DNA from: Alphaproteobacteria bacterium
Lineage (GTDB): Bacteria; Pseudomonadota; Alphaproteobacteria; UBA8366; GCA-2717185
DNA: 64,000 nucleotides
NCBI GenBank assembly: GCA_040905865.1
Contig: JBBDQU010000005.1
Span: 1 to 64,000, forward strand
Direction: 5' to 3'
In this document: one piece after another, positions 1-64,000 of the stretch
Position numbering within the stretch: position 1 is the stretch's first letter
Layout of the letters: each line of letters begins with the position of its first letter
Notes under the pieces: model-generated
Database searches by the model: none
What the model was told of the DNA's origin: nothing
What the model saw: the letters and a program-made list of their open reading frames with translations, nothing else
Made by a program: the position numbers and the translations under genes

Positions 1-66
1 GGAGCTTGAATCACAATTTCTCCCGCAGGGGAATCCTGAATCTCAACAGGCCCTAGAGTGCGCGGC
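1..66. other. Window edge, no gene called
   Basis: One forward frame is open from the edge to a TAG at 54-56 (17 codons). It could be the tail of a gene lying outside the window, but nothing in it is recognisable and I do not call it a gene. Confidence 0.3.
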
Positions 67-96
67 AAAAAAAACGGGGCCCGAAAGCCCCGTTTT
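67..96 (-). terminator. Intrinsic terminator of the PuuD-like gene
   Basis: A 10-bp perfect stem (71-80 with 87-96, AAAACGGGGC and its complement) encloses a 6-base loop. On the minus strand it is followed by eight U (74-67). It lies 22 bases past the stop of the minus-strand gene at 119-730, so it should end that transcript. Confidence 0.85.
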
Positions 97-118
97 CCAT
101 CGCTCTACCGCCGCAATC

Positions 119-730
119 TCAGGAGAGACGGTACAGGTTCTGCGCCGCGACCATGGCGAAGAGCATCGGCAGCGACAGCATCGTGTTGGTGCGCGAGAAC
201 AGCATCGCCTTGCGGCCGGCCGCGGCTTTTTCCTCGGCGCTGCCATCGACGATGCCCAGGGCAACCTTCTGGTTTGGCCAGATGATGAACCAGACGTTGA
301 ACCACATGATGATGCCGAACCACATGCCGATGCCGATCATCCGGTGACCGGTTGTCGGTTCGGTGCCGGCGAAGCCGAGCGACATGGCTTCGATGATGTA
401 ACCGTTCAGCGACGCGACGCCGAGCCCGGTTACGATGGTCACCATGGCGGCCCAGCGGAACCAGAACAATGCCGCGGGTGCGATCACCTTGCTGATTGCC
501 GGCTTCTGCTCGTCCGGAATCTTGCCCATATTGGGTATCTGCACGAAGTTGAAATACCACAGGATGCCGATCCACATGATGCCGCTGGCGACATGCAGCC
601 AGCGCCAGGCAAAGCTCCAGAAAGCCGTCCCTTCAAAGTCGCCGTAGCTGTAATACATGACAAACAGAAGAATCAGGATTACCAGCCCCGCAATAATCGT
701 TTTCGTCAGGTCTTGAAGGATTGCGCCCAT
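119..730 (-). CDS. Urate hydroxylase (PuuD) N-terminal domain-like membrane protein, short form
   Basis: 203 residues and strongly hydrophobic, with about five membrane segments (near residues 10-30, 40-62, 85-105, 130-150, 175-197). The tryptophan- and histidine-rich segments (RWLHVASGIMWIG near 43-55 with H46; GHRMIGIGMWFG near 128-139 with H129) match the membrane domain of PuuD-type urate oxidases (PF06181). PuuD proper also has a C-terminal cytochrome c domain with CXXCH; this protein stops before it. Urate oxidation is therefore not established, and a haem-binding or electron-transfer membrane role is equally possible. No purine-degradation genes lie nearby. It is transcribed alone, divergent from the next gene, and ends at a strong terminator. 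The family match is good; the function is unknown. Confidence 0.75.
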   Translation of the reverse strand: MGAILQDLTKTIIAGLVILILLFVMYYSYGDFEGTAFWSFAWRWLHVASGIMWIGILWYFNFVQIPNMGKIPDEQKPAISKVIAPAALFWFRWAAMVTIVTGLGVASLNGYIIEAMSLGFAGTEPTTGHRMIGIGMWFGIIMWFNVWFIIWPNQKVALGIVDGSAEEKAAAGRKAMLFSRTNTMLSLPMLFAMVAAQNLYRLS

Positions 731-954
731 ATCTCTACCACCCCCTATTGTTTTCTATGACGTTGAGCCACAACATATGGAACTTGTGCCTAATTATTAT
801 GCGGACGGTGCGACAAATTGTACAGTCGCATGTAACGGATAGGTAACGGCCTTACCACACGGCGGTTACGCGGCCTGATTCCTGTCAGGGCATGCCGCGT
901 ACGGCGCCGGACGGGAAGATGCTGTGGTACCGCATTGAATTTCCAGAGGAATTG

Positions 955-1797
955 ATGCCGGAAGAGGTGGATTCATACTGCGCGGATCTTGTGCGAAAGT
1001 ATGATTCGGACCGGTATCTACTCACCATGATGGCGCCTGTGTCGCGCCGCGCCGCGTTACTGGCTGTTTACGCCTTCAATGTTGAAATTGTACGAATTCG
1101 CGAATCAGTGTCGGAAAGCATGCTGGGCGCCATTCGACTGCAGTGGTGGCGCGATGCGATCGACGCGCTGTATTCGGGTCGGGGGCCTGCCCACGCGGTC
1201 ATCCGTCCGCTGGGTGAGGCCGTCGAACGGCATGGATTGTCGCAGGATCTGTTCCATCGTGTCATCGACGGCCGGGCGGCCGACCTGGACAGTACGCAGC
1301 CGGCGACGCTCGACGGTCTTGTGGCTTATGCGGACGAGACATCGACGCCGCTAATCCTGCTGGCGCTGGAAATCACGGGCCAGCGCGAGGATCTGTCCGC
1401 AGTGGCTTCGGACGCCGGGGTCGCCTGGGCGCTGACCGGGCTTGTCAGGGCCATACCGTTTCATTTGCGAAATGGTTGGAACTGCCTGCCGGTGGATGCT
1501 TGCGCGCGGCACGGCTTTGCGGTGCAGGACTTGCCGGCGGCGGCGGCGCAGGAGAAACTGTCGCGGGTTGTCTGCGACATTTCGGAATACACCGGCCAAC
1601 GGATCGCCGCGGCGCGTTCGGCGCGCGGCCGTCTGACACGCGCCGGACTGCCGGCGTTGCTGCCCGTATCCTTTGCCGCCGCTTACCAGCGCCGTCTCGA
1701 AAGAGTCGGATTCAATCCATACGATGCCCGCATGGCGGGGCCGCCGCCGATGATCGCATGGCGGCTGCTGCTGCGCCTGCTATCGGGTCGGTATTGA
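955..1797 (+). CDS. Squalene/phytoene synthase-fold protein, NDUFAF6-like
   Basis: About 280 residues from the ATG at 955, chosen because AGAGGA sits 5-6 bases upstream; an in-frame ATG at 892 would add 21 residues without a good ribosome site. The protein has the trans-isoprenyl synthase fold. Motifs such as [24 protein letters not shown] and the [16 protein letters not shown] region resemble human NDUFAF6, a complex I assembly factor, more than true phytoene synthases. The aspartate-rich DXXXD motifs of active synthases are not obvious. No carotenoid or hopanoid genes lie nearby. A complex I assembly role is inferred from the family. It converges on trmFO with an 18-base overlap of the 3' ends. 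Confidence 0.75.
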
Positions 1798-3156
1798 CAG
1801 GACTCCCGTTTCAGCCTGGTCGACGCCAAGCCAGGCGGCGAGATCGGTGAGGGCGCGCTGGGAATAGCCGGCGCGGCGCTCCCGCCGGCCCTTGCGGCGG
1901 CGCTGGTTCTTTTCCAGCACGTCCAGCGGTGGAAACAGGCCAAAATTGACGTTCATCGGCTGGAAGGTATCGTCCGACGCGCCGCCGGTAATATGCGCCA
2001 GCAGGGCGCCCAGCGCGGTGGTCGGCGGCGGCGGGACCGGCGCGTCGCCCCGCTGTTCGGCGGCGGCGAACCGGCCGGCGAGCAGGCCGCATGCGGCGGA
2101 TTCCAGGTATCCCTCGACGCCGGTGATCTGCCCCGCGAAGCGGAGGCGGGGCATTTGCGCCAGGCGGAGCGTCCCGTCCAGCAGGCGGGGGCTGTTGAGG
2201 AAGGTATTGCGGTGGATACCGCCAAGCCGTGCGAATTCCGCCGATTCCAGGCCGGGGATGGTCCGGAAGATGGCTTTCTGGGCGCCGTGTTTCAGCTTGG
2301 TCTGGAATCCGACCATGTTGTAAAGCGTGCCCAGCGCATTGTCCTGGCGCAACTGCACCACGGCGTGGGCGCGCCGGCCGGTATGCGGGTCGGTCAGGCC
2401 GATGGGCTTCATCGGGCCGAAGCGCAGGGTATCCTCGCCGCGTTCCGCCATGACCTCGATCGGCAGGCAGCCCTCGAAATAGGGCGTGTCCTTTTCCCAG
2501 TCGTGGAATTCGGTAACGTCGCCGGCGCGCAGCGCGGCGATGAACGCCTTGTATTGCGCTTCGTCGAGCGGGCAGTTGATGTAGTCGGCGCCGTCGCCCT
2601 TGTCGTACCGGGACTGGAACCAGGATTTCGAGAAATCGATCGACTCACGGTGGATGACCGGCGCGATGGCGTCGAAGAAGGCGAGGGAATCCTCGCCGGT
2701 GAGCTGGCGGATCGCCTCGCTGAGCGGCGGCGCGGTCAGGGGGCCGGTGGCGACGATGACGGACGACCACGACGCCGGCGGCAGGCCTGAAATCTCTTCA
2801 CGGGCGATGGTGACAAGCGGTTCGGCCTCGAGGCGTCGGGTCACCGTATGGGAAAAGGCGTTGCGGTCTACCGCCAGCGCCCCGCCGGCCGGGACCCGGT
2901 TGAAGTCGGCCGCCGCCATGATCAGCGAATGGCAACGCCGCATTTCCTCGTGCAGCAGGCCGACGGCATTGTGTTCGGCATCGTCGGACCGGAAGGAGTT
3001 GGAACAGACCAGTTCGGCAAGGCCGTCGGTCTGATGCGCATCCGTGCCGCGAACGGGCCGCATTTCGTGCAGTATTACGGGAATGCCGGCGTGGGCCAGT
3101 TGCCAGGCCGCTTCCGAGCCGGCGAGGCCACCGCCGATGATGTGAACAGGTTCCAG
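1780..3156 (-). CDS. trmFO: Methylenetetrahydrofolate-tRNA-(uracil-5-)-methyltransferase TrmFO
   Basis: This folate- and FAD-dependent enzyme makes ribothymidine at position 54 of tRNA. The FAD-binding Rossmann motif ([18 protein letters not shown]) lies upstream of the first in-frame ATG (3063), so that ATG cannot be the start. Family hallmarks follow: [15 protein letters not shown], the cysteine motif [11 protein letters not shown], and the C-terminal [16 protein letters not shown]. Reading from 3156 gives about 458 residues, the usual length. Between the upstream in-frame stop (near 3205) and the Rossmann motif there is no ATG, GTG or TTG. The best candidates are CTG at 3156 or ATC at 3171 (AGGA 3 bases upstream). 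The enzyme call is certain; the start is not. Confidence 0.93.
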
Positions 3157-3219
3157 GGCGTTTCGTCCGATTTGTCCTGTTGCAGGGGCGGGGAATCTAG
3201 CGGTTTATATAAAGATTAC

Positions 3220-3258
3220 AAAAAAGAAAAAGCCGGCTTCGGTTTCCCGAAGCCGGCT
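3220..3258 (-). terminator. Intrinsic terminator after the small lipoprotein gene
   Basis: A 12-bp perfect GC-rich stem (3231-3242 with 3247-3258) encloses a 4-base loop. On the minus strand it is followed by a U-rich tract (3230-3220). It lies 16 bases past the stop of the lipoprotein gene and separates the porin/lipoprotein unit from trmFO. Confidence 0.9.
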
Positions 3259-3274
3259 TCGTCTCAATATCGTC

Positions 3275-3454
3275 TTACCGACCGTAGATGACCATTTCGC
3301 CGCGTTGTCCGGTGAAAATTCCCGGCCCTTTCGGATCCCGCGGATCGCCCCGCTGTGCTTCCGGAAGGTACGGTTTGTACGGAATTTTCTGGCACGCAGT
3401 CGCCGCGATGGATATCGCCGCCGCCATTGTCAGAACCGTACAAACCCGTTTCAC
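3275..3454 (-). CDS. Small putative lipoprotein, 59 residues
   Basis: A GTG start at 3454 is preceded by a clear ribosome site (AGAGGAAG, 5-6 bases upstream). The frame runs 59 codons to TAA at 3275-3277, directly before a strong terminator. The N-terminus is basic then hydrophobic (VKRVCTVLTMAAAISIAATAC) with a plausible lipobox ATA-C, putting the lipidated cysteine at residue 21. The mature part is about 38 residues, rich in proline and glycine. It begins 36 bases after the porin stop and is probably co-transcribed with it. I do not recognise the family; an envelope role is inferred from the signal and the porin linkage. It could be missed because it is short and starts with GTG. Confidence 0.7.
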   Translation of the reverse strand: MKRVCTVLTMAAAISIAATACQKIPYKPYLPEAQRGDPRDPKGPGIFTGQRGEMVIYGR

Positions 3455-3490
3455 GTTGAACTTCCTCTTTCCGGTCGATTGTTATACGGC

Positions 3491-4669
3491 TCAGAAGCTG
3501 ATGCGCATACCAGCCGTTACGATGTCGATATCGTCGATGGAGACACCGGTACGTTCAGCCGCGAAGTTGTGGTAAGCGGCATAGACCTCGGCGCCAAGGG
3601 GTTCGACCACCTGGACAACACCGAGGCTCCAACGCTCGCCCTCGTCGTTCGTGGCGTTGTCGGTTTCGTTCTGGCTCCAGTCAATGGCAAGACGGGTCTG
3701 GCCAAGTTCGGTTGCGTTGAACATGTAACCGACCTTGACGTAGAGCCGGTCCTGGTCAGTCGTATCGGCATCACGATCGGCCGCGCCAACCATGAAGTTG
3801 AGACCCATCGGAAGCAGAACACCGATCGAACCATTGATCGTATCGCTATCGAGGTCGGGAGTGGCGGGAGTGTTGGTGCCGTTGCCGTCCTTGAGGCGGT
3901 CATACGCGATTGCCGCCTTGACCTTTACGCCGCCGAAATCGCCGCCGTAGTTGAGGCCGTAGTTCTGGTTATCTTCATTGGCCAACGACGTCACAAACTG
4001 GAAGCCACCGAACACCGGCGAGTCGTACCGGATACGATCCGTACGGCCAGCGTCAAGATTGCTGAAGATTGAGCCAGTGACGCCGCTGTTGGCGCCGGTT
4101 GCCGAATTCTTGAACGGTTCGGCGCCGATCATGGCGTTACCCGCCGTCTGGACCAAGGTCGTTCCGGACATATCCGCCCTGCCGTGATAACCGTCAGTCG
4201 CGAGACTGCCGTCACCGAGGGAGAACGTCCCCATGGACTTGCTCGACAACGCAAGTGTCATCTGCCGAACCCTGAATGTGTCCTGATCGTTCGTCAGATC
4301 ATTGGAGTCAATCAGTTGATCGCTGGAACTGTTTTCACCGAGTTCGATGGTCGTCCTGACGCTGAGATCGTCCGAGATATTGCCGGTGCCAACGAAGCGG
4401 AACCGCGTTTCAGATTCGCCGTTCCCCGAGAAGATCACGGCGCTGCTTTGGCCATTGTCCCTGTACTGCATCATCTGGTTGACATGACCGGAGACAACGA
4501 GATTCATTGTCTTCTTGCTGCGGGCGACATACTGGCCACCGCCGGACTTTTCGAGCGCCTGAACGCGCTTTTCGAGTGCGCCGATGTCCTGCGCCGAAAC
4601 CGACGAGGCGGCCAGGGCGGCAACCGCGGCAAGTGCTGTGCTGCTGAGCAGCTTCACACGTAATTGCAT
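3491..4669 (-). CDS. Outer-membrane porin
   Basis: 392 residues from the ATG at 4669, which has GGAGGA 4 bases upstream; an ATG at 4690 lies before that ribosome site and is rejected. A signal peptide (residues 1-26, ending VSA-Q) is followed by a short predicted coiled coil (DIGALEKRVQALEKS), as in alphaproteobacterial trimeric porins. The rest shows alternating aromatic beta-strand patterns and ends in phenylalanine, the usual signal for the BAM machinery. It would form a diffusion channel; substrate selectivity cannot be read. The N-terminal coiled-coil stub also occurs in phosphate-selective and general porins of the group. The small lipoprotein gene follows 36 bases downstream. Confidence 0.85.
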   Translation of the reverse strand: MQLRVKLLSSTALAAVAALAASSVSAQDIGALEKRVQALEKSGGGQYVARSKKTMNLVVSGHVNQMMQYRDNGQSSAVIFSGNGESETRFRFVGTGNISDDLSVRTTIELGENSSSDQLIDSNDLTNDQDTFRVRQMTLALSSKSMGTFSLGDGSLATDGYHGRADMSGTTLVQTAGNAMIGAEPFKNSATGANSGVTGSIFSNLDAGRTDRIRYDSPVFGGFQFVTSLANEDNQNYGLNYGGDFGGVKVKAAIAYDRLKDGNGTNTPATPDLDSDTINGSIGVLLPMGLNFMVGAADRDADTTDQDRLYVKVGYMFNATELGQTRLAIDWSQNETDNATNDEGERWSLGVVQVVEPLGAEVYAAYHNFAAERTGVSIDDIDIVTAGMRISF

Positions 4670-4999
4670 TACTTCCTCCATACTGATCATTTAAAAACGA
4701 ACGTTGACTTCCCTCAAATCGAACAACCCGAAGTATTGGATGTTGCTCAGCTTGCAAGCTTTGACTTTGAGCATGATCAGTGTGGAATAGTGAACATGTT
4801 CAGAAGGCAAGCGGCTCATCCAAGCTCCGATACCGGTTGATCTGTCGAGAACCTATTCTTTGGGCAGGCGGGGTGTCAACGAAAGCGGGAGGTATGGCGG
4901 TATTAAGCTGGCGCTTGTTGCATTATTGCAACATGGCGCTTTGCCCCGCTTTAAAAGGTTAATGCGCGCCGGGGTGCTGAAGGGCCGCAAAATTGTGCT
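4670..4999. other. Intergenic region upstream of the porin
   Basis: 330 bases with no supportable gene. It holds a perfect 12-bp palindrome (4749-4760, AGCTTGCAAGCT) about 80 bases before the porin start, a candidate operator. A hairpin at 4911-4939 (7-bp core TGTTGCA/TGCAACA, extended by GCGC) has no U-run and may be a weak 3' structure of the TPR gene. No promoter stands out. Confidence 0.4.
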
Positions 5000-6739
5000 C
5001 TAAGTATTGGGTACGACATCGAATGCGATACTGTAGCGTTTCTCCGGGCTGTCGAAGGGAAGCGTGCGATGGCCGAAATATGATGGAAATAAAACGACCA
5101 GGCCTTCCCTTGGCTGGATTACCCGTGTCCTGGGGTCGCGGGTCGTGGGAATGGAATAAAGGCTGCGGCCGAATTCGATGCATCCGGCATTTTCCCGCGC
5201 CTGTCCCGCGTCCAGTGGCGGCAGCGATGGATAGTAGGTGCCGCTGAGCCAGCCGGTCGGGTGGAAATGCGTGTCATGGAATCCGTCTGAATCCATGATA
5301 TTCGCCCATACTTCCAGATGGTGGTCTTGCGGGGGAGACTGCAGGAAGGGGTGCGACGGGTCGGCATCCACCACGGCCTGGTATTGCGCAATGGTCCCCA
5401 GGATCATTTCCTCGAAATCCGCGAAGGGGCCTTTCTCGCCGTCCAGCAGTTCCAGTGTGGCCTGCCCGTTATTGAGCGAGCGATTGGTTTTTGAATGATA
5501 AAGTGTAGGATGATTGCGGATATGCTCGCAAAGCGCCCGGTTGAAGGCGCCGATATCCCTGTATCCGTCCGGCGGGGCCAGATCGAAGCACCGGACAAGG
5601 GAATCGGCGTCCAGCAGGTATTGCGCTTCCGCGGCGCAGCCCATTTCGTTCAGCGCTGTCGATTTGAAAGCCAGCGCGGCGCAATGTCCCGGATCGCCGG
5701 CAAGAATCATGTCGCAGGTTTCCAGCGCCGCCCGGTGGTTCCGGTCGCAGAGATACGCAATGGTCAGGGTGATCAGGTTTTCCGCCGACGGCGGCGCCAG
5801 CGCGATCGCCGCTTCGCCGACCGCCACCGCTTCCGCCGTCCGGCCGGACAGGGCGAGCGCATGGGTAAGGTCGAAGCGCGCCTTCAGGTCGTCGGGCGCC
5901 AGTTGCACAACGCGATTCAGGGCCCTGGCGGCCTCGGCATGGTCGCCGGTCTTCAGGCAGGTGTCGCCGATGCTGCGAATGGCGCTCCGATGTTCGGGCG
6001 ACAGCGCGACGGCGCGTTCAAAGGCCCGCAGCGATTCATCGAGGCGGTTCATTCGGCCCAGCAGCGAACCCAGATTGACCTGGCAATCCGCGGAATCGGG
6101 TTCGAGTTCGATGGCCCGCCGGTAACAGGCCTCGGCTTCTTCCAGGCGCCCGGCCTGCTGCAGCGCGCCGCCGCAGTTCATGTGCAGGATGCCGGTGTCG
6201 GGGCTCAGCGCGATGGCTTTCCTGAAAACCCCGACGGCATCGTCGAACGCGCCGGTCTGGACACAGGCATAGCCGAGGTTATGGAGTGTCGGCAGGTCGT
6301 CGGGCCGCCGTTCGAGCGAAGCCCGAAAGCATGATATTGCCGCATCGAACTTCCCCTGCTGTCCATAAACCAGGCCCAGTTCCGCATGGGCTTCGCCATC
6401 GTCGGGGGCGATTTCGATGGCCCGGCGCAGCAGGTCTTCCGCCGGTCCTTGCGCGCCGGTCCGAAAACAGCACAGCGCGAGCAGGCGCAGGGCTTCGGGG
6501 ATATCGCGGTCCCGGGTCAGGATACGGATACAGGACTCCTCGGTATCGCGAAACAGTCCGGCGTGGAACTGCTGGCCGGCATCCGTCAGGTCCCTGGCGG
6601 TTGCGCCGGAGCGGCTGCGCCCGCTGTCACCGCCAGACCGGCTGACCGGCTGGCGCAACAGCTTCCTGATAAAGGAATCGCGCTGGCGCCGCCGGCGTTT
6701 GTCGCTGATTCTCCCCGCCATCCCGATGGCTGCCTTCAC
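5000..6739 (-). CDS. TPR protein with C-terminal putative 2-oxoglutarate/Fe(II) oxygenase domain
   Basis: Up to 579 residues from GTG at 6739; ATG at 6721 is an equally good start. Residues about 45-380 are tandem TPR units (for example DGEAHAELGLVYGQQGKFDAAI). Residues about 400-579 match the 2OG-FeII_Oxy_5 type. The visible metal-ligand pattern is HDTHFHP, followed about 70 residues later by GHRTLPFDSPEKRYSIAFD, giving the distal histidine and the arginine that would hold 2-oxoglutarate. No signal peptide. The substrate is unknown; hydroxylation of a protein or sugar partner held by the TPR array is an inference. It is divergent from a paralog of the same architecture (6833-8443), with about 93 bases between starts. 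Confidence 0.8.
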   Translation of the reverse strand: MKAAIGMAGRISDKRRRRQRDSFIRKLLRQPVSRSGGDSGRSRSGATARDLTDAGQQFHAGLFRDTEESCIRILTRDRDIPEALRLLALCCFRTGAQGPAEDLLRRAIEIAPDDGEAHAELGLVYGQQGKFDAAISCFRASLERRPDDLPTLHNLGYACVQTGAFDDAVGVFRKAIALSPDTGILHMNCGGALQQAGRLEEAEACYRRAIELEPDSADCQVNLGSLLGRMNRLDESLRAFERAVALSPEHRSAIRSIGDTCLKTGDHAEAARALNRVVQLAPDDLKARFDLTHALALSGRTAEAVAVGEAAIALAPPSAENLITLTIAYLCDRNHRAALETCDMILAGDPGHCAALAFKSTALNEMGCAAEAQYLLDADSLVRCFDLAPPDGYRDIGAFNRALCEHIRNHPTLYHSKTNRSLNNGQATLELLDGEKGPFADFEEMILGTIAQYQAVVDADPSHPFLQSPPQDHHLEVWANIMDSDGFHDTHFHPTGWLSGTYYPSLPPLDAGQARENAGCIEFGRSLYSIPTTRDPRTRVIQPREGLVVLFPSYFGHRTLPFDSPEKRYSIAFDVVPNT

Positions 6740-6832
6740 ACTCCTTCAGGTAAACCGCGCGACAGCCTAGACAGTGAGGTATTGCACTGCAAGGATCGGG
6801 TGGCATTGATATTCCTCAAGTGGCGGACGGCA

Positions 6833-8443
6833 ATGTCAGTACGAAAACAGATCGAGCGGATAAGGGCGCTGGCCGCGGCGGGCGATTTCGCGGGCGCCTG
6901 TGCGCTGGGCCGTTCGGTATATACGAAAAATCCGGCGAATATCCCCCTCGGCCTTATTTATGCCCAGGCGCTGCTGGGCGGCGGCGACAATGGCGCGGCG
7001 GCGGATGTGCTGGCGAAAATGACGGGCAACCGCAAGGCGCCGGCCGATGTCTTCCTGATGCGGGCCCATGCGCTGATGCAACTGCGGCGGCTCGATGAGT
7101 GCCTGGAAACGGTGATGTCCGGTCTGAAGAAATTCCCCGACCATCCTGATCTGCTGAACAATGCGGGCGTGTTGAACGATATGCTGAAACGTCCCGCCGG
7201 AGCGGAAACCTGTTTCCGGCAACTGACCCGGGTGCAGCCCCGGCGCGGCGGCGCGTACCTCGGCCTCGGCAACGCCTTGCGGCAGCAGGGCAGGTATGAC
7301 GACGCCCTGCAGGCCTATGAAACGGCCGTCGCGCTGGAACCGGGGAACCCGGCGCCGCAGGTCAACCGGGCCAATATGCTGGGACAGATGGGAGAAGGGG
7401 CGCGCGCGCAGGCCGCCTACCGGGAAATCCTGCAACGCTTTCCCCAGCGCAAGGACGTCCTGTCGAATTTCGCGGCCTCGCTGGCGAATTCGGGGGACCA
7501 TGCCGGCGCGGCGGAACTGTACGAATCCTATATCGAATCCCGCCCCGATGATTTTGACGCCAATCTTTCCTGGGGAAAGGCGCTGCTGAAATCGGGTAAC
7601 GCGGCGGCGGCCGAAACGGTTTTCGCGGCGATGGCGAGCGCCTGGCCCGACCGGACCGGGATCTGCCCCGAACTGATCAATGCCTGTCTGAAAAACGGCG
7701 CGGAGGCGCTGGCCCGAGAATACCAGGCGATGTACCGGGTAAAATTCCCGGCCTCCGCCGATGTTTATTCCTGCGACACGATCCTGGATGCGGCGTCGGG
7801 CGGCAGGGATACGGCCCTGAACGAGGTCCGTTACGACGCCGATATCCAGGCGGCTGAAATCGCCGTGCCGGACGGCTATGCGGACGGGGAGTCCTTCTGG
7901 GACGCCGTCTGCGCCGCGGTCTATGCGCATCCCAGCCTGCGGGAATCGCCGCCGGAACATGCCACGCGCGAGGGTTTCCACAGCGACAACCTGGCGGAGG
8001 AACCGGTGGCGCCGGCCCTGCGGGACCTGATCGCCGCGATAGAAGACAATGTCCGCGACTATGCGGCGCGGCGGGCTGATGCGGGCAATCCGTTCTTCGA
8101 CAACCTGTCCCTGGAGGGGAACCTGTTCCGCATGTGGGCGGTCGTGATGCGGCGGGGCGGCCATCAGGAAGCGCATATCCATCCCAGTTCGCGGATCAGC
8201 GGCGTCGTCTATGCGAAAGTGCCGCCATCGATCCGGGACGGAAACGACCGGTCCGGATGGATCGAATTCGGGCGGCCGCATTCCGATTTCTTCCAGCCGG
8301 AAACCCTGGCGACCCGCATGTTCCAGCCGAAGCGGGGGCGGATGGTGATGTTTCCCGCCTATCTGTACCACCGGACCCTGCCGCTGGACGGCGACGATCA
8401 CCGCATCAGCATCGCTTTCGATTTCTGTACGCCGGGCGCTTGA
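6833..8443 (+). CDS. TPR protein with C-terminal putative 2-oxoglutarate/Fe(II) oxygenase domain (second copy)
   Basis: 536 residues from the ATG at 6833. The open frame extends back to 6386, but that part lies antisense to the divergent neighbour and is rejected. TPR-like helices fill residues about 15-330 (YLGLGNALRQQGRYDDALQA is typical). The C-terminal domain has HQEAHIHPSSRISGVVY and later HRTLPLDGDDHRISIAFDF, the same HxH...H...R arrangement as the neighbour at 5000-6739. Sequence outside the motifs is clearly diverged, so this looks like an old duplication into a head-to-head pair sharing one promoter region. Function is unknown; the oxygenase chemistry is inferred from motifs. Confidence 0.8.
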   Translation: MSVRKQIERIRALAAAGDFAGACALGRSVYTKNPANIPLGLIYAQALLGGGDNGAAADVLAKMTGNRKAPADVFLMRAHALMQLRRLDECLETVMSGLKKFPDHPDLLNNAGVLNDMLKRPAGAETCFRQLTRVQPRRGGAYLGLGNALRQQGRYDDALQAYETAVALEPGNPAPQVNRANMLGQMGEGARAQAAYREILQRFPQRKDVLSNFAASLANSGDHAGAAELYESYIESRPDDFDANLSWGKALLKSGNAAAAETVFAAMASAWPDRTGICPELINACLKNGAEALAREYQAMYRVKFPASADVYSCDTILDAASGGRDTALNEVRYDADIQAAEIAVPDGYADGESFWDAVCAAVYAHPSLRESPPEHATREGFHSDNLAEEPVAPALRDLIAAIEDNVRDYAARRADAGNPFFDNLSLEGNLFRMWAVVMRRGGHQEAHIHPSSRISGVVYAKVPPSIRDGNDRSGWIEFGRPHSDFFQPETLATRMFQPKRGRMVMFPAYLYHRTLPLDGDDHRISIAFDFCTPGA

Positions 8444-8560
8444 ATTTTGCGGCACCAGAAATTGTACATGCCGTCGAAGGTGCGAGGGTGATCCTGTTCG
8501 ATGGCGGCGTCGGCGGGGAACGGTGCGGAAAACGGCATGCAGGGGATCCGCGCGGCGAAG

Positions 8561-11410
8561 CTACGCGCTTTTGCGGGTCAACCGGCCGGCCTCGAAATAC
8601 GGGGCCAGATAGCGGCCTGTATAGCTTTCGGGAACCCGGGCGACCTCTTCCGGCGTGCCGGCCGCTACGATCCGGCCGCCGCCGCCGCCGCCTTCCGGGC
8701 CCAGGTCGATGACATGGTCGGCGGTCTTGATGACTTCCAGGTTATGTTCGATGACGACGACGGTGTTGCCCTGGTCGACCAGCGCCTGCAGCACTTCGAG
8801 CAGTTTGCGGACATCCTCGAAATGCAGCCCGGTGGTCGGCTCGTCCAGGATATATAAAGTACGGCCGGTGGCCCGTCGGGAAAGCTCCTTGGCCAGTTTC
8901 ACCCGCTGCGCCTCGCCGCCGGACAGGGTTGTGGCCTGCTGCCCCACCTTGATATAGCCGAGCCCGACCCGCTGCAGCATGGCCATCTTGTCGCGAATCG
9001 ACGGCACGGCCTTGAAGGTTTCCGCCGCTTCGTCGACCGTCATCGACAGGACATCCGCGATGGAATGTTCCCGGAAGGTCACTTCCAGCGTTTCCCGGTT
9101 GTAGCGCTGTCCCTTGCAGGCATCGCACTGGACATAGATATCCGGCAGGAAATGCATCTCGATCTTGATGACGCCGTCGCCCTGGCAGGATTCGCAGCGG
9201 CCGCCCTTGACGTTGAAGGAGAACCGGCCCGCCGCGTAACCCCGGGCGCGGGCCTCGGGCAGGTTGGCGAACCAGTCCCGGATTGGCGTGAAGGCGCCGG
9301 TATAGGTCGCGGGATTGGAGCGCGGCGTGCGGCCGATCGGCGACTGGTCGATGTCGATGACCTTGTCCAGGTGCTCCACGCCCGTGATGGAGTCATGGGC
9401 GGCGCCGCCCTGCCGGGCGCCGTTCAACTGGCGGGCCAGGGCCTTGTACAGGGTGTCGATGATCAGGGTCGACTTGCCGCTGCCGGAAACGCCCGTCACG
9501 CAGGTAAAGACGCCGAGCGGGATTTCCGCATCGACATCCAGCAGGTTGTTCGCCGAGGCCCGCTCGACCCGCAGGGACCTTCCTTTCTTCGCCTTGCGCC
9601 GCCGCGCCGGAATCTCGATCCGCCGCGCGCCGGTCAGGTACTGGCCGGTCAGGCTTTCGGGACAGCGCAGCACCTCTTCCGGCAGGCCGGCGGCGACGAC
9701 ATGGCCGCCATGCACCCCGGCGCCGGGCCCCATATCGACCAGGTAGTCCGCCGACCGGATGGCGTCCTCGTCATGTTCGACGACGATCACCGTATTGCCG
9801 AGGTCGCGCAGGCGCTTCAGCGTCTCCAGCAGACGCTCATTATCGCGCTGGTGCAGTCCGATGGACGGCTCGTCGAGAACATACAGCACCCCGGTCAGGC
9901 CGGACCCGATCTGCGAGGCGAGGCGGATGCGCTGGCTTTCGCCGCCGGACAGGGTTGCCGAGGACCGGCTGAGCGTCAGGTAATTCAGCCCGACATCGAC
10001 CAGAAATCCCAGCCGCTCGTTGATTTCCTTCAGGATGCGCGTGCCGATCTCAAGCTGCTTGTCGGTCAGCTTTGCGCCGAGCGCCGCAAACCAGTCCCGC
10101 GCCTCGAGGATGGACTTATCCGCGATGGCGCTGATATGCGCGCCGTCGATTTTCACCGCCAGCGCTTCCGGTTTCAGCCGCGCGCCGCCGCAGGCCTCGC
10201 AGTCGCTGACGCTGTGATACTTGCCCAGCTCATCGCGCAGCCAGGCGCTGTCCGTTTCATGCCAGCGCCGGGTCATGTTCGGCAGGACGCCCTCGAAGGG
10301 TTTCTTCGTACTATAGGTCCTGACCCCGTCGTCGAAGGTCATGGTGACGGCGGTATTGCCGGTGCCGTTCAGGATGGCGTTCTTCACCGCTTTGGGCAGG
10401 TCGGCGAACGGGGTGCCCATATCGACCTTGTAATGCGCCGCCAGGCTTTGCAGCGTCTGCCGGTAATAGGGCGAGGTCGAGCCGGTCCAGGGCGCGATGG
10501 CTATGGCCAGCGGCTTGCCCGGATCCGGCACGACGAGGTCGGCATCCACATGCATCGTGGTGCCCAGACCGTCGCAGGCGGGGCAGGCGCCGAACGGGTT
10601 GTTGAAGGAAAACAGCCGCGGTTCGATCTCGTCGATCGTGAAGCCCGATACCGGGCAGGCGAAGCGCGCCGAAAACGTCCTGCGGTCGCCGGTTTCCGCG
10701 TTCTCGGCGAATACCAGCCCGTCGGCGAGCGCGAGCGCCGTTTCCAGCGAATCGGCCAGCCGCGATTCGATGCCGGGGCGGACGACGACGCGGTCGATGA
10801 CGATATCGATGTCATGCTTGAAATTCTTGTCGAGCTTCGGCGCATCCTCGATCAGGTGCATTTCGCCGTCGATCTTGGCCCGCTGATAACCGCGTTTCTG
10901 CAATGCCGCCAGTTCCTTGCGGTATTCGCCCTTGCGGCCGCGCACGATGGGCGCCAGCAGGAACAAACGGGTGCCTTCTTCCATGGCCATGATGATATCG
11001 ACCATCTGGCTGACCTGCTGGCTTTCGATCGGCAGTCCCGTTGCCGGGGAATAGGGGATGCCGATCCGCGCATACAGCAGCCGCATGTAATCGTATACTT
11101 CCGTGACGGTCCCGACGGTCGAGCGCGGGTTTCGGCTGGTCGTTTTCTGTTCGATGGAAATGGCCGGCGACAGCCCCTCGATCAGGTCGACATCCGGTTT
11201 CTGCATCAGTTCGAGGAACTGGCGGGCATAGGCGCTGAGGCTTTCGACGTAGCGGCGTTGACCGTCCGCATAGATCGTATCGAAAGCCAGCGACGATTTG
11301 CCCGACCCGGATAACCCCGTGATCACGATCAACCGGTCGCGTGGCAGGTCCACGTCGACATTCTTCAGGTTATGTTCACGCGCGCCGCGCACGCGGATAT
11401 GTGTCAGCAT
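8561..11410 (-). CDS. uvrA: Excinuclease ABC subunit A
   Basis: 949 residues, full length. UvrA recognises DNA damage and loads UvrB in nucleotide excision repair. Two ABC ATPase modules are visible: Walker [10 protein letters not shown] (32-40) and GVSGSGKST in the second half, with signature motifs LSGGESQRI and LSGGEAQRV. The large zinc finger (CESCQGDG...CDACKG) is intact. The first zinc module reads CPVS...CPAC, one cysteine short of the enterobacterial CPIC...CPXC; this is common in alphaproteobacteria. It is divergent from ssb, a classical arrangement. I searched the 175-base intergenic region for the alphaproteobacterial SOS box (GTTC-N7-GTTC) and found none. Confidence 0.97.
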
Positions 11411-11585
11411 GGCTCAATCATGATTGGGGTTTTCGACCGCCGCAAATTGCGACGCCGGCTTGTTTCGAATATAGGAGCCGCCGCGCCGCTTATCGACTCC
11501 AAAAACGTGTCTCACGCCTTGGAAAAAGACGGCGCGGCGCATAGACTGACCGCCACGGAATTTTCATCACTGAAAGACCCTCGTC

Positions 11586-12068
11586 ATGGCAGGCAGCATC
11601 AACAAGGTCATCCTGGTCGGAAATCTGGGGCGCGACCCGGAAATCAGGACCACGCAGAACGGCATGAAGGTCGCCAATATCCGCATCGCCACCAGCGAAC
11701 GCTGGAAGGACCGCAATTCCGGCGAAATGCAGGAGCGCACCGAATGGCACAGCGTCGCGATTTTCAACGAGCATCTTGTCGGAGTGGCCGAACGCTTCCT
11801 GCACAAGGGGTCCAAGGTATATATTGAGGGACAGTTGCAGACCCGCAAATGGACCGACCAGCAGGGACAGGATCGCTATACGACGGAGATCGTGCTCAAC
11901 CGGTTCCGGGGCGAGTTGCAGATGCTCGACAGTCGCGGCGGCGGCGATGGCGGCGGTTCCTATGCCGGCGGTGGCAATGACGCTTCCTCGGGCGGCGGCG
12001 ATTATGGTGGGGGAGGCGGTGGCGGCGGTCGGTCCCACGACGATCTGGATGACGAAATTCCATTCTAG
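11586..12068 (+). CDS. ssb: Single-stranded DNA-binding protein
   Basis: 160 residues. The OB-fold is at residues about 4-112 ([46 protein letters not shown]). A glycine-rich flexible linker follows (about 117-148), then the acidic tip DDLDDEIPF that docks repair and replication partners. It protects single-stranded DNA in replication, recombination and repair. Start ATG at 11586. It is divergent from uvrA, as in many proteobacteria. Confidence 0.97.
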
Positions 12069-12246
12069 GTCGGCAAAAACCCCTTCCTGTTGCCTCGACG
12101 AGGCGGAAGCCATGGATTTATGGCGGAATGCGGTGATTTCGTCTTACAGTGTTACGGTATGGTACCTTATTCGCGCCTGAACCGGCGCGATGCTGTACAT
12201 GGCGGGAGGGGGAAATCATGAGCTATTCAGTCTGGGGAGAGAACTT

Positions 12247-13122
12247 ATGAAAATGCGAGCCCTTGCAACCCTGTTCGGGGTGGCGTTGCTGGCGGGCGCC
12301 TGCGCGGACGGCCGGTTGATCGAAACGGTTGAAAAAATGGAGCCGAAGGAAAAGGGATTTAAGGCTAACCTGCAGCATCAGTACGTGACTCTGGCGAAGA
12401 TAGAACTGGAGGAAGGCGACCGTTACGATGCGGGCGTCTTTGCGCGGCGCGCCGAAGCGGCGGCGATGGGCAAGGACGTTGACCCGGATATTCTGTGGGA
12501 TCGCCATTATTCGGCAAAGCAGTTGGACGAATTGATCGGCGAGCGGTCCCGCCTTGTTTACGCACTCGATTCGGGTGGCCGCAAGGATTTCCCGGGAATC
12601 GCCGCGCGGGCGCAGACGCAGTTCGATTGCTGGGCGCAGGAGCTTGAGGAAAACACCCAGCCGGACGATATCGCGAAGTGCCGCAACGGCTATATGCTGG
12701 CCATGCAGTCGCTGGATGAGATGATGAAGCCGTCGCCGGCGGAAAAGGAGCCGGAACCCGCGAAGCCGGCGCCGGTCGCGATGCCGGAAAAAGGCCCGTT
12801 CAACGTTTATTTCGAATTCGACAGTGACGAGGTGAGGGGCGCCGAGGCCGGCGTCGCGCTGGTCAAGGCCGCGAATTCGATCCGCGAGAACAAGATTTCC
12901 AGCGTTGTCGTTGTCGGGCACACGGATTCGGCGGGCCGGGACGGGTACAATCAGGCCCTGGCATTGCGCCGCGCCGAGAACGTGAAGGAAGTTCTGGTCG
13001 GACTGGACGTCAATCCAGATATCATCGAACCGGTTTCGGTCGGTGAATCGGGGCAGGAAAAGCCGACCGGTGACGGCGTCCGCGAGGACGCGAATCGCCG
13101 GGTGGTGATCAGACTCTACTGA
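12247..13122 (+). CDS. OmpA/Pal-like peptidoglycan-associated lipoprotein
   Basis: 291 residues from ATG at 12247, preceded by GGGGAGAG; an earlier in-frame ATG (12190) would bury the signal sequence. The N-terminus MKMRALATLFGVALLAGAC is a lipoprotein signal with the modified cysteine at residue 19. A helical middle region follows, then a short alanine-proline linker, then an OmpA C-terminal domain over the last 110 residues (VYFEFDSDEV; VVVGHTDSAGRDGYNQALALRRAENV; ANRRVVIRLY). That domain binds diaminopimelate in peptidoglycan, so the protein probably ties the outer membrane to the cell wall. It is not in a tol-pal cluster and has an unusual N-terminal half, so it is probably not Pal itself. 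Confidence 0.85.
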   Translation: MKMRALATLFGVALLAGACADGRLIETVEKMEPKEKGFKANLQHQYVTLAKIELEEGDRYDAGVFARRAEAAAMGKDVDPDILWDRHYSAKQLDELIGERSRLVYALDSGGRKDFPGIAARAQTQFDCWAQELEENTQPDDIAKCRNGYMLAMQSLDEMMKPSPAEKEPEPAKPAPVAMPEKGPFNVYFEFDSDEVRGAEAGVALVKAANSIRENKISSVVVVGHTDSAGRDGYNQALALRRAENVKEVLVGLDVNPDIIEPVSVGESGQEKPTGDGVREDANRRVVIRLY

Positions 13123-13345
13123 GGCCCGACCGCACGGTAACAGGAATGGGCCGCAGCCCCGCCCGGATGCCGAGCAAGGGCGTCGGGGTCAGGTTGCGGC
13201 CCGTTTTATCGCAGGAGTATCGGTATGCGGGACCACTTCATTCGCAGGTGGCAGAACGGGCCGGCCGGCAAGGCAAGACTGGCATTAACGGTATTGCCGT
13301 AGTGAATTGCCCGGTAGATGACTTGTCGGGAAATTCCGTATTTCG

Positions 13346-13374
13346 TTGTTCCATAACAGAAAACCCTCTATATT
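13346..13374 (+). promoter_or_regulatory. Candidate gyrA promoter
   Basis: TTGTTC (13346-13351), a 17-base spacer and TATATT (13369-13374) lie about 107 bases before gyrA. The rest of the 358-base gap (13123-13480) shows no gene that I can support. Confidence 0.5.
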
Positions 13375-13480
13375 TTGCCTTCGGTTGTCATCTTGAGGTT
13401 GGCTGGACGGCTTTGTCGCCTTCCCGCCAAATATCCAATGAAAAGCAGTAATAGAGTGATCGTTTCTTGAGCCCGCAGCC

Positions 13481-16213
13481 ATGCCGCCGATAGAACCCTC
13501 TTATATTTCCATAGAAGAGGAAATGAAGCGTTCGTATCTCGATTACGCGATGAGCGTCATCGTGAGCCGGGCGTTGCCTGATGTCCGCGACGGTCTGAAG
13601 CCGGTGCATCGCCGGATCCTTTATTCGATGAAGGAAAGCGGTTTCGATTCCACCCGGCCGTATCGCAAGTCGGCGCGGATTGTCGGTGACGTCATGGGTA
13701 AGTATCACCCGCATGGCGACCAGGCGATTTATGACGCCATGGTGCGGATGGCGCAGGGTTTCTCGATGCGGCTGCCGCTGATCGACGGGCAGGGCAATTT
13801 CGGTTCCATGGATGGCGACCGGGCGGCCGCCATGCGCTACACCGAAGCGCGCCTGGCGGCATCGGCGGAAGCGCTGATCGACGATATCGACAAGGAAACG
13901 GTCGATTTCATCGACAACTATGATGAAACCACATCCGAACCTTCGGTTCTGCCGGCGCGGTTCCCGAATCTGCTGGTCAACGGCGCGGGCGGCATCGCGG
14001 TCGGCATGGCGACGAATATTCCGCCGCACAACCTGACCGAAGTGGTCAATGCCTGCCTGGCTTATGTCGACAATCCGGCAATTTCGATTGCGGAACTGAT
14101 CGAACTGGTTCCCGGTCCCGATTTTCCAACCGGTGGCCAGATCCTCGGGGAAGCGGGAATCCGTTCCGCGTATCACACCGGGCGCGGCTCGGTGGTCATG
14201 CGGTCGCGAACGCATGTCGAACCGCTCGGCGCGGACCGCGAGGCAATCGTCGTTACCGAAATTCCCTATCAGGTGAACAAGTCACGGATGGTGGAGCGAA
14301 TTGCCGAGGTCGTCCGGGACAAGACGGTCGAGGGGATATCGGATCTGCGCGACGAATCGGATCGGGACGGCGTCCGTGTCGTGATCGAACTGAAGCGCGA
14401 TTCGATCACGGAAGTCGTGCTGGCCCAACTGTTCCGTTACACGCCCCTGCAGACGAGTTTCGGCGTCAATATGCTGGCGCTGGTCGGCGGCCGGCCGGAA
14501 CAGATGAACCTGAAGGAAATCATCGCCGCGTTCGTCGATTTCCGCGAAGTCGTTATTACCCGCCGGACGGTCTATCTGCTGCGCCGGGCGCGGGAACGGG
14601 CGCATGTCCTGGCCGGCCTGCTGGTCGCGCTGGCGAATCTCGATCCGATCATCGACCTGATCCGCCGGTCGCCGGATCCGGCCGTCGCGCGCGAACGCCT
14701 GATGGCGGAAAACTGGGAGGCCGGCGATGTCGCGCCGTTTATCGCGCTGATCGACGATCCGGGCCGGGCGGTGATCGAGGGACGATACCGCCTTTCCGAA
14801 ATCCAGGCCCGGGCGATTCTGGAGTTGCGGCTGCAACGCCTGACCGGTCTGGAGCGGGACAAGCTGACCGGCGAAACCGAGGAACTGTCCGGCAGGATCA
14901 ACGATTTCCTGACGATCCTGACGGACCGCGACCGCCTGCTTGAGGTGCTGCGCGAGGAATTGCGGGAAATTTCGGAAAAATACGGCACGCCGCGCCGGAC
15001 CGATATCCAGCCGGCGGAATTCGAGCACGATATCGAGGACCTGATCCAGCGCGAGGATATGGTCGTGACCGTCACCCATGGCGGCTATATCAAACGGGTG
15101 CCGCTATCCACCTACCGCGCCCAGCGCCGCGGCGGCAAGGGACGGACGGGAATGTCCACCCGGGACGAGGATTTCGTGCAGGAGGTCTTCGTTGCGTCGA
15201 CCCACACCACCGTCCTGTTCTTTTCGTCCCGGGGCATGGTCTACCAGCTCAAGGTCTACCGGTTGCCGCTGGGCAGCCCGCAGGCGCGCGGCAAGGCCAT
15301 GATCAACTTGCTGCCGCTGGTAGAGGGCGAAACGATTTCGACGGTCATGATGATGCCGGAGGACGAGGAAAGCTGGAGCCGCCTGCATGTCATGTTCTCG
15401 ACCGCGACGGGTAATGTGCGGCGCAACCTGCTGAGCGATTTCACCAATATCATGGCGAACGGCAAGATCGCGATGAAGCTGGACGAGGGCGACCAGCTGG
15501 TCCGGGTCCGGACCTGCACCGATAACGATACCATTCTTCTGGCAACCAGGCGGGGCATGTGCATCCGTTTCCCGGTGCCGGATGTCCGCGTGTTCAGCGG
15601 CCGGACGTCGACCGGTGTCCGGGGTATCCGCCTCGATGACGGCGACGAGGTGATCTGGATGTCGGCGCTGGTGCAGGTCGATATCGCAATCGAACAGCGC
15701 GATTTATATCTGCGCCAGGCCAATGCAATGCGGCGTGCGATTGAAGTCGAGGACGAAGAGGTTCCTGAATCAGGCACGACGGGCCAGTTGTCGGCGGATG
15801 TTTTCGAGCTGCTGGCCGCGCGCGAACAGTTCGTCCTGACCGTCACCGAAAAGGGTTTCGGCAAACGGACGTCCGCTTATGACTATCGGATCACGAACCG
15901 GGGCGGGAAGGGCATCGTCAATGTCGATATCGCCAAGCGGAACGACCATGTCGTCGCAACCTTCCCGGTCGAGCCGAGCGACCAGATCATGCTGGTTACC
16001 GATAGAGGGCAGGTCATCCGGTTCCCGGTCGACCAGGTCCGGATCGCGGGCCGACGGACCCAGGGCGTCACGCTTTTCGACGTGAATGGCGAGGGCAAGG
16101 TCGTCTCTGTCGCGCGGTTGCGCGACGTGGGGGATGACGATGGCGAAGTCGCGGGTGACGCCATCGTCGGCACGGAAGACAATACGGAAAACGGCACTTT
16201 AGAGGATTCCTGA
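13481..16213 (+). CDS. gyrA: DNA gyrase subunit A
   Basis: 910 residues. GyrA cuts and rejoins DNA while GyrB drives negative supercoiling with ATP. Visible parts are the N-terminal [20 protein letters not shown] motif, the catalytic tyrosine Y120 in [11 protein letters not shown], the tower and coiled-coil regions, and the C-terminal beta-pinwheel with the GyrA box QRRGGKG, which separates it from ParC. The tail is acidic (last about 30 residues). In the quinolone-resistance region the sequence is [15 protein letters not shown], so the position of E. coli Ser83 is glutamine (Q81) while the Asp87 equivalent (D85) is kept. coaD follows 44 bases downstream and may be co-transcribed. Confidence 0.97.
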
Positions 16214-16257
16214 CAGCGCCGGTGTGAAGCCGGGCCGGGAAGCGGAGGGGGAACGGA

Positions 16258-16761
16258 ATGGCCGAAGGGCATGTCGGGGTATACGCGGGAACGTTCGATC
16301 CGATCACGAACGGGCATATGGATATCATTTCCCGGGCGGCGAAGCACCTCGTCGACAAACTCATCATCGCGGTCGCCCGCAATCCCGGGAAGGGACCGCT
16401 TTTTTCGCTGGATGACCGGGTGGCGATGGTCCGGGCGGAACTGGACGCCACCAGCTTCGCGGCGCGGGCCGAGGTCCATCCATTCGATTCCCTGCTGACC
16501 GATTTTGCCGGAGCGCATGGCGCCAGCGTTCTGGTTCGCGGGCTGCGCGCCGTATCGGATTTCGAGTACGAATTCCAGATGGCGTCGATGAACCGCTACC
16601 TGAAGCCAGAAATCGAAACCACCTTTCTGATGGCGTCGGACCGGAACCAGTTCATCTCATCACGCCTGGTGAAGGAAATCTGCCTGCTGAACGGCGATAT
16701 CGCGCAGTTCGTTTCGCCGCGCGTTGCCGAGAAGCTGGTCGCAAAGCGCCGTGCCGGTTAG
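16258..16761 (+). CDS. coaD: Phosphopantetheine adenylyltransferase
   Basis: 167 residues, normal length. It catalyses the fourth step of coenzyme A synthesis, joining phosphopantetheine and ATP to give dephospho-CoA. The nucleotidyltransferase signature is clear: GVYAGTFDPITNGHMDII (T/HxGH type, residues 7-24), and the C-terminal ISSRLVKEIC near residues 130-139 matches the ISS-type ATP motif. Start ATG at 16258 follows GGAGGGGGAACG. It lies 44 bases behind gyrA. A palindromic repeat starts 70 bases past its stop. Confidence 0.96.
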   Translation: MAEGHVGVYAGTFDPITNGHMDIISRAAKHLVDKLIIAVARNPGKGPLFSLDDRVAMVRAELDATSFAARAEVHPFDSLLTDFAGAHGASVLVRGLRAVSDFEYEFQMASMNRYLKPEIETTFLMASDRNQFISSRLVKEICLLNGDIAQFVSPRVAEKLVAKRRAG

Positions 16762-16831
16762 ATCGGCAGTGTTTGGCTGGAATCGACCGTGGCGATCCAC
16801 AACCAAGTGAATCTGATCTATCTTATTGAAA

Positions 16832-16894
16832 TATAGCACCTTCACAGGTTCAAGCGGAACCTGTTGCGGTTCCGTTTGAACCTGATGTGCTATA
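16832..16894 (-). repeat. Palindromic repeat, copy 1 (reverse orientation)
   Basis: The ends are TATAGCAC (16832-16839) and GTGCTATA (16887-16894). The inner arms pair over GGTTCAAGCGGAAC/GTTCCGTTTGAACC with one G-U-type mismatch, so the whole unit can fold into a 63-base hairpin. Its reverse complement begins TATAGCACATCAGGTT, matching copies at 18841, 49391, 55733 and 57490. A flanking ATCTGATCTA (16811-16820) also recurs beside other copies. Confidence 0.8.
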
Positions 16895-16896
16895 AT
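16888..16896 (+). promoter_or_regulatory. Extended -10 promoter formed by the repeat edge
   Basis: TG-C-TATAAT (TG at 16888-16889, TATAAT at 16891-16896) is a perfect extended -10 element created by the right end of the palindrome plus two flanking bases. No good -35 is present. It would start RNA about 30 bases before the gene at 16936. Confidence 0.5.
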
Positions 16897-16935
16897 GTGC
16901 CAGAATCGGCGAAAGAATCGTGTAGGGAGAAGGTT

Positions 16936-17433
16936 ATGAATGAAAGCTCCGCTCGCAAGACCGTTATAGGACTGTTGGAAGGTCTGGGAAATGACGACGA
17001 CGCTGAGGTCCTCGCGACGGCGCGCACCCTGCACGCGAAAATTTCGGAAATGGGCGTAACCTGGGACGAATTGCTGGTCCAGGATGATGGCAGCGTCAGC
17101 CCGCCGGTCAATTATGCCGGCGCCGGCGCGACGGCGCCGGAGGATTACGACGACAACGACAGTGGCCGTGACGGAGAAGGCGAATTTGACGGCGACGGTG
17201 ACGATGTGGCGCCTCGCGCGGACGATGCAGCCTTTGACCTTGTCGGCGCGGCTGCCGACGATATCAGACGGATCGAGCAGATTCAGTCGATGAAGGATAT
17301 TTCGGAGTCATTGCGCGAGGAACTGGACGGGTTTCTCGAAGACATCAAGGAGAACGAATTCACGGTCGCCGACCGTCACTACCTCGAGGCCTTGCAGCAA
17401 CGCCTTTCGAAGGGCGACCGCAGGCCGAAATGA
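16936..17433 (+). CDS. Hypothetical protein with acidic linker
   Basis: 165 residues from ATG at 16936, set by GGGAGAAGG 4-5 bases upstream; the open frame continues back to 16864 through the repeat but without a ribosome site. The N-terminal 45 residues form a small helical domain with the pattern EVLATARTLHAKISEMGVTWDELL, which I have seen in other alphaproteobacterial hypothetical proteins. Residues about 55-95 are a low-complexity Asp/Gly/Glu linker. The C-terminal 60 residues are predicted helical (IQSMKDISESLREELDGFLEDI). No signal peptide or membrane segment. Function unknown; the two helical ends joined by an acidic spacer suggest a protein- or DNA-associating adaptor. Confidence 0.7.
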   Translation: MNESSARKTVIGLLEGLGNDDDAEVLATARTLHAKISEMGVTWDELLVQDDGSVSPPVNYAGAGATAPEDYDDNDSGRDGEGEFDGDGDDVAPRADDAAFDLVGAAADDIRRIEQIQSMKDISESLREELDGFLEDIKENEFTVADRHYLEALQQRLSKGDRRPK

Positions 17434-17635
17434 GCCGACCGGGTCGGCGCGCGCCATTATTGTCGCCGGAAACACCTCACAGGCGCGTAAACGAACTGCA
17501 ACAATCGGTAATCCGGCCGTGATCGGGCGTCGCCCGCCGCATCGGGGCGCGCGAAAAGCATACATTAGCGCCGAGTTGTCGGATAACGGCGCGGTGAAAC
17601 GGTGGCGAGATCGAGTGATATCCCGAACACGCGTT

Positions 17636-17671
17636 CGTCGAGTGGCGGGGAACCTGCGTCGAGTGGCGGGG
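17636..17671 (+). repeat. Two 15-bp direct repeats, 21-bp spacing
   Basis: CGTCGAGTGGCGGGG occurs at 17636-17650 and 17657-17671, two helical turns apart. A 7-base part of it (TCGAGTG) also occurs at 17611. They lie just upstream of the promoter at 17694 and may be an activator site. Confidence 0.55.
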
Positions 17672-17693
17672 GAAGCGTCATCTAAATGGATGT

Positions 17694-17722
17694 TTGACGG
17701 AATGTCGCGATGTGATTATTAG
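17694..17722 (+). promoter_or_regulatory. Candidate sigma70 promoter
   Basis: TTGACG (17694-17699), a 17-base spacer and TATTAG (17717-17722). It lies about 80 bases upstream of the start at 17803 and directly after the 15-bp direct repeats. Confidence 0.55.
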
Positions 17723-17802
17723 GCGGCAAGCGAACGCACGTGCCGTGTCGAGGCCTCAAAACAAATGAACCGCGCGCAGCAAGGCGAAAAGGACCAGTGT
17801 TG

Positions 17803-18843
17803 ATGTCTGGCGAGGCGACAGAAAATTCATTGCCGATTTCCGATTTCGAGAAGGATTCGCTGCATATACTGCCTCTTGCCATGATTCCGCTGCAGTCGAA
17901 CGCGCTGTCGCGTGCGCGGCTGATAAAAAATGCCAAGCTTGAAAGTATGTTGGAAGTCTTCGACGACGCCAGCGCGGGTAGCGGTCAGATTCACCCGGAC
18001 ATGATCGAACAGACATTCGATATCGCCACGGGTGAGGAGATGGATGACGGCCGTAAAATCCGGGCGCTCGCGAAACTGAACAGTTTCGACGTATACAGTC
18101 TTCGCATCCAGATTCGCGGGCTCGGAATCGTCCTGGAGGATCAGGAGCACCTGCGTCTCTCGAAGGCCAAGCGGGCCGAACTGACGAAATACATGCTCGG
18201 CTTTACCCGGCCGCTGATCCGGCAGATTTACGGGTCGAACAAAACCGACATTGAGGATATCTCCGAACTGATCGCCCTGTTCGACAACCCCGACCCTGCA
18301 GAGGCGCTGAACAACCTGCGCCTGATAACCGACAAGCTGGGGATCAAGCTTGCCGATCTGCCGCGGTTTCTCGAGGATTACGGCGATACGTTCCTGTCGC
18401 TGGCTTATTTCCAGGACACGCACGATTCGCTTGAGCCGGAATTCCTGTCGCTTTCCGCGGCGGTCAATAATATTCGGGAGAACCATCAGCTCAGGCAGAA
18501 CGGGTATCTCATGAACTCGATGACGGAAACCCTTGACGATCTCGGCGAACTCAAGGGGTCCATCGAGGCGATGTTCGCTTCCTTCACGAAGGAATCCGAA
18601 AACATGTGGGATGATTTTTCAGCCGATACGTTTCGCCGGGTGCGACTGCTGATCGAACGAAACCACACGACGATCGGGGCGGTGCTGTGCGGCCTGTCGG
18701 TCAAGCTGTCGGCCTGGAGCCGACGCTTCGGGAATAGTGATCACGGTTTGCTGCAGCAGTCCGAATTCATTATGTCGGATATCCGGCAGGGGTTGAAAAG
18801 CCTGTTGATCATTACCCGGGAAGCGCTGCGGAACGGTCCGTAG
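17803..18843 (+). CDS. Hypothetical helical protein
   Basis: 346 residues from ATG at 17803 (AAGGA about 10 bases upstream); the frame extends to 17740 but that stretch looks non-coding. The protein is almost entirely predicted alpha-helix with no signal peptide, membrane segment or catalytic motif that I recognise. Parts such as LRIQIRGLGIVLEDQEHLRLSKAKRAELTKYM (given here in two pieces: LRIQIRGLGIVLEDQ, then EHLRLSKAKRAELTKYM) suggest a cytoplasmic scaffold-like protein. It faces a DUF2336 protein (another helical, alphaproteobacterial family of unknown function) tail to tail. Its stop codon TAG (18841-18843) is the first three bases of a palindromic repeat copy. Function unknown. Confidence 0.7.
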   Translation: MSGEATENSLPISDFEKDSLHILPLAMIPLQSNALSRARLIKNAKLESMLEVFDDASAGSGQIHPDMIEQTFDIATGEEMDDGRKIRALAKLNSFDVYSLRIQIRGLGIVLEDQEHLRLSKAKRAELTKYMLGFTRPLIRQIYGSNKTDIEDISELIALFDNPDPAEALNNLRLITDKLGIKLADLPRFLEDYGDTFLSLAYFQDTHDSLEPEFLSLSAAVNNIRENHQLRQNGYLMNSMTETLDDLGELKGSIEAMFASFTKESENMWDDFSADTFRRVRLLIERNHTTIGAVLCGLSVKLSAWSRRFGNSDHGLLQQSEFIMSDIRQGLKSLLIITREALRNGP

Positions 18844-18887
18844 CACATCAGGTTTGAATGGCACCGGTTGCGATTCCAACAGCCGCG
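18841..18887 (+). repeat. Palindromic repeat, copy 5 (degenerate)
   Basis: It begins TAGCACATCAGG then TTTGAATGG, identical to the left arm of the copy at 49391. The right arm is degraded (GGTTGCGATTCCAAC). The TAG is the stop codon of the gene at 17803-18843. Confidence 0.7.
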
Positions 18888-18902
18888 ATCTGCTTTTAAT
18901 CC

Positions 18903-18972
18903 AAAAAAATAGAGCAGATTCACGCCTTTTACCCGACGCAATTATTGCGTCGGGTAAAAGGCGATCTGCTCT
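18903..18972 (-). terminator. Large hairpin terminator between convergent genes
   Basis: The left arm is 18911-18941 and the right arm 18945-18972: 18 perfect inner base pairs and 9 outer base pairs, with one asymmetric internal loop (TCAC against G). On the minus strand it is followed by UUUUUUU (18909-18903). The right arm overlaps the stop codon of the DUF2336 gene (18971-18973). The outer arm AGCAGATTCAC resembles the AGATCAGATTCAC flank of repeat copy 1, so this hairpin may be derived from the same repeat family. Confidence 0.8.
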
Positions 18973-20113
18973 AGCCGACGCCCAAATCCCACATGCCGGT
19001 CGGGTTCGGATGGATCTGCCAGCTGCGGGCGATCCTGTCGATCTGTTCGGGCGATTTCTCGTCGAAAAATTTCAGCGCCTTCTGCAGTTTCAATCCGCTG
19101 TGCGACGATCCCTGCCTGGCATGGCGTGCATAGGTATATATTGTCCGGAACGTATCCTTGTCGAACTTCGCGAACTTGCAGGCCGCCGCGAGCGCGAGCC
19201 CGGAAGAATCGTAGAAGATGCGTTTTATGAAGGTTTCAGGCAGCCCGGTTTTTTGCGCAAACATTGCCATGAACAGGGAAATATCGGCGTTTTTCAGGAC
19301 CCGGAGCACGGCTTCCTGATTGAGCAGCCCCTGTTCCGAAAGCTGCTCGGCGAGTTGCTGGGCCTTGCTTTGCCGCTGCGTCCCGGCTTCATGCCCCGGC
19401 AATTCCTGCGCGGTCGACTTCGACAGGAGTTGCGAGACGGTCGCTTCGTCGAGTTTCCAGTCCTTGATGATGATCTGCCGCAGGGAATCCGAGACCCAGC
19501 CGAACAGCCGCTCGGCCAGATCCCGGTCCAGGTCGCGCCGGCGCACCAGCGGTTCGCGAAAGATATCCTCGCGTTCCGACTGCTCGACCAGATACTCCAT
19601 CGTGGCGCGGGATATCTTCGCGGTGGCGTTCTGCAACAGGCATTTTATGACGTTTCTGTTGCCCGTCTCGACAAGGGTATCTGAAACGGATTCGCTCAGA
19701 TTGCTGCGGATCGATACGGCAAGCTGATGCTCGAATGTCCGGAATTTGACGATTTCGATCAGGTCTTCGTCGTTGAGTGCGCCGCTGGTCGTCAGGATAG
19801 GGTAGGCGATTTCGATCTTGTCATTCGCCAGCAACCGGACCAGGTCGCGGGGCGCGTCCGGCATCTGGGCCAGGCGCGTGCTGATCGTGCGCCGGACGAC
19901 CATTTCCGTATCGTGGACAAGCCGCCGCAGGATATCGAACATGATTTCCCGCTCGCGCTGTGTCGTCGTTTCGTCGCCTGTTTCCGGGAGGTCCGTTACC
20001 GCTTCGACAAGCGCGCTTCGCGCGGGCGGCGAGGCGTCCCGCGCCAGTGTGACGAGATGCTGGGCCGACACGGCGCCGGCATTCTCGACACCTGAAATTA
20101 TTGCGCTGTCCAT
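18971..20113 (-). CDS. DUF2336 domain protein
   Basis: 380 residues, made of HEAT-like helical pairs (VRRTISTRLAQMPDAPRDLVRLLANDKIEIAYPILT, in pieces: VRRTISTRLAQMPDAP and DLVRLLANDKIEIAYPILT). The segment ending in SRATMEYLVEQSEREDIF is the conserved core of DUF2336 (PF10098), a family essentially limited to alphaproteobacteria and of unknown function. The protein is soluble, with no catalytic motif visible. It is transcribed alone, divergent from the DHA2 transporter, and terminated by the large hairpin above. The family call is firm; the role is unknown. Confidence 0.88.
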   Translation of the reverse strand: MDSAIISGVENAGAVSAQHLVTLARDASPPARSALVEAVTDLPETGDETTTQREREIMFDILRRLVHDTEMVVRRTISTRLAQMPDAPRDLVRLLANDKIEIAYPILTTSGALNDEDLIEIVKFRTFEHQLAVSIRSNLSESVSDTLVETGNRNVIKCLLQNATAKISRATMEYLVEQSEREDIFREPLVRRRDLDRDLAERLFGWVSDSLRQIIIKDWKLDEATVSQLLSKSTAQELPGHEAGTQRQSKAQQLAEQLSEQGLLNQEAVLRVLKNADISLFMAMFAQKTGLPETFIKRIFYDSSGLALAAACKFAKFDKDTFRTIYTYARHARQGSSHSGLKLQKALKFFDEKSPEQIDRIARSWQIHPNPTGMWDLGVG

Positions 20114-20243
20114 GATATCGCCGCAGTATCCGGTCGTGAATTGCGGGCGCTGTCCGGCACGCCCAATGGCGTGTTATACAACAGTTTCGTCTCCCGAAAA
20201 AGTAGGGAATCATTAACCATACGACCCGGCGCTTTCCGGGCCC

Positions 20244-21833
20244 GTGCTTCCCTGTAGCCTGAAGGCCTGTCAGATCGTGGTATCCGAACCGGAAAGTATC
20301 GACGATCTTTTCGCGCGATTTGGACCCGCCTACCGGTGGCTGGTGACAATCGCGGGAATGACAGCGGCGTTCACGATGGTTCTGACCGCAACGATCGTCA
20401 ACGTTGCGGTGCCGGACGTCATGGGCGCCTTTGGCGTCGGTCAGGACAAGGCGCAGTTCCTGCAGACGTCGTTTATCACGACAATGACCGCGAGCCAGCT
20501 ACTCAATGCCTGGGTCGTCGGCAAGCTGGGACAGCGGAATGCCTTCCTCGGGGTTCTGACGCTGTTTCTTGCGGGCGCGTTGATCTGCGGATTCAGTCCC
20601 AGCCTGGATGGCATTATCGTGGGCCGGATCATGCAGGGTTTTGCCGCCGGTATCGTTCAGCCCCTGGTGATGGTGACGCTGTTTCAGGTGTTCCCATCGG
20701 ACCGCCGCGGCTTCGCGATGGGAATCTACGGCATCGGGCTTATGCTGGCGCTGGGTTTCGGCCCGGTCATCGGCGGGATCACCTCGGACGCCCTGAACTG
20801 GCGCTATATCTTTTTCATGCCGATTCCGCTTGTCCTCGCGTCTTTCGCCATGGGGCTGATCTTCATGCCGTCCGAGCGTCCCGACGGGCCCACCAAGCGG
20901 TTCGACTGGGCGGGGTACATTTTACTGTGCACGGCGCTGTTCTGTCTGATGACGGCGATCGGGAACGGCCAGCGGGAGGGCTGGAGCTCCGACACGATCC
21001 TGCTGACCATCGTCATCGGGACAGTGGCCGGCGTCAGCTTCGTCGTATCGCAATTCAGGGCGGGCTCCTCCCTGCTGGAAATGAATCTGCTGGGCAACCC
21101 GCGGTTCGCCAGCGCCGTTGTCGTCGCCTTCGTGTTCGGCGCGGGCAATTTTGCGATTACCTACGCCATCCCGGTATTCGGGCAGCTTGTGCAGGGCTAT
21201 TCGCCGACGGTGGCGGGGTTCCTGCTGCTGCCGGCCAGCCTGATCGTCGTGGTGATGCTGCCAATGACGGGAAAATTGTCGGACAGCGTCGCGCCAGCCT
21301 ATCCGATCATCGGGGGCCTCCTGCTGTTTGTGCTGGGAGCGTATCTTCTGGCGGACGTGGATATCAATACGGGGTTCTGGGCCGTCGCGGTGTTCTGCAT
21401 CGTCGGCCGGTTCGGGATGGCCTTCATTTCACCGGCGCTGATGGCGTCGGCCATGCGGTCCGTGCCGACGGACAAACTGAATGCGGGGTCCGGCACGATC
21501 AATTTCTTCCGCCAGTTGGGCGGCGCCATGGGAATCAACACGCTGGTCGTGGCGCTGGAACTGCGCACGCAGTTTCATATCGACGCGATGACCGCGACCC
21601 AGACGGCGGGAAACGCCGCGACACGGGAGTTGCTTGGGAGGATAGAGGGACTGCTGAGCGAGGGCGGGATTCCCGTCGCGATCCAGACTCCCATATCGCT
21701 GAACCATCTCGGGCAGGTGCTGCACGCACAGGCGCAAACGCAGGGGTTCCAGGACGGGTTCATGCTGATTGCAATCGTGTTCGTTATCGCGCTGATTCCC
21801 GCCTATATCCTGTCCCAGGCGCGCGAACGGTAA
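20244..21833 (+). CDS. DHA2-family drug/proton antiporter (EmrB/QacA type)
   Basis: About 529 residues and 14 predicted membrane helices. The first helix and following loop contain MVLTATIVNVAVPDVMGAFG and LLNAWVVGKLGQRNAFLGV, typical of the DHA2 class; motif C is near GIGLMLALGFGPVIGG. It should export hydrophobic compounds in exchange for protons; the substrate is unknown. Start ATG at 20244 is uncertain; GTG at 20277 is an alternative. No EmrA-type adaptor or regulator lies beside it, so it may work alone. Confidence 0.85.
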   Translation: MLPCSLKACQIVVSEPESIDDLFARFGPAYRWLVTIAGMTAAFTMVLTATIVNVAVPDVMGAFGVGQDKAQFLQTSFITTMTASQLLNAWVVGKLGQRNAFLGVLTLFLAGALICGFSPSLDGIIVGRIMQGFAAGIVQPLVMVTLFQVFPSDRRGFAMGIYGIGLMLALGFGPVIGGITSDALNWRYIFFMPIPLVLASFAMGLIFMPSERPDGPTKRFDWAGYILLCTALFCLMTAIGNGQREGWSSDTILLTIVIGTVAGVSFVVSQFRAGSSLLEMNLLGNPRFASAVVVAFVFGAGNFAITYAIPVFGQLVQGYSPTVAGFLLLPASLIVVVMLPMTGKLSDSVAPAYPIIGGLLLFVLGAYLLADVDINTGFWAVAVFCIVGRFGMAFISPALMASAMRSVPTDKLNAGSGTINFFRQLGGAMGINTLVVALELRTQFHIDAMTATQTAGNAATRELLGRIEGLLSEGGIPVAIQTPISLNHLGQVLHAQAQTQGFQDGFMLIAIVFVIALIPAYILSQARER

Positions 21834-21936
21834 GGCACGGTTATTTCGGTGCTGTGATGGCGGGTTTTCCGATCGTCGCGGGACGGGTAGTCTGCGCAGG
21901 GATGCTGAATCGGTATCGCAAGGGTGTGAATTGCGC

Positions 21937-22746
21937 ATGGGATTTTTGGGGATAGCGGTCGCGGTTTATGGGATTTTTATCGCCCTGCTGTATTTCGGGC
22001 AGCGCAACCTGCTGTACCATCCCGACCAGACGGTTCCGCGGCCGGCGGATTACGGGGTCGGCGAGATGGAACCGATTCGCCTGAAGACTTCGGACGGGCT
22101 CGAATTGCTTGCCTGGTGGCGTCCTGCTGCGACAGCGCAAGCACCGGTAATCGCATATTTTCATGGCAATGCGGGCCATATCGGGATTCGGGGGGACAAG
22201 GTGCGGGCGTATCTGGACGCTGGCTATGGCGTGCTGCTGCTCAGCTATCGATACAATGCCGGTGCCGGGGGAAGCCCCGCCGAAGATCTGTTGTTTTCAG
22301 ACGCGGGAACGGCTCTGGGATTTCTCCGGTCGGAAGGTATTCCAGATAACCGGATCGTCCTGTATGGCGAATCGCTGGGCAGCGGGATTGCGGTCGCCAT
22401 GGCGGTAAAACACGCGGTGGGCGCCGTGGTTCTCGAGGCGCCCTACAGCAGCATGCCGGACCTGGCGCAGCATCATTACTGGTACGCGCCGTCGCGCTGG
22501 CTGGTCCGCGACCGTTTTGATTCGGTCTCGCGTATCGCGGCGGTGACGGCGCCGCTGCTGATCGTGCACGGTGAACACGACACGGTGATCCCGGTCAAAT
22601 ACGCCCGCCGCCTGTTTGATGCAGCGAACGAACCCAAGGTGTTTCACCTGATTGCCGGCGCACGGCACAACAATCTGCTGGAACACGGACTGCCGGATAT
22701 CGTCCTGAAATTCCTGGAAAAAATGTTCCCGGAAGCGGAAGGTTAG
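21937..22746 (+). CDS. Alpha/beta hydrolase, ABHD13/BEM46-like
   Basis: 269 residues. The N-terminal signal anchor (residues about 3-22, FLGIAVAVYGIFIALLYFG) would hold it in the inner membrane. The hydrolase core shows the oxyanion region AYFHGNAGHIG, nucleophile elbow YGESLGSG (Ser in GESLG), acid in HGEHDTVIP and histidine in AGARHNN, the full BEM46 pattern. Bacterial members are mostly of unknown substrate. It sits 103 bases after the transporter with no obvious functional link. Start ATG at 21937; a TTG two codons earlier is possible. Confidence 0.85.
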   Translation: MGFLGIAVAVYGIFIALLYFGQRNLLYHPDQTVPRPADYGVGEMEPIRLKTSDGLELLAWWRPAATAQAPVIAYFHGNAGHIGIRGDKVRAYLDAGYGVLLLSYRYNAGAGGSPAEDLLFSDAGTALGFLRSEGIPDNRIVLYGESLGSGIAVAMAVKHAVGAVVLEAPYSSMPDLAQHHYWYAPSRWLVRDRFDSVSRIAAVTAPLLIVHGEHDTVIPVKYARRLFDAANEPKVFHLIAGARHNNLLEHGLPDIVLKFLEKMFPEAEG

Positions 22747-22751
22747 GCGGT

Positions 22752-24386
22752 TCAGGCAGTCAGCGCCGCCAGCGCCGTCGGCGTGTCGATATCCAGCAGC
22801 ACGCCGTCGCCGGACATTTCGACCTCGCAGACCAGGTCCGGGTAGGCGCCGGTCAGTTGCCGCGCGCCCAGGTCGCCGGAAATTTCGCGGACCTCGTCAA
22901 AAAAACGTCGGGCGAACAGCATCGGATTGCCGCGTTTGCCGTTATGGGTCGGGATACAGATTGCCCGGCCTTCCAGCGGGTCGAACGCCGCGATCAGGCG
23001 ATCGATTTCCGCGGCGGATACACGCGGCATGTCGCCGAGGCAGACAATCACCCCGTCGATACCGGCGGGCAGGGCGTTGAGACCGCTGACGACGGATGTG
23101 CTGAGGCCGTCCGGAAAATTCGGGTTCACTGTAAAGGAGAGGCTGTCGTCGTCGCCGATGGCGGCCCGAACCCGGTCCGCCTCATGACCCAGCACAACCA
23201 TGATCGGTTCGGCCTTGGAGGCGCGCACGGCATCGACCACCCGGTTGACCATCGCGCGACCGTCGATTTCCGCCAGCAGCTTGTTCGTCGCGCCCATGCG
23301 CCGCGATTGCCCGGCCGCGAGGACGATGGCGGCGATGCGCGGCGCGCGGCCGGTATCGTCATCTTCCTGGGCCCCTTCGATCGCTTCGGCGCGGGGCAGG
23401 GGGCGCGCCGGAATTTCCTTCAACAAGCCGCCCGCGCCCATCGCCATGATATCCTCCCGCCGTACCGGGATATCGGCGAACATCCGCTGCAATACCCAAT
23501 CGAAACCGTTCAGCTTCGGCGAGCGCGCGCATCCGGGCAGCCCGGCAACCGGCACGTCGCCCACATGCCCCATCAGCAACAGGTTGCCCGGATCGACCGG
23601 CATGCCGAAATGATCGACGATTCCGCCCGCCTGGACGATCCCGGCCGGAATCACGTCGCGCCGGTCGGTGATGGCCGACGCGCCGATGATCAGGACCATG
23701 GCGCTGCCGCCCTGGGTCAGCGCGCCGATGGCCTGCTCGATTTCGCCGGTGGTGTGGCCGCAGCGGCGTTCCTGCGTGACAGTGCCGCCCAGGGCGACCA
23801 CGCGCTGCGTCAGGACCTCGGTTGTCTTGTCCAGCACGGATTCCTTCGTTCCCGGCAGTCGGGTCTGGATGAGCCCGACGGGGCGACCGCGATAGGGCGC
23901 CACCCGGACAAGCGGCGCGGTTTGGGTCGCAATCGCCTCGCAGGCCGCAACAACGGGTTCGGGCGCGGCAAAGGGAATGATCTTCACCGTGCCGACCATT
24001 TGGCGCGGCGATACCTGCGCATAGGGGGGCAGCAGGGCGACGGTTGCGGATTCGTCGATCAGGTTAAGGGCGTTCAGCCGGACCGGGTCGTAATTGACCA
24101 GCCCGTCGGCCTTGGCATACAGGTTGACGCGGCCGGTGAAGGCGGCGGAAACGTCCAGGCTGTCACCGGCGATGGCCGTGGCGATCCGGGCGGCGGCCCT
24201 GTCCTCGCCGACATCGCCCGCTTCCAGCTGCGCGCCGGTAATGGTTTCGACCCCGGCGGCCTGCAGGGTTTCGATGTCTTCCGCCGAGAGGGTCCGCCCC
24301 TTCTTCAGCGTGTTCTTTCCGCAGCGGACCCGGTGCGCAAGAATAGCACCCTTCGCGTTCGCGACGGCGATGTCGCCGAAATTCAT
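22752..24386 (-). CDS. Fusion protein: MoeA-like molybdopterin-binding domain plus MocA-like nucleotidyltransferase
   Basis: 544 residues. Residues about 170-335 match the molybdopterin-binding domain (RRCGHTTGEIEQAIGAL; VLIIGASAITDRRDVIPAGI). Residues about 350-544 are a nucleotidyltransferase of the MobA/MocA type: AIVLAAGQSRRMGATNKLL, VCLGDMPRVSA and GKRGNPMLF. MocA attaches CMP to molybdopterin to give the cytosine dinucleotide cofactor of the xanthine oxidase/CO dehydrogenase family, so this gene probably finishes the cofactor for the CoxL-like enzyme encoded at 34614-36983. Its ATG overlaps the upstream XdhC stop by four bases (ATGA), showing translational coupling. Confidence 0.88.
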   Translation of the reverse strand: MNFGDIAVANAKGAILAHRVRCGKNTLKKGRTLSAEDIETLQAAGVETITGAQLEAGDVGEDRAAARIATAIAGDSLDVSAAFTGRVNLYAKADGLVNYDPVRLNALNLIDESATVALLPPYAQVSPRQMVGTVKIIPFAAPEPVVAACEAIATQTAPLVRVAPYRGRPVGLIQTRLPGTKESVLDKTTEVLTQRVVALGGTVTQERRCGHTTGEIEQAIGALTQGGSAMVLIIGASAITDRRDVIPAGIVQAGGIVDHFGMPVDPGNLLLMGHVGDVPVAGLPGCARSPKLNGFDWVLQRMFADIPVRREDIMAMGAGGLLKEIPARPLPRAEAIEGAQEDDDTGRAPRIAAIVLAAGQSRRMGATNKLLAEIDGRAMVNRVVDAVRASKAEPIMVVLGHEADRVRAAIGDDDSLSFTVNPNFPDGLSTSVVSGLNALPAGIDGVIVCLGDMPRVSAAEIDRLIAAFDPLEGRAICIPTHNGKRGNPMLFARRFFDEVREISGDLGARQLTGAYPDLVCEVEMSGDGVLLDIDTPTALAALTA

Positions 24387-25093
24387 GCGGCGGCCCTTTT
24401 TTCCGGTCGATGCAGCGCTTCGGTGATTTCAGCCATGATCGATATGGCGATTTCCGCCGGGGTGATCGCGCCGATATCCAGCCCGACCGGGCCGTTGATG
24501 CGCGCGAAATCCGCCGGTCCGAAACCTTCCGCGGCTAGCCGTTCACGCCGTTTTCCGGCGGTTTTCTGCCCGCCCAGCGCGCCGATATAAAAAGCGTTCG
24601 ACCGCAGGGCGGCGATCAGCGCGGGGTCGTCCAGTTTCGGATCATGGGTCAGCGTCACCACGGCGGTGCGCGCATCCGGCTTCAGGTCGTCCAGCGCCTC
24701 ATCCGGCCAGCGCGAGTCGATATCCACATCGGGGAACCGTTCCGGCGTCGCCCAGGCGCTGCGCGGATCGACGATGGTGACCGCATAACCGGCCAGCGTC
24801 GCCATCGGCACCAGCGGCTGCGCGATATGGGCCGCGCCCACGACGATCAACCGGCGGGGCGGGTTGAAGACCTGCAAGAACAGCCGGCGGCCATCGACCT
24901 CGTCCATGCGGCTGCGGTCGTTGTTGCGCGCCCGGTCGATCGCCGCCTGTACGGCGGCGGTTACGGGGATATCGCCGTTGGCCTCCCCTTCGACGACCAG
25001 CGTCTGGGCGCCGCTTTCGACATCGGTGATCATCAGCGTGGCCTTGCCGCTGCGCCGTGCGTCGTTGAGGGCCGTCAGGTGGGTGGTTTTCAT
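24383..25093 (-). CDS. XdhC family protein, Rossmann domain
   Basis: 236 residues. XdhC-type chaperones bind sulfurated molybdenum cofactor and insert it into xanthine-dehydrogenase-family enzymes. The Rossmann motif is at RRLIVVGAAHIAQPLVPMA (residues about 78-96), and the C-terminal FARINGPVGLDIGAITPAEIA is the family signature. The N-terminal XdhC_CoxI part is carried by the neighbouring gene 25153-25488, so the two may work as split halves. It is coupled to the downstream MoeA/MocA fusion by an ATGA overlap. Confidence 0.88.
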   Translation of the reverse strand: MKTTHLTALNDARRSGKATLMITDVESGAQTLVVEGEANGDIPVTAAVQAAIDRARNNDRSRMDEVDGRRLFLQVFNPPRRLIVVGAAHIAQPLVPMATLAGYAVTIVDPRSAWATPERFPDVDIDSRWPDEALDDLKPDARTAVVTLTHDPKLDDPALIAALRSNAFYIGALGGQKTAGKRRERLAAEGFGPADFARINGPVGLDIGAITPAEIAISIMAEITEALHRPEKRAAA

Positions 25094-25152
25094 GTCTTCG
25101 GATCCATCAGGTTCGTCTGTTGCCGGAAATTACGCCATCCGCCGCGACGCGG

Positions 25153-25488
25153 TCAGTCGAGGTGCTCCACGAAAACCGATATCTTGCCGCCGCAGGCGAG
25201 GCCGACCTCCCAGGCCATCTCGTCGGTGACGCCGAAATCGAGCACCTTGGTCGAGCCGTCCTGCATGACGTTCATGGCTTCGGTGATGACGGCGCCCTCG
25301 ATACAGCCGCCGGAAACCGAACCGACGAAGGAACCGTCGCCCCTGATCGCCAACTGGCTGCCGACCGGGCGGGGCGAGGAGCCCCAGGTCGTGACCACGG
25401 TCGCCAGCGCCACATCGCCGCCTTCCGCCTTCCAGGCGGCGGCCCGCTCCAGCACGTTGTCATGATCGAGCATCTGCGTATCAGTCAT
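25153..25488 (-). CDS. XdhC/CoxI N-terminal domain protein (CoxF-like)
   Basis: 111 residues from ATG at 25488, chosen for the upstream AAGGAGA and the ATGA overlap with the coxE stop; an ATG six codons earlier is rejected. The conserved core is TTWGSSPRPVGSQLAI and SVSGGCIEGAVI, the XdhC_CoxI signature. Only this domain is present, without the Rossmann half. With CoxD and CoxE it belongs to the set that matures the active site of CoxL-type enzymes. Confidence 0.88.
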   Translation of the reverse strand: MTDTQMLDHDNVLERAAAWKAEGGDVALATVVTTWGSSPRPVGSQLAIRGDGSFVGSVSGGCIEGAVITEAMNVMQDGSTKVLDFGVTDEMAWEVGLACGGKISVFVEHLD

Positions 25489-26702
25489 GCGCTTCTCCTT
25501 CGCCATTGCGCCATCTCGGCGGCCTCGCGCTGGCCCGGCCGGTTGAGGGCCCCGGTCAGCGCGGCCAGGCTGTTCAGGTTGTGGACGGGACAGAAATCGT
25601 CGACATACGGTAACAGGGCCCGCACACCTATAGATTTAGGTTCGAACCCATCATACCGCAAGAGCGGGTTAAGCCAAACAAGGCGGCGGCAGGAACCATG
25701 CAACCGTCTGATTTCATGGCTGACGCCGTCACCGGCATCCCGGTCCAGCCCGTCGGAAATGAACAGCACCACGGCGCCCTGGCCCAGCACCCGGCGCGAC
25801 CAGTTGCGGTTGAAATCGGCCAGGCATTTGCCGATCCGCGTGCCGCCGGACCAGTCGGCGACAGAACCGGCGACCTTTTCGAGCGCGACGTCGATATCCT
25901 TGTGCCGCAGGTGCCGGGTGACATTGGTCAGGCGCGTGCCGAACAGGAAGGTGTGCACCCGGTCCCGGTCATTGGTGACCGCATGCATGAAGTGGATCAG
26001 CATCCGCGCGTAACGGTCCATCGAACCGGATATATCGCACAGGATGACCAGCGGCGGGCGGCGTCGGCGCCTTGTGCGGTGGCGCAACGCGATGATGTTG
26101 CCGCCATGCTGCAGGGAGGCACGCAGCGTCGCCCGCATATCGGCGCGCAACCCCGCCGGATCGGGTCGGAATCGCCGGGTCGGAATTTCCATGATCGGCA
26201 GCCGCATGGTCCGGATGGCGCGGCGGGCGGCGTCCACTTCCTCCGCCGTCATCTTCTCGAAATCCTTTTCGCCGAGTTGTTCCGACTGGCTCGACGTCAT
26301 CGCCGCGTCGAATTCGATTTCCTTTTCGCGTTCCTTTGGTTCCCCGTCCTGCTGCGCCGCCAGCGCGGCGGCGAGGCGCGGCGACATGATCCCGGCGTCT
26401 TCATCCGGCGGGGTCGGGAAACCGGGCAGCGCCAGCGACATCATGCGTTCCAGGATTTTCGGATTGCGCCAGAAGATATGGAAGGCCTGATCGAACAGTT
26501 CGCGCTGGTCGCGCCGATTCACGAAAACCGCATGCAGTGTCCAGTAGAAATCCTGCCGGCTGTCCAGCCCGACCGCCTGGACGGCCTGGATCGCGTCCAG
26601 CACCTTGCCGGGGCCGATCGGCAGCCCCGCGGCCCGCAGCGCCCGGGCGAAATGCATGATATTGCCCGCGATGCGGCCGCCATCCGCCGGCAGCGCGCTC
26701 AT
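25485..26702 (-). CDS. coxE: CoxE-like VWA domain protein
   Basis: 405 residues. The N-terminal half is helical and charged; the C-terminal half is a von Willebrand factor A domain with the metal-ion adhesion motif DISGSM (near residue 220) and the later SDGLDRD. CoxE pairs with a MoxR-type ATPase (CoxD) and in CO dehydrogenase producers is needed for maturation of the metal site. It overlaps the CoxD gene by four bases at its start and the XdhC-type gene by four at its end, so the three are translationally coupled. Confidence 0.9.
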   Translation of the reverse strand: MSALPADGGRIAGNIMHFARALRAAGLPIGPGKVLDAIQAVQAVGLDSRQDFYWTLHAVFVNRRDQRELFDQAFHIFWRNPKILERMMSLALPGFPTPPDEDAGIMSPRLAAALAAQQDGEPKEREKEIEFDAAMTSSQSEQLGEKDFEKMTAEEVDAARRAIRTMRLPIMEIPTRRFRPDPAGLRADMRATLRASLQHGGNIIALRHRTRRRRRPPLVILCDISGSMDRYARMLIHFMHAVTNDRDRVHTFLFGTRLTNVTRHLRHKDIDVALEKVAGSVADWSGGTRIGKCLADFNRNWSRRVLGQGAVVLFISDGLDRDAGDGVSHEIRRLHGSCRRLVWLNPLLRYDGFEPKSIGVRALLPYVDDFCPVHNLNSLAALTGALNRPGQREAAEMAQWRRRSA

Positions 26703-27613
26703 TCGGCTACACTCGCCAGTTCGGCGTTGACCTCCTGCAGGATACGGCTCGCTTCGCTGCCTTTTATTCTGGCGATGTCGTCCTGGTATTTCAGCAGCGT
26801 GCCGAGGGTGTCGTTGATGCTTTCCGGGTCTAGGGTCATCCGGTCTAGCTGTACCAGCGCCTCGGCCCAGTCGATGGTTTCCGCCACGCCGGGCGCCTTG
26901 AACAGGTCGATGTCGCGCAGGCGTTGCACGAAACCGACGATCTGTCTGGACAGTGCCTCGGGAACGCCGGGCGCTTTCACGGCGAGGATTTCCAGTTCGC
27001 GCGCGGCGTTCGGATAATCGACCCAGTAATAGAAACAGCGTCGCTTCAGCGCGTCATGGATTTCCCGCGTCCGGTTCGATGTGATGATGACCAGCGGCGG
27101 TTTTCCCGCGCGGATCGTACCGATTTCGGGGATCGTGATCTGGAAGTCCGACAGCAGTTCCAGCAGATAGGCCTCGAAGGGTTCGTCGGTCCGGTCCAAC
27201 TCGTCGATCAGCAGGACCGGCGGTCCGTCGACGGAAGGCTCCAGCGCCTGGAGGAGGGGGCGTTCGATCAGGAAGCGGCGCGAAAAGATATCGCCCTCCA
27301 GGGTTGTCCGGTCCATGTCCCCGATGGCTTCGGCCAGGCGGATTTCGACCATCTGGAGCGCGTAATTCCATTCGTAGACCGCCGTCGCCGCGTCCAGCCC
27401 CTCATAGCATTGCAGGCGGACCAGCCTGCGGCCCAGCGTCTGCGACAGAACCTTGGCAATTTCCGTCTTGCCGACGCCGGCTTCGCCTTCCAGAAACAGG
27501 GGGCGGCCAAGGCTGAGCGAGAGGTACAGCGCCGTGGCCAGGCTGCGGTCCGCGACATAGGCGCCTTTCGCCAATAGCGCGTGGGTTTGCTCTACGGAAT
27601 CGGGAAGCTCCAT
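26699..27613 (-). CDS. coxD: MoxR-family AAA+ ATPase (CoxD-like)
   Basis: 304 residues. Walker A GEAGVGKTE (residues about 43-51), Walker B VLLIDELDRTDEPFEAYLLE and sensor region IITSNRTREIHDALKRRC are clear. MoxR ATPases remodel or load cofactors into partner enzymes. Together with the coupled VWA protein this is the CoxD/CoxE pair of molybdenum hydroxylase clusters. It is the first gene of the minus-strand operon running to 22752; the next upstream minus-strand gene (YdbL-like) is 46 bases away, so read-through from there is possible. Confidence 0.9.
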   Translation of the reverse strand: MELPDSVEQTHALLAKGAYVADRSLATALYLSLSLGRPLFLEGEAGVGKTEIAKVLSQTLGRRLVRLQCYEGLDAATAVYEWNYALQMVEIRLAEAIGDMDRTTLEGDIFSRRFLIERPLLQALEPSVDGPPVLLIDELDRTDEPFEAYLLELLSDFQITIPEIGTIRAGKPPLVIITSNRTREIHDALKRRCFYYWVDYPNAARELEILAVKAPGVPEALSRQIVGFVQRLRDIDLFKAPGVAETIDWAEALVQLDRMTLDPESINDTLGTLLKYQDDIARIKGSEASRILQEVNAELASVAE

Positions 27614-27659
27614 GGACCTTAGCCTTCGATGACCTGTTTATACGGGAAACGGCCGGTCG

Positions 27660-28010
27660 CTACTTCCGGGTCCAATTCCCGCTGCTATCCTGGTAAAAGG
27701 TTCCGGCAGGCGCGCGTTCGATGATGCGCTGTCCGGTGAGCACCTCGACCTGCTGGATGGGGATACCGTTCTTCTTCGCGATATCCTCGTAAGCCGCCCT
27801 GCGGCGCTGGTTGATGTCATTCACCAGCCGGGTGGTCTCGGCAGAAGGTGCTTTCACCGGCGCGATATAGCCGCGCAGAGTCTCGCCGACCAGACCGTTG
27901 CGCTTGGCATCGTCCAGGCTATCGGCCGCCGCCGGGCCGGTGAGAATTACCGAGACGATGGCCAGAAAGGCGAGGAGGGGCAGCAGAACGGTGTTTTTCC
28001 TGTTCGTCAT
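27660..28010 (-). CDS. ydbL: YdbL family protein (DUF1318)
   Basis: 116 residues with a cleavable signal peptide (residues 1-29, ending AAADS). The mature part holds the DUF1318 core: AKRNGLVGETLRGYIAP and the AYEDIAKKNGIPIQQVEVL helix. In E. coli YdbL is a periplasmic partner of the YdbH-YnbE bridge that helps move phospholipid to the outer membrane. The three genes keep the same order here; this one starts two bases after the YnbE stop. Confidence 0.9.
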   Translation of the reverse strand: MTNRKNTVLLPLLAFLAIVSVILTGPAAADSLDDAKRNGLVGETLRGYIAPVKAPSAETTRLVNDINQRRRAAYEDIAKKNGIPIQQVEVLTGQRIIERAPAGTFYQDSSGNWTRK

Positions 28011-28012
28011 GG

Positions 28013-28213
28013 CTAAAACAGGTCCTTGTTTGTTTCCAGCAGGTTGTCGATGTCCTTTTCGACCTTGATCCGGATTTCCTGTTCGATCTTGACGTTCAGA
28101 TTAATCACGATCGGCTTGTCGGGTGCTCGGATCTGGACTTCGGGTGTGCAGGCGCCCAATGCGGCAAGCGCAACGGAAAACAGGGATATCTTGAAGCGGT
28201 TCGATATTTTCAT
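28013..28213 (-). CDS. ynbE: YnbE family lipoprotein
   Basis: 66 residues. The signal sequence ends at ALGAC, giving a lipidated cysteine at residue 22. The mature part, PIVINLNVKIEQEIRIKVE, is the short beta-strand that in E. coli YnbE stacks on the C-terminus of YdbH to anchor the bridge at the outer membrane. It sits between ydbH and ydbL in the standard order. Confidence 0.9.
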   Translation of the reverse strand: MKISNRFKISLFSVALAALGACTPEVQIRAPDKPIVINLNVKIEQEIRIKVEKDIDNLLETNKDLF

Positions 28214-28261
28214 CTCCTGAATATGACGGTTCCTGCCTTGAAATACCAGTGTGCGGCCCGA

Positions 28262-31200
28262 TCACTGGTTGGTAAAGCCCTCCATTCGTTCCAGCAGGCG
28301 GTTCGGCAGGGTGTAGGTTTTCAGGCCCTGTTGCAGAATGGCGCGCAACGGCCCGCTCATTGACAGGTTCAACTCGACCGGGATGCCCTTGTATACGGCG
28401 GGGTTTTTGCCCTTGATCTTGAATTCGAAGGGAATGTCGCCGGATGCCTGTTCGTCGATTGTGACGCGGACGCTGTCGTATTGAAAGTTGCGGACGATAT
28501 CGAGAAAAAGGGCCGTCCCTTCGTTGGCGTCGGAAAGGGCGGGTCCCACACCTTCCGGCCGGTATTGTATGAGGCCGCCGCCCGCCGCCGATTCGAGGAC
28601 GCCGTTGCGCACGAAGACGCGCCCATCCTCGAACACGACCGGTATCTGGCCATTCAACGTCCCGGTTGCCGTAAGATCGCCGACTTTCGTCGCCGCAAGC
28701 AATGAGTCCAGCCGCACGCCGTTGACCTCCAGGGGAATGGTGAAACCGTCGAGTTTCGCCGGAACCGTGAACAGGTCGGTTTCGATCCGGCCGCCGAACA
28801 GGTCCAGTTCGCGCAGGGCGGCAGTGATATACCCTTCGCGGGCCACCTGGAATTCGATCCGCCCGCCCGTCAGGGGGATGCCGATATCGAGTATCCCGAC
28901 GTGGATTTCCTGCCCCGGCGGTGTGGAAGGCGGAAACAGGCTGTCAAAGGTAATGACCGTTGCCGCGTTTTCCAGGCGCACCTCATCTGTTTCCAGCGCC
29001 GTGATGTCCACGAGGATTTCGGCGCTGGATTCGATCACGCCGTCCTGCCACTGCAATGACGCCTTGCCTTCGAAATAGCCATCGGTGTCCTGAAGCTGAT
29101 TGCCGATGACCGGGAACAGGTCGGCCGGCTGCAGGACCGTCGGCAGGAAGGTAATCCGGGTGCTTTTCACAGTCGCGGAGCCTTTGGCATGCGCCAGATC
29201 GTGTTCACCCGTTGCACGAATGGAAATTGTTTCCGATTTGTCATGCAAATGCGCCGAAAAACGCGCCAGGCCGTTTGTCGACTTCACCGACGCCTGCAAC
29301 TGCATTGGAATGATGACGGGGGCCGGGGATTTCTGACGTATGTCGCCAATGTCGATATCGACCGTGACGCCATCCGCCGCGGCCAGTTTTATGGCGACAC
29401 CTTCCGCATGGATCGCATGACCGGGCAGTTCGGCTTGCGCCGGTCCGACGGCCACGGCGAGGCGGTTCGTTCCGCCGTTGATCCGGGCGGGGATGTCCGA
29501 AAGGATCAGATTCGTCGGTTCCCGCCCGGCGGTGATCGCGAAGCGGCTGTTCCGCAAGGTGACGCCGCCGCCATAGGACAGGTCAGTTGGCTGTTTGCCG
29601 AAATCGGCGCGGAGGCTGAAGGGCTGTTCGATTGTCATCAGCAGCGGCGCTGTCGTGCGGAACTGGTCCGGGACACCCACACTGTCGATTTTCAACTGGC
29701 TCGCGGCGCCCGTTCGGGCCGCCAGGACGTTGTCCGTCAGGGTGAACGTGCCGTTGACGTCCGGGCGGATAGTGACCGGATCGACGCCATCGCCGACGGA
29801 TTGCGTGTGCGTGCCCGTCAGGTGAAATTGTCCGCTTCCTCCGGCGACGGAAAACGGCAGCGTGGCGTCGGCCTGCCCGGTGACGGTCAGCGCCACGCTG
29901 CGGGATGCGGCACGGGCCGTGCCGGAAAAGGCGGCGGCATAACCGCCCTCGCGCGGTGTAATGCGCAGTACGGCGTGCGGTTTGTCGGCGGCGCGCAATT
30001 CAACGGTGAGGGGCGTTTGCGTGTGCTGGTGCAATGTCTCGGGCAGTGCCTGCAGCAGTTCCGGGGCGAGACGTGCGTTGGACAGCGTGAACGACGGGCT
30101 GGAAAATACCCAATCGCCCGGCCCGGCGGTTACCTGGACCGATCCTTTCAGCGATCCGTCACGCAGCACGCCGGGAACGTGCAAGTGCTTCAGGTCGGGC
30201 GTCAGGTCGCCTTCGACCGTCAGGCGGTCCAGCAGCGTTTCCGGGGCGCCCCACGGGTCAGCGAGCGTTCCCGATATGTCGAAACCAACTTCGCCGGCGG
30301 TCCGTATGCCAACCGCCCGCGCGTCCAGAACAGGGCCGGGCGCGACAAGGCCAGTTGCATCAAAAGTCAGCGGCTGGCCCGCGTTTTGCCGTACGCGGAC
30401 ACTGACGTTGTTCCCTTTGGTGGCCGAAAGATCGGCATTCAACACGGCGCCTTCGGCGTTGTGTTCGAAAGTCAGCGCGGCCCAGTCGGCGTCAAATCCG
30501 GCATACCTGAAGCGCTGGAAATCGATCTCGGCAGTGAGATCGGGCAAGCCTGCGGCCGGTTGCGTGAAGCGCGCCATACCGGAAACGCCCGTGGCTTCGA
30601 ATCCGATTTCGCGTAACGTCAGCGCGGCATCGGTGATCTCCATCCGTCCCGCGATTTTACCGTCCGCCGGCGCGACGGCATGCAGTGCCCCGGTCAGCCG
30701 CGCGACGATATTCGGCAGATCCAGCCCGGCGGACAGGCTGCCGTCATATGCAAAGCCGCCATTCGGGGCGGGCTGAACCGTGCCGGTCAGGGCCGCGTGG
30801 CCTTCCGTGGAGTCAAGCCGTGCATCGACCCGGATTCCCGGTTCGCCGATGGTCAGCCCTGCCGTCAGCATCGCATTCTCGACCGTGTTGCCGCGCAGGC
30901 GAATGCGGTCGCCGGTTATCGTCGCATCGATGCTGTAATTGCCGCCATGTCCCAGGATCTGCGCGCCGCCGTGCAGACCCTCGACGCCGTCTTCGGCAAG
31001 CCGCGCATTGCCGTCTTCCAGGAACACCCTGCCGATCACTTCCCCTGTCGGCAGCAGCGTCGCGCTCGCGTTGCCCTTCGCGTCGATGTTATTCAGGTTG
31101 TCGGCGGCATCGGCTGACCATGTTGCCGCTATTTCGACGAGCCCCTCTATCGACGTCGTGGCAGTTGCCTCGCCTGTCAGGGCGACATCGCCATAGGGCG

Positions 31201-31672
31201 TTGCCAGAGCGACATGAAAATCGTCCGCGGTCAGCCTTGCGATGCGCAGCGGCATGGCGTCGCCGGACGATTCCCCCTCGAACAGTGCACCGAGGCCCGG
31301 CAGTTCGAGCCGGCCTTCCACGAGGCGCCCCATGAGCCGGGGCGCCTCGATATGAATGCCGGTGACTTCGCCGCGGCGCAGGGCGTCCAGCGAATAGGTG
31401 ACATCGATGCGTTCGATCTTCTGCGCCTGATCGGGGCCAAGGGAAATCGCGGATAGGCTCGCGGAATGCAACGACAGCCTGTCGACGGTCAGACCGGCGG
31501 GCGCGACACCCTGTGTTGCAAGGGCCGCCAGAATTATGCGCTCGGCCAGCGCGAGACGGTAGTACCATCCGGCCAATCCGGCCAGAATCAGCCCCGCCAC
31601 CAGGCAGGCTATCGTGATCAGCGCCCGCCGGCGCAAGCGGCCTTTTGGCGACGGTGGCGAATCTTCATTCAT
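28262..31672 (-). CDS. ydbH: YdbH family AsmA-like intermembrane bridge protein
   Basis: About 1136 residues from ATG at 31672 (MNEDSPPSPKGRLRRR); the frame runs open to 32056, but that part is antisense to the next gene. A single N-terminal membrane anchor (residues about 17-38) is followed by about 1100 residues of beta-rich AsmA-type repeats ending in the DUF3971/YdbH C-terminal region (PFEFKIKGKNPAVYKGIPVE, GPLRAILQQGLKTY). In E. coli YdbH, YhdP and TamB form hydrophobic grooves that carry phospholipids across the periplasm. Length is somewhat above the E. coli protein (about 880). The YnbE and YdbL partners follow. Confidence 0.88.
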   Translation of the reverse strand: MNEDSPPSPKGRLRRRALITIACLVAGLILAGLAGWYYRLALAERIILAALATQGVAPAGLTVDRLSLHSASLSAISLGPDQAQKIERIDVTYSLDALRRGEVTGIHIEAPRLMGRLVEGRLELPGLGALFEGESSGDAMPLRIARLTADDFHVALATPYGDVALTGEATATTSIEGLVEIAATWSADAADNLNNIDAKGNASATLLPTGEVIGRVFLEDGNARLAEDGVEGLHGGAQILGHGGNYSIDATITGDRIRLRGNTVENAMLTAGLTIGEPGIRVDARLDSTEGHAALTGTVQPAPNGGFAYDGSLSAGLDLPNIVARLTGALHAVAPADGKIAGRMEITDAALTLREIGFEATGVSGMARFTQPAAGLPDLTAEIDFQRFRYAGFDADWAALTFEHNAEGAVLNADLSATKGNNVSVRVRQNAGQPLTFDATGLVAPGPVLDARAVGIRTAGEVGFDISGTLADPWGAPETLLDRLTVEGDLTPDLKHLHVPGVLRDGSLKGSVQVTAGPGDWVFSSPSFTLSNARLAPELLQALPETLHQHTQTPLTVELRAADKPHAVLRITPREGGYAAAFSGTARAASRSVALTVTGQADATLPFSVAGGSGQFHLTGTHTQSVGDGVDPVTIRPDVNGTFTLTDNVLAARTGAASQLKIDSVGVPDQFRTTAPLLMTIEQPFSLRADFGKQPTDLSYGGGVTLRNSRFAITAGREPTNLILSDIPARINGGTNRLAVAVGPAQAELPGHAIHAEGVAIKLAAADGVTVDIDIGDIRQKSPAPVIIPMQLQASVKSTNGLARFSAHLHDKSETISIRATGEHDLAHAKGSATVKSTRITFLPTVLQPADLFPVIGNQLQDTDGYFEGKASLQWQDGVIESSAEILVDITALETDEVRLENAATVITFDSLFPPSTPPGQEIHVGILDIGIPLTGGRIEFQVAREGYITAALRELDLFGGRIETDLFTVPAKLDGFTIPLEVNGVRLDSLLAATKVGDLTATGTLNGQIPVVFEDGRVFVRNGVLESAAGGGLIQYRPEGVGPALSDANEGTALFLDIVRNFQYDSVRVTIDEQASGDIPFEFKIKGKNPAVYKGIPVELNLSMSGPLRAILQQGLKTYTLPNRLLERMEGFTNQ

Positions 31673-31755
31673 CTGTCGGAGAATAGGGCCTCTGTATCGA
31701 GGCGGCGAATCTGTTCTAATGACGCCGTAATCTTTGACGGGTGACGGGTGACGGC

Positions 31756-33777
31756 ATGGCGGCCGCGGATGCGGATGCGCGATTTCAGCAGGCGGTGGAT
31801 ATGGTCGATGTCGGCCGGCTGGGCGAGGCCGACGCGATCTGCCGGGAATTGCTGGCGACACTGCCGGAAGCGCCGGCGGTGCTGTTCCTGCGCGGATTGA
31901 TCGCCGCGCGGCAGGGGAACGCTCCCCGCGCCATTTCGCTGGTGACGGAGGCTGTGGCGCTGGCGCCGGAAAACGCCTCCTTTCAGGCAACGCTGGGGGC
32001 GTTTCTGGCGGAATCTGGCGACAATGCGAAGGCAATTGCCGCGCTGGAGCGGGCAATTGACCTCAACCCGGCGGATCGCGACTCGCTGCGCCAGCTCGGC
32101 CGGCAATACGCCGCATCCGGCCGGATGTCGGATGCCGCCGCCGCATGCCGGCGCGTCCTTGCCGACGATGCCGCGCGGGGCGCCGACTGGCAGGCGCTCG
32201 GGCAGGCGCTGGAAGCGCTGCTTGACTTGTCGGGGGCGCTCGACGCCTACAGCCATGCGGTGGCGCGCGCCCCGGACAGCGTCGCCGCCCGCAATCGGCT
32301 CGGTGCCTGCCAGTTGAAACAGGGGCTGCTGGGCGACAGTATCGCGTCCTTCGAGGCGTCGCTGGCATTGCAGCCGAACGATAATCCCGCATCGGTCGGG
32401 CTGTTTGCGGCAAAACAAATGACCTGTGACTGGGACGGCTTCAGTTCCCTGGAGAAACAGGTGGATGCGTTTACCGAAGCGGCAATTGCCGCAGGCAGGT
32501 CCAGTGTCGAGGACCCGTTCATGCATGTGACCCGCCGCGCCGACCCCGCGCGGAACCTCGCCGTCGCCAAAGCATGGAGCGCCGGTGTCGAAACTGCCGC
32601 CGCCAGAACGGGGATGGCCTTCGCGCATGCGCCGCATGACCGTTTGCCGCCGCGGATCGGCTACCTGTCCAGCGATTTCCATGATCACGCCACGGCGCAT
32701 CTGATGCTCGGCCTGTTTGCCGCGCATGACCGCGCCCGGTTTTCGATCCATGCCTATTCCTGCGGCGGGGGCGATGGCGGGGCTTATGGCCGCCGCATTG
32801 CCGGTGACTGCGATACCTTTACCGATCTGGCCGGCGTGGATGCGCGCGACGCGGCGCGGCGGATTTACGGGGACGGCATCGATATCCTGATCGACCTGAA
32901 AGGCTATACGCGCCATAACCGGCTCGATATCTGCGCCTTGCGGCCCAGCCCGGTGCAGGCGACGTGGCTAGGCTTCCCTGGCACCAGCGGCGCCGGTTTT
33001 TTCGACTATATCGTGACGGATGATATCGTCACGCCGCCCGGCGATGCCGCATTCTACAGCGAAGCCTTCGCGGCGATGCCGCATTGTTACCAGGTCAACA
33101 ACGACGGGCAGGATATCGCCGCCAGCCCGATATCGCGCGCCGAGGCGGGCCTGCCGGACGGGGCGGTCGTTCTGGCGTCCTTTAACAATACCTATAAGCT
33201 GGAACCGGTGATGTTCGCGGTCTGGATGGAAATCCTGCGGGCGGTGCCGGATGCGGTGCTGTGGCTGCTGGTCAACAACCCGCGCGCGGCGGAAAACCTG
33301 CGGCGTACGGCGTCGGCGGCCGGAATCGACCCGGCCCGGCTGGTCTTTGCCGACATGATGGCAAAGCCGATGCACCTGAAACGGATGGGGCTGGCCGACC
33401 TGGTGCTGGATACACGGATCTATAACGGCCACACGACGACCAGCGACGCGCTCTGGGCCGGGGTGCCGGTGCTGACATTGCGGGGAACGCATTTCGCCTC
33501 GCGGGTCTCCGCCAGCATCCTGTCCGCATGCGGCATGCCGGAACTGATCGTCGATACGCTGGCGGATTACCGGTCACGGGGGGTCGCCCTGGCGGGCAAT
33601 CCGGCGCGGCTGGCGGCGTTCAGGCGCGAGGTGGAAAGGCGACGAGCGGATGCGCCGCTATTCGATACGCGCCGCTTTGCTCGCGACCTGGAGCGCGGCT
33701 ACGCGGAAATGTGGCGCCGCTACCGGGCGGGCGAAGCGCCCGGCCGGATCGACATCGCGACCCTGCCGGCGTGCTGA
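31756..33777 (+). CDS. TPR protein with O-GlcNAc-transferase-type (GT41) domain
   Basis: About 673 residues from ATG at 31756; GTG at 31741 is an alternative. Residues about 5-240 are TPR repeats (ALERAIDLNPADRDSLRQLG and similar). The rest is a GT41 (SPINDLY/OGT) catalytic domain: RIGYLSSDFHDHATAHLM, RPSPVQATWLGFPGTSG, FVIVTD-like FDYIVTDDIVTPP and YNGHTTTSDALWAGVPVLTL. GT41 enzymes transfer a sugar from a nucleotide donor onto serine/threonine of proteins; bacterial targets include flagellins and adhesins. No flagellar genes are here. It stands between the accessory and structural cox genes on the opposite strand. Confidence 0.9.
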   Translation: MAAADADARFQQAVDMVDVGRLGEADAICRELLATLPEAPAVLFLRGLIAARQGNAPRAISLVTEAVALAPENASFQATLGAFLAESGDNAKAIAALERAIDLNPADRDSLRQLGRQYAASGRMSDAAAACRRVLADDAARGADWQALGQALEALLDLSGALDAYSHAVARAPDSVAARNRLGACQLKQGLLGDSIASFEASLALQPNDNPASVGLFAAKQMTCDWDGFSSLEKQVDAFTEAAIAAGRSSVEDPFMHVTRRADPARNLAVAKAWSAGVETAAARTGMAFAHAPHDRLPPRIGYLSSDFHDHATAHLMLGLFAAHDRARFSIHAYSCGGGDGGAYGRRIAGDCDTFTDLAGVDARDAARRIYGDGIDILIDLKGYTRHNRLDICALRPSPVQATWLGFPGTSGAGFFDYIVTDDIVTPPGDAAFYSEAFAAMPHCYQVNNDGQDIAASPISRAEAGLPDGAVVLASFNNTYKLEPVMFAVWMEILRAVPDAVLWLLVNNPRAAENLRRTASAAGIDPARLVFADMMAKPMHLKRMGLADLVLDTRIYNGHTTTSDALWAGVPVLTLRGTHFASRVSASILSACGMPELIVDTLADYRSRGVALAGNPARLAAFRREVERRRADAPLFDTRRFARDLERGYAEMWRRYRAGEAPGRIDIATLPAC

Positions 33778-33800
33778 TCGCCCCGCGCTGGGGGGGCGCG

Positions 33801-34598
33801 TTACCCGCAGGCGGCGACCGCGCGGCCGGCCATGACGCCGATCAGGTGGGCGCGGTATTCGGCGCTGGCGTGAATATCCGAGTTCAGGTCCGCGTCCGAA
33901 ACGGCGATCCCCTTGATGGCGTCCGGCGAAAAATTGCCGTCCAGCGCCGATTCCATCTCCGTCACCCGGAATACGCCATTCTGGCCCGCCCCGGTGATCG
34001 CGACGCGCACGCCGCCCGCCGTTTTGGCGACGAAGGCGCCGACCAGCGAAAAGCGGCTCGCGGGCTGGGGAAACTTCTGGTAGTTCGCCTTTTCCGGCAC
34101 CGGGAATTTCACCGCCGTGATGATCTCGGTTTCCTCCAGCGCCGTTTCGAACAGGCCCAGAAAGAAATCGTCGGCGGCGATCTCGCGGGAGTCGGTCACG
34201 ATTGTCGCGCCAAGGCCCAGCAGCGCGCCGGGGTAATCGGCGGCGGGGTCATTATTGGCAATCGAGCCTGCGATGGTGCCGCGATGGCGGACCTGCGGGT
34301 CGCCGATCATGCCGGCGAGTTCCGCCAGCGCCGGGATGGCCGACTTGACCGCGTCCGACGCCATGACCTCCGCATGGGTTGTCGTCGCGCCGATGACGAT
34401 CATGTCCCCTTCGGATCGGATGCCGCGCAATTCGCCGATGCCGGACAGGTCGATCAGGGCCGACGGGTTGGCCAGCCGCTGTTTGAGGGTCGGGATCAGC
34501 GTATGGCCGCCGGCGACCAGCTTGCCGTCCTCGGCGGCCTTCAGGGCGCTCACGGCGTCGGCTAGCGAGGCCGGGCGCTGGTACTCGAAATCGTACAT
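33801..34598 (-). CDS. coxM: CoxM-type FAD-binding subunit of a molybdenum hydroxylase
   Basis: 265 residues. FAD-binding motifs AGGHTLIPTLKQR (residues about 30-42) and GTIAGSIANNDPAADYP (about 107-123) are the two pyrophosphate-contacting loops of the CO dehydrogenase/xanthine dehydrogenase FAD subunit. The C-terminal domain is also present (AITGAGQNGVFRVTEMES). It passes electrons from the iron-sulfur subunit to an acceptor. It ends the coxS-coxL-coxM structural operon, 15 bases after coxL. Confidence 0.93.
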   Translation of the reverse strand: MYDFEYQRPASLADAVSALKAAEDGKLVAGGHTLIPTLKQRLANPSALIDLSGIGELRGIRSEGDMIVIGATTTHAEVMASDAVKSAIPALAELAGMIGDPQVRHRGTIAGSIANNDPAADYPGALLGLGATIVTDSREIAADDFFLGLFETALEETEIITAVKFPVPEKANYQKFPQPASRFSLVGAFVAKTAGGVRVAITGAGQNGVFRVTEMESALDGNFSPDAIKGIAVSDADLNSDIHASAEYRAHLIGVMAGRAVAACG

Positions 34599-34613
34599 TG
34601 CTGGATTCCTTCC

Positions 34614-36983
34614 TTACGCGGCCGCTTTGGCGGCTTGAATCGATTGCCAGATTTTCGATGCCGTCGCGGGCATCGCCATGTCGCGGACACCCAGGTCCCA
34701 CAGCGCGTCGACAACCGCATTGATGGTTGCCGCCGGCGCCGCGATGGCGCCCGCCTCGCCGCAGCCCTTGACGCCGAGCGGGTTAAGCGGCGAGGGCGTT
34801 GCGGTGTAGCCGAGCCCGACGAACGGCGTGTTGTCGGCGCGGGGCATGCTGTAATCCATGAAGGACCCGGTGATCAGCTGGCCGCTCGCGTCATAGGCGC
34901 AGCCTTCATGCAGCGCCTGCCCGACGCCATGCGCCACGCCGCCCTGGACCTGTCCCGCGACGATCATCGGATTGATGACCGTGCCGAAATCGTCCACCGC
35001 CGTGTAATTGACGATCTCGACCTGTCCCGTATCCGGATCGATCTCGACCTCGCAGATATGCGTGCCGGCGGGGAAGGAGAAGTTCAACGGATCGTAGACC
35101 GCCGTTTCGTTCAGGCCCGGTTCCAAGCCTTCGGGATAGTTGTGCGGCACATAGGCGGCGAAGGCGACGGCGCCGATATCCATCGACTTGTCGGTGCCCG
35201 CGACCGTGAAATTGCCGTCGGCGAATTCGATATCGTCGACGGAGGCCTCGAGGATATGCGCCGCGATCTTGCGGCCTTTCTCTATGATCTTGTCCGCCGC
35301 CTTGACCAGCGCCGAACCGCCGACAGCCGCCGACCGGGAGCCATAGGTCCCCATGCCGAACATCACCTTGTCGGTGTCGCCATGCACGACCTCGATATTG
35401 TCGAAGGGCACGCCCAGCCGGTCGGAGACGATCTGGGCAAAGGTGGTTTCATGCCCCTGTCCGTGGCTGTGCGATCCGGTGAAGATCGTCACGTTACCCG
35501 TTGGATTGAAACGAATTTGTCCCGCTTCCCAGAGCCCGACACCGGCGCCCAGCGAACCGACCGCGGCTGACGGCGCGATGCCGCAGGCTTCGATATAGGA
35601 GGAGAAGCCGATGCCGCGCAGCCTGCCGCGCGATTTCGCCTCCGCCTTGCGGGAAGCGAAATCGGCATGTCCGGCAATCTTCAGGGCCTCGTCCAGCGAC
35701 GCGCCGTAATTGCCGCAGTCATACTGCATGATGACCGGCGTCTGATACGGGTAGGCGTCGGCGGGCACCATGTTCCGCCGCCGCAGTTCGGCGGGCTCCC
35801 GGCCGGTTTCCTTGGCCGCCGTTTCGACCAGCCGTTCGATCACGAAGGTCGCTTCCGGGCGGCCGGCGCCGCGCAGCGCATCGACCGGCGTGGTGTTGGT
35901 GAAGACCGCCTGCACGTCGCAATAGATGGCCGGGGTCGTGTACTGGCCCGCCAGCAGCGTGGCGTAGAGATAGCTCGGCACGCAGGTGGCGAAGGTGGAC
36001 AGATAGGCGCCCATGTTGGCGATCGTATTGACCCGCAGACCAGTGAATTTTCCGTCGGCATCAAGCGCAAGTTCCGCATGGGTGACATGGTCGCGGCCAT
36101 GCGCGTCGGTCAGGAAGGCCTCGGACCGCGTCGCGGTCCATTTGACCGGGCGGCGCACCTTGCGCGCGGCCCACAGGCAGACGGTTTCCTCGGCGTAGAT
36201 GAAGATCTTGGAGCCGAATCCGCCGCCCACATCGGGCGCGACCACGCGCAGCTTGTGTTCCGGCGCGATATTGTTGAACGCGGACAGCACCAGCCGCGCC
36301 ACATGGGGGTTCTGGCTGGTCGTATAGAGGGTCAGGTTTCCCGACCCGGCGTCGTATTCGCCGATGGCCGAGCGGGGCTCGATGGCGTTCGGCACCAGCC
36401 GGTTGTTGACGATGTCGATCCTGGTGACATGGGCGGCTTTGCCGAAGGCGGCGTCGGTCGCCGCCTTGTCGCCGAGTTCCCAGTCGTAACACAGGTTCTT
36501 CGGCACATCCGCATGGACCAGCGGGCTGTCCGGATCCATTGCGTCCTTCGGGGCGGCGACGGCGGGCAGTTCCGCATAATCGACCGCGACAAGTTCCGCC
36601 GCGTCCCGCGCCTGGTCCGGCGTCTCGGCGATGACAACGGCGACCTGGTCGCCGACATAGCGCACGGTCTGCGTCGCCAGCACCGGATGCGCCGGGGCCA
36701 TATGCGGATTGCCGTTCTTGTCGGTAATGCCCCAGCCGCAGATCAGCGGGTTCACGCCGTCGGCTTCCAGGTCCTTGCCCGTGAAAACGCCGATCACGCC
36801 CGGCGCCGCGCTGGCGGCGGCGATATCGATTCCGTTTATGGTGGCATGGGCATGGGGCGAGCGGACGAAGCAGGCGTGGCTCTGCCGCGGCAGAGCCATG
36901 TCATCCAGATAATGGCCGTTACCGGTCAGAAAGCGGTAATCTTCCTTGCGGCGTGTCGAGGCGCCGATTCCGTGATCGCTCAT
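34614..36983 (-). CDS. coxL: CoxL-type molybdopterin-binding large subunit
   Basis: 789 residues. It belongs to the xanthine oxidase/aerobic CO dehydrogenase large-subunit family: [15 protein letters not shown] (residues 252-259) and the C-terminal [14 protein letters not shown] with the glutamate that acts at molybdenum. The active-site loop reads [13 protein letters not shown] (368-380). Form I CO dehydrogenases have AYXCSFR with a cysteine that binds copper, and that is absent, so CO oxidation is doubtful; form II-like enzymes carry AYRGAGR. The substrate is thus an unknown aldehyde, N-heterocycle or similar. It is encoded between coxS and coxM in a tight operon. Confidence 0.92.
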
Positions 36984-36986
36984 GGC

Positions 36987-37457
<471 letters not shown>

Positions 37458-37629
37458 TATTTTCCCTCCCTGACTTTAAACCAGGTAAATGATTGGTCAT
37501 CGAAGGCACGACAGGCGCAATGCGTCGGTCCCGCGACGTGACTCTCCCTCCCGGTGAGTGTGATGTCGCGCGCCGGTCAGGTCAAGAAATACAGCACGGA
37601 TAACGCGCATTAAGGGCGGGTTGCCGGAA

Positions 37630-38271
37630 TCAGCCGCCACTGAATCCGTAGCGGTGAATGGCCAGCAGGATCAGGATCAGAAGAAGCATGCCGCTGATCC
37701 AGGTCGTCGGGCTGTACCCTTTCCAGCGGACGCCATAGAGATCTTTCTCGGGCTTCGGTTCAGGTTGCGACTGGGCCGGTTCCACCGGCGGTTCGGCAGA
37801 TGGCGCGGCTTCGGCGGCGGCTTCGGGTTCCGCGGCAGCGACGATTTCCGCGAATCTGCCGAAAAATTCGGCCGACATCTTCTTCGAGGTCGCCTCGATC
37901 AGGCGGGCGCCGATCTGCGCCAGCTTGCCGCCGACCATTGCATCCACGGTGTATTTCAGCAGGGTTCCGCCCTCGGCTTCCTCCAGCGTCACCCTGGCGC
38001 CGCCTTTCGCGAATCCGGCGGCGCCGCCCTTGCCTTCGCCGGAGATCGTATAGCCGTTCGGCGCATCGATGTCGGAGAGCGTAACCGCCCCCTGGAACTT
38101 CGCCTTGACCGGCCCGACCTTTGCCGTAACGGCGGCCTCAAAGGTGGTGTCGGAGGTTTTCTCCAGCGAATCGCAGCCCGGAATGCACTGCTTCAGGACA
38201 TCGGGATCATTCAATGCATCCCAGACCGCCTGCTTCGGGGCCGGAATAAGATACTCGCCTGACAGTTCCAT
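37630..38271 (-). CDS. coxG: CoxG-like SRPBCC protein with C-terminal membrane anchor
   Basis: 213 residues. The N-terminal 150 residues are a CoxG/SRPBCC domain (AVWDALNDPDVLKQCIPGCDSLEK; VDAMVGGKLAQIGARLIEATSKKM, each shown in part). An Ala/Pro/Glu linker (about 150-180) leads to a single membrane helix near the end (WISGMLLLILILLAIHRYG). CoxG is needed to tether CO dehydrogenase to the cytoplasmic membrane, so it probably recruits the CoxSLM complex. It lies 172 bases upstream of coxS and may be first in that operon. Confidence 0.92.
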   Translation of the reverse strand: MELSGEYLIPAPKQAVWDALNDPDVLKQCIPGCDSLEKTSDTTFEAAVTAKVGPVKAKFQGAVTLSDIDAPNGYTISGEGKGGAAGFAKGGARVTLEEAEGGTLLKYTVDAMVGGKLAQIGARLIEATSKKMSAEFFGRFAEIVAAAEPEAAAEAAPSAEPPVEPAQSQPEPKPEKDLYGVRWKGYSPTTWISGMLLLILILLAIHRYGFSGG

Positions 38272-38364
38272 TGGCTTTTCTTCCTGTTTGGCTTCGAATA
38301 TTTCTCTTCGTTACTATGGTATATTAAAGTTGAAGGCAATTGGCGGTAACACAAAGAGCGAGCC

Positions 38365-38871
38365 ATGGCGAAACCCGCAACCGATTCAACCTTCGATGTC
38401 GCGCAATGGTTTGTGGAACGCGCGCGCTTCGAAAACGGCTATCTTCAGGCGCAGAAGCTGCAGCGGATGCTGTGGCTTGCCCAGGGCCATTATGCGGCGA
38501 CCTATCACGGGCGCAAGCTGATGCCGGCGACCTTCCTGGCGATGGCCATCGGGCCGCAGGAACCGAATATTTTCCGCGCCTATGAACTGGGGCGGCCGGA
38601 ACTGCCGGATATTCAGCCCGCCCCGGAAATCGTCGATTTCCTCGACCGGCTCTGGGGCCGGTTCGGTCATCATTCGACGGAACACCTGAACAAGATGGTG
38701 CGGGCGCATCAGGTCTACACGGATGTCCTGGAGAAGGGCGAGGGAGAGGAAATCCCGTTCCCCAGCATCGCCCGGTATTTCGCCGCCCGGCGCGACGCCA
38801 AACCGGAGCCGGTGGTCCGGGGGCCGGACGGCCGGGAATGGAAGAAATGGTCGCCACGGGCGGTCAAGTAA
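38365..38871 (+). CDS. Panacea (SocA-like) domain protein
   Basis: 168 residues. The core FENGYLQAQKLQRMLWLAQG, then HYAATYHGRKLMPATFLAMAIGP, fits the Panacea/SocA domain (PF13274, formerly DUF4065). These occur as antitoxins and, in Caulobacter SocA, as an adaptor that delivers a toxin to ClpXP. No toxin-like partner overlaps or adjoins it here: the neighbours are coxG (divergent) and a ChaN-like gene (convergent). It may be an orphan antitoxin or have a housekeeping role. The C-terminus is basic. Confidence 0.75.
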   Translation: MAKPATDSTFDVAQWFVERARFENGYLQAQKLQRMLWLAQGHYAATYHGRKLMPATFLAMAIGPQEPNIFRAYELGRPELPDIQPAPEIVDFLDRLWGRFGHHSTEHLNKMVRAHQVYTDVLEKGEGEEIPFPSIARYFAARRDAKPEPVVRGPDGREWKKWSPRAVK

Positions 38872-38893
38872 CGCCCAGGTTTTTCTCTGACGC

Positions 38894-39895
38894 TCAGGGC
38901 TGTTTCGGTTTGCCGTGGCCGGAAAACCGTTCGCGCAATTCGGCGCAGTAATCCCGGTCATTCGCCCGTGGCGTGAACCAGACATAGTCGAAGGGCAGCG
39001 CCGCGGCGCTGAAATTTTCCGCATACTGTGCGGGGGCGTCCACCGCGTCGTCCACCTCGATGAAGGCGAGCGTTACGGTTTCGGCTTGCGGGGCGAGCGA
39101 AGCGGCCGTCCGGGGCGCCGCCAGGTCGCGCCGCGCATGGCCGGCGCCGGCGATCAGCACGGCGGAATCGGTTTCCGGCCGTTCGAAGGCACGGATCATG
39201 TTGTCCGCCAGAACGGCATCCCGGACCCGTTGCACGGCGACCATCGGCGTCAGCGATTCGCGGGGCATCAGGCCGCAATGGCCCCTGGCGACGATATCCA
39301 GCAGGACGGCCTGCGTTTTTTCCGGGAGGGCCGCGTCGAGGCCGAGCCGACGGCGGCGGTCGTCCGGTAGCGCCGACACGCCCTTGCGTCCGACGTTGCG
39401 GATATCGGCGCGCGGCAAACTGCCCGCCACGACCGGCAGCCGGTGGCGCAGGGCGGACTGGAAGAGCGGCTCGTATTCCAGCCAGTCGGGCCAGCCGGAT
39501 TCGCCCCACTCCAGCGCCGTGCCCAGCGCGGCGGCGTTTTCCGTGTGTTCGGCGACATGGGTGTCAATAATTCCCTGCCGGTCCTCGTCGATCATTTCAA
39601 AGACAATTCCGGGGCGTTTCCCGGCGGCGGCTAACTGGTCCAGCAACCAGGCCTGCAGCAGATGATGATCGGGATTGTCGTGTTTTTCGCCGAGAAAGAT
39701 CAGATCGGCCGCCGCCAGGGCCCTGATCAGGGTCGCGACGGGGACGAATGCCGACGTATCGGGCGACCACAGACGGCCGGCCAGCGGGTGGTCCGCCGAC
39801 AGGGTCGTCGTCCATGCCGGCGGCACGGCGGCGCCAGCGCTGCCGGTCGCCAGCAGCGAGAGGGCGATGCAGGCGACGTGAAACATGCGGAACAT
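38894..39895 (-). CDS. ChaN-like (haem-binding uptake, Tiki superfamily) secreted protein
   Basis: About 333 residues from ATG at 39895, giving a signal peptide (MFRMFHVACIALSLLATGSAGA); the open frame extends to 40030 and in-frame ATGs at 39910 and 39928 cannot be excluded. The core DLIFLGEKHDNPDHHLLQAWLL, the GIVFEMIDEDRQ segment and VLIAGAGHARRD fit the ChaN family (PF04187), whose Campylobacter member binds haem as a dimer. The glutamate/histidine pair of the EKHDN motif also fits Tiki-type metal sites. Iron uptake genes are not adjacent. Confidence 0.8.
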   Translation of the reverse strand: MFRMFHVACIALSLLATGSAGAAVPPAWTTTLSADHPLAGRLWSPDTSAFVPVATLIRALAAADLIFLGEKHDNPDHHLLQAWLLDQLAAAGKRPGIVFEMIDEDRQGIIDTHVAEHTENAAALGTALEWGESGWPDWLEYEPLFQSALRHRLPVVAGSLPRADIRNVGRKGVSALPDDRRRRLGLDAALPEKTQAVLLDIVARGHCGLMPRESLTPMVAVQRVRDAVLADNMIRAFERPETDSAVLIAGAGHARRDLAAPRTAASLAPQAETVTLAFIEVDDAVDAPAQYAENFSAAALPFDYVWFTPRANDRDYCAELRERFSGHGKPKQP

Positions 39896-39974
39896 GGGCC
39901 TGGAGTACATGGGTCTAGATATGGCCATCCGCGGATTATTTGCAAATCGGCATGAAAAAAACGCCAATTGTGGT

Positions 39975-40002
39975 TTGACCGCCTTGGCTGTTTTGTCATA
40001 CT
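39975..40002 (+). promoter_or_regulatory. Candidate promoter of the antiporter operon
   Basis: TTGACC (39975-39980), 16 bases, CATACT (39997-40002), about 110 bases before the first gene of the operon. Confidence 0.35.
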
Positions 40003-40113
40003 GCAAAAAATATTCGGTCATATTTGGCAATTATCTGCCATCTTGCGGCGGGAGAGCCGGTTTCCTATGACTGGGTCGGTATGGGCAGGAACGGGACCCT
40101 GGGGGAGGAATTC

Positions 40114-40590
40114 TTGGTTCACGCACTATCGCTGGGATTGACGCTGCTTGCGACTTGGCTGCTGCTGTCCGGCGTTTATGAGCCGCTTTACATCGGTTTC
40201 GGCGTAGTCTCCTGCGTGATCTGCGTTTTCCTTGCCCGGCGGATGGATGTCGTCGACCACGAGTCGATGCCGATTCACCTGACCTATCGCTATCCGACCT
40301 ATCTCATCTGGCTGATCAAGGAAATCGTCGTTGCGAACGTGGATGTGACCAGGGCCATCCTGATGCCTCGGATGCCGATCCAGCCGCAGGTCATCCGGGC
40401 GAAAGCGACCCAGCACAATGAACTGGGCAAGGTCATTTACGCGAATTCGATCACGCTGACGCCCGGCACCATTACCATGGATATCGATGGCGATGAATTT
40501 ACGGTGCATGCCCTGACCGATGGCTCGGCGGGCGGTGTTCTGGATGGCGGCATGGACCGCCGGGTGACCGCGCTGGAGCCACGCGCATGA
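40114..40590 (+). CDS. mnhE: MnhE/MrpE-like antiporter subunit
   Basis: 158 residues from TTG at 40114, chosen because GGGGGAGG lies 5 bases upstream and the length equals the family; the frame is open to 40024. Two N-terminal membrane helices (about 3-20 and 25-42) are followed by the MNHE domain (YPTYLIWLIKEIVVANVDVTRAIL; GKVIYANSITLTPGTITMDID, in part). It is a small subunit of Mrp/Mbh-type cation-proton antiporters and starts a ten-gene operon in which most genes overlap by four bases. Confidence 0.9.
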   Translation: MVHALSLGLTLLATWLLLSGVYEPLYIGFGVVSCVICVFLARRMDVVDHESMPIHLTYRYPTYLIWLIKEIVVANVDVTRAILMPRMPIQPQVIRAKATQHNELGKVIYANSITLTPGTITMDIDGDEFTVHALTDGSAGGVLDGGMDRRVTALEPRA

Positions 40591-40889
40591 TGTTTGCCGC
40601 CGCTACGGCCGCTCTGGTGGTCGCCATGCTGTTGGCGCTGCTGCGCGCATTACTGGGACCTACGGTTTACGACCGTGTGCTGGCGGTCAACGCGTTCGGC
40701 ACCAAGACGATGCTGATGATCGCGGTTCTGGGTTTTCTCTCCGGCCGGCCGGATTTCATGGATATCGCGCTGCTGTATGCGCTGATCAATTTCGTCGGCA
40801 CGATCGCGGTGCTGAAGTTCTTCCGGTACGGCGACATGGCGCGCCCGGGCGGCCGCGCCGTTTCCCCTGGCGAAGAGGACAAGGGCTGA
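40587..40889 (+). CDS. mnhF: MnhF/MrpF-like antiporter subunit
   Basis: 100 residues with three membrane helices, the MnhF layout. The hallmark LLGPTVYDRVLAVNAFGTK is present (residues about 23-41). The ATG overlaps the mnhE stop (ATGA). Confidence 0.92.
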   Translation: MMFAAATAALVVAMLLALLRALLGPTVYDRVLAVNAFGTKTMLMIAVLGFLSGRPDFMDIALLYALINFVGTIAVLKFFRYGDMARPGGRAVSPGEEDKG

Positions 40890-41233
40890 TGGAAATGCTG
40901 GCCGATATCGCGAGCGGCGCCCTGCTTGCCGCGGGTTCGTTCTTTATCCTGGTCGGATCCCTGGGCATGGTGCGGATGCCGGACATCTATACCCGCATGC
41001 ATGCCGTCAGCCTTGTCGATACGCTGGGCGCCGGGCTGTTCCTTGCCGGGCTCATGATCCAGGGCGGCATGACACTGGTCACCGTCAAGCTGCTGCTGAT
41101 GCTGGTGTTCCTGTTCTTCGCCGGCCCCACGGCGTCCTACGCGCTTGCAAACGCCGCGTGGTCGCAAGGCGTGAAGCCCATGACCGTCGATGACGCCACC
41201 GCCGAAAAAGGAGGCGAATCATCGAACCCATAG
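40889..41233 (+). CDS. mnhG: MnhG/MrpG-like antiporter subunit
   Basis: 114 residues with three membrane helices. The motif GSLGMVRMPDIYTRMHAVS (about 22-40) is diagnostic for MnhG. It begins on the last base of the mnhF stop. Its 3' end carries the ribosome site of the next gene (AAGGAGG, 41208-41214). Confidence 0.93.
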   Translation: MEMLADIASGALLAAGSFFILVGSLGMVRMPDIYTRMHAVSLVDTLGAGLFLAGLMIQGGMTLVTVKLLLMLVFLFFAGPTASYALANAAWSQGVKPMTVDDATAEKGGESSNP

Positions 41234-41778
41234 TCGATATCGTCGTGCTGACCTTCATGGTGCTGACGGTGTTTCTCATCGTGCGGCTGCACAACCTGTT
41301 CGCGGTCGTCATGCTGAGCGGTATATACAGCCTTCTGGCGGCGCTGCTTTTCGTCGTTCTCGATGCGGTCGACGTTGCCTTTACCGAGGCCGCCGTCGGG
41401 GCGGGCATATCGACGGTGCTGATGCTGGGCGCCCTGTCGCTCACGACCCAGCATGAAAAGGTCGGCGCCCGCAAGCCGTGGATTCCGCTGCTGGTCGTTC
41501 TCGTGACCGGCGCGGCACTGGTCTATGCGACTCTCGATATGCCGCATTATGGCGACCCGAATGCGCCGATCCATCAGCATGTGGCGCCGCTCTACCTGGA
41601 AGAGGGGATGGCGGAAACCACCGTGCCGAATATCGTTACGGTAGTGCTCGCCAGTTACCGGGGCTACGACACGATGGGCGAGGTGATCGTCGTCTTCACG
41701 GCGGGAGTCGGCGTGTGGGCGCTGCTGGCGTTCGGCGTCGGGCCGAAGCGGCGCAAAAAAGCCGGAGACAGCGCATGA
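41221..41778 (+). CDS. Stand-alone MrpA C-terminal (MbhD/MbhE, DUF4040) subunit
   Basis: About 185 residues. The first part (RLHNLFAVVMLSGIYSLLAA; LDAVDVAFTEAAVGAGISTVL, in part) is the DUF4040/MbhD domain; residues about 110-178 (PNIVTVVLASYRGYDTMGEV) match MbhE and the very end of MrpA. In Mrp systems these are fused to the large MrpA subunit; here they form their own gene, as in membrane-bound hydrogenases. The start is unusual: the perfect AAGGAGG is 6 bases before ATC at 41221, and the next usual codon is GTG at 41245, which has no ribosome site. It overlaps mnhG and mnhB. Confidence 0.87.
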   Translation: MEPIVDIVVLTFMVLTVFLIVRLHNLFAVVMLSGIYSLLAALLFVVLDAVDVAFTEAAVGAGISTVLMLGALSLTTQHEKVGARKPWIPLLVVLVTGAALVYATLDMPHYGDPNAPIHQHVAPLYLEEGMAETTVPNIVTVVLASYRGYDTMGEVIVVFTAGVGVWALLAFGVGPKRRKKAGDSA

Positions 41779-42212
41779 CCCATCATCTCGTCGTTCGTGT
41801 CGTATCCAAGCTGTTGATTCCCTTCATCCTGGTGTTCGGCCTTTACGTCCAGTTTCACGGCGATTTCGGGCCGGGCGGGGGCTTCCAGGCCGGCGTCATC
41901 TTCGCCGCCGCCTTCATCCTCTATGCGCTGGTCTACGGGCTGAACAATGCGCGCCGGGTCCTGCCGGATCGCTGGGTACGGATGGGGGCCGCGCTGGGAG
42001 TCATCATCTTTGTCGGCACCGGCTATGTATCGCTGTTCCTCGGCCACAATTTCCTGAATTACGACCCGCTGGCGCACGATCCGACGCATGGCCAGCATTA
42101 CGGCATCCTCGCGGTGGAGCTGGGCGTCGGTGTGACGGTTGCGTCGGTGATGGTGGCGATCTTCTTCGCCTTCGCCGGACGCGGCCACAAGATCGACGAG
42201 TTGGAAGGCTGA
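41775..42212 (+). CDS. mnhB: MnhB/MrpB-like antiporter subunit
   Basis: 145 residues with four membrane helices. The signature GDFGPGGGFQAGVIFAAAFI (about residues 30-49) is typical of MnhB. The ATG at 41775 overlaps the previous stop (ATGA); the open frame extending upstream of it is a shadow. Confidence 0.93.
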   Translation: MTHHLVVRVVSKLLIPFILVFGLYVQFHGDFGPGGGFQAGVIFAAAFILYALVYGLNNARRVLPDRWVRMGAALGVIIFVGTGYVSLFLGHNFLNYDPLAHDPTHGQHYGILAVELGVGVTVASVMVAIFFAFAGRGHKIDELEG

Positions 42213-42218
42213 GCGGCG

Positions 42219-42578
42219 ATGGAATGGCCCGGCCTTTATAACTACTGGATCGTCGTCTTCCTGATGATGGCGGGCCTGTACATCGTCATCGCGCAGGGCA
42301 ACCTGGTCAAGAAGATGGTCGGGCTCACCGTTTTCCAGGCGTCGGTTTTCATCATGTACATCACCATGGGGAAGGTGACGGGCGGAACCGCGCCGATCAT
42401 TATCCCGGGCGACAACATCGTCTACGCCAATCCACTGCCGCATGTACTGATCCTGACCGCCATCGTGGTCGGCGTCTCCACGCTGGCGCTCGGCCTCGCG
42501 CTGATCGTCCGGATCAACGAAGCGTATGGGTCGATCGAGGAGGACGATATCGAAAAAGAGGAACAGTCCGCCCGATGA
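42219..42578 (+). CDS. mnhC: MnhC/MrpC-like antiporter subunit (NuoK-like)
   Basis: 119 residues with three membrane helices; homologous to NuoK of complex I. Typical features are KKMVGLTVFQASVFIMYI and the C-terminal VLILTAIVVGVSTLALGLAL. It starts six bases after mnhB and overlaps the next gene by four. Confidence 0.93.
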   Translation: MEWPGLYNYWIVVFLMMAGLYIVIAQGNLVKKMVGLTVFQASVFIMYITMGKVTGGTAPIIIPGDNIVYANPLPHVLILTAIVVGVSTLALGLALIVRINEAYGSIEEDDIEKEEQSAR

Positions 42579-44050
42579 TGCCGCATCTTCCCGCGCTGCA
42601 GATTGTCCTGCCGCTGCTGGCGGCGCCGGTCTGCGTCCTGTTGGGGCACGGCCGGTTCGCCTATGGATTCACCCTGGTCATCAGCTGGCTCGCGTTCGCG
42701 ATTTCGGTGCTGCTGCTGAATTCCGTCCTCGAAGGCGGTTCGATCAGTTACCAGCTTGGCGGCTGGGCGCCGCCCTGGGGCATCGAACTCCGGGTCGATC
42801 CGGTCAATGCCTATGTCCTGATGATCGTCAGCGCGATTGGCGCAATGGTCATGACCTACGCCAGGCCGAGCGTGGACCGCGAAATCCGGGCGGAGCGGGA
42901 ATACCTGTATTATACGGCGCATCTTCTGTGCCTGGCGGGGCTGCTGGGCGTCACGATTACCGGCGACGCGTTCAATATCTTCGTCTTCTTCGAAATCTCT
43001 TCGCTGGCTTCCTACATCCTGATCAGCCTGGGTTCGAACCGGCGGGCGCTGGTCGCGGCGTTCAACTACCTTGTTTTCGGCACAATCGGCGCGACATTCT
43101 TTCTGATCGGCGTCGGAATGCTGTACCAGATGACCGGTACGCTCAACCTTGCCGACCTGGCGGAGCGGGTGCCGCCCCTGACCGGGAACCGCACGGTCCA
43201 GGCGGGCTTCATCTTCATGGCCATTGGCCTGGCGCTGAAGGCGGCGCTGTTTCCGCTGCACGCCTGGTTACCCAACGCCTATGCCTATGCGCCATCTGTG
43301 GCGACGGCGTTTCTGGCCGCCACGGCAACCAAGGTGGCGATCTATGTTCTGATCCGCATTTATTTCACGGTTTTCGGCGCCGATTTCTCGTTCGGCGTGA
43401 TGTCGCTGGGGGCCCTGCTGCAGATCCTGGCCGTCGCAGCGATGATCGTGGCTTCGCTGATTGCGATTTTCCAGAACGACATCAAGCGCATGCTGGCCTA
43501 TTCCAGCGTCGCGCAGGTCGGTTATATTTTGCTGGGTATCGGCTTCGCTACGGTCACCGGGTTGACCGGCGGATTGCTGCATCTGTTCAACCACGCCCTG
43601 ATGAAGGCAGCCCTGTTCATGGCGCTGGGCTGCGTTTTCTATCGCATGGGATCGGTGCGGCTGGAAGCCATGGCAGGCATCGGCAGCCGGATGCCCTGGA
43701 CGACCGCGTCCTTCGTGGCCGGCGGGCTGAGCCTGATCGGCGTGCCGATGACCGTGGGCTTCGTATCCAAATGGTATCTGCTGCTGGCGACCGTCGACTC
43801 CGGCTCGTGGTGGATCGTAATTTTTGTTCTGGCCTCGTCGCTGCTGGCGATCATCTATATCTGGCGCGTCGTGGAGGTTGCCTATTTCTCGCCATCGCCG
43901 GAAGGAGCGCCGAAAGGCGAGGCGCCGCTGACGATGCTGATACCGACCTGGATGCTGATCGTCGCCAATGTCTATTTCGGGATCGATACGCGCGTCAGTG
44001 TGGGCGTCGCTACCAGGGCGGCTGAGTTCCTGCTGGGAGGGGGATTGTGA
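42575..44050 (+). CDS. mnhD: MnhD/MrpD-like proton-conducting antiporter subunit
   Basis: 491 residues and about 14 membrane helices, of the NuoL/M/N family. Channel motifs are visible: glutamate in FNIFVFFEISSLASYILIS (helix 5), lysine in GLALKAALFPLHAWLPNAYA (helix 7), and IKRMLAYSSVAQVGYILLG with HALMKAALFMALG (helix 12 lysine). It would translocate protons or sodium. First of three large antiporter-like subunits in this operon. Confidence 0.93.
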   Translation: MMPHLPALQIVLPLLAAPVCVLLGHGRFAYGFTLVISWLAFAISVLLLNSVLEGGSISYQLGGWAPPWGIELRVDPVNAYVLMIVSAIGAMVMTYARPSVDREIRAEREYLYYTAHLLCLAGLLGVTITGDAFNIFVFFEISSLASYILISLGSNRRALVAAFNYLVFGTIGATFFLIGVGMLYQMTGTLNLADLAERVPPLTGNRTVQAGFIFMAIGLALKAALFPLHAWLPNAYAYAPSVATAFLAATATKVAIYVLIRIYFTVFGADFSFGVMSLGALLQILAVAAMIVASLIAIFQNDIKRMLAYSSVAQVGYILLGIGFATVTGLTGGLLHLFNHALMKAALFMALGCVFYRMGSVRLEAMAGIGSRMPWTTASFVAGGLSLIGVPMTVGFVSKWYLLLATVDSGSWWIVIFVLASSLLAIIYIWRVVEVAYFSPSPEGAPKGEAPLTMLIPTWMLIVANVYFGIDTRVSVGVATRAAEFLLGGGL

Positions 44051-45576
44051 GTACCGAATACCTGATCCTTCTGGGGCTGGCCATTCCGCTGACCGGGTCG
44101 GTGCTGATCCTGCTTACGGGTAACTGGCCCAACCTGCGGGAATTCGTCACGTTGGCCACGGCGGTATCGCTGTTCGCTGTCGTCGTGCAGCTGGTGCCGG
44201 AGGTTAACGCCGGCGGCCGTCCTGGCGTGACCCTGATCCAGTTATTGCCGGGGCTGGAAATCCGCTTTGAGATCGAACCGCTCGGCATGATGTTCGCCTG
44301 CGTCTCCTCTGGCCTCTGGATCATCAACTCGTTCTATTCCATCGGTTACATGCGTGCGCATCACGAACGGAAGCAGACCCGCTTCTACGCCTGTTTTGCC
44401 CTGGCGATTTTCGGCGCCTTCGGGGTGGCGACCGCAGGGAACATGCTGACCCTGTTCTTTTTCTATGAAGTCCTGACGATCTCCACTTACCCGCTGGTCG
44501 CGCACTCGGAAACGGAGGAGGCGAAACAGTCCGCGCGGATCTATCTCGGCCTGCTGATGGGAACGTCGATCGGGCTACAGCTCATCGCCATTGTCTGGAC
44601 CTGGTTCGCGACCGGCACGCTGGATTTCCGCGACGGCGGGATCATCTCGGGTCATGTGGAGGGTGCGCTCGTCAGCGTGCTTCTTCTGCTTTACATGTAC
44701 GGGATCGGCAAGGCGGCGCTGATGCCGTTTCATCGCTGGCTGCCGACGGCCATGGTCGCGCCGACCCCGGTCAGCGCCCTGCTGCATGCCGTGGCGGTCG
44801 TGAAGGCGGGTGTGTTCACGGTCCTCAAGGTGGTCATTTATATCTTCGGTCCGGCGACGCTGGCGTCGGGCGAGGCGGGCGAATGGCTTTTGTATATTGC
44901 CGGGTTCACCGTCATCGCCGCGTCCTGCGTGGCGCTGACCAAGGACAATCTGAAGGCGCGGTTGGCTTATTCGACAGTAAGCCAGCTCTCCTACATCGTT
45001 CTGGGCGCCGCCATCGCGACCCCCTGGGCGATCATGGGCGCGGCCATGCACATCGCCATGCATGCGCTGGGCAAGATCACGCTGTTCTTCTGTGCCGGCG
45101 CAATCATGGTCGCGACGCACAAGACGAATGTGAGCCAGATGGACGGGCTGGGCCGGAAGATGCCGTTCACGATGCTGGCCTACCTGATCGGCGCCCTGTG
45201 CGTGATCGGAGTGCCGCCGCTTGGTGGGTTCTGGAGCAAGTGGCACCTCGTCTCCGGCGCCTTCGACGCCGGCATGTGGCTGGTGGTGACCGTCTTCCTG
45301 GTCAGCACCCTGCTCAACGTCGCCTATCTGCTTCCGCCGGTGGTGCGCGCCTTCCTGCTGCCGCCGAAGCCGGAGGACGAGGCGCACGACCACGGGAATG
45401 ACCACGCGCACGGCGGCGATGGCGGCGCGGCGAAGGGAGGAATCCAGGAGGCGCCGCTATTCTGCGTGGTGCCGCTGTGCCTGACCGCGCTTGGCAGCAT
45501 CGCGCTGTTCTTTTATGTGGAGCCGCTGATGGGGCTGCTTCAGGGAATTTTCGATGCCGGAGGTTGGACGCGATGA
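44047..45576 (+). CDS. Second NuoL/M-like antiporter subunit
   Basis: 509 residues, GTG start overlapping the mnhD stop and preceded by GGAGGGGG. It is of the NuoL/M/MrpA N-terminal type, with LTLFFFYEVLTISTYPLVAH (helix 5 glutamate), GIGKAALMPFHRWLPTAMVA (helix 7 lysine) and HALGKITLFFCAG (helix 12 lysine). A histidine/aspartate-rich cytoplasmic loop (near 435-460, DEAHDHGNDHAHGGDGG) could bind metal. It probably fills the place of the MrpA N-terminal part, since DUF4040 is a separate gene. Confidence 0.9.
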   Translation: MSTEYLILLGLAIPLTGSVLILLTGNWPNLREFVTLATAVSLFAVVVQLVPEVNAGGRPGVTLIQLLPGLEIRFEIEPLGMMFACVSSGLWIINSFYSIGYMRAHHERKQTRFYACFALAIFGAFGVATAGNMLTLFFFYEVLTISTYPLVAHSETEEAKQSARIYLGLLMGTSIGLQLIAIVWTWFATGTLDFRDGGIISGHVEGALVSVLLLLYMYGIGKAALMPFHRWLPTAMVAPTPVSALLHAVAVVKAGVFTVLKVVIYIFGPATLASGEAGEWLLYIAGFTVIAASCVALTKDNLKARLAYSTVSQLSYIVLGAAIATPWAIMGAAMHIAMHALGKITLFFCAGAIMVATHKTNVSQMDGLGRKMPFTMLAYLIGALCVIGVPPLGGFWSKWHLVSGAFDAGMWLVVTVFLVSTLLNVAYLLPPVVRAFLLPPKPEDEAHDHGNDHAHGGDGGAAKGGIQEAPLFCVVPLCLTALGSIALFFYVEPLMGLLQGIFDAGGWTR

Positions 45577-45824
45577 CGATCGGCGGGTTTCTCGAAACAC
45601 TGGTCCGGAACAGCCGCCTGCTGCGGCGGGTCATGTACGGCGTGCTGGCGCTGCTCGTCGTGCTCGATGTGCTGATCCCGACCGGCTACGGCCGGTTCCC
45701 CTGGGACGGCATCGGCGGTTTCGGCGCGCTCTACGGATTCGGCGCCTGCGTCCTGATCATCGTCGTGTCGAAGGCGCTCGGATATGCGCTGCTCTACCGT
45801 CGGGAAAATTTTTACGATGACTGA
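45573..45824 (+). CDS. Small membrane protein of the antiporter operon
   Basis: 83 residues from ATG at 45573, which overlaps the previous stop (ATGA). Two predicted membrane helices (about 18-37 and 50-70) and a short charged tail (YRRENFYDD). I do not recognise the family. The overlapping start and end place it firmly in the operon, so it is probably a small subunit of the complex. Confidence 0.75.
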   Translation: MTIGGFLETLVRNSRLLRRVMYGVLALLVVLDVLIPTGYGRFPWDGIGGFGALYGFGACVLIIVVSKALGYALLYRRENFYDD

Positions 45825-47514
45825 TGTGGCGATGCTCGACTGGGTGCACCCGTCCTTTGTGCTGATCGCGGGCGCATTGCTGATCCCGGTATTTGCCGGG
45901 CGATTGCGGCAGGCCTATCTGTTGCTGTTGCCCGCGGTCACGCTCGCGCTCATCGCGTCGGTTTCGAAGGGCGCTTTCGGAACGTTCCAGTTCCTCGGCA
46001 TGGACCTCACGATGGGACGCGTCGATTCCCTGAGCCTCGTCTTTGTCTATGTGTTTGGCATCATGCTCGTGATAGGCGCAATCTACGCGCTGCATGTCAC
46101 CGAGGCGCTGCAGCATGTCGCGGCGTTCGTCTATGCCGGCGCCGCGCTGGGCGTGGTGTTTGCCGGCGACCTGATCACACTCTACGTGTTCTGGGAAGTC
46201 ATGGCTTTCGCGTCGGTCCTGCTGATCTGGTGCCGCCGCGACCCGGTATCGTGGAGCGCCGGCTGGCGATATGTCATGGTCCACGCCGCAGGCGGCGTGA
46301 TCCTGCTCGCCGGGATCATACTTTACTACCGCCAGACCGGCTCAATCGAATTCGATGCGATCCGCAATGTCGGTCCCGCCTTCTACCTCATCCTGGTCGG
46401 GTTCATGATCAACGCGGCCGTTCCTCCGCTGCATGCCTGGCTGACCGATGCCTATCCGGAATCGACGATCACCGGCGCTATCTTCCTCAGCGCGCTGACG
46501 ACAAAAACAGCCGTCTACACACTGATCCGCGGCTATCCCGGCACCGAGATGCTGGTCTGGTTCGGCGCGGTGATGGCGATCTACGGCGTTGTCTATGCCG
46601 TGCTCGCCAACGATATCCGCCGGCTGCTCGCCTATCATATCATCAGTCAGGTCGGCTACATGGTGGCCGGGGTCGGCATGGGCACCGCCATTGCCCTCAA
46701 CGGGTCCGCGTCGCACGCCTTCACGCATATCCTGTACAAGGGGTTGCTGTTCATGGGCGCCGGAGCGGTCATTCACATGACCGGCCGCAGCAAGCTGACG
46801 GAGCTGGGCGGCATCTACCGCTATATGCCGCTGACCTTCCTGTTCTACATGGTCGGCGCCTTTTCGATTTCGGCCTTCCCGCTGTTCAGCGGCTTTGTCA
46901 GCAAGACCATGGTGGTGGAGGCGGCGGCCGTGGACGGTCGCGCGGCGATATGGCTGATGCTGTCGCTCGCATCCGCGGGCACGTTCCTGCACACCGGCCT
47001 GAAGCTGCCCTATTTCACGTTCATGGGAAAGGATTCTGGCTTGCGGCCGTCAGAAGCGCCGACCAACATGCTTGTGGCAATGGGCATCGCCGCGTTCCTG
47101 TGCGTGTTCATCGGCGTCTATCCGGACTGGCTGTACGCCCTGATGCCGACACTGGTGGATTACCATGCCTACACCGCGGGGCATATTCTCTGGGAACTGC
47201 AACTCCTCCTCTTTACCGGCGTGGGCTTCTTTGTGTTGCTGAAACATGTCGGGGGCGAAGCGAAAATCAGCATCGATACGGACTGGGTGTACCGCTGGGC
47301 GCTACCCGTCCTGGTCCGTCGGTTCATGGCCAGTCTGCGTGACGCGGGCCGGGAACTGGCGCGCTGGCGGGACGCGGTGCTGCAGTTTTTCCTTGAGCGG
47401 ATTTTCCGCTACCTGGGCCCCCGGGGTATCATGGCGCGCAACTGGTCTATCAGCGGCTCGGCCCTCTGGGTGATGGTGTTGCTAGGCGGCTATCTGCTGG
47501 TCTATTACGTCTGA
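45817..47514 (+). CDS. Third NuoL/M/N-like antiporter subunit, long form
   Basis: 565 residues from ATG at 45817, overlapping the previous gene by eight bases. Core motifs are LITLYVFWEVMAFASVLLIW (helix 5 glutamate), FMINAAVPPLHAWLTDAYPE (helix 7, with no lysine at the usual place) and HILYKGLLFMGAG (helix 12 lysine). A long amphipathic C-terminal segment (about 490-545, RFMASLRDAGRELARWRDAV) recalls the lateral helix of NuoL, then a final membrane helix. Closest in pattern to MbhH/MbxH-like or HyfB-like subunits. It closes the operon. Confidence 0.88.
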   Translation: MTDVAMLDWVHPSFVLIAGALLIPVFAGRLRQAYLLLLPAVTLALIASVSKGAFGTFQFLGMDLTMGRVDSLSLVFVYVFGIMLVIGAIYALHVTEALQHVAAFVYAGAALGVVFAGDLITLYVFWEVMAFASVLLIWCRRDPVSWSAGWRYVMVHAAGGVILLAGIILYYRQTGSIEFDAIRNVGPAFYLILVGFMINAAVPPLHAWLTDAYPESTITGAIFLSALTTKTAVYTLIRGYPGTEMLVWFGAVMAIYGVVYAVLANDIRRLLAYHIISQVGYMVAGVGMGTAIALNGSASHAFTHILYKGLLFMGAGAVIHMTGRSKLTELGGIYRYMPLTFLFYMVGAFSISAFPLFSGFVSKTMVVEAAAVDGRAAIWLMLSLASAGTFLHTGLKLPYFTFMGKDSGLRPSEAPTNMLVAMGIAAFLCVFIGVYPDWLYALMPTLVDYHAYTAGHILWELQLLLFTGVGFFVLLKHVGGEAKISIDTDWVYRWALPVLVRRFMASLRDAGRELARWRDAVLQFFLERIFRYLGPRGIMARNWSISGSALWVMVLLGGYLLVYYV

Positions 47515-47575
47515 CCGTTAGCGGGTCGCATAGCGGGGTCCCTTGGCCCTGCCGACTCGCGGATGCCGTATCAGC

Positions 47576-49411
47576 ATGAGTCAGACCAGCATTTACAGTT
47601 CCAGCAAGACCCAAGGTCGCCGGCAGCAGTACAAGGCGCTGGTGACGCTGCTGCCCTATCTGTGGCCAGCCGGCGAATGGTCGATGCGCGCCCGGGTGCT
47701 GGTCGCGCTGGTTTTCATGGTTTTGTCGAAGGTCGTCAATGTCTATGTGCCGCTCCTTTACAAGGACGCGGTCGACGTCCTCAGCGGCGACGCCAGCCCG
47801 GTCATCGTCCTCCCGGTCGCCCTGTTGCTGGCCTACGGGCTGGCGCGGCTGGGTTCCGTCGCCTTCGCCGAACTGCGCGAGGCGGTCTTCGCCCGCGTGG
47901 CCCAGCGGGCGGTGCGCCGGGCGGCGCTGCGCACCTTCGAACATCTCCACGCGCTCAGCCTGCGCTTCCATCTGGAACGCCAGACCGGCGGGCTGTCCCG
48001 GGTGATCGAACGCGGCGTGAAGGGCATCGAATTCCTGCTGTCCTTCATGATGTTCAACATCCTGCCGACCCTGTTCGAAATCCTGATCGTCTGCGGCATC
48101 CTGTGGAAGATGTTCGATATATGGTTCGCGGTGGTCACCTTCGTGACCATCGTGTCCTATATCGTCTTCACGCTTGTCGTCACCGAATGGCGGATCAAGT
48201 ACCGCCGGGAAATGAACGATCGCGACACCGAAGCCAATACCAAGGCGATCGACAGCCTGCTGAACTACGAAACGGTGAAGTATTTCGGCAACGAGACCCA
48301 TGAGGCCAACCGCTTCGACAAGGCGATGCAGGGCTATGAAAACGCCTCTGTACGCAGCACGGTCAGCCTGTCGGCGCTGAATGTGGGGCAGGGCGGGCTC
48401 ATCGCTGTCGGCCTTGTGCTGCTGATGCTCATGGCCGGGCGGGGGGTGGTGGACGGGACCATGACCCTGGGCGATTTCGTGCTGGTGAACACCTATCTGA
48501 TCCAGTTGTATCAGCCTCTTAATTTCCTCGGCTTTGTCTATCGGCAGATCCGCCAGTCGCTGACCGATATGGAAGTCATGTTTGGCGTATTGGATATCGA
48601 GGCGGAAATCACCGACAAGCCTGGCGCGGTTGCGCTGCAGGTAAGCGGCGGCGAGGTCACCTTCGACCATGTGGATTTCCGTTACGACGAACGCCGGCCG
48701 ATCCTGCGCGACGTGTCCTTCACCGTGCCGCCGGGCAAGACGGTCGCTATCGTCGGCCCAAGCGGGGCAGGGAAGTCGACGATCAGCCGTATCCTGTTCC
48801 GCTTCTACGATGTCGCCGGCGGGTCCGTGAAGATCGACGGACAGGATATCCGCGATGTGACGCAGGACAGTCTGCGCGCCGCCATCGGCATCGTTCCCCA
48901 GGATACGGTGCTGTTCAACGACTCGATCTATTACAACGTCCTGTATGGCCGCACCGACGCCAGCAGGGAAGAGGTCGAGGCGGCGGCGAAGCTGGCGCGC
49001 ATCCATGATTTCGTCGAGGGGCTGCCGGACGGCTACAGGACCGGCGTCGGCGAGCGCGGACTGAAACTGTCCGGGGGCGAGAAACAGCGGGTCGCCATCG
49101 CGCGCACAATCCTGAAAAGCCCGGCGGTGCTGCTGTTCGACGAGGCGACCTCGGCGCTGGACACCCATACCGAAAAGGAAATCCAGGAAAGCCTGCGCGA
49201 GGTGTCCAGCAACCGCACCACGCTGGTCATCGCGCACCGCCTGTCCACCGTCATCGACGCGGATGAAATCCTCGTGCTCGAAGCCGGCCGGATCGTGGAG
49301 CGCGGCCGTCATGACGCGCTGCTGAAAAAGGGCGGCGCCTATGCGGCCATGTGGAAGAAACAGCAGGAATCCGCCGCCGGCGGCGATACCGCTATAGCAC
49401 ATCAGGTTTGA
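47576..49411 (+). CDS. Atm1/ABCB7-type ABC exporter
   Basis: About 611 residues from ATG at 47576; a TTG at 47543 in the same frame is less likely. A six-helix membrane domain is followed by an ATPase: Walker A VGPSGAGKST, signature LSGGEKQRVAIA, Walker B VLLFDEATSALD and the switch histidine in VIAHRLST. The segment SLLNYETVKYFGNE is a hallmark of Atm1-type exporters, which move glutathione-based sulfur or metal compounds and protect against heavy metals. The last six codons and the stop (AIAHQV) are supplied by a palindromic repeat inserted at the gene end. Confidence 0.92.
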   Translation: MSQTSIYSSSKTQGRRQQYKALVTLLPYLWPAGEWSMRARVLVALVFMVLSKVVNVYVPLLYKDAVDVLSGDASPVIVLPVALLLAYGLARLGSVAFAELREAVFARVAQRAVRRAALRTFEHLHALSLRFHLERQTGGLSRVIERGVKGIEFLLSFMMFNILPTLFEILIVCGILWKMFDIWFAVVTFVTIVSYIVFTLVVTEWRIKYRREMNDRDTEANTKAIDSLLNYETVKYFGNETHEANRFDKAMQGYENASVRSTVSLSALNVGQGGLIAVGLVLLMLMAGRGVVDGTMTLGDFVLVNTYLIQLYQPLNFLGFVYRQIRQSLTDMEVMFGVLDIEAEITDKPGAVALQVSGGEVTFDHVDFRYDERRPILRDVSFTVPPGKTVAIVGPSGAGKSTISRILFRFYDVAGGSVKIDGQDIRDVTQDSLRAAIGIVPQDTVLFNDSIYYNVLYGRTDASREEVEAAAKLARIHDFVEGLPDGYRTGVGERGLKLSGGEKQRVAIARTILKSPAVLLFDEATSALDTHTEKEIQESLREVSSNRTTLVIAHRLSTVIDADEILVLEAGRIVERGRHDALLKKGGAYAAMWKKQQESAAGGDTAIAHQV

Positions 49412-49452
49412 ATGGAACCTTCACAGGTTCCATTCAACCATGATCTGATCTA
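49391..49452 (+). repeat. Palindromic repeat, copy 2
   Basis: It starts GCTATAGCACATCAGG. Inverted arms GGTTTGAATGGAACC (49405-49419) and GGTTCCATTCAACC (49426-49439) surround TTCACA, and the unit ends in ATGATCTGATCTAC. It provides the stop codon (TGA, 49409-49411) of the ABC exporter gene. Confidence 0.85.
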
Positions 49453-49476
49453 CGGAAATGCAGGGAGAACCCGACA

Positions 49477-50055
49477 ATGTCGAGACTTGAGCCGTTTCAC
49501 CCGAAGGATATGTCGCCCGAACAGCGGGCCTATTACGAATCCATCGCCGCGCGGCCGAATTTCCGGGACCTGCCGGAAGGCACGCCGCTGACCGGCCCGT
49601 ATCACGCCTGGCAGCACGCGCCGGCCTATGCGGAAAAGCTGGGCGTGCTGGAACAGTATCTGCGCGTCCAAGGGCTGCTGGAGCCGCGGCTGATCGAACT
49701 GACGGCGATCACGGTGGGGCGCATCTGGTCGGCGGAAATCGTCTTCGGCTCGCATGCGCCGGTCGCGGTGAAGGTCGGCATCGACAGCGAAATCGTCGAG
49801 GCGATCCGCCACCGCAAGACGCCGGTTTTTGCCAGGCAGGACGAGGAAGCGGTTTATAATTTCGTCCATCGCCTGACGACCGAGCACGAGGTCGACGACG
49901 CGACCTACAAGGCGGCGCTGGACGTATTGGGCGAGGCGAAGCTGGTGGAACTGATCGGCGTCGCCGGGCTGTATGTCATGGCGTCGATGACCCTGAACGC
50001 CTTCCGGATTCCCGTCCGCCCCGGCATGGCGCGGCCCTACCCGGACAGGCAATAA
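49477..50055 (+). CDS. Carboxymuconolactone decarboxylase-family protein lacking the CxxC motif
   Basis: 192 residues; start ATG at 49477 with GGGAGAA upstream. The fold region LIELTAITVGRIWSAEIVFG and the following SHAPVAVKVGIDSEIVEAI fit the CMD/AhpD family. Redox-active members have a CxxC pair before the histidine; here those positions are filled by SAEIVFGS, so peroxidase activity is unlikely and a decarboxylase- or isomerase-like role is more probable. It lies 65 bases downstream of the ABC exporter, across the repeat. Confidence 0.85.
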   Translation: MSRLEPFHPKDMSPEQRAYYESIAARPNFRDLPEGTPLTGPYHAWQHAPAYAEKLGVLEQYLRVQGLLEPRLIELTAITVGRIWSAEIVFGSHAPVAVKVGIDSEIVEAIRHRKTPVFARQDEEAVYNFVHRLTTEHEVDDATYKAALDVLGEAKLVELIGVAGLYVMASMTLNAFRIPVRPGMARPYPDRQ

Positions 50056-50059
50056 CGGG

Positions 50060-51343
50060 TTATGCCGCTTTCGGAGGCCGCAGGAAAAGCGCTATCACGG
50101 CCCATCCTGCGGGAACCGTCGCCATGCCCAGCAGCATCGGATCGTAACCGCCCAGCCAGTCATTGGCGACGCCCAGCGGCAGCGGACCGACGGAGGCGCC
50201 GATCACGCCGATCATTTGTCCCACACCCATGATGCTGCCCAGGTGTTTCAGCCCGAAATAGCGCGGCCACATATAGCCGTACAGGGTAATCGTGAAGGCG
50301 TTGCCAAGGCCGAACACGACGGCGTAGAGGATCGCCGTCAGCAGCCCGTCGACCAGCGTCGCGCCGGTCAGGGCGCAGGCCACGATGATCAGCCCGGCGG
50401 CGAACATGTAGTGGGTCGGAAAGCGGTCCAGCATGCGCCCGATCAGCGGCATGGTGGCGACCATGGTGATGGCGGAAACGGCGAAGACGCGCGAGGCAAT
50501 CGTCGCGTCCAGGTCGTGAGTCGCGAATATCGACACCTGGAAGAAATGCAGCGCCGTCACCATCATCGACAGCAGGCATAAACCACCGGCGACGATGTAG
50601 AAGGCAGGACCGCGCAGCGCCTGTTGCAGGGTGAGGGACGCATCCTGCCGCGCCGCCCGCGCGGCCAGGGTGACAGCGGTGGCCTTGTCGGCGGGTTCGA
50701 CCGCACCATCGGGCAGCAGGCCGATATTGGACGGCCTGTCCAGCACCAGGAACAGCACCGGCGTCAGCAGCAGCACCCAGGTCGTGACCCCAAGCCATAT
50801 CCAGGCCTGCCGCCAGCCGACCAGGTCTATCAGCCATTGCGACAGCGCCGGATGAGCCGCCATCGAGACCGAAAACCCCAGGGTCATCAGGCTGATGGCG
50901 AAGCCGCGGTTGCGCGCGAACCACTGCGAGACCAGGTTGGTGCAGATCATCATCAGCGAGCCCTGGCCGAGGAAACGCAGCGCGGCGAAACCGAGCGCCA
51001 GCCAGACCATGCCGCCCGCCGCGCCGAAGGCGAAACAGGCGAGGCCGAGCGCCAGCGTCACCAGCAGCAGCACCTTGCGCGCGCCGTGCCGGTCGACCTG
51101 CCGTCCCATCAGCGGCAGGCAGAAGGCCGCGCCCAGCGTCGCGAACCCGTAGGCCGAGGCAATGGCGGTTTCCGACAGGCCGAGGTCCCGGCCGATGGGA
51201 CCGATGAAGACGCTGAAGGTATGCGACTGCCCGGCGCCGCTGACGAAGATGCCCAGCGCGGCGACGCCGAGCATCGCCCAGCCGAAAAAGAAGCGCCGGC
51301 CGATCCAAAGCGCCAGCGGCTCGCGAAAACGACCGAACGACAT
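50060..51343 (-). CDS. MFS transporter, oxalate/formate antiporter-like
   Basis: 427 residues from ATG at 51343 (CCGGAG about 8 bases upstream); the frame extends to 51484 but that part is not protein-like. Twelve predicted membrane helices; motifs LPLMGRQVDRHGARKVLL (motif A, loop 2-3) and GFGQGSLM-type FLGQGSLMMICTNLVSQWF suit the OFA/monocarboxylate group. Substrate unknown. It converges on the CMD-family gene with a 4-base gap and is divergent from the selenoprotein gene. Confidence 0.85.
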   Translation of the reverse strand: MSFGRFREPLALWIGRRFFFGWAMLGVAALGIFVSGAGQSHTFSVFIGPIGRDLGLSETAIASAYGFATLGAAFCLPLMGRQVDRHGARKVLLLVTLALGLACFAFGAAGGMVWLALGFAALRFLGQGSLMMICTNLVSQWFARNRGFAISLMTLGFSVSMAAHPALSQWLIDLVGWRQAWIWLGVTTWVLLLTPVLFLVLDRPSNIGLLPDGAVEPADKATAVTLAARAARQDASLTLQQALRGPAFYIVAGGLCLLSMMVTALHFFQVSIFATHDLDATIASRVFAVSAITMVATMPLIGRMLDRFPTHYMFAAGLIIVACALTGATLVDGLLTAILYAVVFGLGNAFTITLYGYMWPRYFGLKHLGSIMGVGQMIGVIGASVGPLPLGVANDWLGGYDPMLLGMATVPAGWAVIALFLRPPKAA

Positions 51344-51507
51344 GCAGATTACTCCGGAAATCCGCCCGCAGACTATGCCGCGGCGCGCCGCGCAGGCAAG
51401 CGATAGCACGGGATTGTTATACGGCGGCGGGTTGTCGCGTTGCCTGTCCCGTGGCATTGTCGCGCAAAGGCCGGATACGGCCATTTTCCCAACAAAGGAG
51501 CCGCCCG

Positions 51508-52128
51508 ATGGCAGAGCCCGTTACGCTGGAAGTCTTTACCGACTACGTCTGACCCTGGTGCTATCTCAGTACGGTTCGTATTGAAAAGCTGAAGGAAAAT
51601 TTCAACATCGCGGTCAGGCTGGTGCATTTCCCGCTGCACCCGGATACGCCGGGCGAAGGAAAGTCGCTGGAAGACCTGTTCGCCGGCCGGGGCATGGACC
51701 TGAAGGCCAGCTATAACCGGATGAAGGGATTGATGGACGCCGAGGGCCTGCCCTATGGCGAGCGTTCGCATACCTATAACAGCCGGCTGGCGCAGGAACT
51801 CGGCAAATGGGCCGATAACCAGCCCGGCGGCGAAAAGCTCCACGATGCCCTGTATCGCGGATACTTTGTCGACAAACGGAATATTGGGGATGTCGATGTG
51901 CTGCTCGATATCGTCAAATCCGTCGGCCTGTCGGTGGATGCGGCGCGCGAAGTGCTGGAAAGCCGCAGCTTCAAGGATGCGGTGGACGCCGACTGGGCGA
52001 AATCGCACCGGTATGGCGTGACCGGCGTGCCGACCTTCGTGGCCGGCGGCCATGGCGTGGTTGGGGCGCAGCCCTATGAGGCTATAGCCCATCTGCTGAC
52101 CGAAGTCGGGGCCGAACCGCGGGGCTGA
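51508..52128 (+). CDS. DsbA/FrnE-like thioredoxin-fold selenoprotein (in-frame TGA read as selenocysteine)
   Basis: 206 residues if the TGA at 51550-51552 is read through. ATG at 51508 has AAAGGAG 7-8 bases upstream. The N-terminus reads MAEPVTLEVFTDYV-(TGA)-PWCYLSTVRIEKL. In the DsbA/FrnE-type family (PF01323) this is the first beta-strand followed by the catalytic CPWC, so the TGA stands exactly at the first cysteine, giving UPWC. The other 191 codons after it are intact, including the cis-proline segment GVTGVPTFV. A SECIS-like hairpin follows the TGA. Selenoprotein FrnE/DsbA homologs are known in marine bacteria. Treating TGA as stop gives a truncated start near GTG 51622. The reaction is probably thiol-disulfide exchange. 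UPF0178 gene follows 19 bases later. Confidence 0.85.
51550..51589 (+). promoter_or_regulatory. Bacterial SECIS-like element after the UGA
   Basis: After UGA (51550-51552), CAGUAC (51567-51572) pairs with GUAUUG (51578-51583) around the loop GGUUC, which begins 21 bases past the UGA. A lower stem GCU/AGC (51560-51562 with 51587-51589) has a small internal loop. A short stem, a small loop with G in the first two positions and this spacing fit the bacterial SECIS rule for SelB binding. Confidence 0.7.
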
Positions 52129-52147
52129 CCCGCGGACCGGGGAGCGA

Positions 52148-52600
52148 ATGGCGATTTATGTCGATGGCGATGCCTGCCCGGTCAAGGATGAGGTGGTCCG
52201 GGTTGCCGAACGGCACGGGCTGACCGTTCATCTGGTATCGAACAGCGGTATGCGGCCGTCGCGCAGCCCGCTGGTCCGGCAGGTCGTGGTCGCGGACGGG
52301 CTGGATGTCGCCGATGACTGGATCGCGGAACATGTGGGCCCGGGCGATATCGCCATTACCGCCGATATCCCCCTGGCCGACCGCTGCGTGAAGGCCGGCG
52401 CGCGGGTGCTGAATCATGACGGCAAGCCCTTCACGCCGGACAATATCGGCAATGCGCTCGCCGTGCGGAACCTCATGTCGGATCTGCGCGACAGGGGCGA
52501 AATCCATGGCGGCGGCCGCGGGTTTTCCAAACGCGACCGGTCCGACTTCCTGCAGGCGCTGGAAACCACGGTGCAGGCCGCCCTGCGGGATGCCGGATAA
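52148..52600 (+). CDS. YaiI/YqxD family protein (UPF0178)
   Basis: 150 residues. The pattern MAIYVDGDACPVKDEVVRVA, the SNSGMRPSRSPLVRQVVV segment, the ITADIPLADRCVKAGARVL core and the C-terminal GGGRGFSKRDRSDFLQALE are diagnostic of UPF0178, a PIN-like fold of unknown function with conserved acidic residues. Start ATG at 52148 (GGGGAGCG upstream). It may be co-transcribed with the selenoprotein gene, 19 bases before it. Confidence 0.92.
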   Translation: MAIYVDGDACPVKDEVVRVAERHGLTVHLVSNSGMRPSRSPLVRQVVVADGLDVADDWIAEHVGPGDIAITADIPLADRCVKAGARVLNHDGKPFTPDNIGNALAVRNLMSDLRDRGEIHGGGRGFSKRDRSDFLQALETTVQAALRDAG

Positions 52601-52732
52601 CGGATATCCCGATTCCGGCTCGTCCTTCCGGGTTTAATTTTCTCGTGACGGTGGTAGGGTGGATTCCGTGTTCGTCATGTCGGGCGGTGCCTGGCGTACG
52701 GAATGAGGGGGCAGCTATCGGGGGGACATGGA

Positions 52733-54166
52733 ATGCCACGTCAGGTCGTCATCGTACATGGCTGGAGCGACACAAGTTCGTCCTTTGAACCCCTCGCGCG
52801 ATATCTGCACCAGAACGGATTTGAGGCCGTGCCGATCTGGCTCGGCGACTACCTTTCGATGGAGGACGAGGTCCGGGTGGAGGATGTCGGCCGGCGGATG
52901 CAGGATGTCATTACCGATTATCTGGCAGACGGCAGGCTGGCGGCGCCGTTCGACATGATCGTACACAGCACGGGCGGCCTTGTCGCCCGCCAGTGGGTTT
53001 CGGCGTATTACGCCGCGGGAAAGTGCCCGGCGCGGCGCCTGCTGATGCTGGCGCCGGCGAATTTCGGTTCGGTGCTGGCCAGGATGGGGCGCAGCTTCAT
53101 CGGCCGGGTGACGAAAGGCTGGGGCAACTGGTTCGAAACCGGCGAGAGCATGCTGCATGCGCTGGAGCTTGCCTCTCTCTATCAGTACGACCTGGCGCGG
53201 CGCGACCTGTTCGTGCCGGAAGGCGCCGGCCCGTCGCCATCGCCCTATGGCAGCGACAAGGTCTGGCCTTTCGTGATCACCGGAACGCATCCCTATCCCG
53301 GCAAGTTACGGGCGATCGTCAATGAAAACGGCGGCGACGGCACGGTGCGGGTGGCCGCCGCCAACCTCAACATACGGGGCCGGACCATCGATTTTTCCCA
53401 TGAATCCCGCAGGCCCCGCGTTTCGGAATGGCGGACGCGGCATGAATACAATGACGGATATGCCTTTCCCTTCGCGATCCTGCCGGACCGGACCCATGCC
53501 TCGGTCATCGACCCGGAAGACCCGGATGTGCCGTATAATGCGCCGCGGCCGCACTACACGCTGGACAGCCTGATCCTGAACGCGCTCAACTGCGAGACCT
53601 ATGCGGAATACCAGGCGCTGGCGGAAACCTGGAGGGCGCTGAATGAGGATACGGCAAGTCTCGCCGACGATGCGGATGCGCGTGTGGCGCGCTTCGGTCG
53701 CGACGACGACCCGGACCATTTCCACCAGTATTTCCAGATCGTCGTCGACGTCGTTGACGACAGCGGCCGGCCGGTTGACGATTATTTCCTTGAGTTCTTC
53801 GCCACCGAAAACGACGAGGACGTGTCGGACGCGGTTTATTTCCATTCGGAAGTCCTGGAGCATGTGCATGTGAACGCCAGCCTGCCGGCGCGGCGCTGCT
53901 TCTTCATCGACAGGAACGACCTGATGCGCAATTTCTACGGCGGCCAGGACTCGGCAAGGCTGCTCTGCCTCAGCATTTCCGCGCAGCCGCCTGGACCGAA
54001 TGTGCGGTATTTCGACGATATCAGGTGGGGGGCGCGGCAGCATGTGGTCATCCATGGCGAGGATGACAGCAACCGCTGGCTGAAACGCAATTCGACGCAT
54101 TTCATCCGGGTCGTCATCCCGCGCAACCCGGCGGATAGCGTCTTCACGCTGCGGCGCGCGCCGTAA
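52733..54166 (+). CDS. Lipase-like alpha/beta hydrolase with extra C-terminal domain
   Basis: 477 residues from ATG at 52733. N-terminal alpha/beta hydrolase core: VVIVHGWSDTSSSFEPLARYL, then FDMIVHSTGGLVARQW with the nucleophile serine in HSTGG, and a NENGGDGTVR segment that resembles the lipase acid region. Residues about 340-477 form a second, beta-rich domain (FQIVVDVVDDSGRPVDDYFL) that I do not recognise. No signal peptide. It resembles PGAP1/triacylglycerol-lipase-like cytoplasmic hydrolases; the substrate is unknown. It converges on the sulfatase with an 7-base gap. Confidence 0.8.
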   Translation: MPRQVVIVHGWSDTSSSFEPLARYLHQNGFEAVPIWLGDYLSMEDEVRVEDVGRRMQDVITDYLADGRLAAPFDMIVHSTGGLVARQWVSAYYAAGKCPARRLLMLAPANFGSVLARMGRSFIGRVTKGWGNWFETGESMLHALELASLYQYDLARRDLFVPEGAGPSPSPYGSDKVWPFVITGTHPYPGKLRAIVNENGGDGTVRVAAANLNIRGRTIDFSHESRRPRVSEWRTRHEYNDGYAFPFAILPDRTHASVIDPEDPDVPYNAPRPHYTLDSLILNALNCETYAEYQALAETWRALNEDTASLADDADARVARFGRDDDPDHFHQYFQIVVDVVDDSGRPVDDYFLEFFATENDEDVSDAVYFHSEVLEHVHVNASLPARRCFFIDRNDLMRNFYGGQDSARLLCLSISAQPPGPNVRYFDDIRWGARQHVVIHGEDDSNRWLKRNSTHFIRVVIPRNPADSVFTLRRAP

Positions 54167-54173
54167 AGCACCC

Positions 54174-55715
54174 TCAGGCGGTTTTCAACAAACCCTTCGG
54201 CGAGGATGAATAACCTGTCAGCGTCCGTTCCGCGTGGTGCAGCCGCCAGGACAGCATCTTCTGGGCATATTCCAGTACGCGGCCGGTATAGGCCGGGTCT
54301 TCGGCAAGGTTGCGGAACTGGTTCGGATCGTCCTTCAGGTCGAAGAACAGCGGCGGCAGCGCATCGAAATGGACGTATTTGTAGTCCGCGTCGCGGATGA
54401 TCGACATGCCGCACTGGTCGACGGACAGGCCGAAGGGCGGGGCGCTGTCCGCCACGTCGTAATTGGGCCGGAAATCGTATTCGTAATGCGCCTCCGTGCG
54501 CCAGCCGGCGGGGGTTTTCCCGGCCAGGAACGGTAGCAGCGAGGCGCCCTCGCAGCTTCGCGGCCTGTCCCGGCCCAGCCAGTCGAGGATCGTCGGCATG
54601 ACATCGATGGATTCCGTGAAGGCCTCGACGATATCGCCGCGTGCGCCGTCCGCCGCCGCGCGCGGGTCGCGGATGACCAGGGGGACGTGGAAGGATTCAT
54701 CGAAATAGCCCTGCTTGCCCAGCAGGTAGTGGTCGCCCAGCTGTTCGCCGTGATCGCTCGTGAAGACGATCAGGGTATTGTCGTACTGGCCGCTTTCCTT
54801 CAGCCAGGCGATGACGCGGCCAATATGTTCGTCGACCTCCTCGATCAATCCGTAATAGGCGGCGCGCATGCGGCGCACGGCGGCGTCGTCCATGTCGCAG
54901 CCCAGTCCCGCGCCGTCGCGGAAGAACTTGTCCTGCCCGACCTTGCCGAGCTGATGGTCCAGCAGCGGATGCTGCGCCGCTTCCGCCTCCGGGCTGGCGG
55001 CGCGGACCGGCGGCGGCACTTCGGCCGGATCGTAGCGCGCGTTGTAGGGGTGCGGCGCGATGAAGGGCGGGTGCGGTCGCCAGTAGCCGAGATGCAGGAA
55101 CCAGGGCTTGCCCTCGGCCCCTTTCAGGTAGGCCAGTCCGTGTTCGGTCGTCCATGTCGTATCCGAATGCGCGGCGTCGACCCGCGACGGCGCCATGGTG
55201 GCGCCGGGGCCCGCATCGCCCGGTTCGGCGGGCAGCCAGATGTCGTTGGGATTTGCCGGTACGTCGACGCCCCGCTGGCGCAGCCAGTCGAAATAGGGCC
55301 GCCGGCGCGGTTCCAGCGACGCCACCACGCTCCAGCCCGGCATCATGTGGCCGAGATCCGAAAACCGCGGGTCGTTCGGCGAGGTCGTTCGCGGGTCCGG
55401 GGCCGTCGAGGTATATCCGACCAGCGCCGGGTCGTAGCCCGCTTCGCGCAGGGCGTCCGCCAGATTGTAATGCCGCGCATCCAGGGGCACGCCGTTCTGG
55501 ACCAGCCGGTGGTTCATGACATATTGCCCGGTCAGCAGCGACGCCCTGGCCGGTCCGCAGGGCACACCCTGGGTATAACTGTTGCGGAAGGTAACGCCGT
55601 CACGGCACAGCATGTCCAGGTTCGGCGTCCGGATGCAGGGATGGCCAAGCACACCCATCGTATCGCCGCGCCACTGGTCGACGACGATAAGCAATACATT
55701 CTTGATATCCGGCAT
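54174..55715 (-). CDS. Phosphonate monoester hydrolase-type sulfatase-family enzyme
   Basis: 513 residues, no signal peptide. The alkaline-phosphatase-superfamily motif VPCGPARASLLTG holds C53 of CxPxR, which is converted to formylglycine. Other parts (YVMNHRLVQNGVPLDARHYNL; DPRTTSPNDPRF; IVFTSDHGEQLGDHYLLGK, in part) match the Rhizobium phosphonate monoester hydrolase closely in pattern and length. That enzyme is promiscuous, cleaving phosphonate monoesters, phosphodiesters and sulfate esters. A formylglycine-generating enzyme is not in the window. A palindromic repeat lies 17 bases upstream of the start. Confidence 0.9.
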   Translation of the reverse strand: MPDIKNVLLIVVDQWRGDTMGVLGHPCIRTPNLDMLCRDGVTFRNSYTQGVPCGPARASLLTGQYVMNHRLVQNGVPLDARHYNLADALREAGYDPALVGYTSTAPDPRTTSPNDPRFSDLGHMMPGWSVVASLEPRRRPYFDWLRQRGVDVPANPNDIWLPAEPGDAGPGATMAPSRVDAAHSDTTWTTEHGLAYLKGAEGKPWFLHLGYWRPHPPFIAPHPYNARYDPAEVPPPVRAASPEAEAAQHPLLDHQLGKVGQDKFFRDGAGLGCDMDDAAVRRMRAAYYGLIEEVDEHIGRVIAWLKESGQYDNTLIVFTSDHGEQLGDHYLLGKQGYFDESFHVPLVIRDPRAAADGARGDIVEAFTESIDVMPTILDWLGRDRPRSCEGASLLPFLAGKTPAGWRTEAHYEYDFRPNYDVADSAPPFGLSVDQCGMSIIRDADYKYVHFDALPPLFFDLKDDPNQFRNLAEDPAYTGRVLEYAQKMLSWRLHHAERTLTGYSSSPKGLLKTA

Positions 55716-55732
55716 GTTGGCTTCCCCCTTTG

Positions 55733-55806
55733 TTAGAGCACATCAGGATTGAACAGAACCACAACGGGTTCTGTTCAATCCTGTGAAGGTGCTAGATCTG
55801 ATCTAA
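55733..55806 (+). repeat. Palindromic repeat, copy 3 (most complete)
   Basis: Nested arms are TTAGA/TCTAA (55733-55737, 55802-55806), GCAC/GTGC and a perfect 17-bp inner stem CAGGATTGAACAGAACC (55744-55760) with its complement (55767-55783). It ends in AGATCTGATCTA, as beside copies 1 and 2. Confidence 0.85.
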
Positions 55807-55941
55807 CGGCAGCGGGAGTATAGGCACGGTCCGCCGCTGTTCGACAGTGAAAGTGCTGTTAATCGACCGGACAGGACCCCGAGGCAGGCGCATTATCGTT
55901 TTGTTGCCAGCGGCACCGGAATACCCTAGTTTCTCGCCGCC

Positions 55942-56018
55942 CGGGGCGTAGCTCAGCCTGGTAGAGTGCCTGCTTTGGGAGCAGGATGTCGTTGGTTCGA
56001 ATCCAGCCGCCCCGACCA
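55942..56018 (+). tRNA. tRNA-Pro (anticodon TGG)
   Basis: 77 bases including encoded CCA. The acceptor CGGGGCG pairs with CGCCCCG; the anticodon stem CCTGC/GCAGG holds the loop TTTGGGA with anticodon TGG; the T-arm is GTTGG-TTCGAAT-CCAGC. It reads CCA and, by wobble, other proline codons. Confidence 0.97.
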
Positions 56019-56101
56019 TGTTTCACGGTTCCGGAAGGAGCCTTCCGGGAACCCGCAAGCGGGTGGACGTTCGGGGAACGAAGCGAAGGAAAGTGACGCC
56101 A

Positions 56102-56407
56102 ATGGAAGTTCGTATTTTTGCGCCGTCGAAGAACGCCATGCAGTCCGGCCGCGCCAAGACCGGCGGCTGGGTCATCGAGTTCGAACCCACGTCGCGCGCG
56201 GATCCGGATCCGCTGATGGGCTGGGCAAGGTCGACCGACACGCGCCGCCAGGTGCGGCTGAACTTCGATACGAAGGAAGAGGCCATTGCCCATGCCGAAC
56301 GCAATGGCTGGACCTATACGGTGCAGAAACCGAAGGAACGCCGCATCCGGCCGAAGGCCTATGCGGACAATTTTTCCGTGAACCGGACCCAGCCCTGGAC
56401 GCACTAG
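56102..56407 (+). CDS. NDUFS4-like complex I accessory subunit (ETC complex I subunit)
   Basis: 101 residues from ATG at 56102. The protein RIFAPSKNAMQSGRAKTGGW, the WARSTDTRRQVRLNFDTKEEA segment and the ending YADNFSVNRTQPWTH are the full NDUFS4 core (PF04800), an accessory subunit at the peripheral arm of complex I in alphaproteobacteria and mitochondria. It lies between two tRNA genes on the same strand. The frame is open back through the tRNA-Pro 3' end, which is coincidental. A hairpin without a U-run (56027-56053) separates it from the tRNA. Confidence 0.94.
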   Translation: MEVRIFAPSKNAMQSGRAKTGGWVIEFEPTSRADPDPLMGWARSTDTRRQVRLNFDTKEEAIAHAERNGWTYTVQKPKERRIRPKAYADNFSVNRTQPWTH

Positions 56408-56429
56408 GCGTTACGCACGGATCATCCGG

Positions 56430-56506
56430 GATCCCGTAGCTCAACCGGATAGAGCATCGGATTTCTAATCCGACGGTTGCAGGTTCGAGTCCTGCCGGGA
56501 TCGCCA
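56430..56506 (+). tRNA. tRNA-Arg (anticodon TCT)
   Basis: 77 bases including encoded CCA. The acceptor GATCCCG pairs with CGGGATC; the anticodon stem TCGGA/TCCGA holds TTTCTAA with anticodon TCT (AGA codons); the T-arm is GCAGG-TTCGAGT-CCTGC. It starts 22 bases after the NDUFS4 stop. Confidence 0.97.
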
Positions 56507-56519
56507 CTTCTTCCGACGG

Positions 56520-57431
56520 TTACCTGACTTCGGCGACCGCCGCTTCGGCGAAGCGCATGTCGATGCAGGCATCGTAGGGGATCGGCTCGGCGATCAGCCC
56601 GCCGGACAGCAATGCCGTGCTGAGCCGCTCGAAGCCCTCGCGCGGCAGAATCGGATTGCGGCCCCAGATTCCCAGCGACTTGTAACGGTCGATGGCGGCG
56701 TTGAGAATTTCCGGCGGGCAATCGGGAAAGAAACCGGCCAATGCCGCCCCGATCTCCGCGCCGGAATGGGCATGCAGCCATTTCTGCGCGCGATACATGG
56801 CGCGGGTCATGCGGTGCAGTTCGTCGGCTTTCTCGTCCAGCGTCCGGCGCACCGTGTAGAGCGTCGTATAGGTGCAGGGGCCCCGGTTCGCCGCCGCATA
56901 CCAGATATGCCCGGCGCCGCTGCTGACGAGTTCCTCGACGGCGGGCTGGAATATCTGCGCCACGTCGATCGAGCCGGCCCGCAGCGCCGCCGCATTCTCC
57001 GCCATCGTGCCGTCGGCGATTCGGGAAATGCCGGCGGGGTCGATGCCCGCGCGGCGCAGGTCGTCCTGCAGGCACATCCAGGGCGTCGGTACCTCCGAAA
57101 CCGTGGCGACAGTGACGCCGGTCAGGCCCCTCATGGTGAAATCCGGGTTCGGGCGGTTGCCGACCAGGAAGAACGGGTCGCGGGTCACCGCTTCGCAGAA
57201 CCCGACAAGATCCAGATTCGCATCGCGGTCACGGTTCATCAGGATGCGCATCGGCCCGCCCCAGTAAACATCCGCCTGGCCGGCGCCCAGATGGGTCGCG
57301 ACCTGATCGAGATCCGGGCTGGTGCCGAGCCGCACATCGACGCCCTCGGCTTCATAGGCGCCCAGCGCATGGGGCAGGTAGAAGGGGGTGTAGAAGACGG
57401 CGCGGAAGGATTCGTAGACGGTGATCGACAT
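56520..57431 (-). CDS. NMT1/THI5-like substrate-binding domain protein without signal peptide
   Basis: 303 residues. The fold is of the SsuA/THI5 type (FYTPFYLPHALGAYEAEGVDVRL at residues about 13-35, in part; QADVYWGGPMRI; LRAGSIDVAQIFQPAVEEL). It starts directly with the first beta-strand (MSITVYESFRAV), so there is no export signal, unlike typical ABC transport binding proteins, and no permease or ATPase lies beside it. The THI5 CCCFC motif is absent. It may be a cytosolic binding or catalytic protein. It ends 13 bases past the tRNA-Arg gene, in convergent orientation. Confidence 0.75.
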   Translation of the reverse strand: MSITVYESFRAVFYTPFYLPHALGAYEAEGVDVRLGTSPDLDQVATHLGAGQADVYWGGPMRILMNRDRDANLDLVGFCEAVTRDPFFLVGNRPNPDFTMRGLTGVTVATVSEVPTPWMCLQDDLRRAGIDPAGISRIADGTMAENAAALRAGSIDVAQIFQPAVEELVSSGAGHIWYAAANRGPCTYTTLYTVRRTLDEKADELHRMTRAMYRAQKWLHAHSGAEIGAALAGFFPDCPPEILNAAIDRYKSLGIWGRNPILPREGFERLSTALLSGGLIAEPIPYDACIDMRFAEAAVAEVR

Positions 57432-57489
57432 GGCGGTGTCCCTGATGTTCCGGTTGCTGTCGTCAGGTTGCCATCGTGCGCCGCCGATG

Positions 57490-57519
57490 GCTATAGCACA
57501 TCAGGTCTGATTGGAACCT
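57490..57519 (+). repeat. Palindromic repeat, copy 4 (left half only)
   Basis: GCTATAGCACATCAGG followed by TCTGATTGGAACC matches the left arm of copy 2; the right arm is lost. It lies just downstream of the thioesterase gene. Confidence 0.7.
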
Positions 57520-57527
57520 GGAGTTGT

Positions 57528-57947
57528 CTACCCCTTCGGCGGCGCCATTCCATCGGGATCGGTCTTGTGGACCCGCCGTGTCATGAAGGTGCCGAGCCCG
57601 GTGGCGACGATGTCGCCGCTATCCGTATGCACGTCGCAGCGCACGGCGGCGGAGCGCGATCCCGCGCGGACCACATCGGCGGTCCCGGTCAGCCGCTTGC
57701 CGGTCGCGGGGGCCAGGTAATTCACCTTCAGTTCCAAAGTGGCCATCGGCCGCAGCCGCGTGTCGTAATTGCCGCCGGCCGCCGCCGTGGCCATCGCCAC
57801 GTCGATCAGCGAGGCGATGACGCCGCCCTGCACCACGCCGCGCAAATTGCGCATTTCCGCCTTGATATCCATGCCGACGACGGCGTGCCCGTCCTCCATG
57901 ACCTCATATTCGACGCCGAGCCATTTGCGAAAGCCTTCATCCGGCAT
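57528..57947 (-). CDS. PaaI-type hotdog thioesterase
   Basis: 139 residues. The motif LRGVVQGGVIASLIDVAMAT (central helix of the hotdog fold, residues about 53-72) and the following LELKVNYLAPATGKRLTG are typical of PaaI/YigI acyl-CoA thioesterases; the acyl group is unknown. Start ATG at 57947. Its promoter region is divergent with the copper operon. Confidence 0.88.
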   Translation of the reverse strand: MPDEGFRKWLGVEYEVMEDGHAVVGMDIKAEMRNLRGVVQGGVIASLIDVAMATAAAGGNYDTRLRPMATLELKVNYLAPATGKRLTGTADVVRAGSRSAAVRCDVHTDSGDIVATGLGTFMTRRVHKTDPDGMAPPKG

Positions 57948-58033
57948 GTCCGTTTCCCCCGATACTGCTGTGACGTAAATCCTGCGCGGATTGTCCGGAC
58001 TGGCAGGCGGATTTGCAAATGCATTTATAGGCC

Positions 58034-58064
58034 TTGACCTTCCAGTTTATGGAAGGTCCATATG
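58034..58064 (+). promoter_or_regulatory. CueR-type operator and promoter of copA
   Basis: ACCTTCC-N7-GGAAGGT (58037-58057) is a perfect CueR/HmrR dyad. It lies between -35 TTGACC (58034-58039) and -10 CATATG (58059-58064), with the 19-base spacer that MerR-family activators need. The regulator is encoded downstream. Confidence 0.92.
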
Positions 58065-58109
58065 TTTCGAAGGGCGGCCGGCGATTCCGGCGGTGAAAGG
58101 AACAATGGA

Positions 58110-60338
58110 ATGGATGGCGAAACGGGCATGCGCGACGCGCTGGCGCCGACGGATGCGGAAACGGTGCGGTTCCGCGTCGAGGGGATGAGCTGCGCCGGCT
58201 GCGTCGGCAATGTGGAAAAGGCGCTGGCGGGCGTGCCCCGGGTAAACAGGGTGTCGGTCAATCTGGCGACGGGGCTGGCCGATGTCGGCGGAAACGCGGC
58301 GATGGCGGATCTTCTCGCGGCGGTCGAGAAGGCGGGCTACCACGCCGTCGCCGATTCGAATATCGAGGATGTGGACGCGGTCGCCGCGCGCGACCGGCGC
58401 GACGGGCTGACGGTGCTTGCCGCCGCACTGCTGACCCTGCCGCTGGTGGCGCCGATGGTCGCCGCCCCTTTCGGATATCATGCGATGCTGCCGGGCACGG
58501 TCCAGCTTGTCCTGGCCGCTATCGTGCAACTCCCCATCGGCTGGCGGTTCTATACCGGCGCGGCGAAAGCGCTGCGCAGCGGCGTCGGCACCATGGACGT
58601 GCTGGTCGCCCTGGGCACCAGCGCCGCCTTCGGCCTCAGCGTCTACAACCTGTTCACCATCGGCGAAGGCGCCCATCTCTATTTCGAGGCCTCGGCGGCG
58701 ATCATTACCCTGGTGCTGTTCGGCCAGTGGCTGGAAAAGCGGGCGCGGCAGGGCACCTCGCGGGCGATCCGCGAACTGATGCGGCTGCGGCCGGACACCG
58801 CGCTGGTGGAACGCAACGGCGAAGCGAAGCCGATTCCGGCGGCGCAGGTCGTGGCGGGCGATATCGTCATCGTGCGGCCGGGCGAGCGTATCCCGGTCGA
58901 CGGCACGGTGCTGAAAGGCGAAAGCGCGGCGGATGAATCGCTGCTGACCGGCGAAAGCATGCCGGTCGACAAGCGGCCCGGCGACCCGGTGACCGGCGGC
59001 AGCGTCAATGGCGATGGCGTGCTGCGGCTGCGCGCCACCCGCGTCGGCCGGGACTCGCTGCTGGAGCGGATCATCGCGATGGTCGAGGGCGCGCAGGCGG
59101 CGAAGCCGCCGGTGCAGCGGCTGGTCGACCGGGTCGCGCATGTCTTCGTGCAGGCGGTGGTCGCCGTGGCGCTGGCGACGGGGATCGGTTGGGGATTTGC
59201 CGGGGCCGGGGCCGAAATCGCCATCATTACCGCCGTCGCCGTGCTGGTGATCGCCTGTCCCTGCGCGCTGGGGCTGGCCACGCCGACGGCGATCATGGCC
59301 GGCACCGGCGCCGCCGCGCGGGCCGGAATCCTGATCAGGGACGCGGTCGCGCTGGAACGCGCCGGTTCGGTCACGGCGGTGGTCTTCGACAAGACCGGAA
59401 CCCTGACCATGGGTACGCCCTCGGTGACCGATATCGTCGCCGCCGACGGCGAAGCAGACGGGTTGCTGCGACGCGCCGCCGCCGCCCAGCAGGGCAGCGA
59501 GCATCCGCTGGCGCAGGCTGTGCTGCGCGCGGCGAAAGACGCCGGCCTGTCGCTGCCGATACTGGATTCGTTCAGCCGTATCGGCGGCAAGGGGCTTCGG
59601 GCGACCCTGGGCGGGGAGACGCTGCTGATCGGCAACCGGGCGCTGATGGCGGAGGCAGGCGTCGATACCGCGGCACTGGAAGCCCGTGTGGCGGCGCTGG
59701 AAAACGCCGGCAAGACCGTCATGTGGGTTGCGCGGCAGGGCGCCGGGATCGACGGCGTCATCGCGGTGCAGGATGCCCTGCGGCCGGGCGCCGCCGAAGC
59801 CGTGTCGGTGCTGTCGTCACGCGGTATCAGAACGGTCATGCTGAGCGGCGACAACCGGCGCACGGTCGCGGCGATTGCGGCGGGACTGCATCTCGACCGG
59901 TTCGAGGCCGAGGTCCTGCCGGAAGACAAGGCCGCTTTCATTGCGGAACTGCAGGGGCAGGGGCTTGTGGTCGCCATGGTCGGTGACGGGGTGAACGACG
60001 CGCCCGCGCTGGCGGCGGCGGATGTGGGCATCGCGATGGGCGGCGGCAGCGATGTGGCGATGGAGGTCGCGGCGGTCACCCTGATGCGGGGCGACCCGCG
60101 CCTGGTCGCCGATGCGATCGCGATCAGCCGGGCGACCGCGCGGAAGATCCGCCAGAACCTGTTCTGGGCCTTCATCTACAACACCATCGGTATCCCGCTG
60201 GCGGCCGTTGGCCTGCTGAGCCCGGTCTTTGCCGGAGCGGCGATGGCGTTCAGCAGCGTCAGCGTGGTGTCGAACGCGCTGCTGCTGACGCGCTGGAAAC
60301 CGGTTGCCGCGACCGCGGCGGAAAGGACGAAAGCATGA
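58110..60338 (+). CDS. copA: Copper-exporting P1B-type ATPase
   Basis: 742 residues from ATG at 58110 (AAAGG about 9 bases upstream). The ATG at 58062 is rejected because it lies inside the -10 box. One N-terminal metal-binding domain has GMSCAGC (C28, C31). Membrane CPC motif in [15 protein letters not shown], phosphorylation site DKTGTLT, HP motif SEHPLAQAV and hinge [10 protein letters not shown] are all present, identifying a Cu(I) exporter. Under the CueR-type promoter it should be induced by copper. Its stop overlaps the cueR start (ATGA). Confidence 0.95.
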
Positions 60339-60724
60339 ATATCGGCGAGGCGGCAAAGGCGTCCGGCGTGCCCGCCAAGACGATCCGCTACTACGAAAGC
60401 GTCAACCTGATACCCCCGGCGCAACGGACCGGTTCGGGCTACCGCACCTATGGCGGCGACGATATCGCCCGTTTGCGCTTCATCCAGCGCTCCCGCAGCC
60501 TGGGATTTTCCGTCCGCGACGTGGCCATGCTGCTCGACCTGTGGGGCAACCGGGCGCGGGCCAGCGCCGAGGTCAAGGCGCTGGTGACCTCCCATATCGA
60601 CGAAATCGACTGCAAGATCGCGGAACTGCGGTCGATGCGCCAGACCCTGCAGGACCTCAGCGACCGTTGCCACGGGGACGACCGGCCCGATTGTCCCATC
60701 CTGGACAGCCTTGCCGGCGGGTGA
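60335..60724 (+). CDS. cueR: CueR/HmrR copper-responsive MerR-family regulator
   Basis: 129 residues. N-terminal MerR helix-turn-helix ([21 protein letters not shown]), dimer helix, and the Cu(I)-binding loop C-HGDDRPD-C (C112, C120 region) as in CueR. It is coupled to copA by a four-base overlap and should activate the operator at 58034-58064, including its own expression. Confidence 0.94.
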
Positions 60725-60773
60725 CTCCTGAGTAGCGTACGGAATTGTTTGATTTCGTACAGGCATTCCGCCG

Positions 60774-61958
60774 ATGATGGCGGGCATGCAACGACACCCG
60801 AAAAGCCGCTCCCGACCGCCGGCGCATCATTCCCCGATGGGAACGCGTTTCCGGCGGCATGCGCGGCTGTTCTACGGCGTCGCGGCGGTGTTCGCCGCCG
60901 GTGTCGTGGTCGGTGCGGTACTGGGCGGGTGGGTCGCGCGGGATGATGCGCCGGGCGCGGATGTCGCGATAGACCGGGTCCGTCCGGCGCTGGAGGTGCC
61001 GGTTCGCGCCTATCGCCCGCCGGTCCGGGTGGCGGAGCCCCGACAGCCCGTCCCTGGCACCCGCGAACAGCAACCGGAACCGCAATCGTTACAGCCGCCG
61101 GATACCGCCGCCGCGCCGCCGGATATGGTGACTGCCGAACCCGAACTGCCGGCAAAAAGGCCCGTGGAACCGCCCGTCGCGGTGGCGCCGGCCGACCCGC
61201 CTGAGCCGGTCACCCGCCTCGATACGCCCGGAACCGCGACATGGCTGGCCAATGCGGTGGCGTCGCCGGCGACGGAGGGACGGCCGATGATCGCCATCGT
61301 GATCGACGATCTGGGTATCGACCAGGCGCGCACGAAACGGGCCATTGCTTTGCCGGCGCCCCTGACCCTGGCCTTTATTCCCTACGGCTACAACCTGCGG
61401 ATACTGGCGAAATCGGGCCGGCAGGCCGGTCACGAACTGATTGTCCATGTGAACATGGAGCCCACCGACCGGGGCGTCGATCCCGGGCCGAAGGCCTTGC
61501 TGACCAGCCTGTCCCAGGCGGAAATACGCGAGCGCGTGAACTGGGCGCTGGGCCGGTTCGACGGCTATGTCGGTATCAACAACCATATGGGCAGCCGCTT
61601 CACCGAATGGCCGGATGGCATGGAAACCGTGCTGCAGATCCTGCGTGTACGCGGGCTGTTGTTTCTGGATTCGCTGACCAGCACCAGTTCGGTCGGCGCG
61701 CCGCTGGCTCGCGCATACGGCATGGCCTACGCGGCGCGCGATGTCTTCCTGGACCATGACCAGTCGGCCGAGTCGGTTATCGCCCGGCTGAAGGAAACGG
61801 AGCGCATCGCCCGTCGGAACGGTAGCGCCATCGCCATCGGTCATCCGCATGACGTAACCGTCGATGCGTTGCGCAAATGGATTCCCCAGGCAAAGGCGGC
61901 GGGCTTTCAGCTTGTGCCGCTGACCGCCATTGTACGTAGCCGCCGGGGCGAAGGATAG
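60774..61958 (+). CDS. YibQ-type divergent polysaccharide deacetylase family protein
   Basis: 394 residues. An N-terminal membrane anchor (about 32-52, LFYGVAAVFAAGVVVGAVLGG) is followed by a Pro/Glu/Ala-rich linker (about 75-140), then a DUF610/YibQ domain (PF04748): IAIVIDDLGIDQARTKRAI, the VHVNMEPTDRGVDPGPKALL segment, NNHMGSRFTE and IGHPHDVTVDALRKWIP. The fold is polysaccharide-deacetylase-like with altered metal ligands. Probably a periplasmic envelope protein. No cell-division or envC genes adjoin it. Start ATG at 60774 has no strong ribosome site. Confidence 0.88.
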   Translation: MMAGMQRHPKSRSRPPAHHSPMGTRFRRHARLFYGVAAVFAAGVVVGAVLGGWVARDDAPGADVAIDRVRPALEVPVRAYRPPVRVAEPRQPVPGTREQQPEPQSLQPPDTAAAPPDMVTAEPELPAKRPVEPPVAVAPADPPEPVTRLDTPGTATWLANAVASPATEGRPMIAIVIDDLGIDQARTKRAIALPAPLTLAFIPYGYNLRILAKSGRQAGHELIVHVNMEPTDRGVDPGPKALLTSLSQAEIRERVNWALGRFDGYVGINNHMGSRFTEWPDGMETVLQILRVRGLLFLDSLTSTSSVGAPLARAYGMAYAARDVFLDHDQSAESVIARLKETERIARRNGSAIAIGHPHDVTVDALRKWIPQAKAAGFQLVPLTAIVRSRRGEG

Positions 61959-62013
61959 CCGCCCCGAATACGGCCAAGGGGGCTGGCGCCCTTGCCCGCA
62001 ACCCGCAGGGCGT

Positions 62014-62304
62014 TCAGGCGGATTCTTCAGCCTGGGTCGCGGCTTCAAGTCGCTCGTAGGCGATGCTCATGGCCTGATCGGCATTTTCCACGGCGCTCGC
62101 CAGGTTTGTCTCATCTGCGTTGCGTAACCGCTCGACGGCGGTCATCGCGTCGGACCAGGCCCGTTCCAGCCGTTCGACCGATCCGTCAGTGTCGGGTGAC
62201 GGCAGCGGTTGCTCGGCGATTGACCGTTCCAGACGGTTCAGGGATTCGACCTTCTGATATACGAACTTTTCCTTTTCCTGTTCAAATGTCCGATCCTGCA
62301 TCAT
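62014..62304 (-). CDS. Small helical hypothetical protein
   Basis: 96 residues from ATG at 62304, fixed by AGGAG 2-3 bases upstream; the open frame continues to 62559 without a ribosome site. Nearly all residues are helix-forming with coiled-coil character (RTFEQEKEKFVYQKVESLNR; ERLERAWSDAMTAVERLRNA) and the tail is acidic. No signal or motif recognised. It converges on the YibQ-type gene. Confidence 0.65.
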   Translation of the reverse strand: MMQDRTFEQEKEKFVYQKVESLNRLERSIAEQPLPSPDTDGSVERLERAWSDAMTAVERLRNADETNLASAVENADQAMSIAYERLEAATQAEESA

Positions 62305-62638
62305 TACTCCTCCACTGTCGGGGTTACCGGCATGTCCGCCGGATGCAAACCGGCCTCTATGCTTCTGGCGCGCGCTCTGCCCGCAACACGCAAACGCGGT
62401 TGCCACGCTACGGTTCCGCGTCGTCAACCGCGTGGCGGAACCCGGCTGGCCTGAAACTTTACGCTGCCGACGCGCGGCGCCGTAGTCGCAGGCCGATCCG
62501 GGCGGTTCGCGAAAACCGCGTGTTCGCGGCGAGAAAAGCTGCCGCAGTTTGTCTTTCAACTTATTGATAGTCGCTGTCAGTTCAAGAGGCTGTGGCGATA
62601 AACACGGGGGTCTTTGGGTGGCGCCGCGGCCCGGTTCC

Positions 62639-62667
62639 TTGACTTTTAGCGTGTAATATGCTTTAAT
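62639..62667 (+). promoter_or_regulatory. Candidate sigma70 promoter of the non-coding region
   Basis: TTGACT (62639-62644), 17 bases and TTTAAT (62662-62667). It faces the duplicated module; no annotated gene lies downstream on this strand. Confidence 0.55.
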
Positions 62668-62789
62668 TCCTTTTTTGCACTGCGCGGTGATGTGCCGGAA
62701 AATCGCCAGAACGCTTTACGCCGACCTGTTTTCCTGTGGGGCGGCAGAACGTGCGGCGCCGCACGATGTTAACAATTGCCAATCATTGC

Positions 62790-62859
62790 GCATCGTTCGG
62801 GCCCGCATCCGGCGAGGATGCACGGCGCGGCATGTTAAGGAATGTTAATCGATGTATAT
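62790..62859 (+). repeat. Duplicated module, copy A
   Basis: About 70 bases, ending in three phased 10-base units ATGTTAAGGA-ATGTTAATCG-ATGTATATC, preceded by the small hairpin GCATCC-GGCGA-GGATGC. Copy B (62985) differs by one indel and two substitutions. Each copy is followed about 40 bases later by the same hairpin ATGGCCATGAAAGCCAAT (62904-62921 here). Confidence 0.9.
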
Positions 62860-62984
62860 CACCCGCAATAAATTCCGGCGCGCTACGGCGAAGCGCCGGG
62901 GCAATGGCCATGAAAGCCAATCGCCGCTAACGAATTCGAACCGGTAACAGGAGGAAAAACCAGGTGCGGCGGCGCGAGCGACGC

Positions 62985-63053
62985 CATCGTTCGGGCCGCA
63001 TCCGGCGAGGATGCATAGCGCGGCATGTTAAGGAATGTTAATCGATGTATATC
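62985..63053 (+). repeat. Duplicated module, copy B
   Basis: Almost identical to copy A, start-to-start distance 195 bases. The sequence between the core and the 3' hairpin differs between copies, so core and hairpin look selected. Confidence 0.9.
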
Positions 63054-63084
63054 GCCTGCAAAAATTACGGTGCGGTGCGCCGGG

Positions 63085-63121
63085 CGATGGCCATGAAAGC
63101 CAATCGGATGGCGTTTTTTTT
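63085..63121 (+). terminator. Plus-strand terminator of the non-coding region
   Basis: Stem CGATGGC (63085-63091) with GCCAATCG (63099-63106, one bulged A) and loop CATGAAA, then GATGGCG and eight T (63114-63121). The minus strand has no U-run here, so it serves plus-strand transcription and not trpE. Confidence 0.6.
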
Positions 63122-63153
63122 GCCGGGCGCCATCATTGAGGCGGGTTTGCGGG

Positions 63154-64000
63154 TCAGCTGTTGCCTTCGGTCGCGGCGCGGACGGCTTCCTCCGCGGCGC
63201 GGATCATGGCGCGGGCCTTGTTCTCGCATTCCTGGCATTCCATTTCCGGGTCGCTGTCGGCGACAATGCCGCCGCCGGCCTGGATATACATCGTGCCGTC
63301 CTTGACGATGGCGGTGCGCAGGGTGATGCAGGTGTCCATGTCGCCGCCGGCGCCGAAATAGCCGATGCAGCCGGAATAGATGCCGCGCCGTTCCGGCTCC
63401 AGTTCGTCGATGATCTCCATGGCGCGGACCTTGGGCGCGCCGGAAACCGTCCCCGCCGGGAAGCCCGCGGCCAATGCCTTCAGCGCGTCGTATTCCGGCG
63501 AAATCTCGCCGTCCACATGGCTGGCGATGTGCATGACGTGGGAATAGTGCTCGATGGCGAACTGTTCGGTTACCTTGACCGTGCCGATCTTCGAGACCCG
63601 GCCGACATCGTTGCGGCCGAGATCCAGCAGCATCAGGTGTTCGGCCAGTTCCTTGGGATCGCTCAGCAGATCCTCGGCCAGCGCCCGGTCCTCCGCCGCG
63701 TTGCGGCCGCGCTTGCGGGTGCCGGCGATGGGGCGGATGGTGACCGTGTCGTCGCGCAGCCGGACGAGAATTTCCGGGCTGGAGCCGACGATGGAGAAAT
63801 TGCCGAAGTCGAGGAAGAACAGGAAGGGCGAGGGGTTCAGCCGCCGCAGCGACCGGTACAGGGTAAAGGGCGGCAGGGTGAACGGGACCTCGAAGCGCTG
63901 GCTGAGCACGACCTGGAACACGTCGCCCGCATGGATATAGTCGCGGCCGCGTTCGACCATGCGGTGGTAATCCGCGCGGGCCATATTGGAGACGGGCACC
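63154..64000 (-). CDS. trpE: Anthranilate synthase component I, C-terminal part (truncated by the window edge)
   Basis: At least 281 residues; the N-terminus lies beyond the window. It converts chorismate and ammonia to anthranilate, the first step of tryptophan synthesis. The chorismate-binding domain shows [57 protein letters not shown] and [20 protein letters not shown]. The product is a stand-alone component I or the start of a TrpEG arrangement; a glutaminase domain is not fused, as the stop follows the chorismate domain directly. Confidence 0.95.

Follow-up and report, generated by a model that had tools for sequence, protein, structure and literature searches.

DsbA-like selenoproteins with a UxxC motif (COG2761) were reported in 2005 from the Sargasso Sea data, where nine sequences were found (PMC1088965), and in 2008 a family named 'DsbA 1' was described with 63 sequences in the GOS data and was commoner in marine samples (PMC2398784). 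A review from 2026 has an entry for 'DsbA-like protein form 1' (PMC13188914). The sequence-only reading of the locus studied here had noted such proteins in marine data, and the two surveys bear this out. Our gene fits a selenoprotein kind already known from marine bacteria, with 'DsbA-like protein form 1' as the closest; PF01323/COG2761, the UxxC motif, a SECIS-type hairpin directly 3' of the UGA and widespread Cys homologues are common to both. This likeness rests on the Pfam and COG assignments and the motif, as given in published descriptions, and no difference in kind was shown.

Among solved structures, sequence matches were obtained with FrnE of Deinococcus radiodurans (DR_0659; PDB 5cnw, 5cp1; E 4.1e-24) and with SCO1869 of Streptomyces coelicolor (PDB 3gl5; E 4.5e-21, TM-score 0.87), a putative DsbA oxidoreductase with no description as a selenoprotein. 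The match to D. radiodurans FrnE spans residues 3–204 and places its CPWC at the same site, where Sec would replace the first Cys in our protein. D. radiodurans FrnE has been described as a disulfide reductase/isomerase of the cytoplasm, and its mutant shows sensitivity to cadmium and diamide; the CxxxxC motif near the C-terminus of the protein, proposed to aid regeneration, occurs in many but not all FrnE proteins and is missing from those of S. roseofulvus and D. maricopensis (PMC8945050). There was also a weak local similarity between the C-terminal half of the query and NF041057 (Rcas_1661 family thioredoxin-like (seleno)lipoprotein), and membership in this family was rejected at 33.5 bits against a cut-off of 190.

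The window, that is, the whole analysed stretch of 64,000 nucleotides, carries the gene with the features listed in Table 1. Translation through the TGA gives MAEPVTLEVFTDYVUPWCYLSTVRIEKL..., with D-Y-V-U-P-W-C-Y around codon 15. As read earlier from the letters, this is the one in-frame TGA, and the 191 codons that follow it (codons 16–206) stay open. U15 and C18 are the sole Sec/Cys residues of the protein, C18 being its only Cys. The ribosome site noted before the ATG is present, and most of the homologues shown have a purine-rich stretch upstream as well. Gene callers cut such genes short, so that the active site is lost; here, as predicted, a plain ORF finder gave just a GTG fragment of 168 amino acids (51622–52128).

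Table 1. Coordinates of the predicted selenoprotein gene and associated elements in the window.
Feature	Position	Strand	Remarks
CDS, predicted FrnE/DsbA-like selenoprotein	51508..52128	+	206 residues plus stop; UGA predicted to be recoded at codon 15
Shine-Dalgarno-like AAAGGAG	51494..51500	+	just 5' of ATG 51508
UGA predicted to be recoded (Sec15)	51550..51552	+	opens UPWC redox motif; TGA in 86/103, TGC/TGT in 17/103 homologous loci
Cys18 codon TGC, putative resolving Cys of UPWC	51559..51561	+	TGC/TGT in 103/103 homologous loci
Candidate SECIS, upper hairpin	51566..51584	+	7-bp stem UCAGUAC/GUAUUGA, apical loop GGUUC
Outer 3-bp helix, 51560-51562 with 51587-51589	51560..51589	+	around hairpin; weaker support
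True terminator, again TGA	52126..52128	+	sequence

We aligned 103 homologous loci, made up of those from genomes of the same order and of 80 loci from named genomes, some genomes being reached twice. The in-frame UGA falls in one column with the catalytic Cys of the homologues, and codon 15 is TGA in 86 loci, TGC in 11 and TGT in 6, a Sec/Cys ratio that is biased towards the query, as the named-genome loci are the nearest 80 of 228 relatives. The proposed comparison with cysteine homologues thus showed the expected exchange of TGA for a Cys codon, and the argument that a chance stop would be unlikely to hit this very codon is upheld by the 17 loci without TGA, which all have Cys codons. Of the 43 genomes of the same order, 20 (our own counted) carry the gene at 56–89% identity and with a single TGA, and three more have a distant homologue (about 35%) with Cys. 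On a maximum-likelihood tree built from 94 distinct proteins, three Sec/Cys changes are required: at the distant outgroup, at a single clade of 13 Cys members and at a lone locus, L116, within a Sec clade. L116 looks like a Sec-to-Cys reversion; it has lost the hairpin described below, and its genome gave no SelB hit. In addition, one MAG (bin.246) was seen to carry two different Cys-form copies (L097 and L101), and a SelB hit was found there too.

Purifying selection continues past the UGA, with a dN/dS of about 0.10–0.15 over 150 codons in the comparison with three congeners and two members of a sister genus; pairs with L032 and L025 were dropped because their alignments were not gap-free. 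Around the active site, D12, V14, P16, W17 and C18 are invariant.

Directly downstream of the UGA we found a conserved, covarying hairpin that has the layout of a bacterial SECIS, published as having a small apical loop that contains a guanosine (PMC1088965). The apical loop of 5 nt begins 21 nt past the UGA, and the G at its second position is invariant (alignment A1). Over 70 distinct TGA forms, 98% of the apical-stem cells were paired (94–100% per position), and when the stem was slid by 1–4 nt the overall pairing was only 22–66%. Pair 18–28 is U-A in 56 of these forms and C-G in the other 14 with no mismatch, the change being mostly synonymous on one side (Ser, AGU to AGC) and mostly Ile/Val on the other; at pair 16–30 both U-A and G-C occur. 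None of 500 shuffles matched the observed pairing or covariation score of 36 chosen sequences, a structural signal to which the kinship of the sequences could contribute in part. The window's own segment folds with an MFE of -14.3 kcal/mol (z -2.8). An Rfam scan of the SECIS region returned nothing relevant.

In the Cys forms the hairpin stem is gone, while the outer 3-bp helix is mostly pairable in them too. Codon 24 is CGT in 67/70 TGA forms and CGG or CGC in 13/14 Cys forms, and the protein after the active site reads mostly L-S-T-(V/G)-R-(I/V) in the TGA forms and L-G-D-N-R-V in most Cys forms. We think it fairly probable that a SECIS hairpin lying within the coding region shapes the protein, and that reversion to Cys, of which L116 is an example, sheds the hairpin and, in the L116 genome, was accompanied by loss of SelB.

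The source genome, 4.37 Mb in 85 contigs and estimated by the tool to be 100% complete, was searched for selA, selB, selC and selD, as had been suggested, and all four were present. A tRNA-Sec with anticodon TCA was found with Rfam RF01852 (68.3 bits) and also with ARAGORN, and profile searches of the genome gave SelA (563 bits), SelB (461 bits) and SelD (300 bits), each over its cut-off, with selA adjoining selB on contig C32. The presence of SelB tracks the TGA form. With a threshold of E <= 1e-60, SelB was detected in 17/20 genomes of the order with the TGA form versus 1/23 without it (p 4e-8, phylogeny ignored), and among the named-locus genomes in 16/17 with TGA versus 3/13 with Cys (p 9e-5, phylogeny again ignored). 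The three TGA-form genomes of the order that gave no SelB hit are 64%, 88% and 64% complete; the hit is absent as well from the genome of L062, a TGA form.

Besides this gene, the genome has a second UGA gene, which codes for a SelT/SelW/SelH-like protein of 72 residues (G000:C74:119186-119389; L136:1498-1716). It begins MKVTIEYCAVUNYEP..., with a CAVU motif and the UGA at codon 11, and scored over the TIGR02174 cut-off (53.7 versus 34.2 bits). When 58 nt from its UGA were folded, a hairpin CCCUC-CGUGC-GAGGG was obtained, whose loop begins 22 nt past the UGA and whose fold energy was no better than that of shuffles (z -0.15). Among the DsbA-like orthologues CGUGC is also the most frequent loop, there beginning at 21 nt; the loop common to both genes is suggestive only.

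Further selenoproteins of the genome were looked for family by family. No in-frame stop was present in its matches to formate dehydrogenase alpha (TIGR01591) or CMD/AhpD (PF02627), nor in any of its three other PF01323 proteins. In the window, TGA codons at 42210 and 36989, which have coding-like sequence on both sides in the same frame, were rejected as recoding candidates; in both places one gene seems to stop and another to begin, the TGA being closely followed by an ATG. A 192-residue protein encoded at 49477-50055 (+) matched NF053654, 'YciW-related (seleno)protein', weakly (22.5 bits, cut-off 310), and its translation has neither Cys nor an in-frame UGA.

A gene that is normal except for a single in-frame stop could also be a CPWC gene struck by a recent nonsense mutation. 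This is extremely improbable given that the TGA is kept across several phyla and that the codons after it remain under purifying selection. The TGC or TGT found at codon 15 in relatives of the Cys clade might similarly raise the suspicion of a sequencing or assembly error, for which a resequencing check had been envisaged; the identical TGA recurs in independent assemblies from congeners as well as from other genera, families and phyla, together with the SECIS hairpin that the Cys forms are missing, and the chance of such an error is negligible.

Stop readthrough exists in bacteria, and the UGA might be read through or be translated as Cys or Trp with no selenium involved, or this genome might use UGA as a sense codon. 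Cys is indeed the residue in the homologues without TGA, but the genome has a dedicated Sec system whose SelB occurs together with the TGA form, and the hairpin is laid out like a bacterial SECIS; against a UGA-sense code stand the SelA, SelB and SelD matches and the long ORFs of the window, which have no internal stops. We regard these variants, taken together, as very improbable. Translation from GTG 51622, which the ORF finder does list, would leave the upstream part untranslated and delete the active site, yet the conserved strand 1 and active site are encoded before this GTG, in codons 1–38, so this start is also exceedingly improbable. The decoding of the UGA as selenocysteine, proposed by the sequence-only reading, is supported by the machinery of the genome and by the conserved TGA in independent assemblies.

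The assignment to the DsbA/FrnE thioredoxin-fold family held up as well. The protein matched PF01323 (DSBA) with an E-value of 1.2e-33 and 116.9 bits (cut-off 25.6). In the AF2 model (pLDDT 94.8, pTM 0.90, with C modelled at position 15) we recognised the features of the DsbA superfamily, namely the thioredoxin fold, an inserted helical domain and a CxxC-type site at helix 1; V174-P175, with the DsbA-superfamily Pro near the last strands, is invariant. The best Foldseek hit was Deinococcus FrnE (TM 0.89, 1.8 A). The closest solved relatives are FrnE proteins and no signal peptide is present, which places the protein in the FrnE subfamily. It is probably cytosolic, because it has no N-terminal extension, the first strand of the model beginning at residue 5. 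By homology to Deinococcus FrnE, it is likely to function as a cytosolic thiol-disulfide reductase/isomerase. The FrnE-type C-terminal CxxxxC is absent, and therefore a different reductant would have to serve. No conserved partner was found in the gene neighbourhood; the MFS, YaiI/YqxD and lipase-like genes that flank it are common to the genus only.

We conclude, with a probability of about 0.96, that UGA15 is decoded as Sec by means of SelB and the hairpin, and that the product is a cytosolic UPWC enzyme of the FrnE branch, most likely a disulfide reductase/isomerase; Sec insertion and the redox activity at U15 are predicted from sequence. The ribosome would reach the UGA at codon 15, SelB with Sec-tRNASec would sit on the stem–loop about 14–32 nt 3' of it, and selenocysteine would go in and termination be avoided. 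From its place at the N-terminus of helix 1, the Sec15 selenolate would attack disulfides and Cys18 would then resolve the intermediate, so that cytoplasmic disulfides would be reduced or isomerised.

With its many Sec and Cys orthologues, the gene is a clear reference case that suits tests of Sec retention and loss in a disulfide oxidoreductase. The Sec form is now seen in an uncultured alphaproteobacterial family, and also in MAGs labelled Rokuibacteriota, Acidobacteriota, Deltaproteobacteria and Betaproteobacteria. Two loci titled Rhizobium (L060) and Bordetella parapertussis (L087) are in fact MAG bins; these titles may be unreliable, and the genes group among uncultured lineages.
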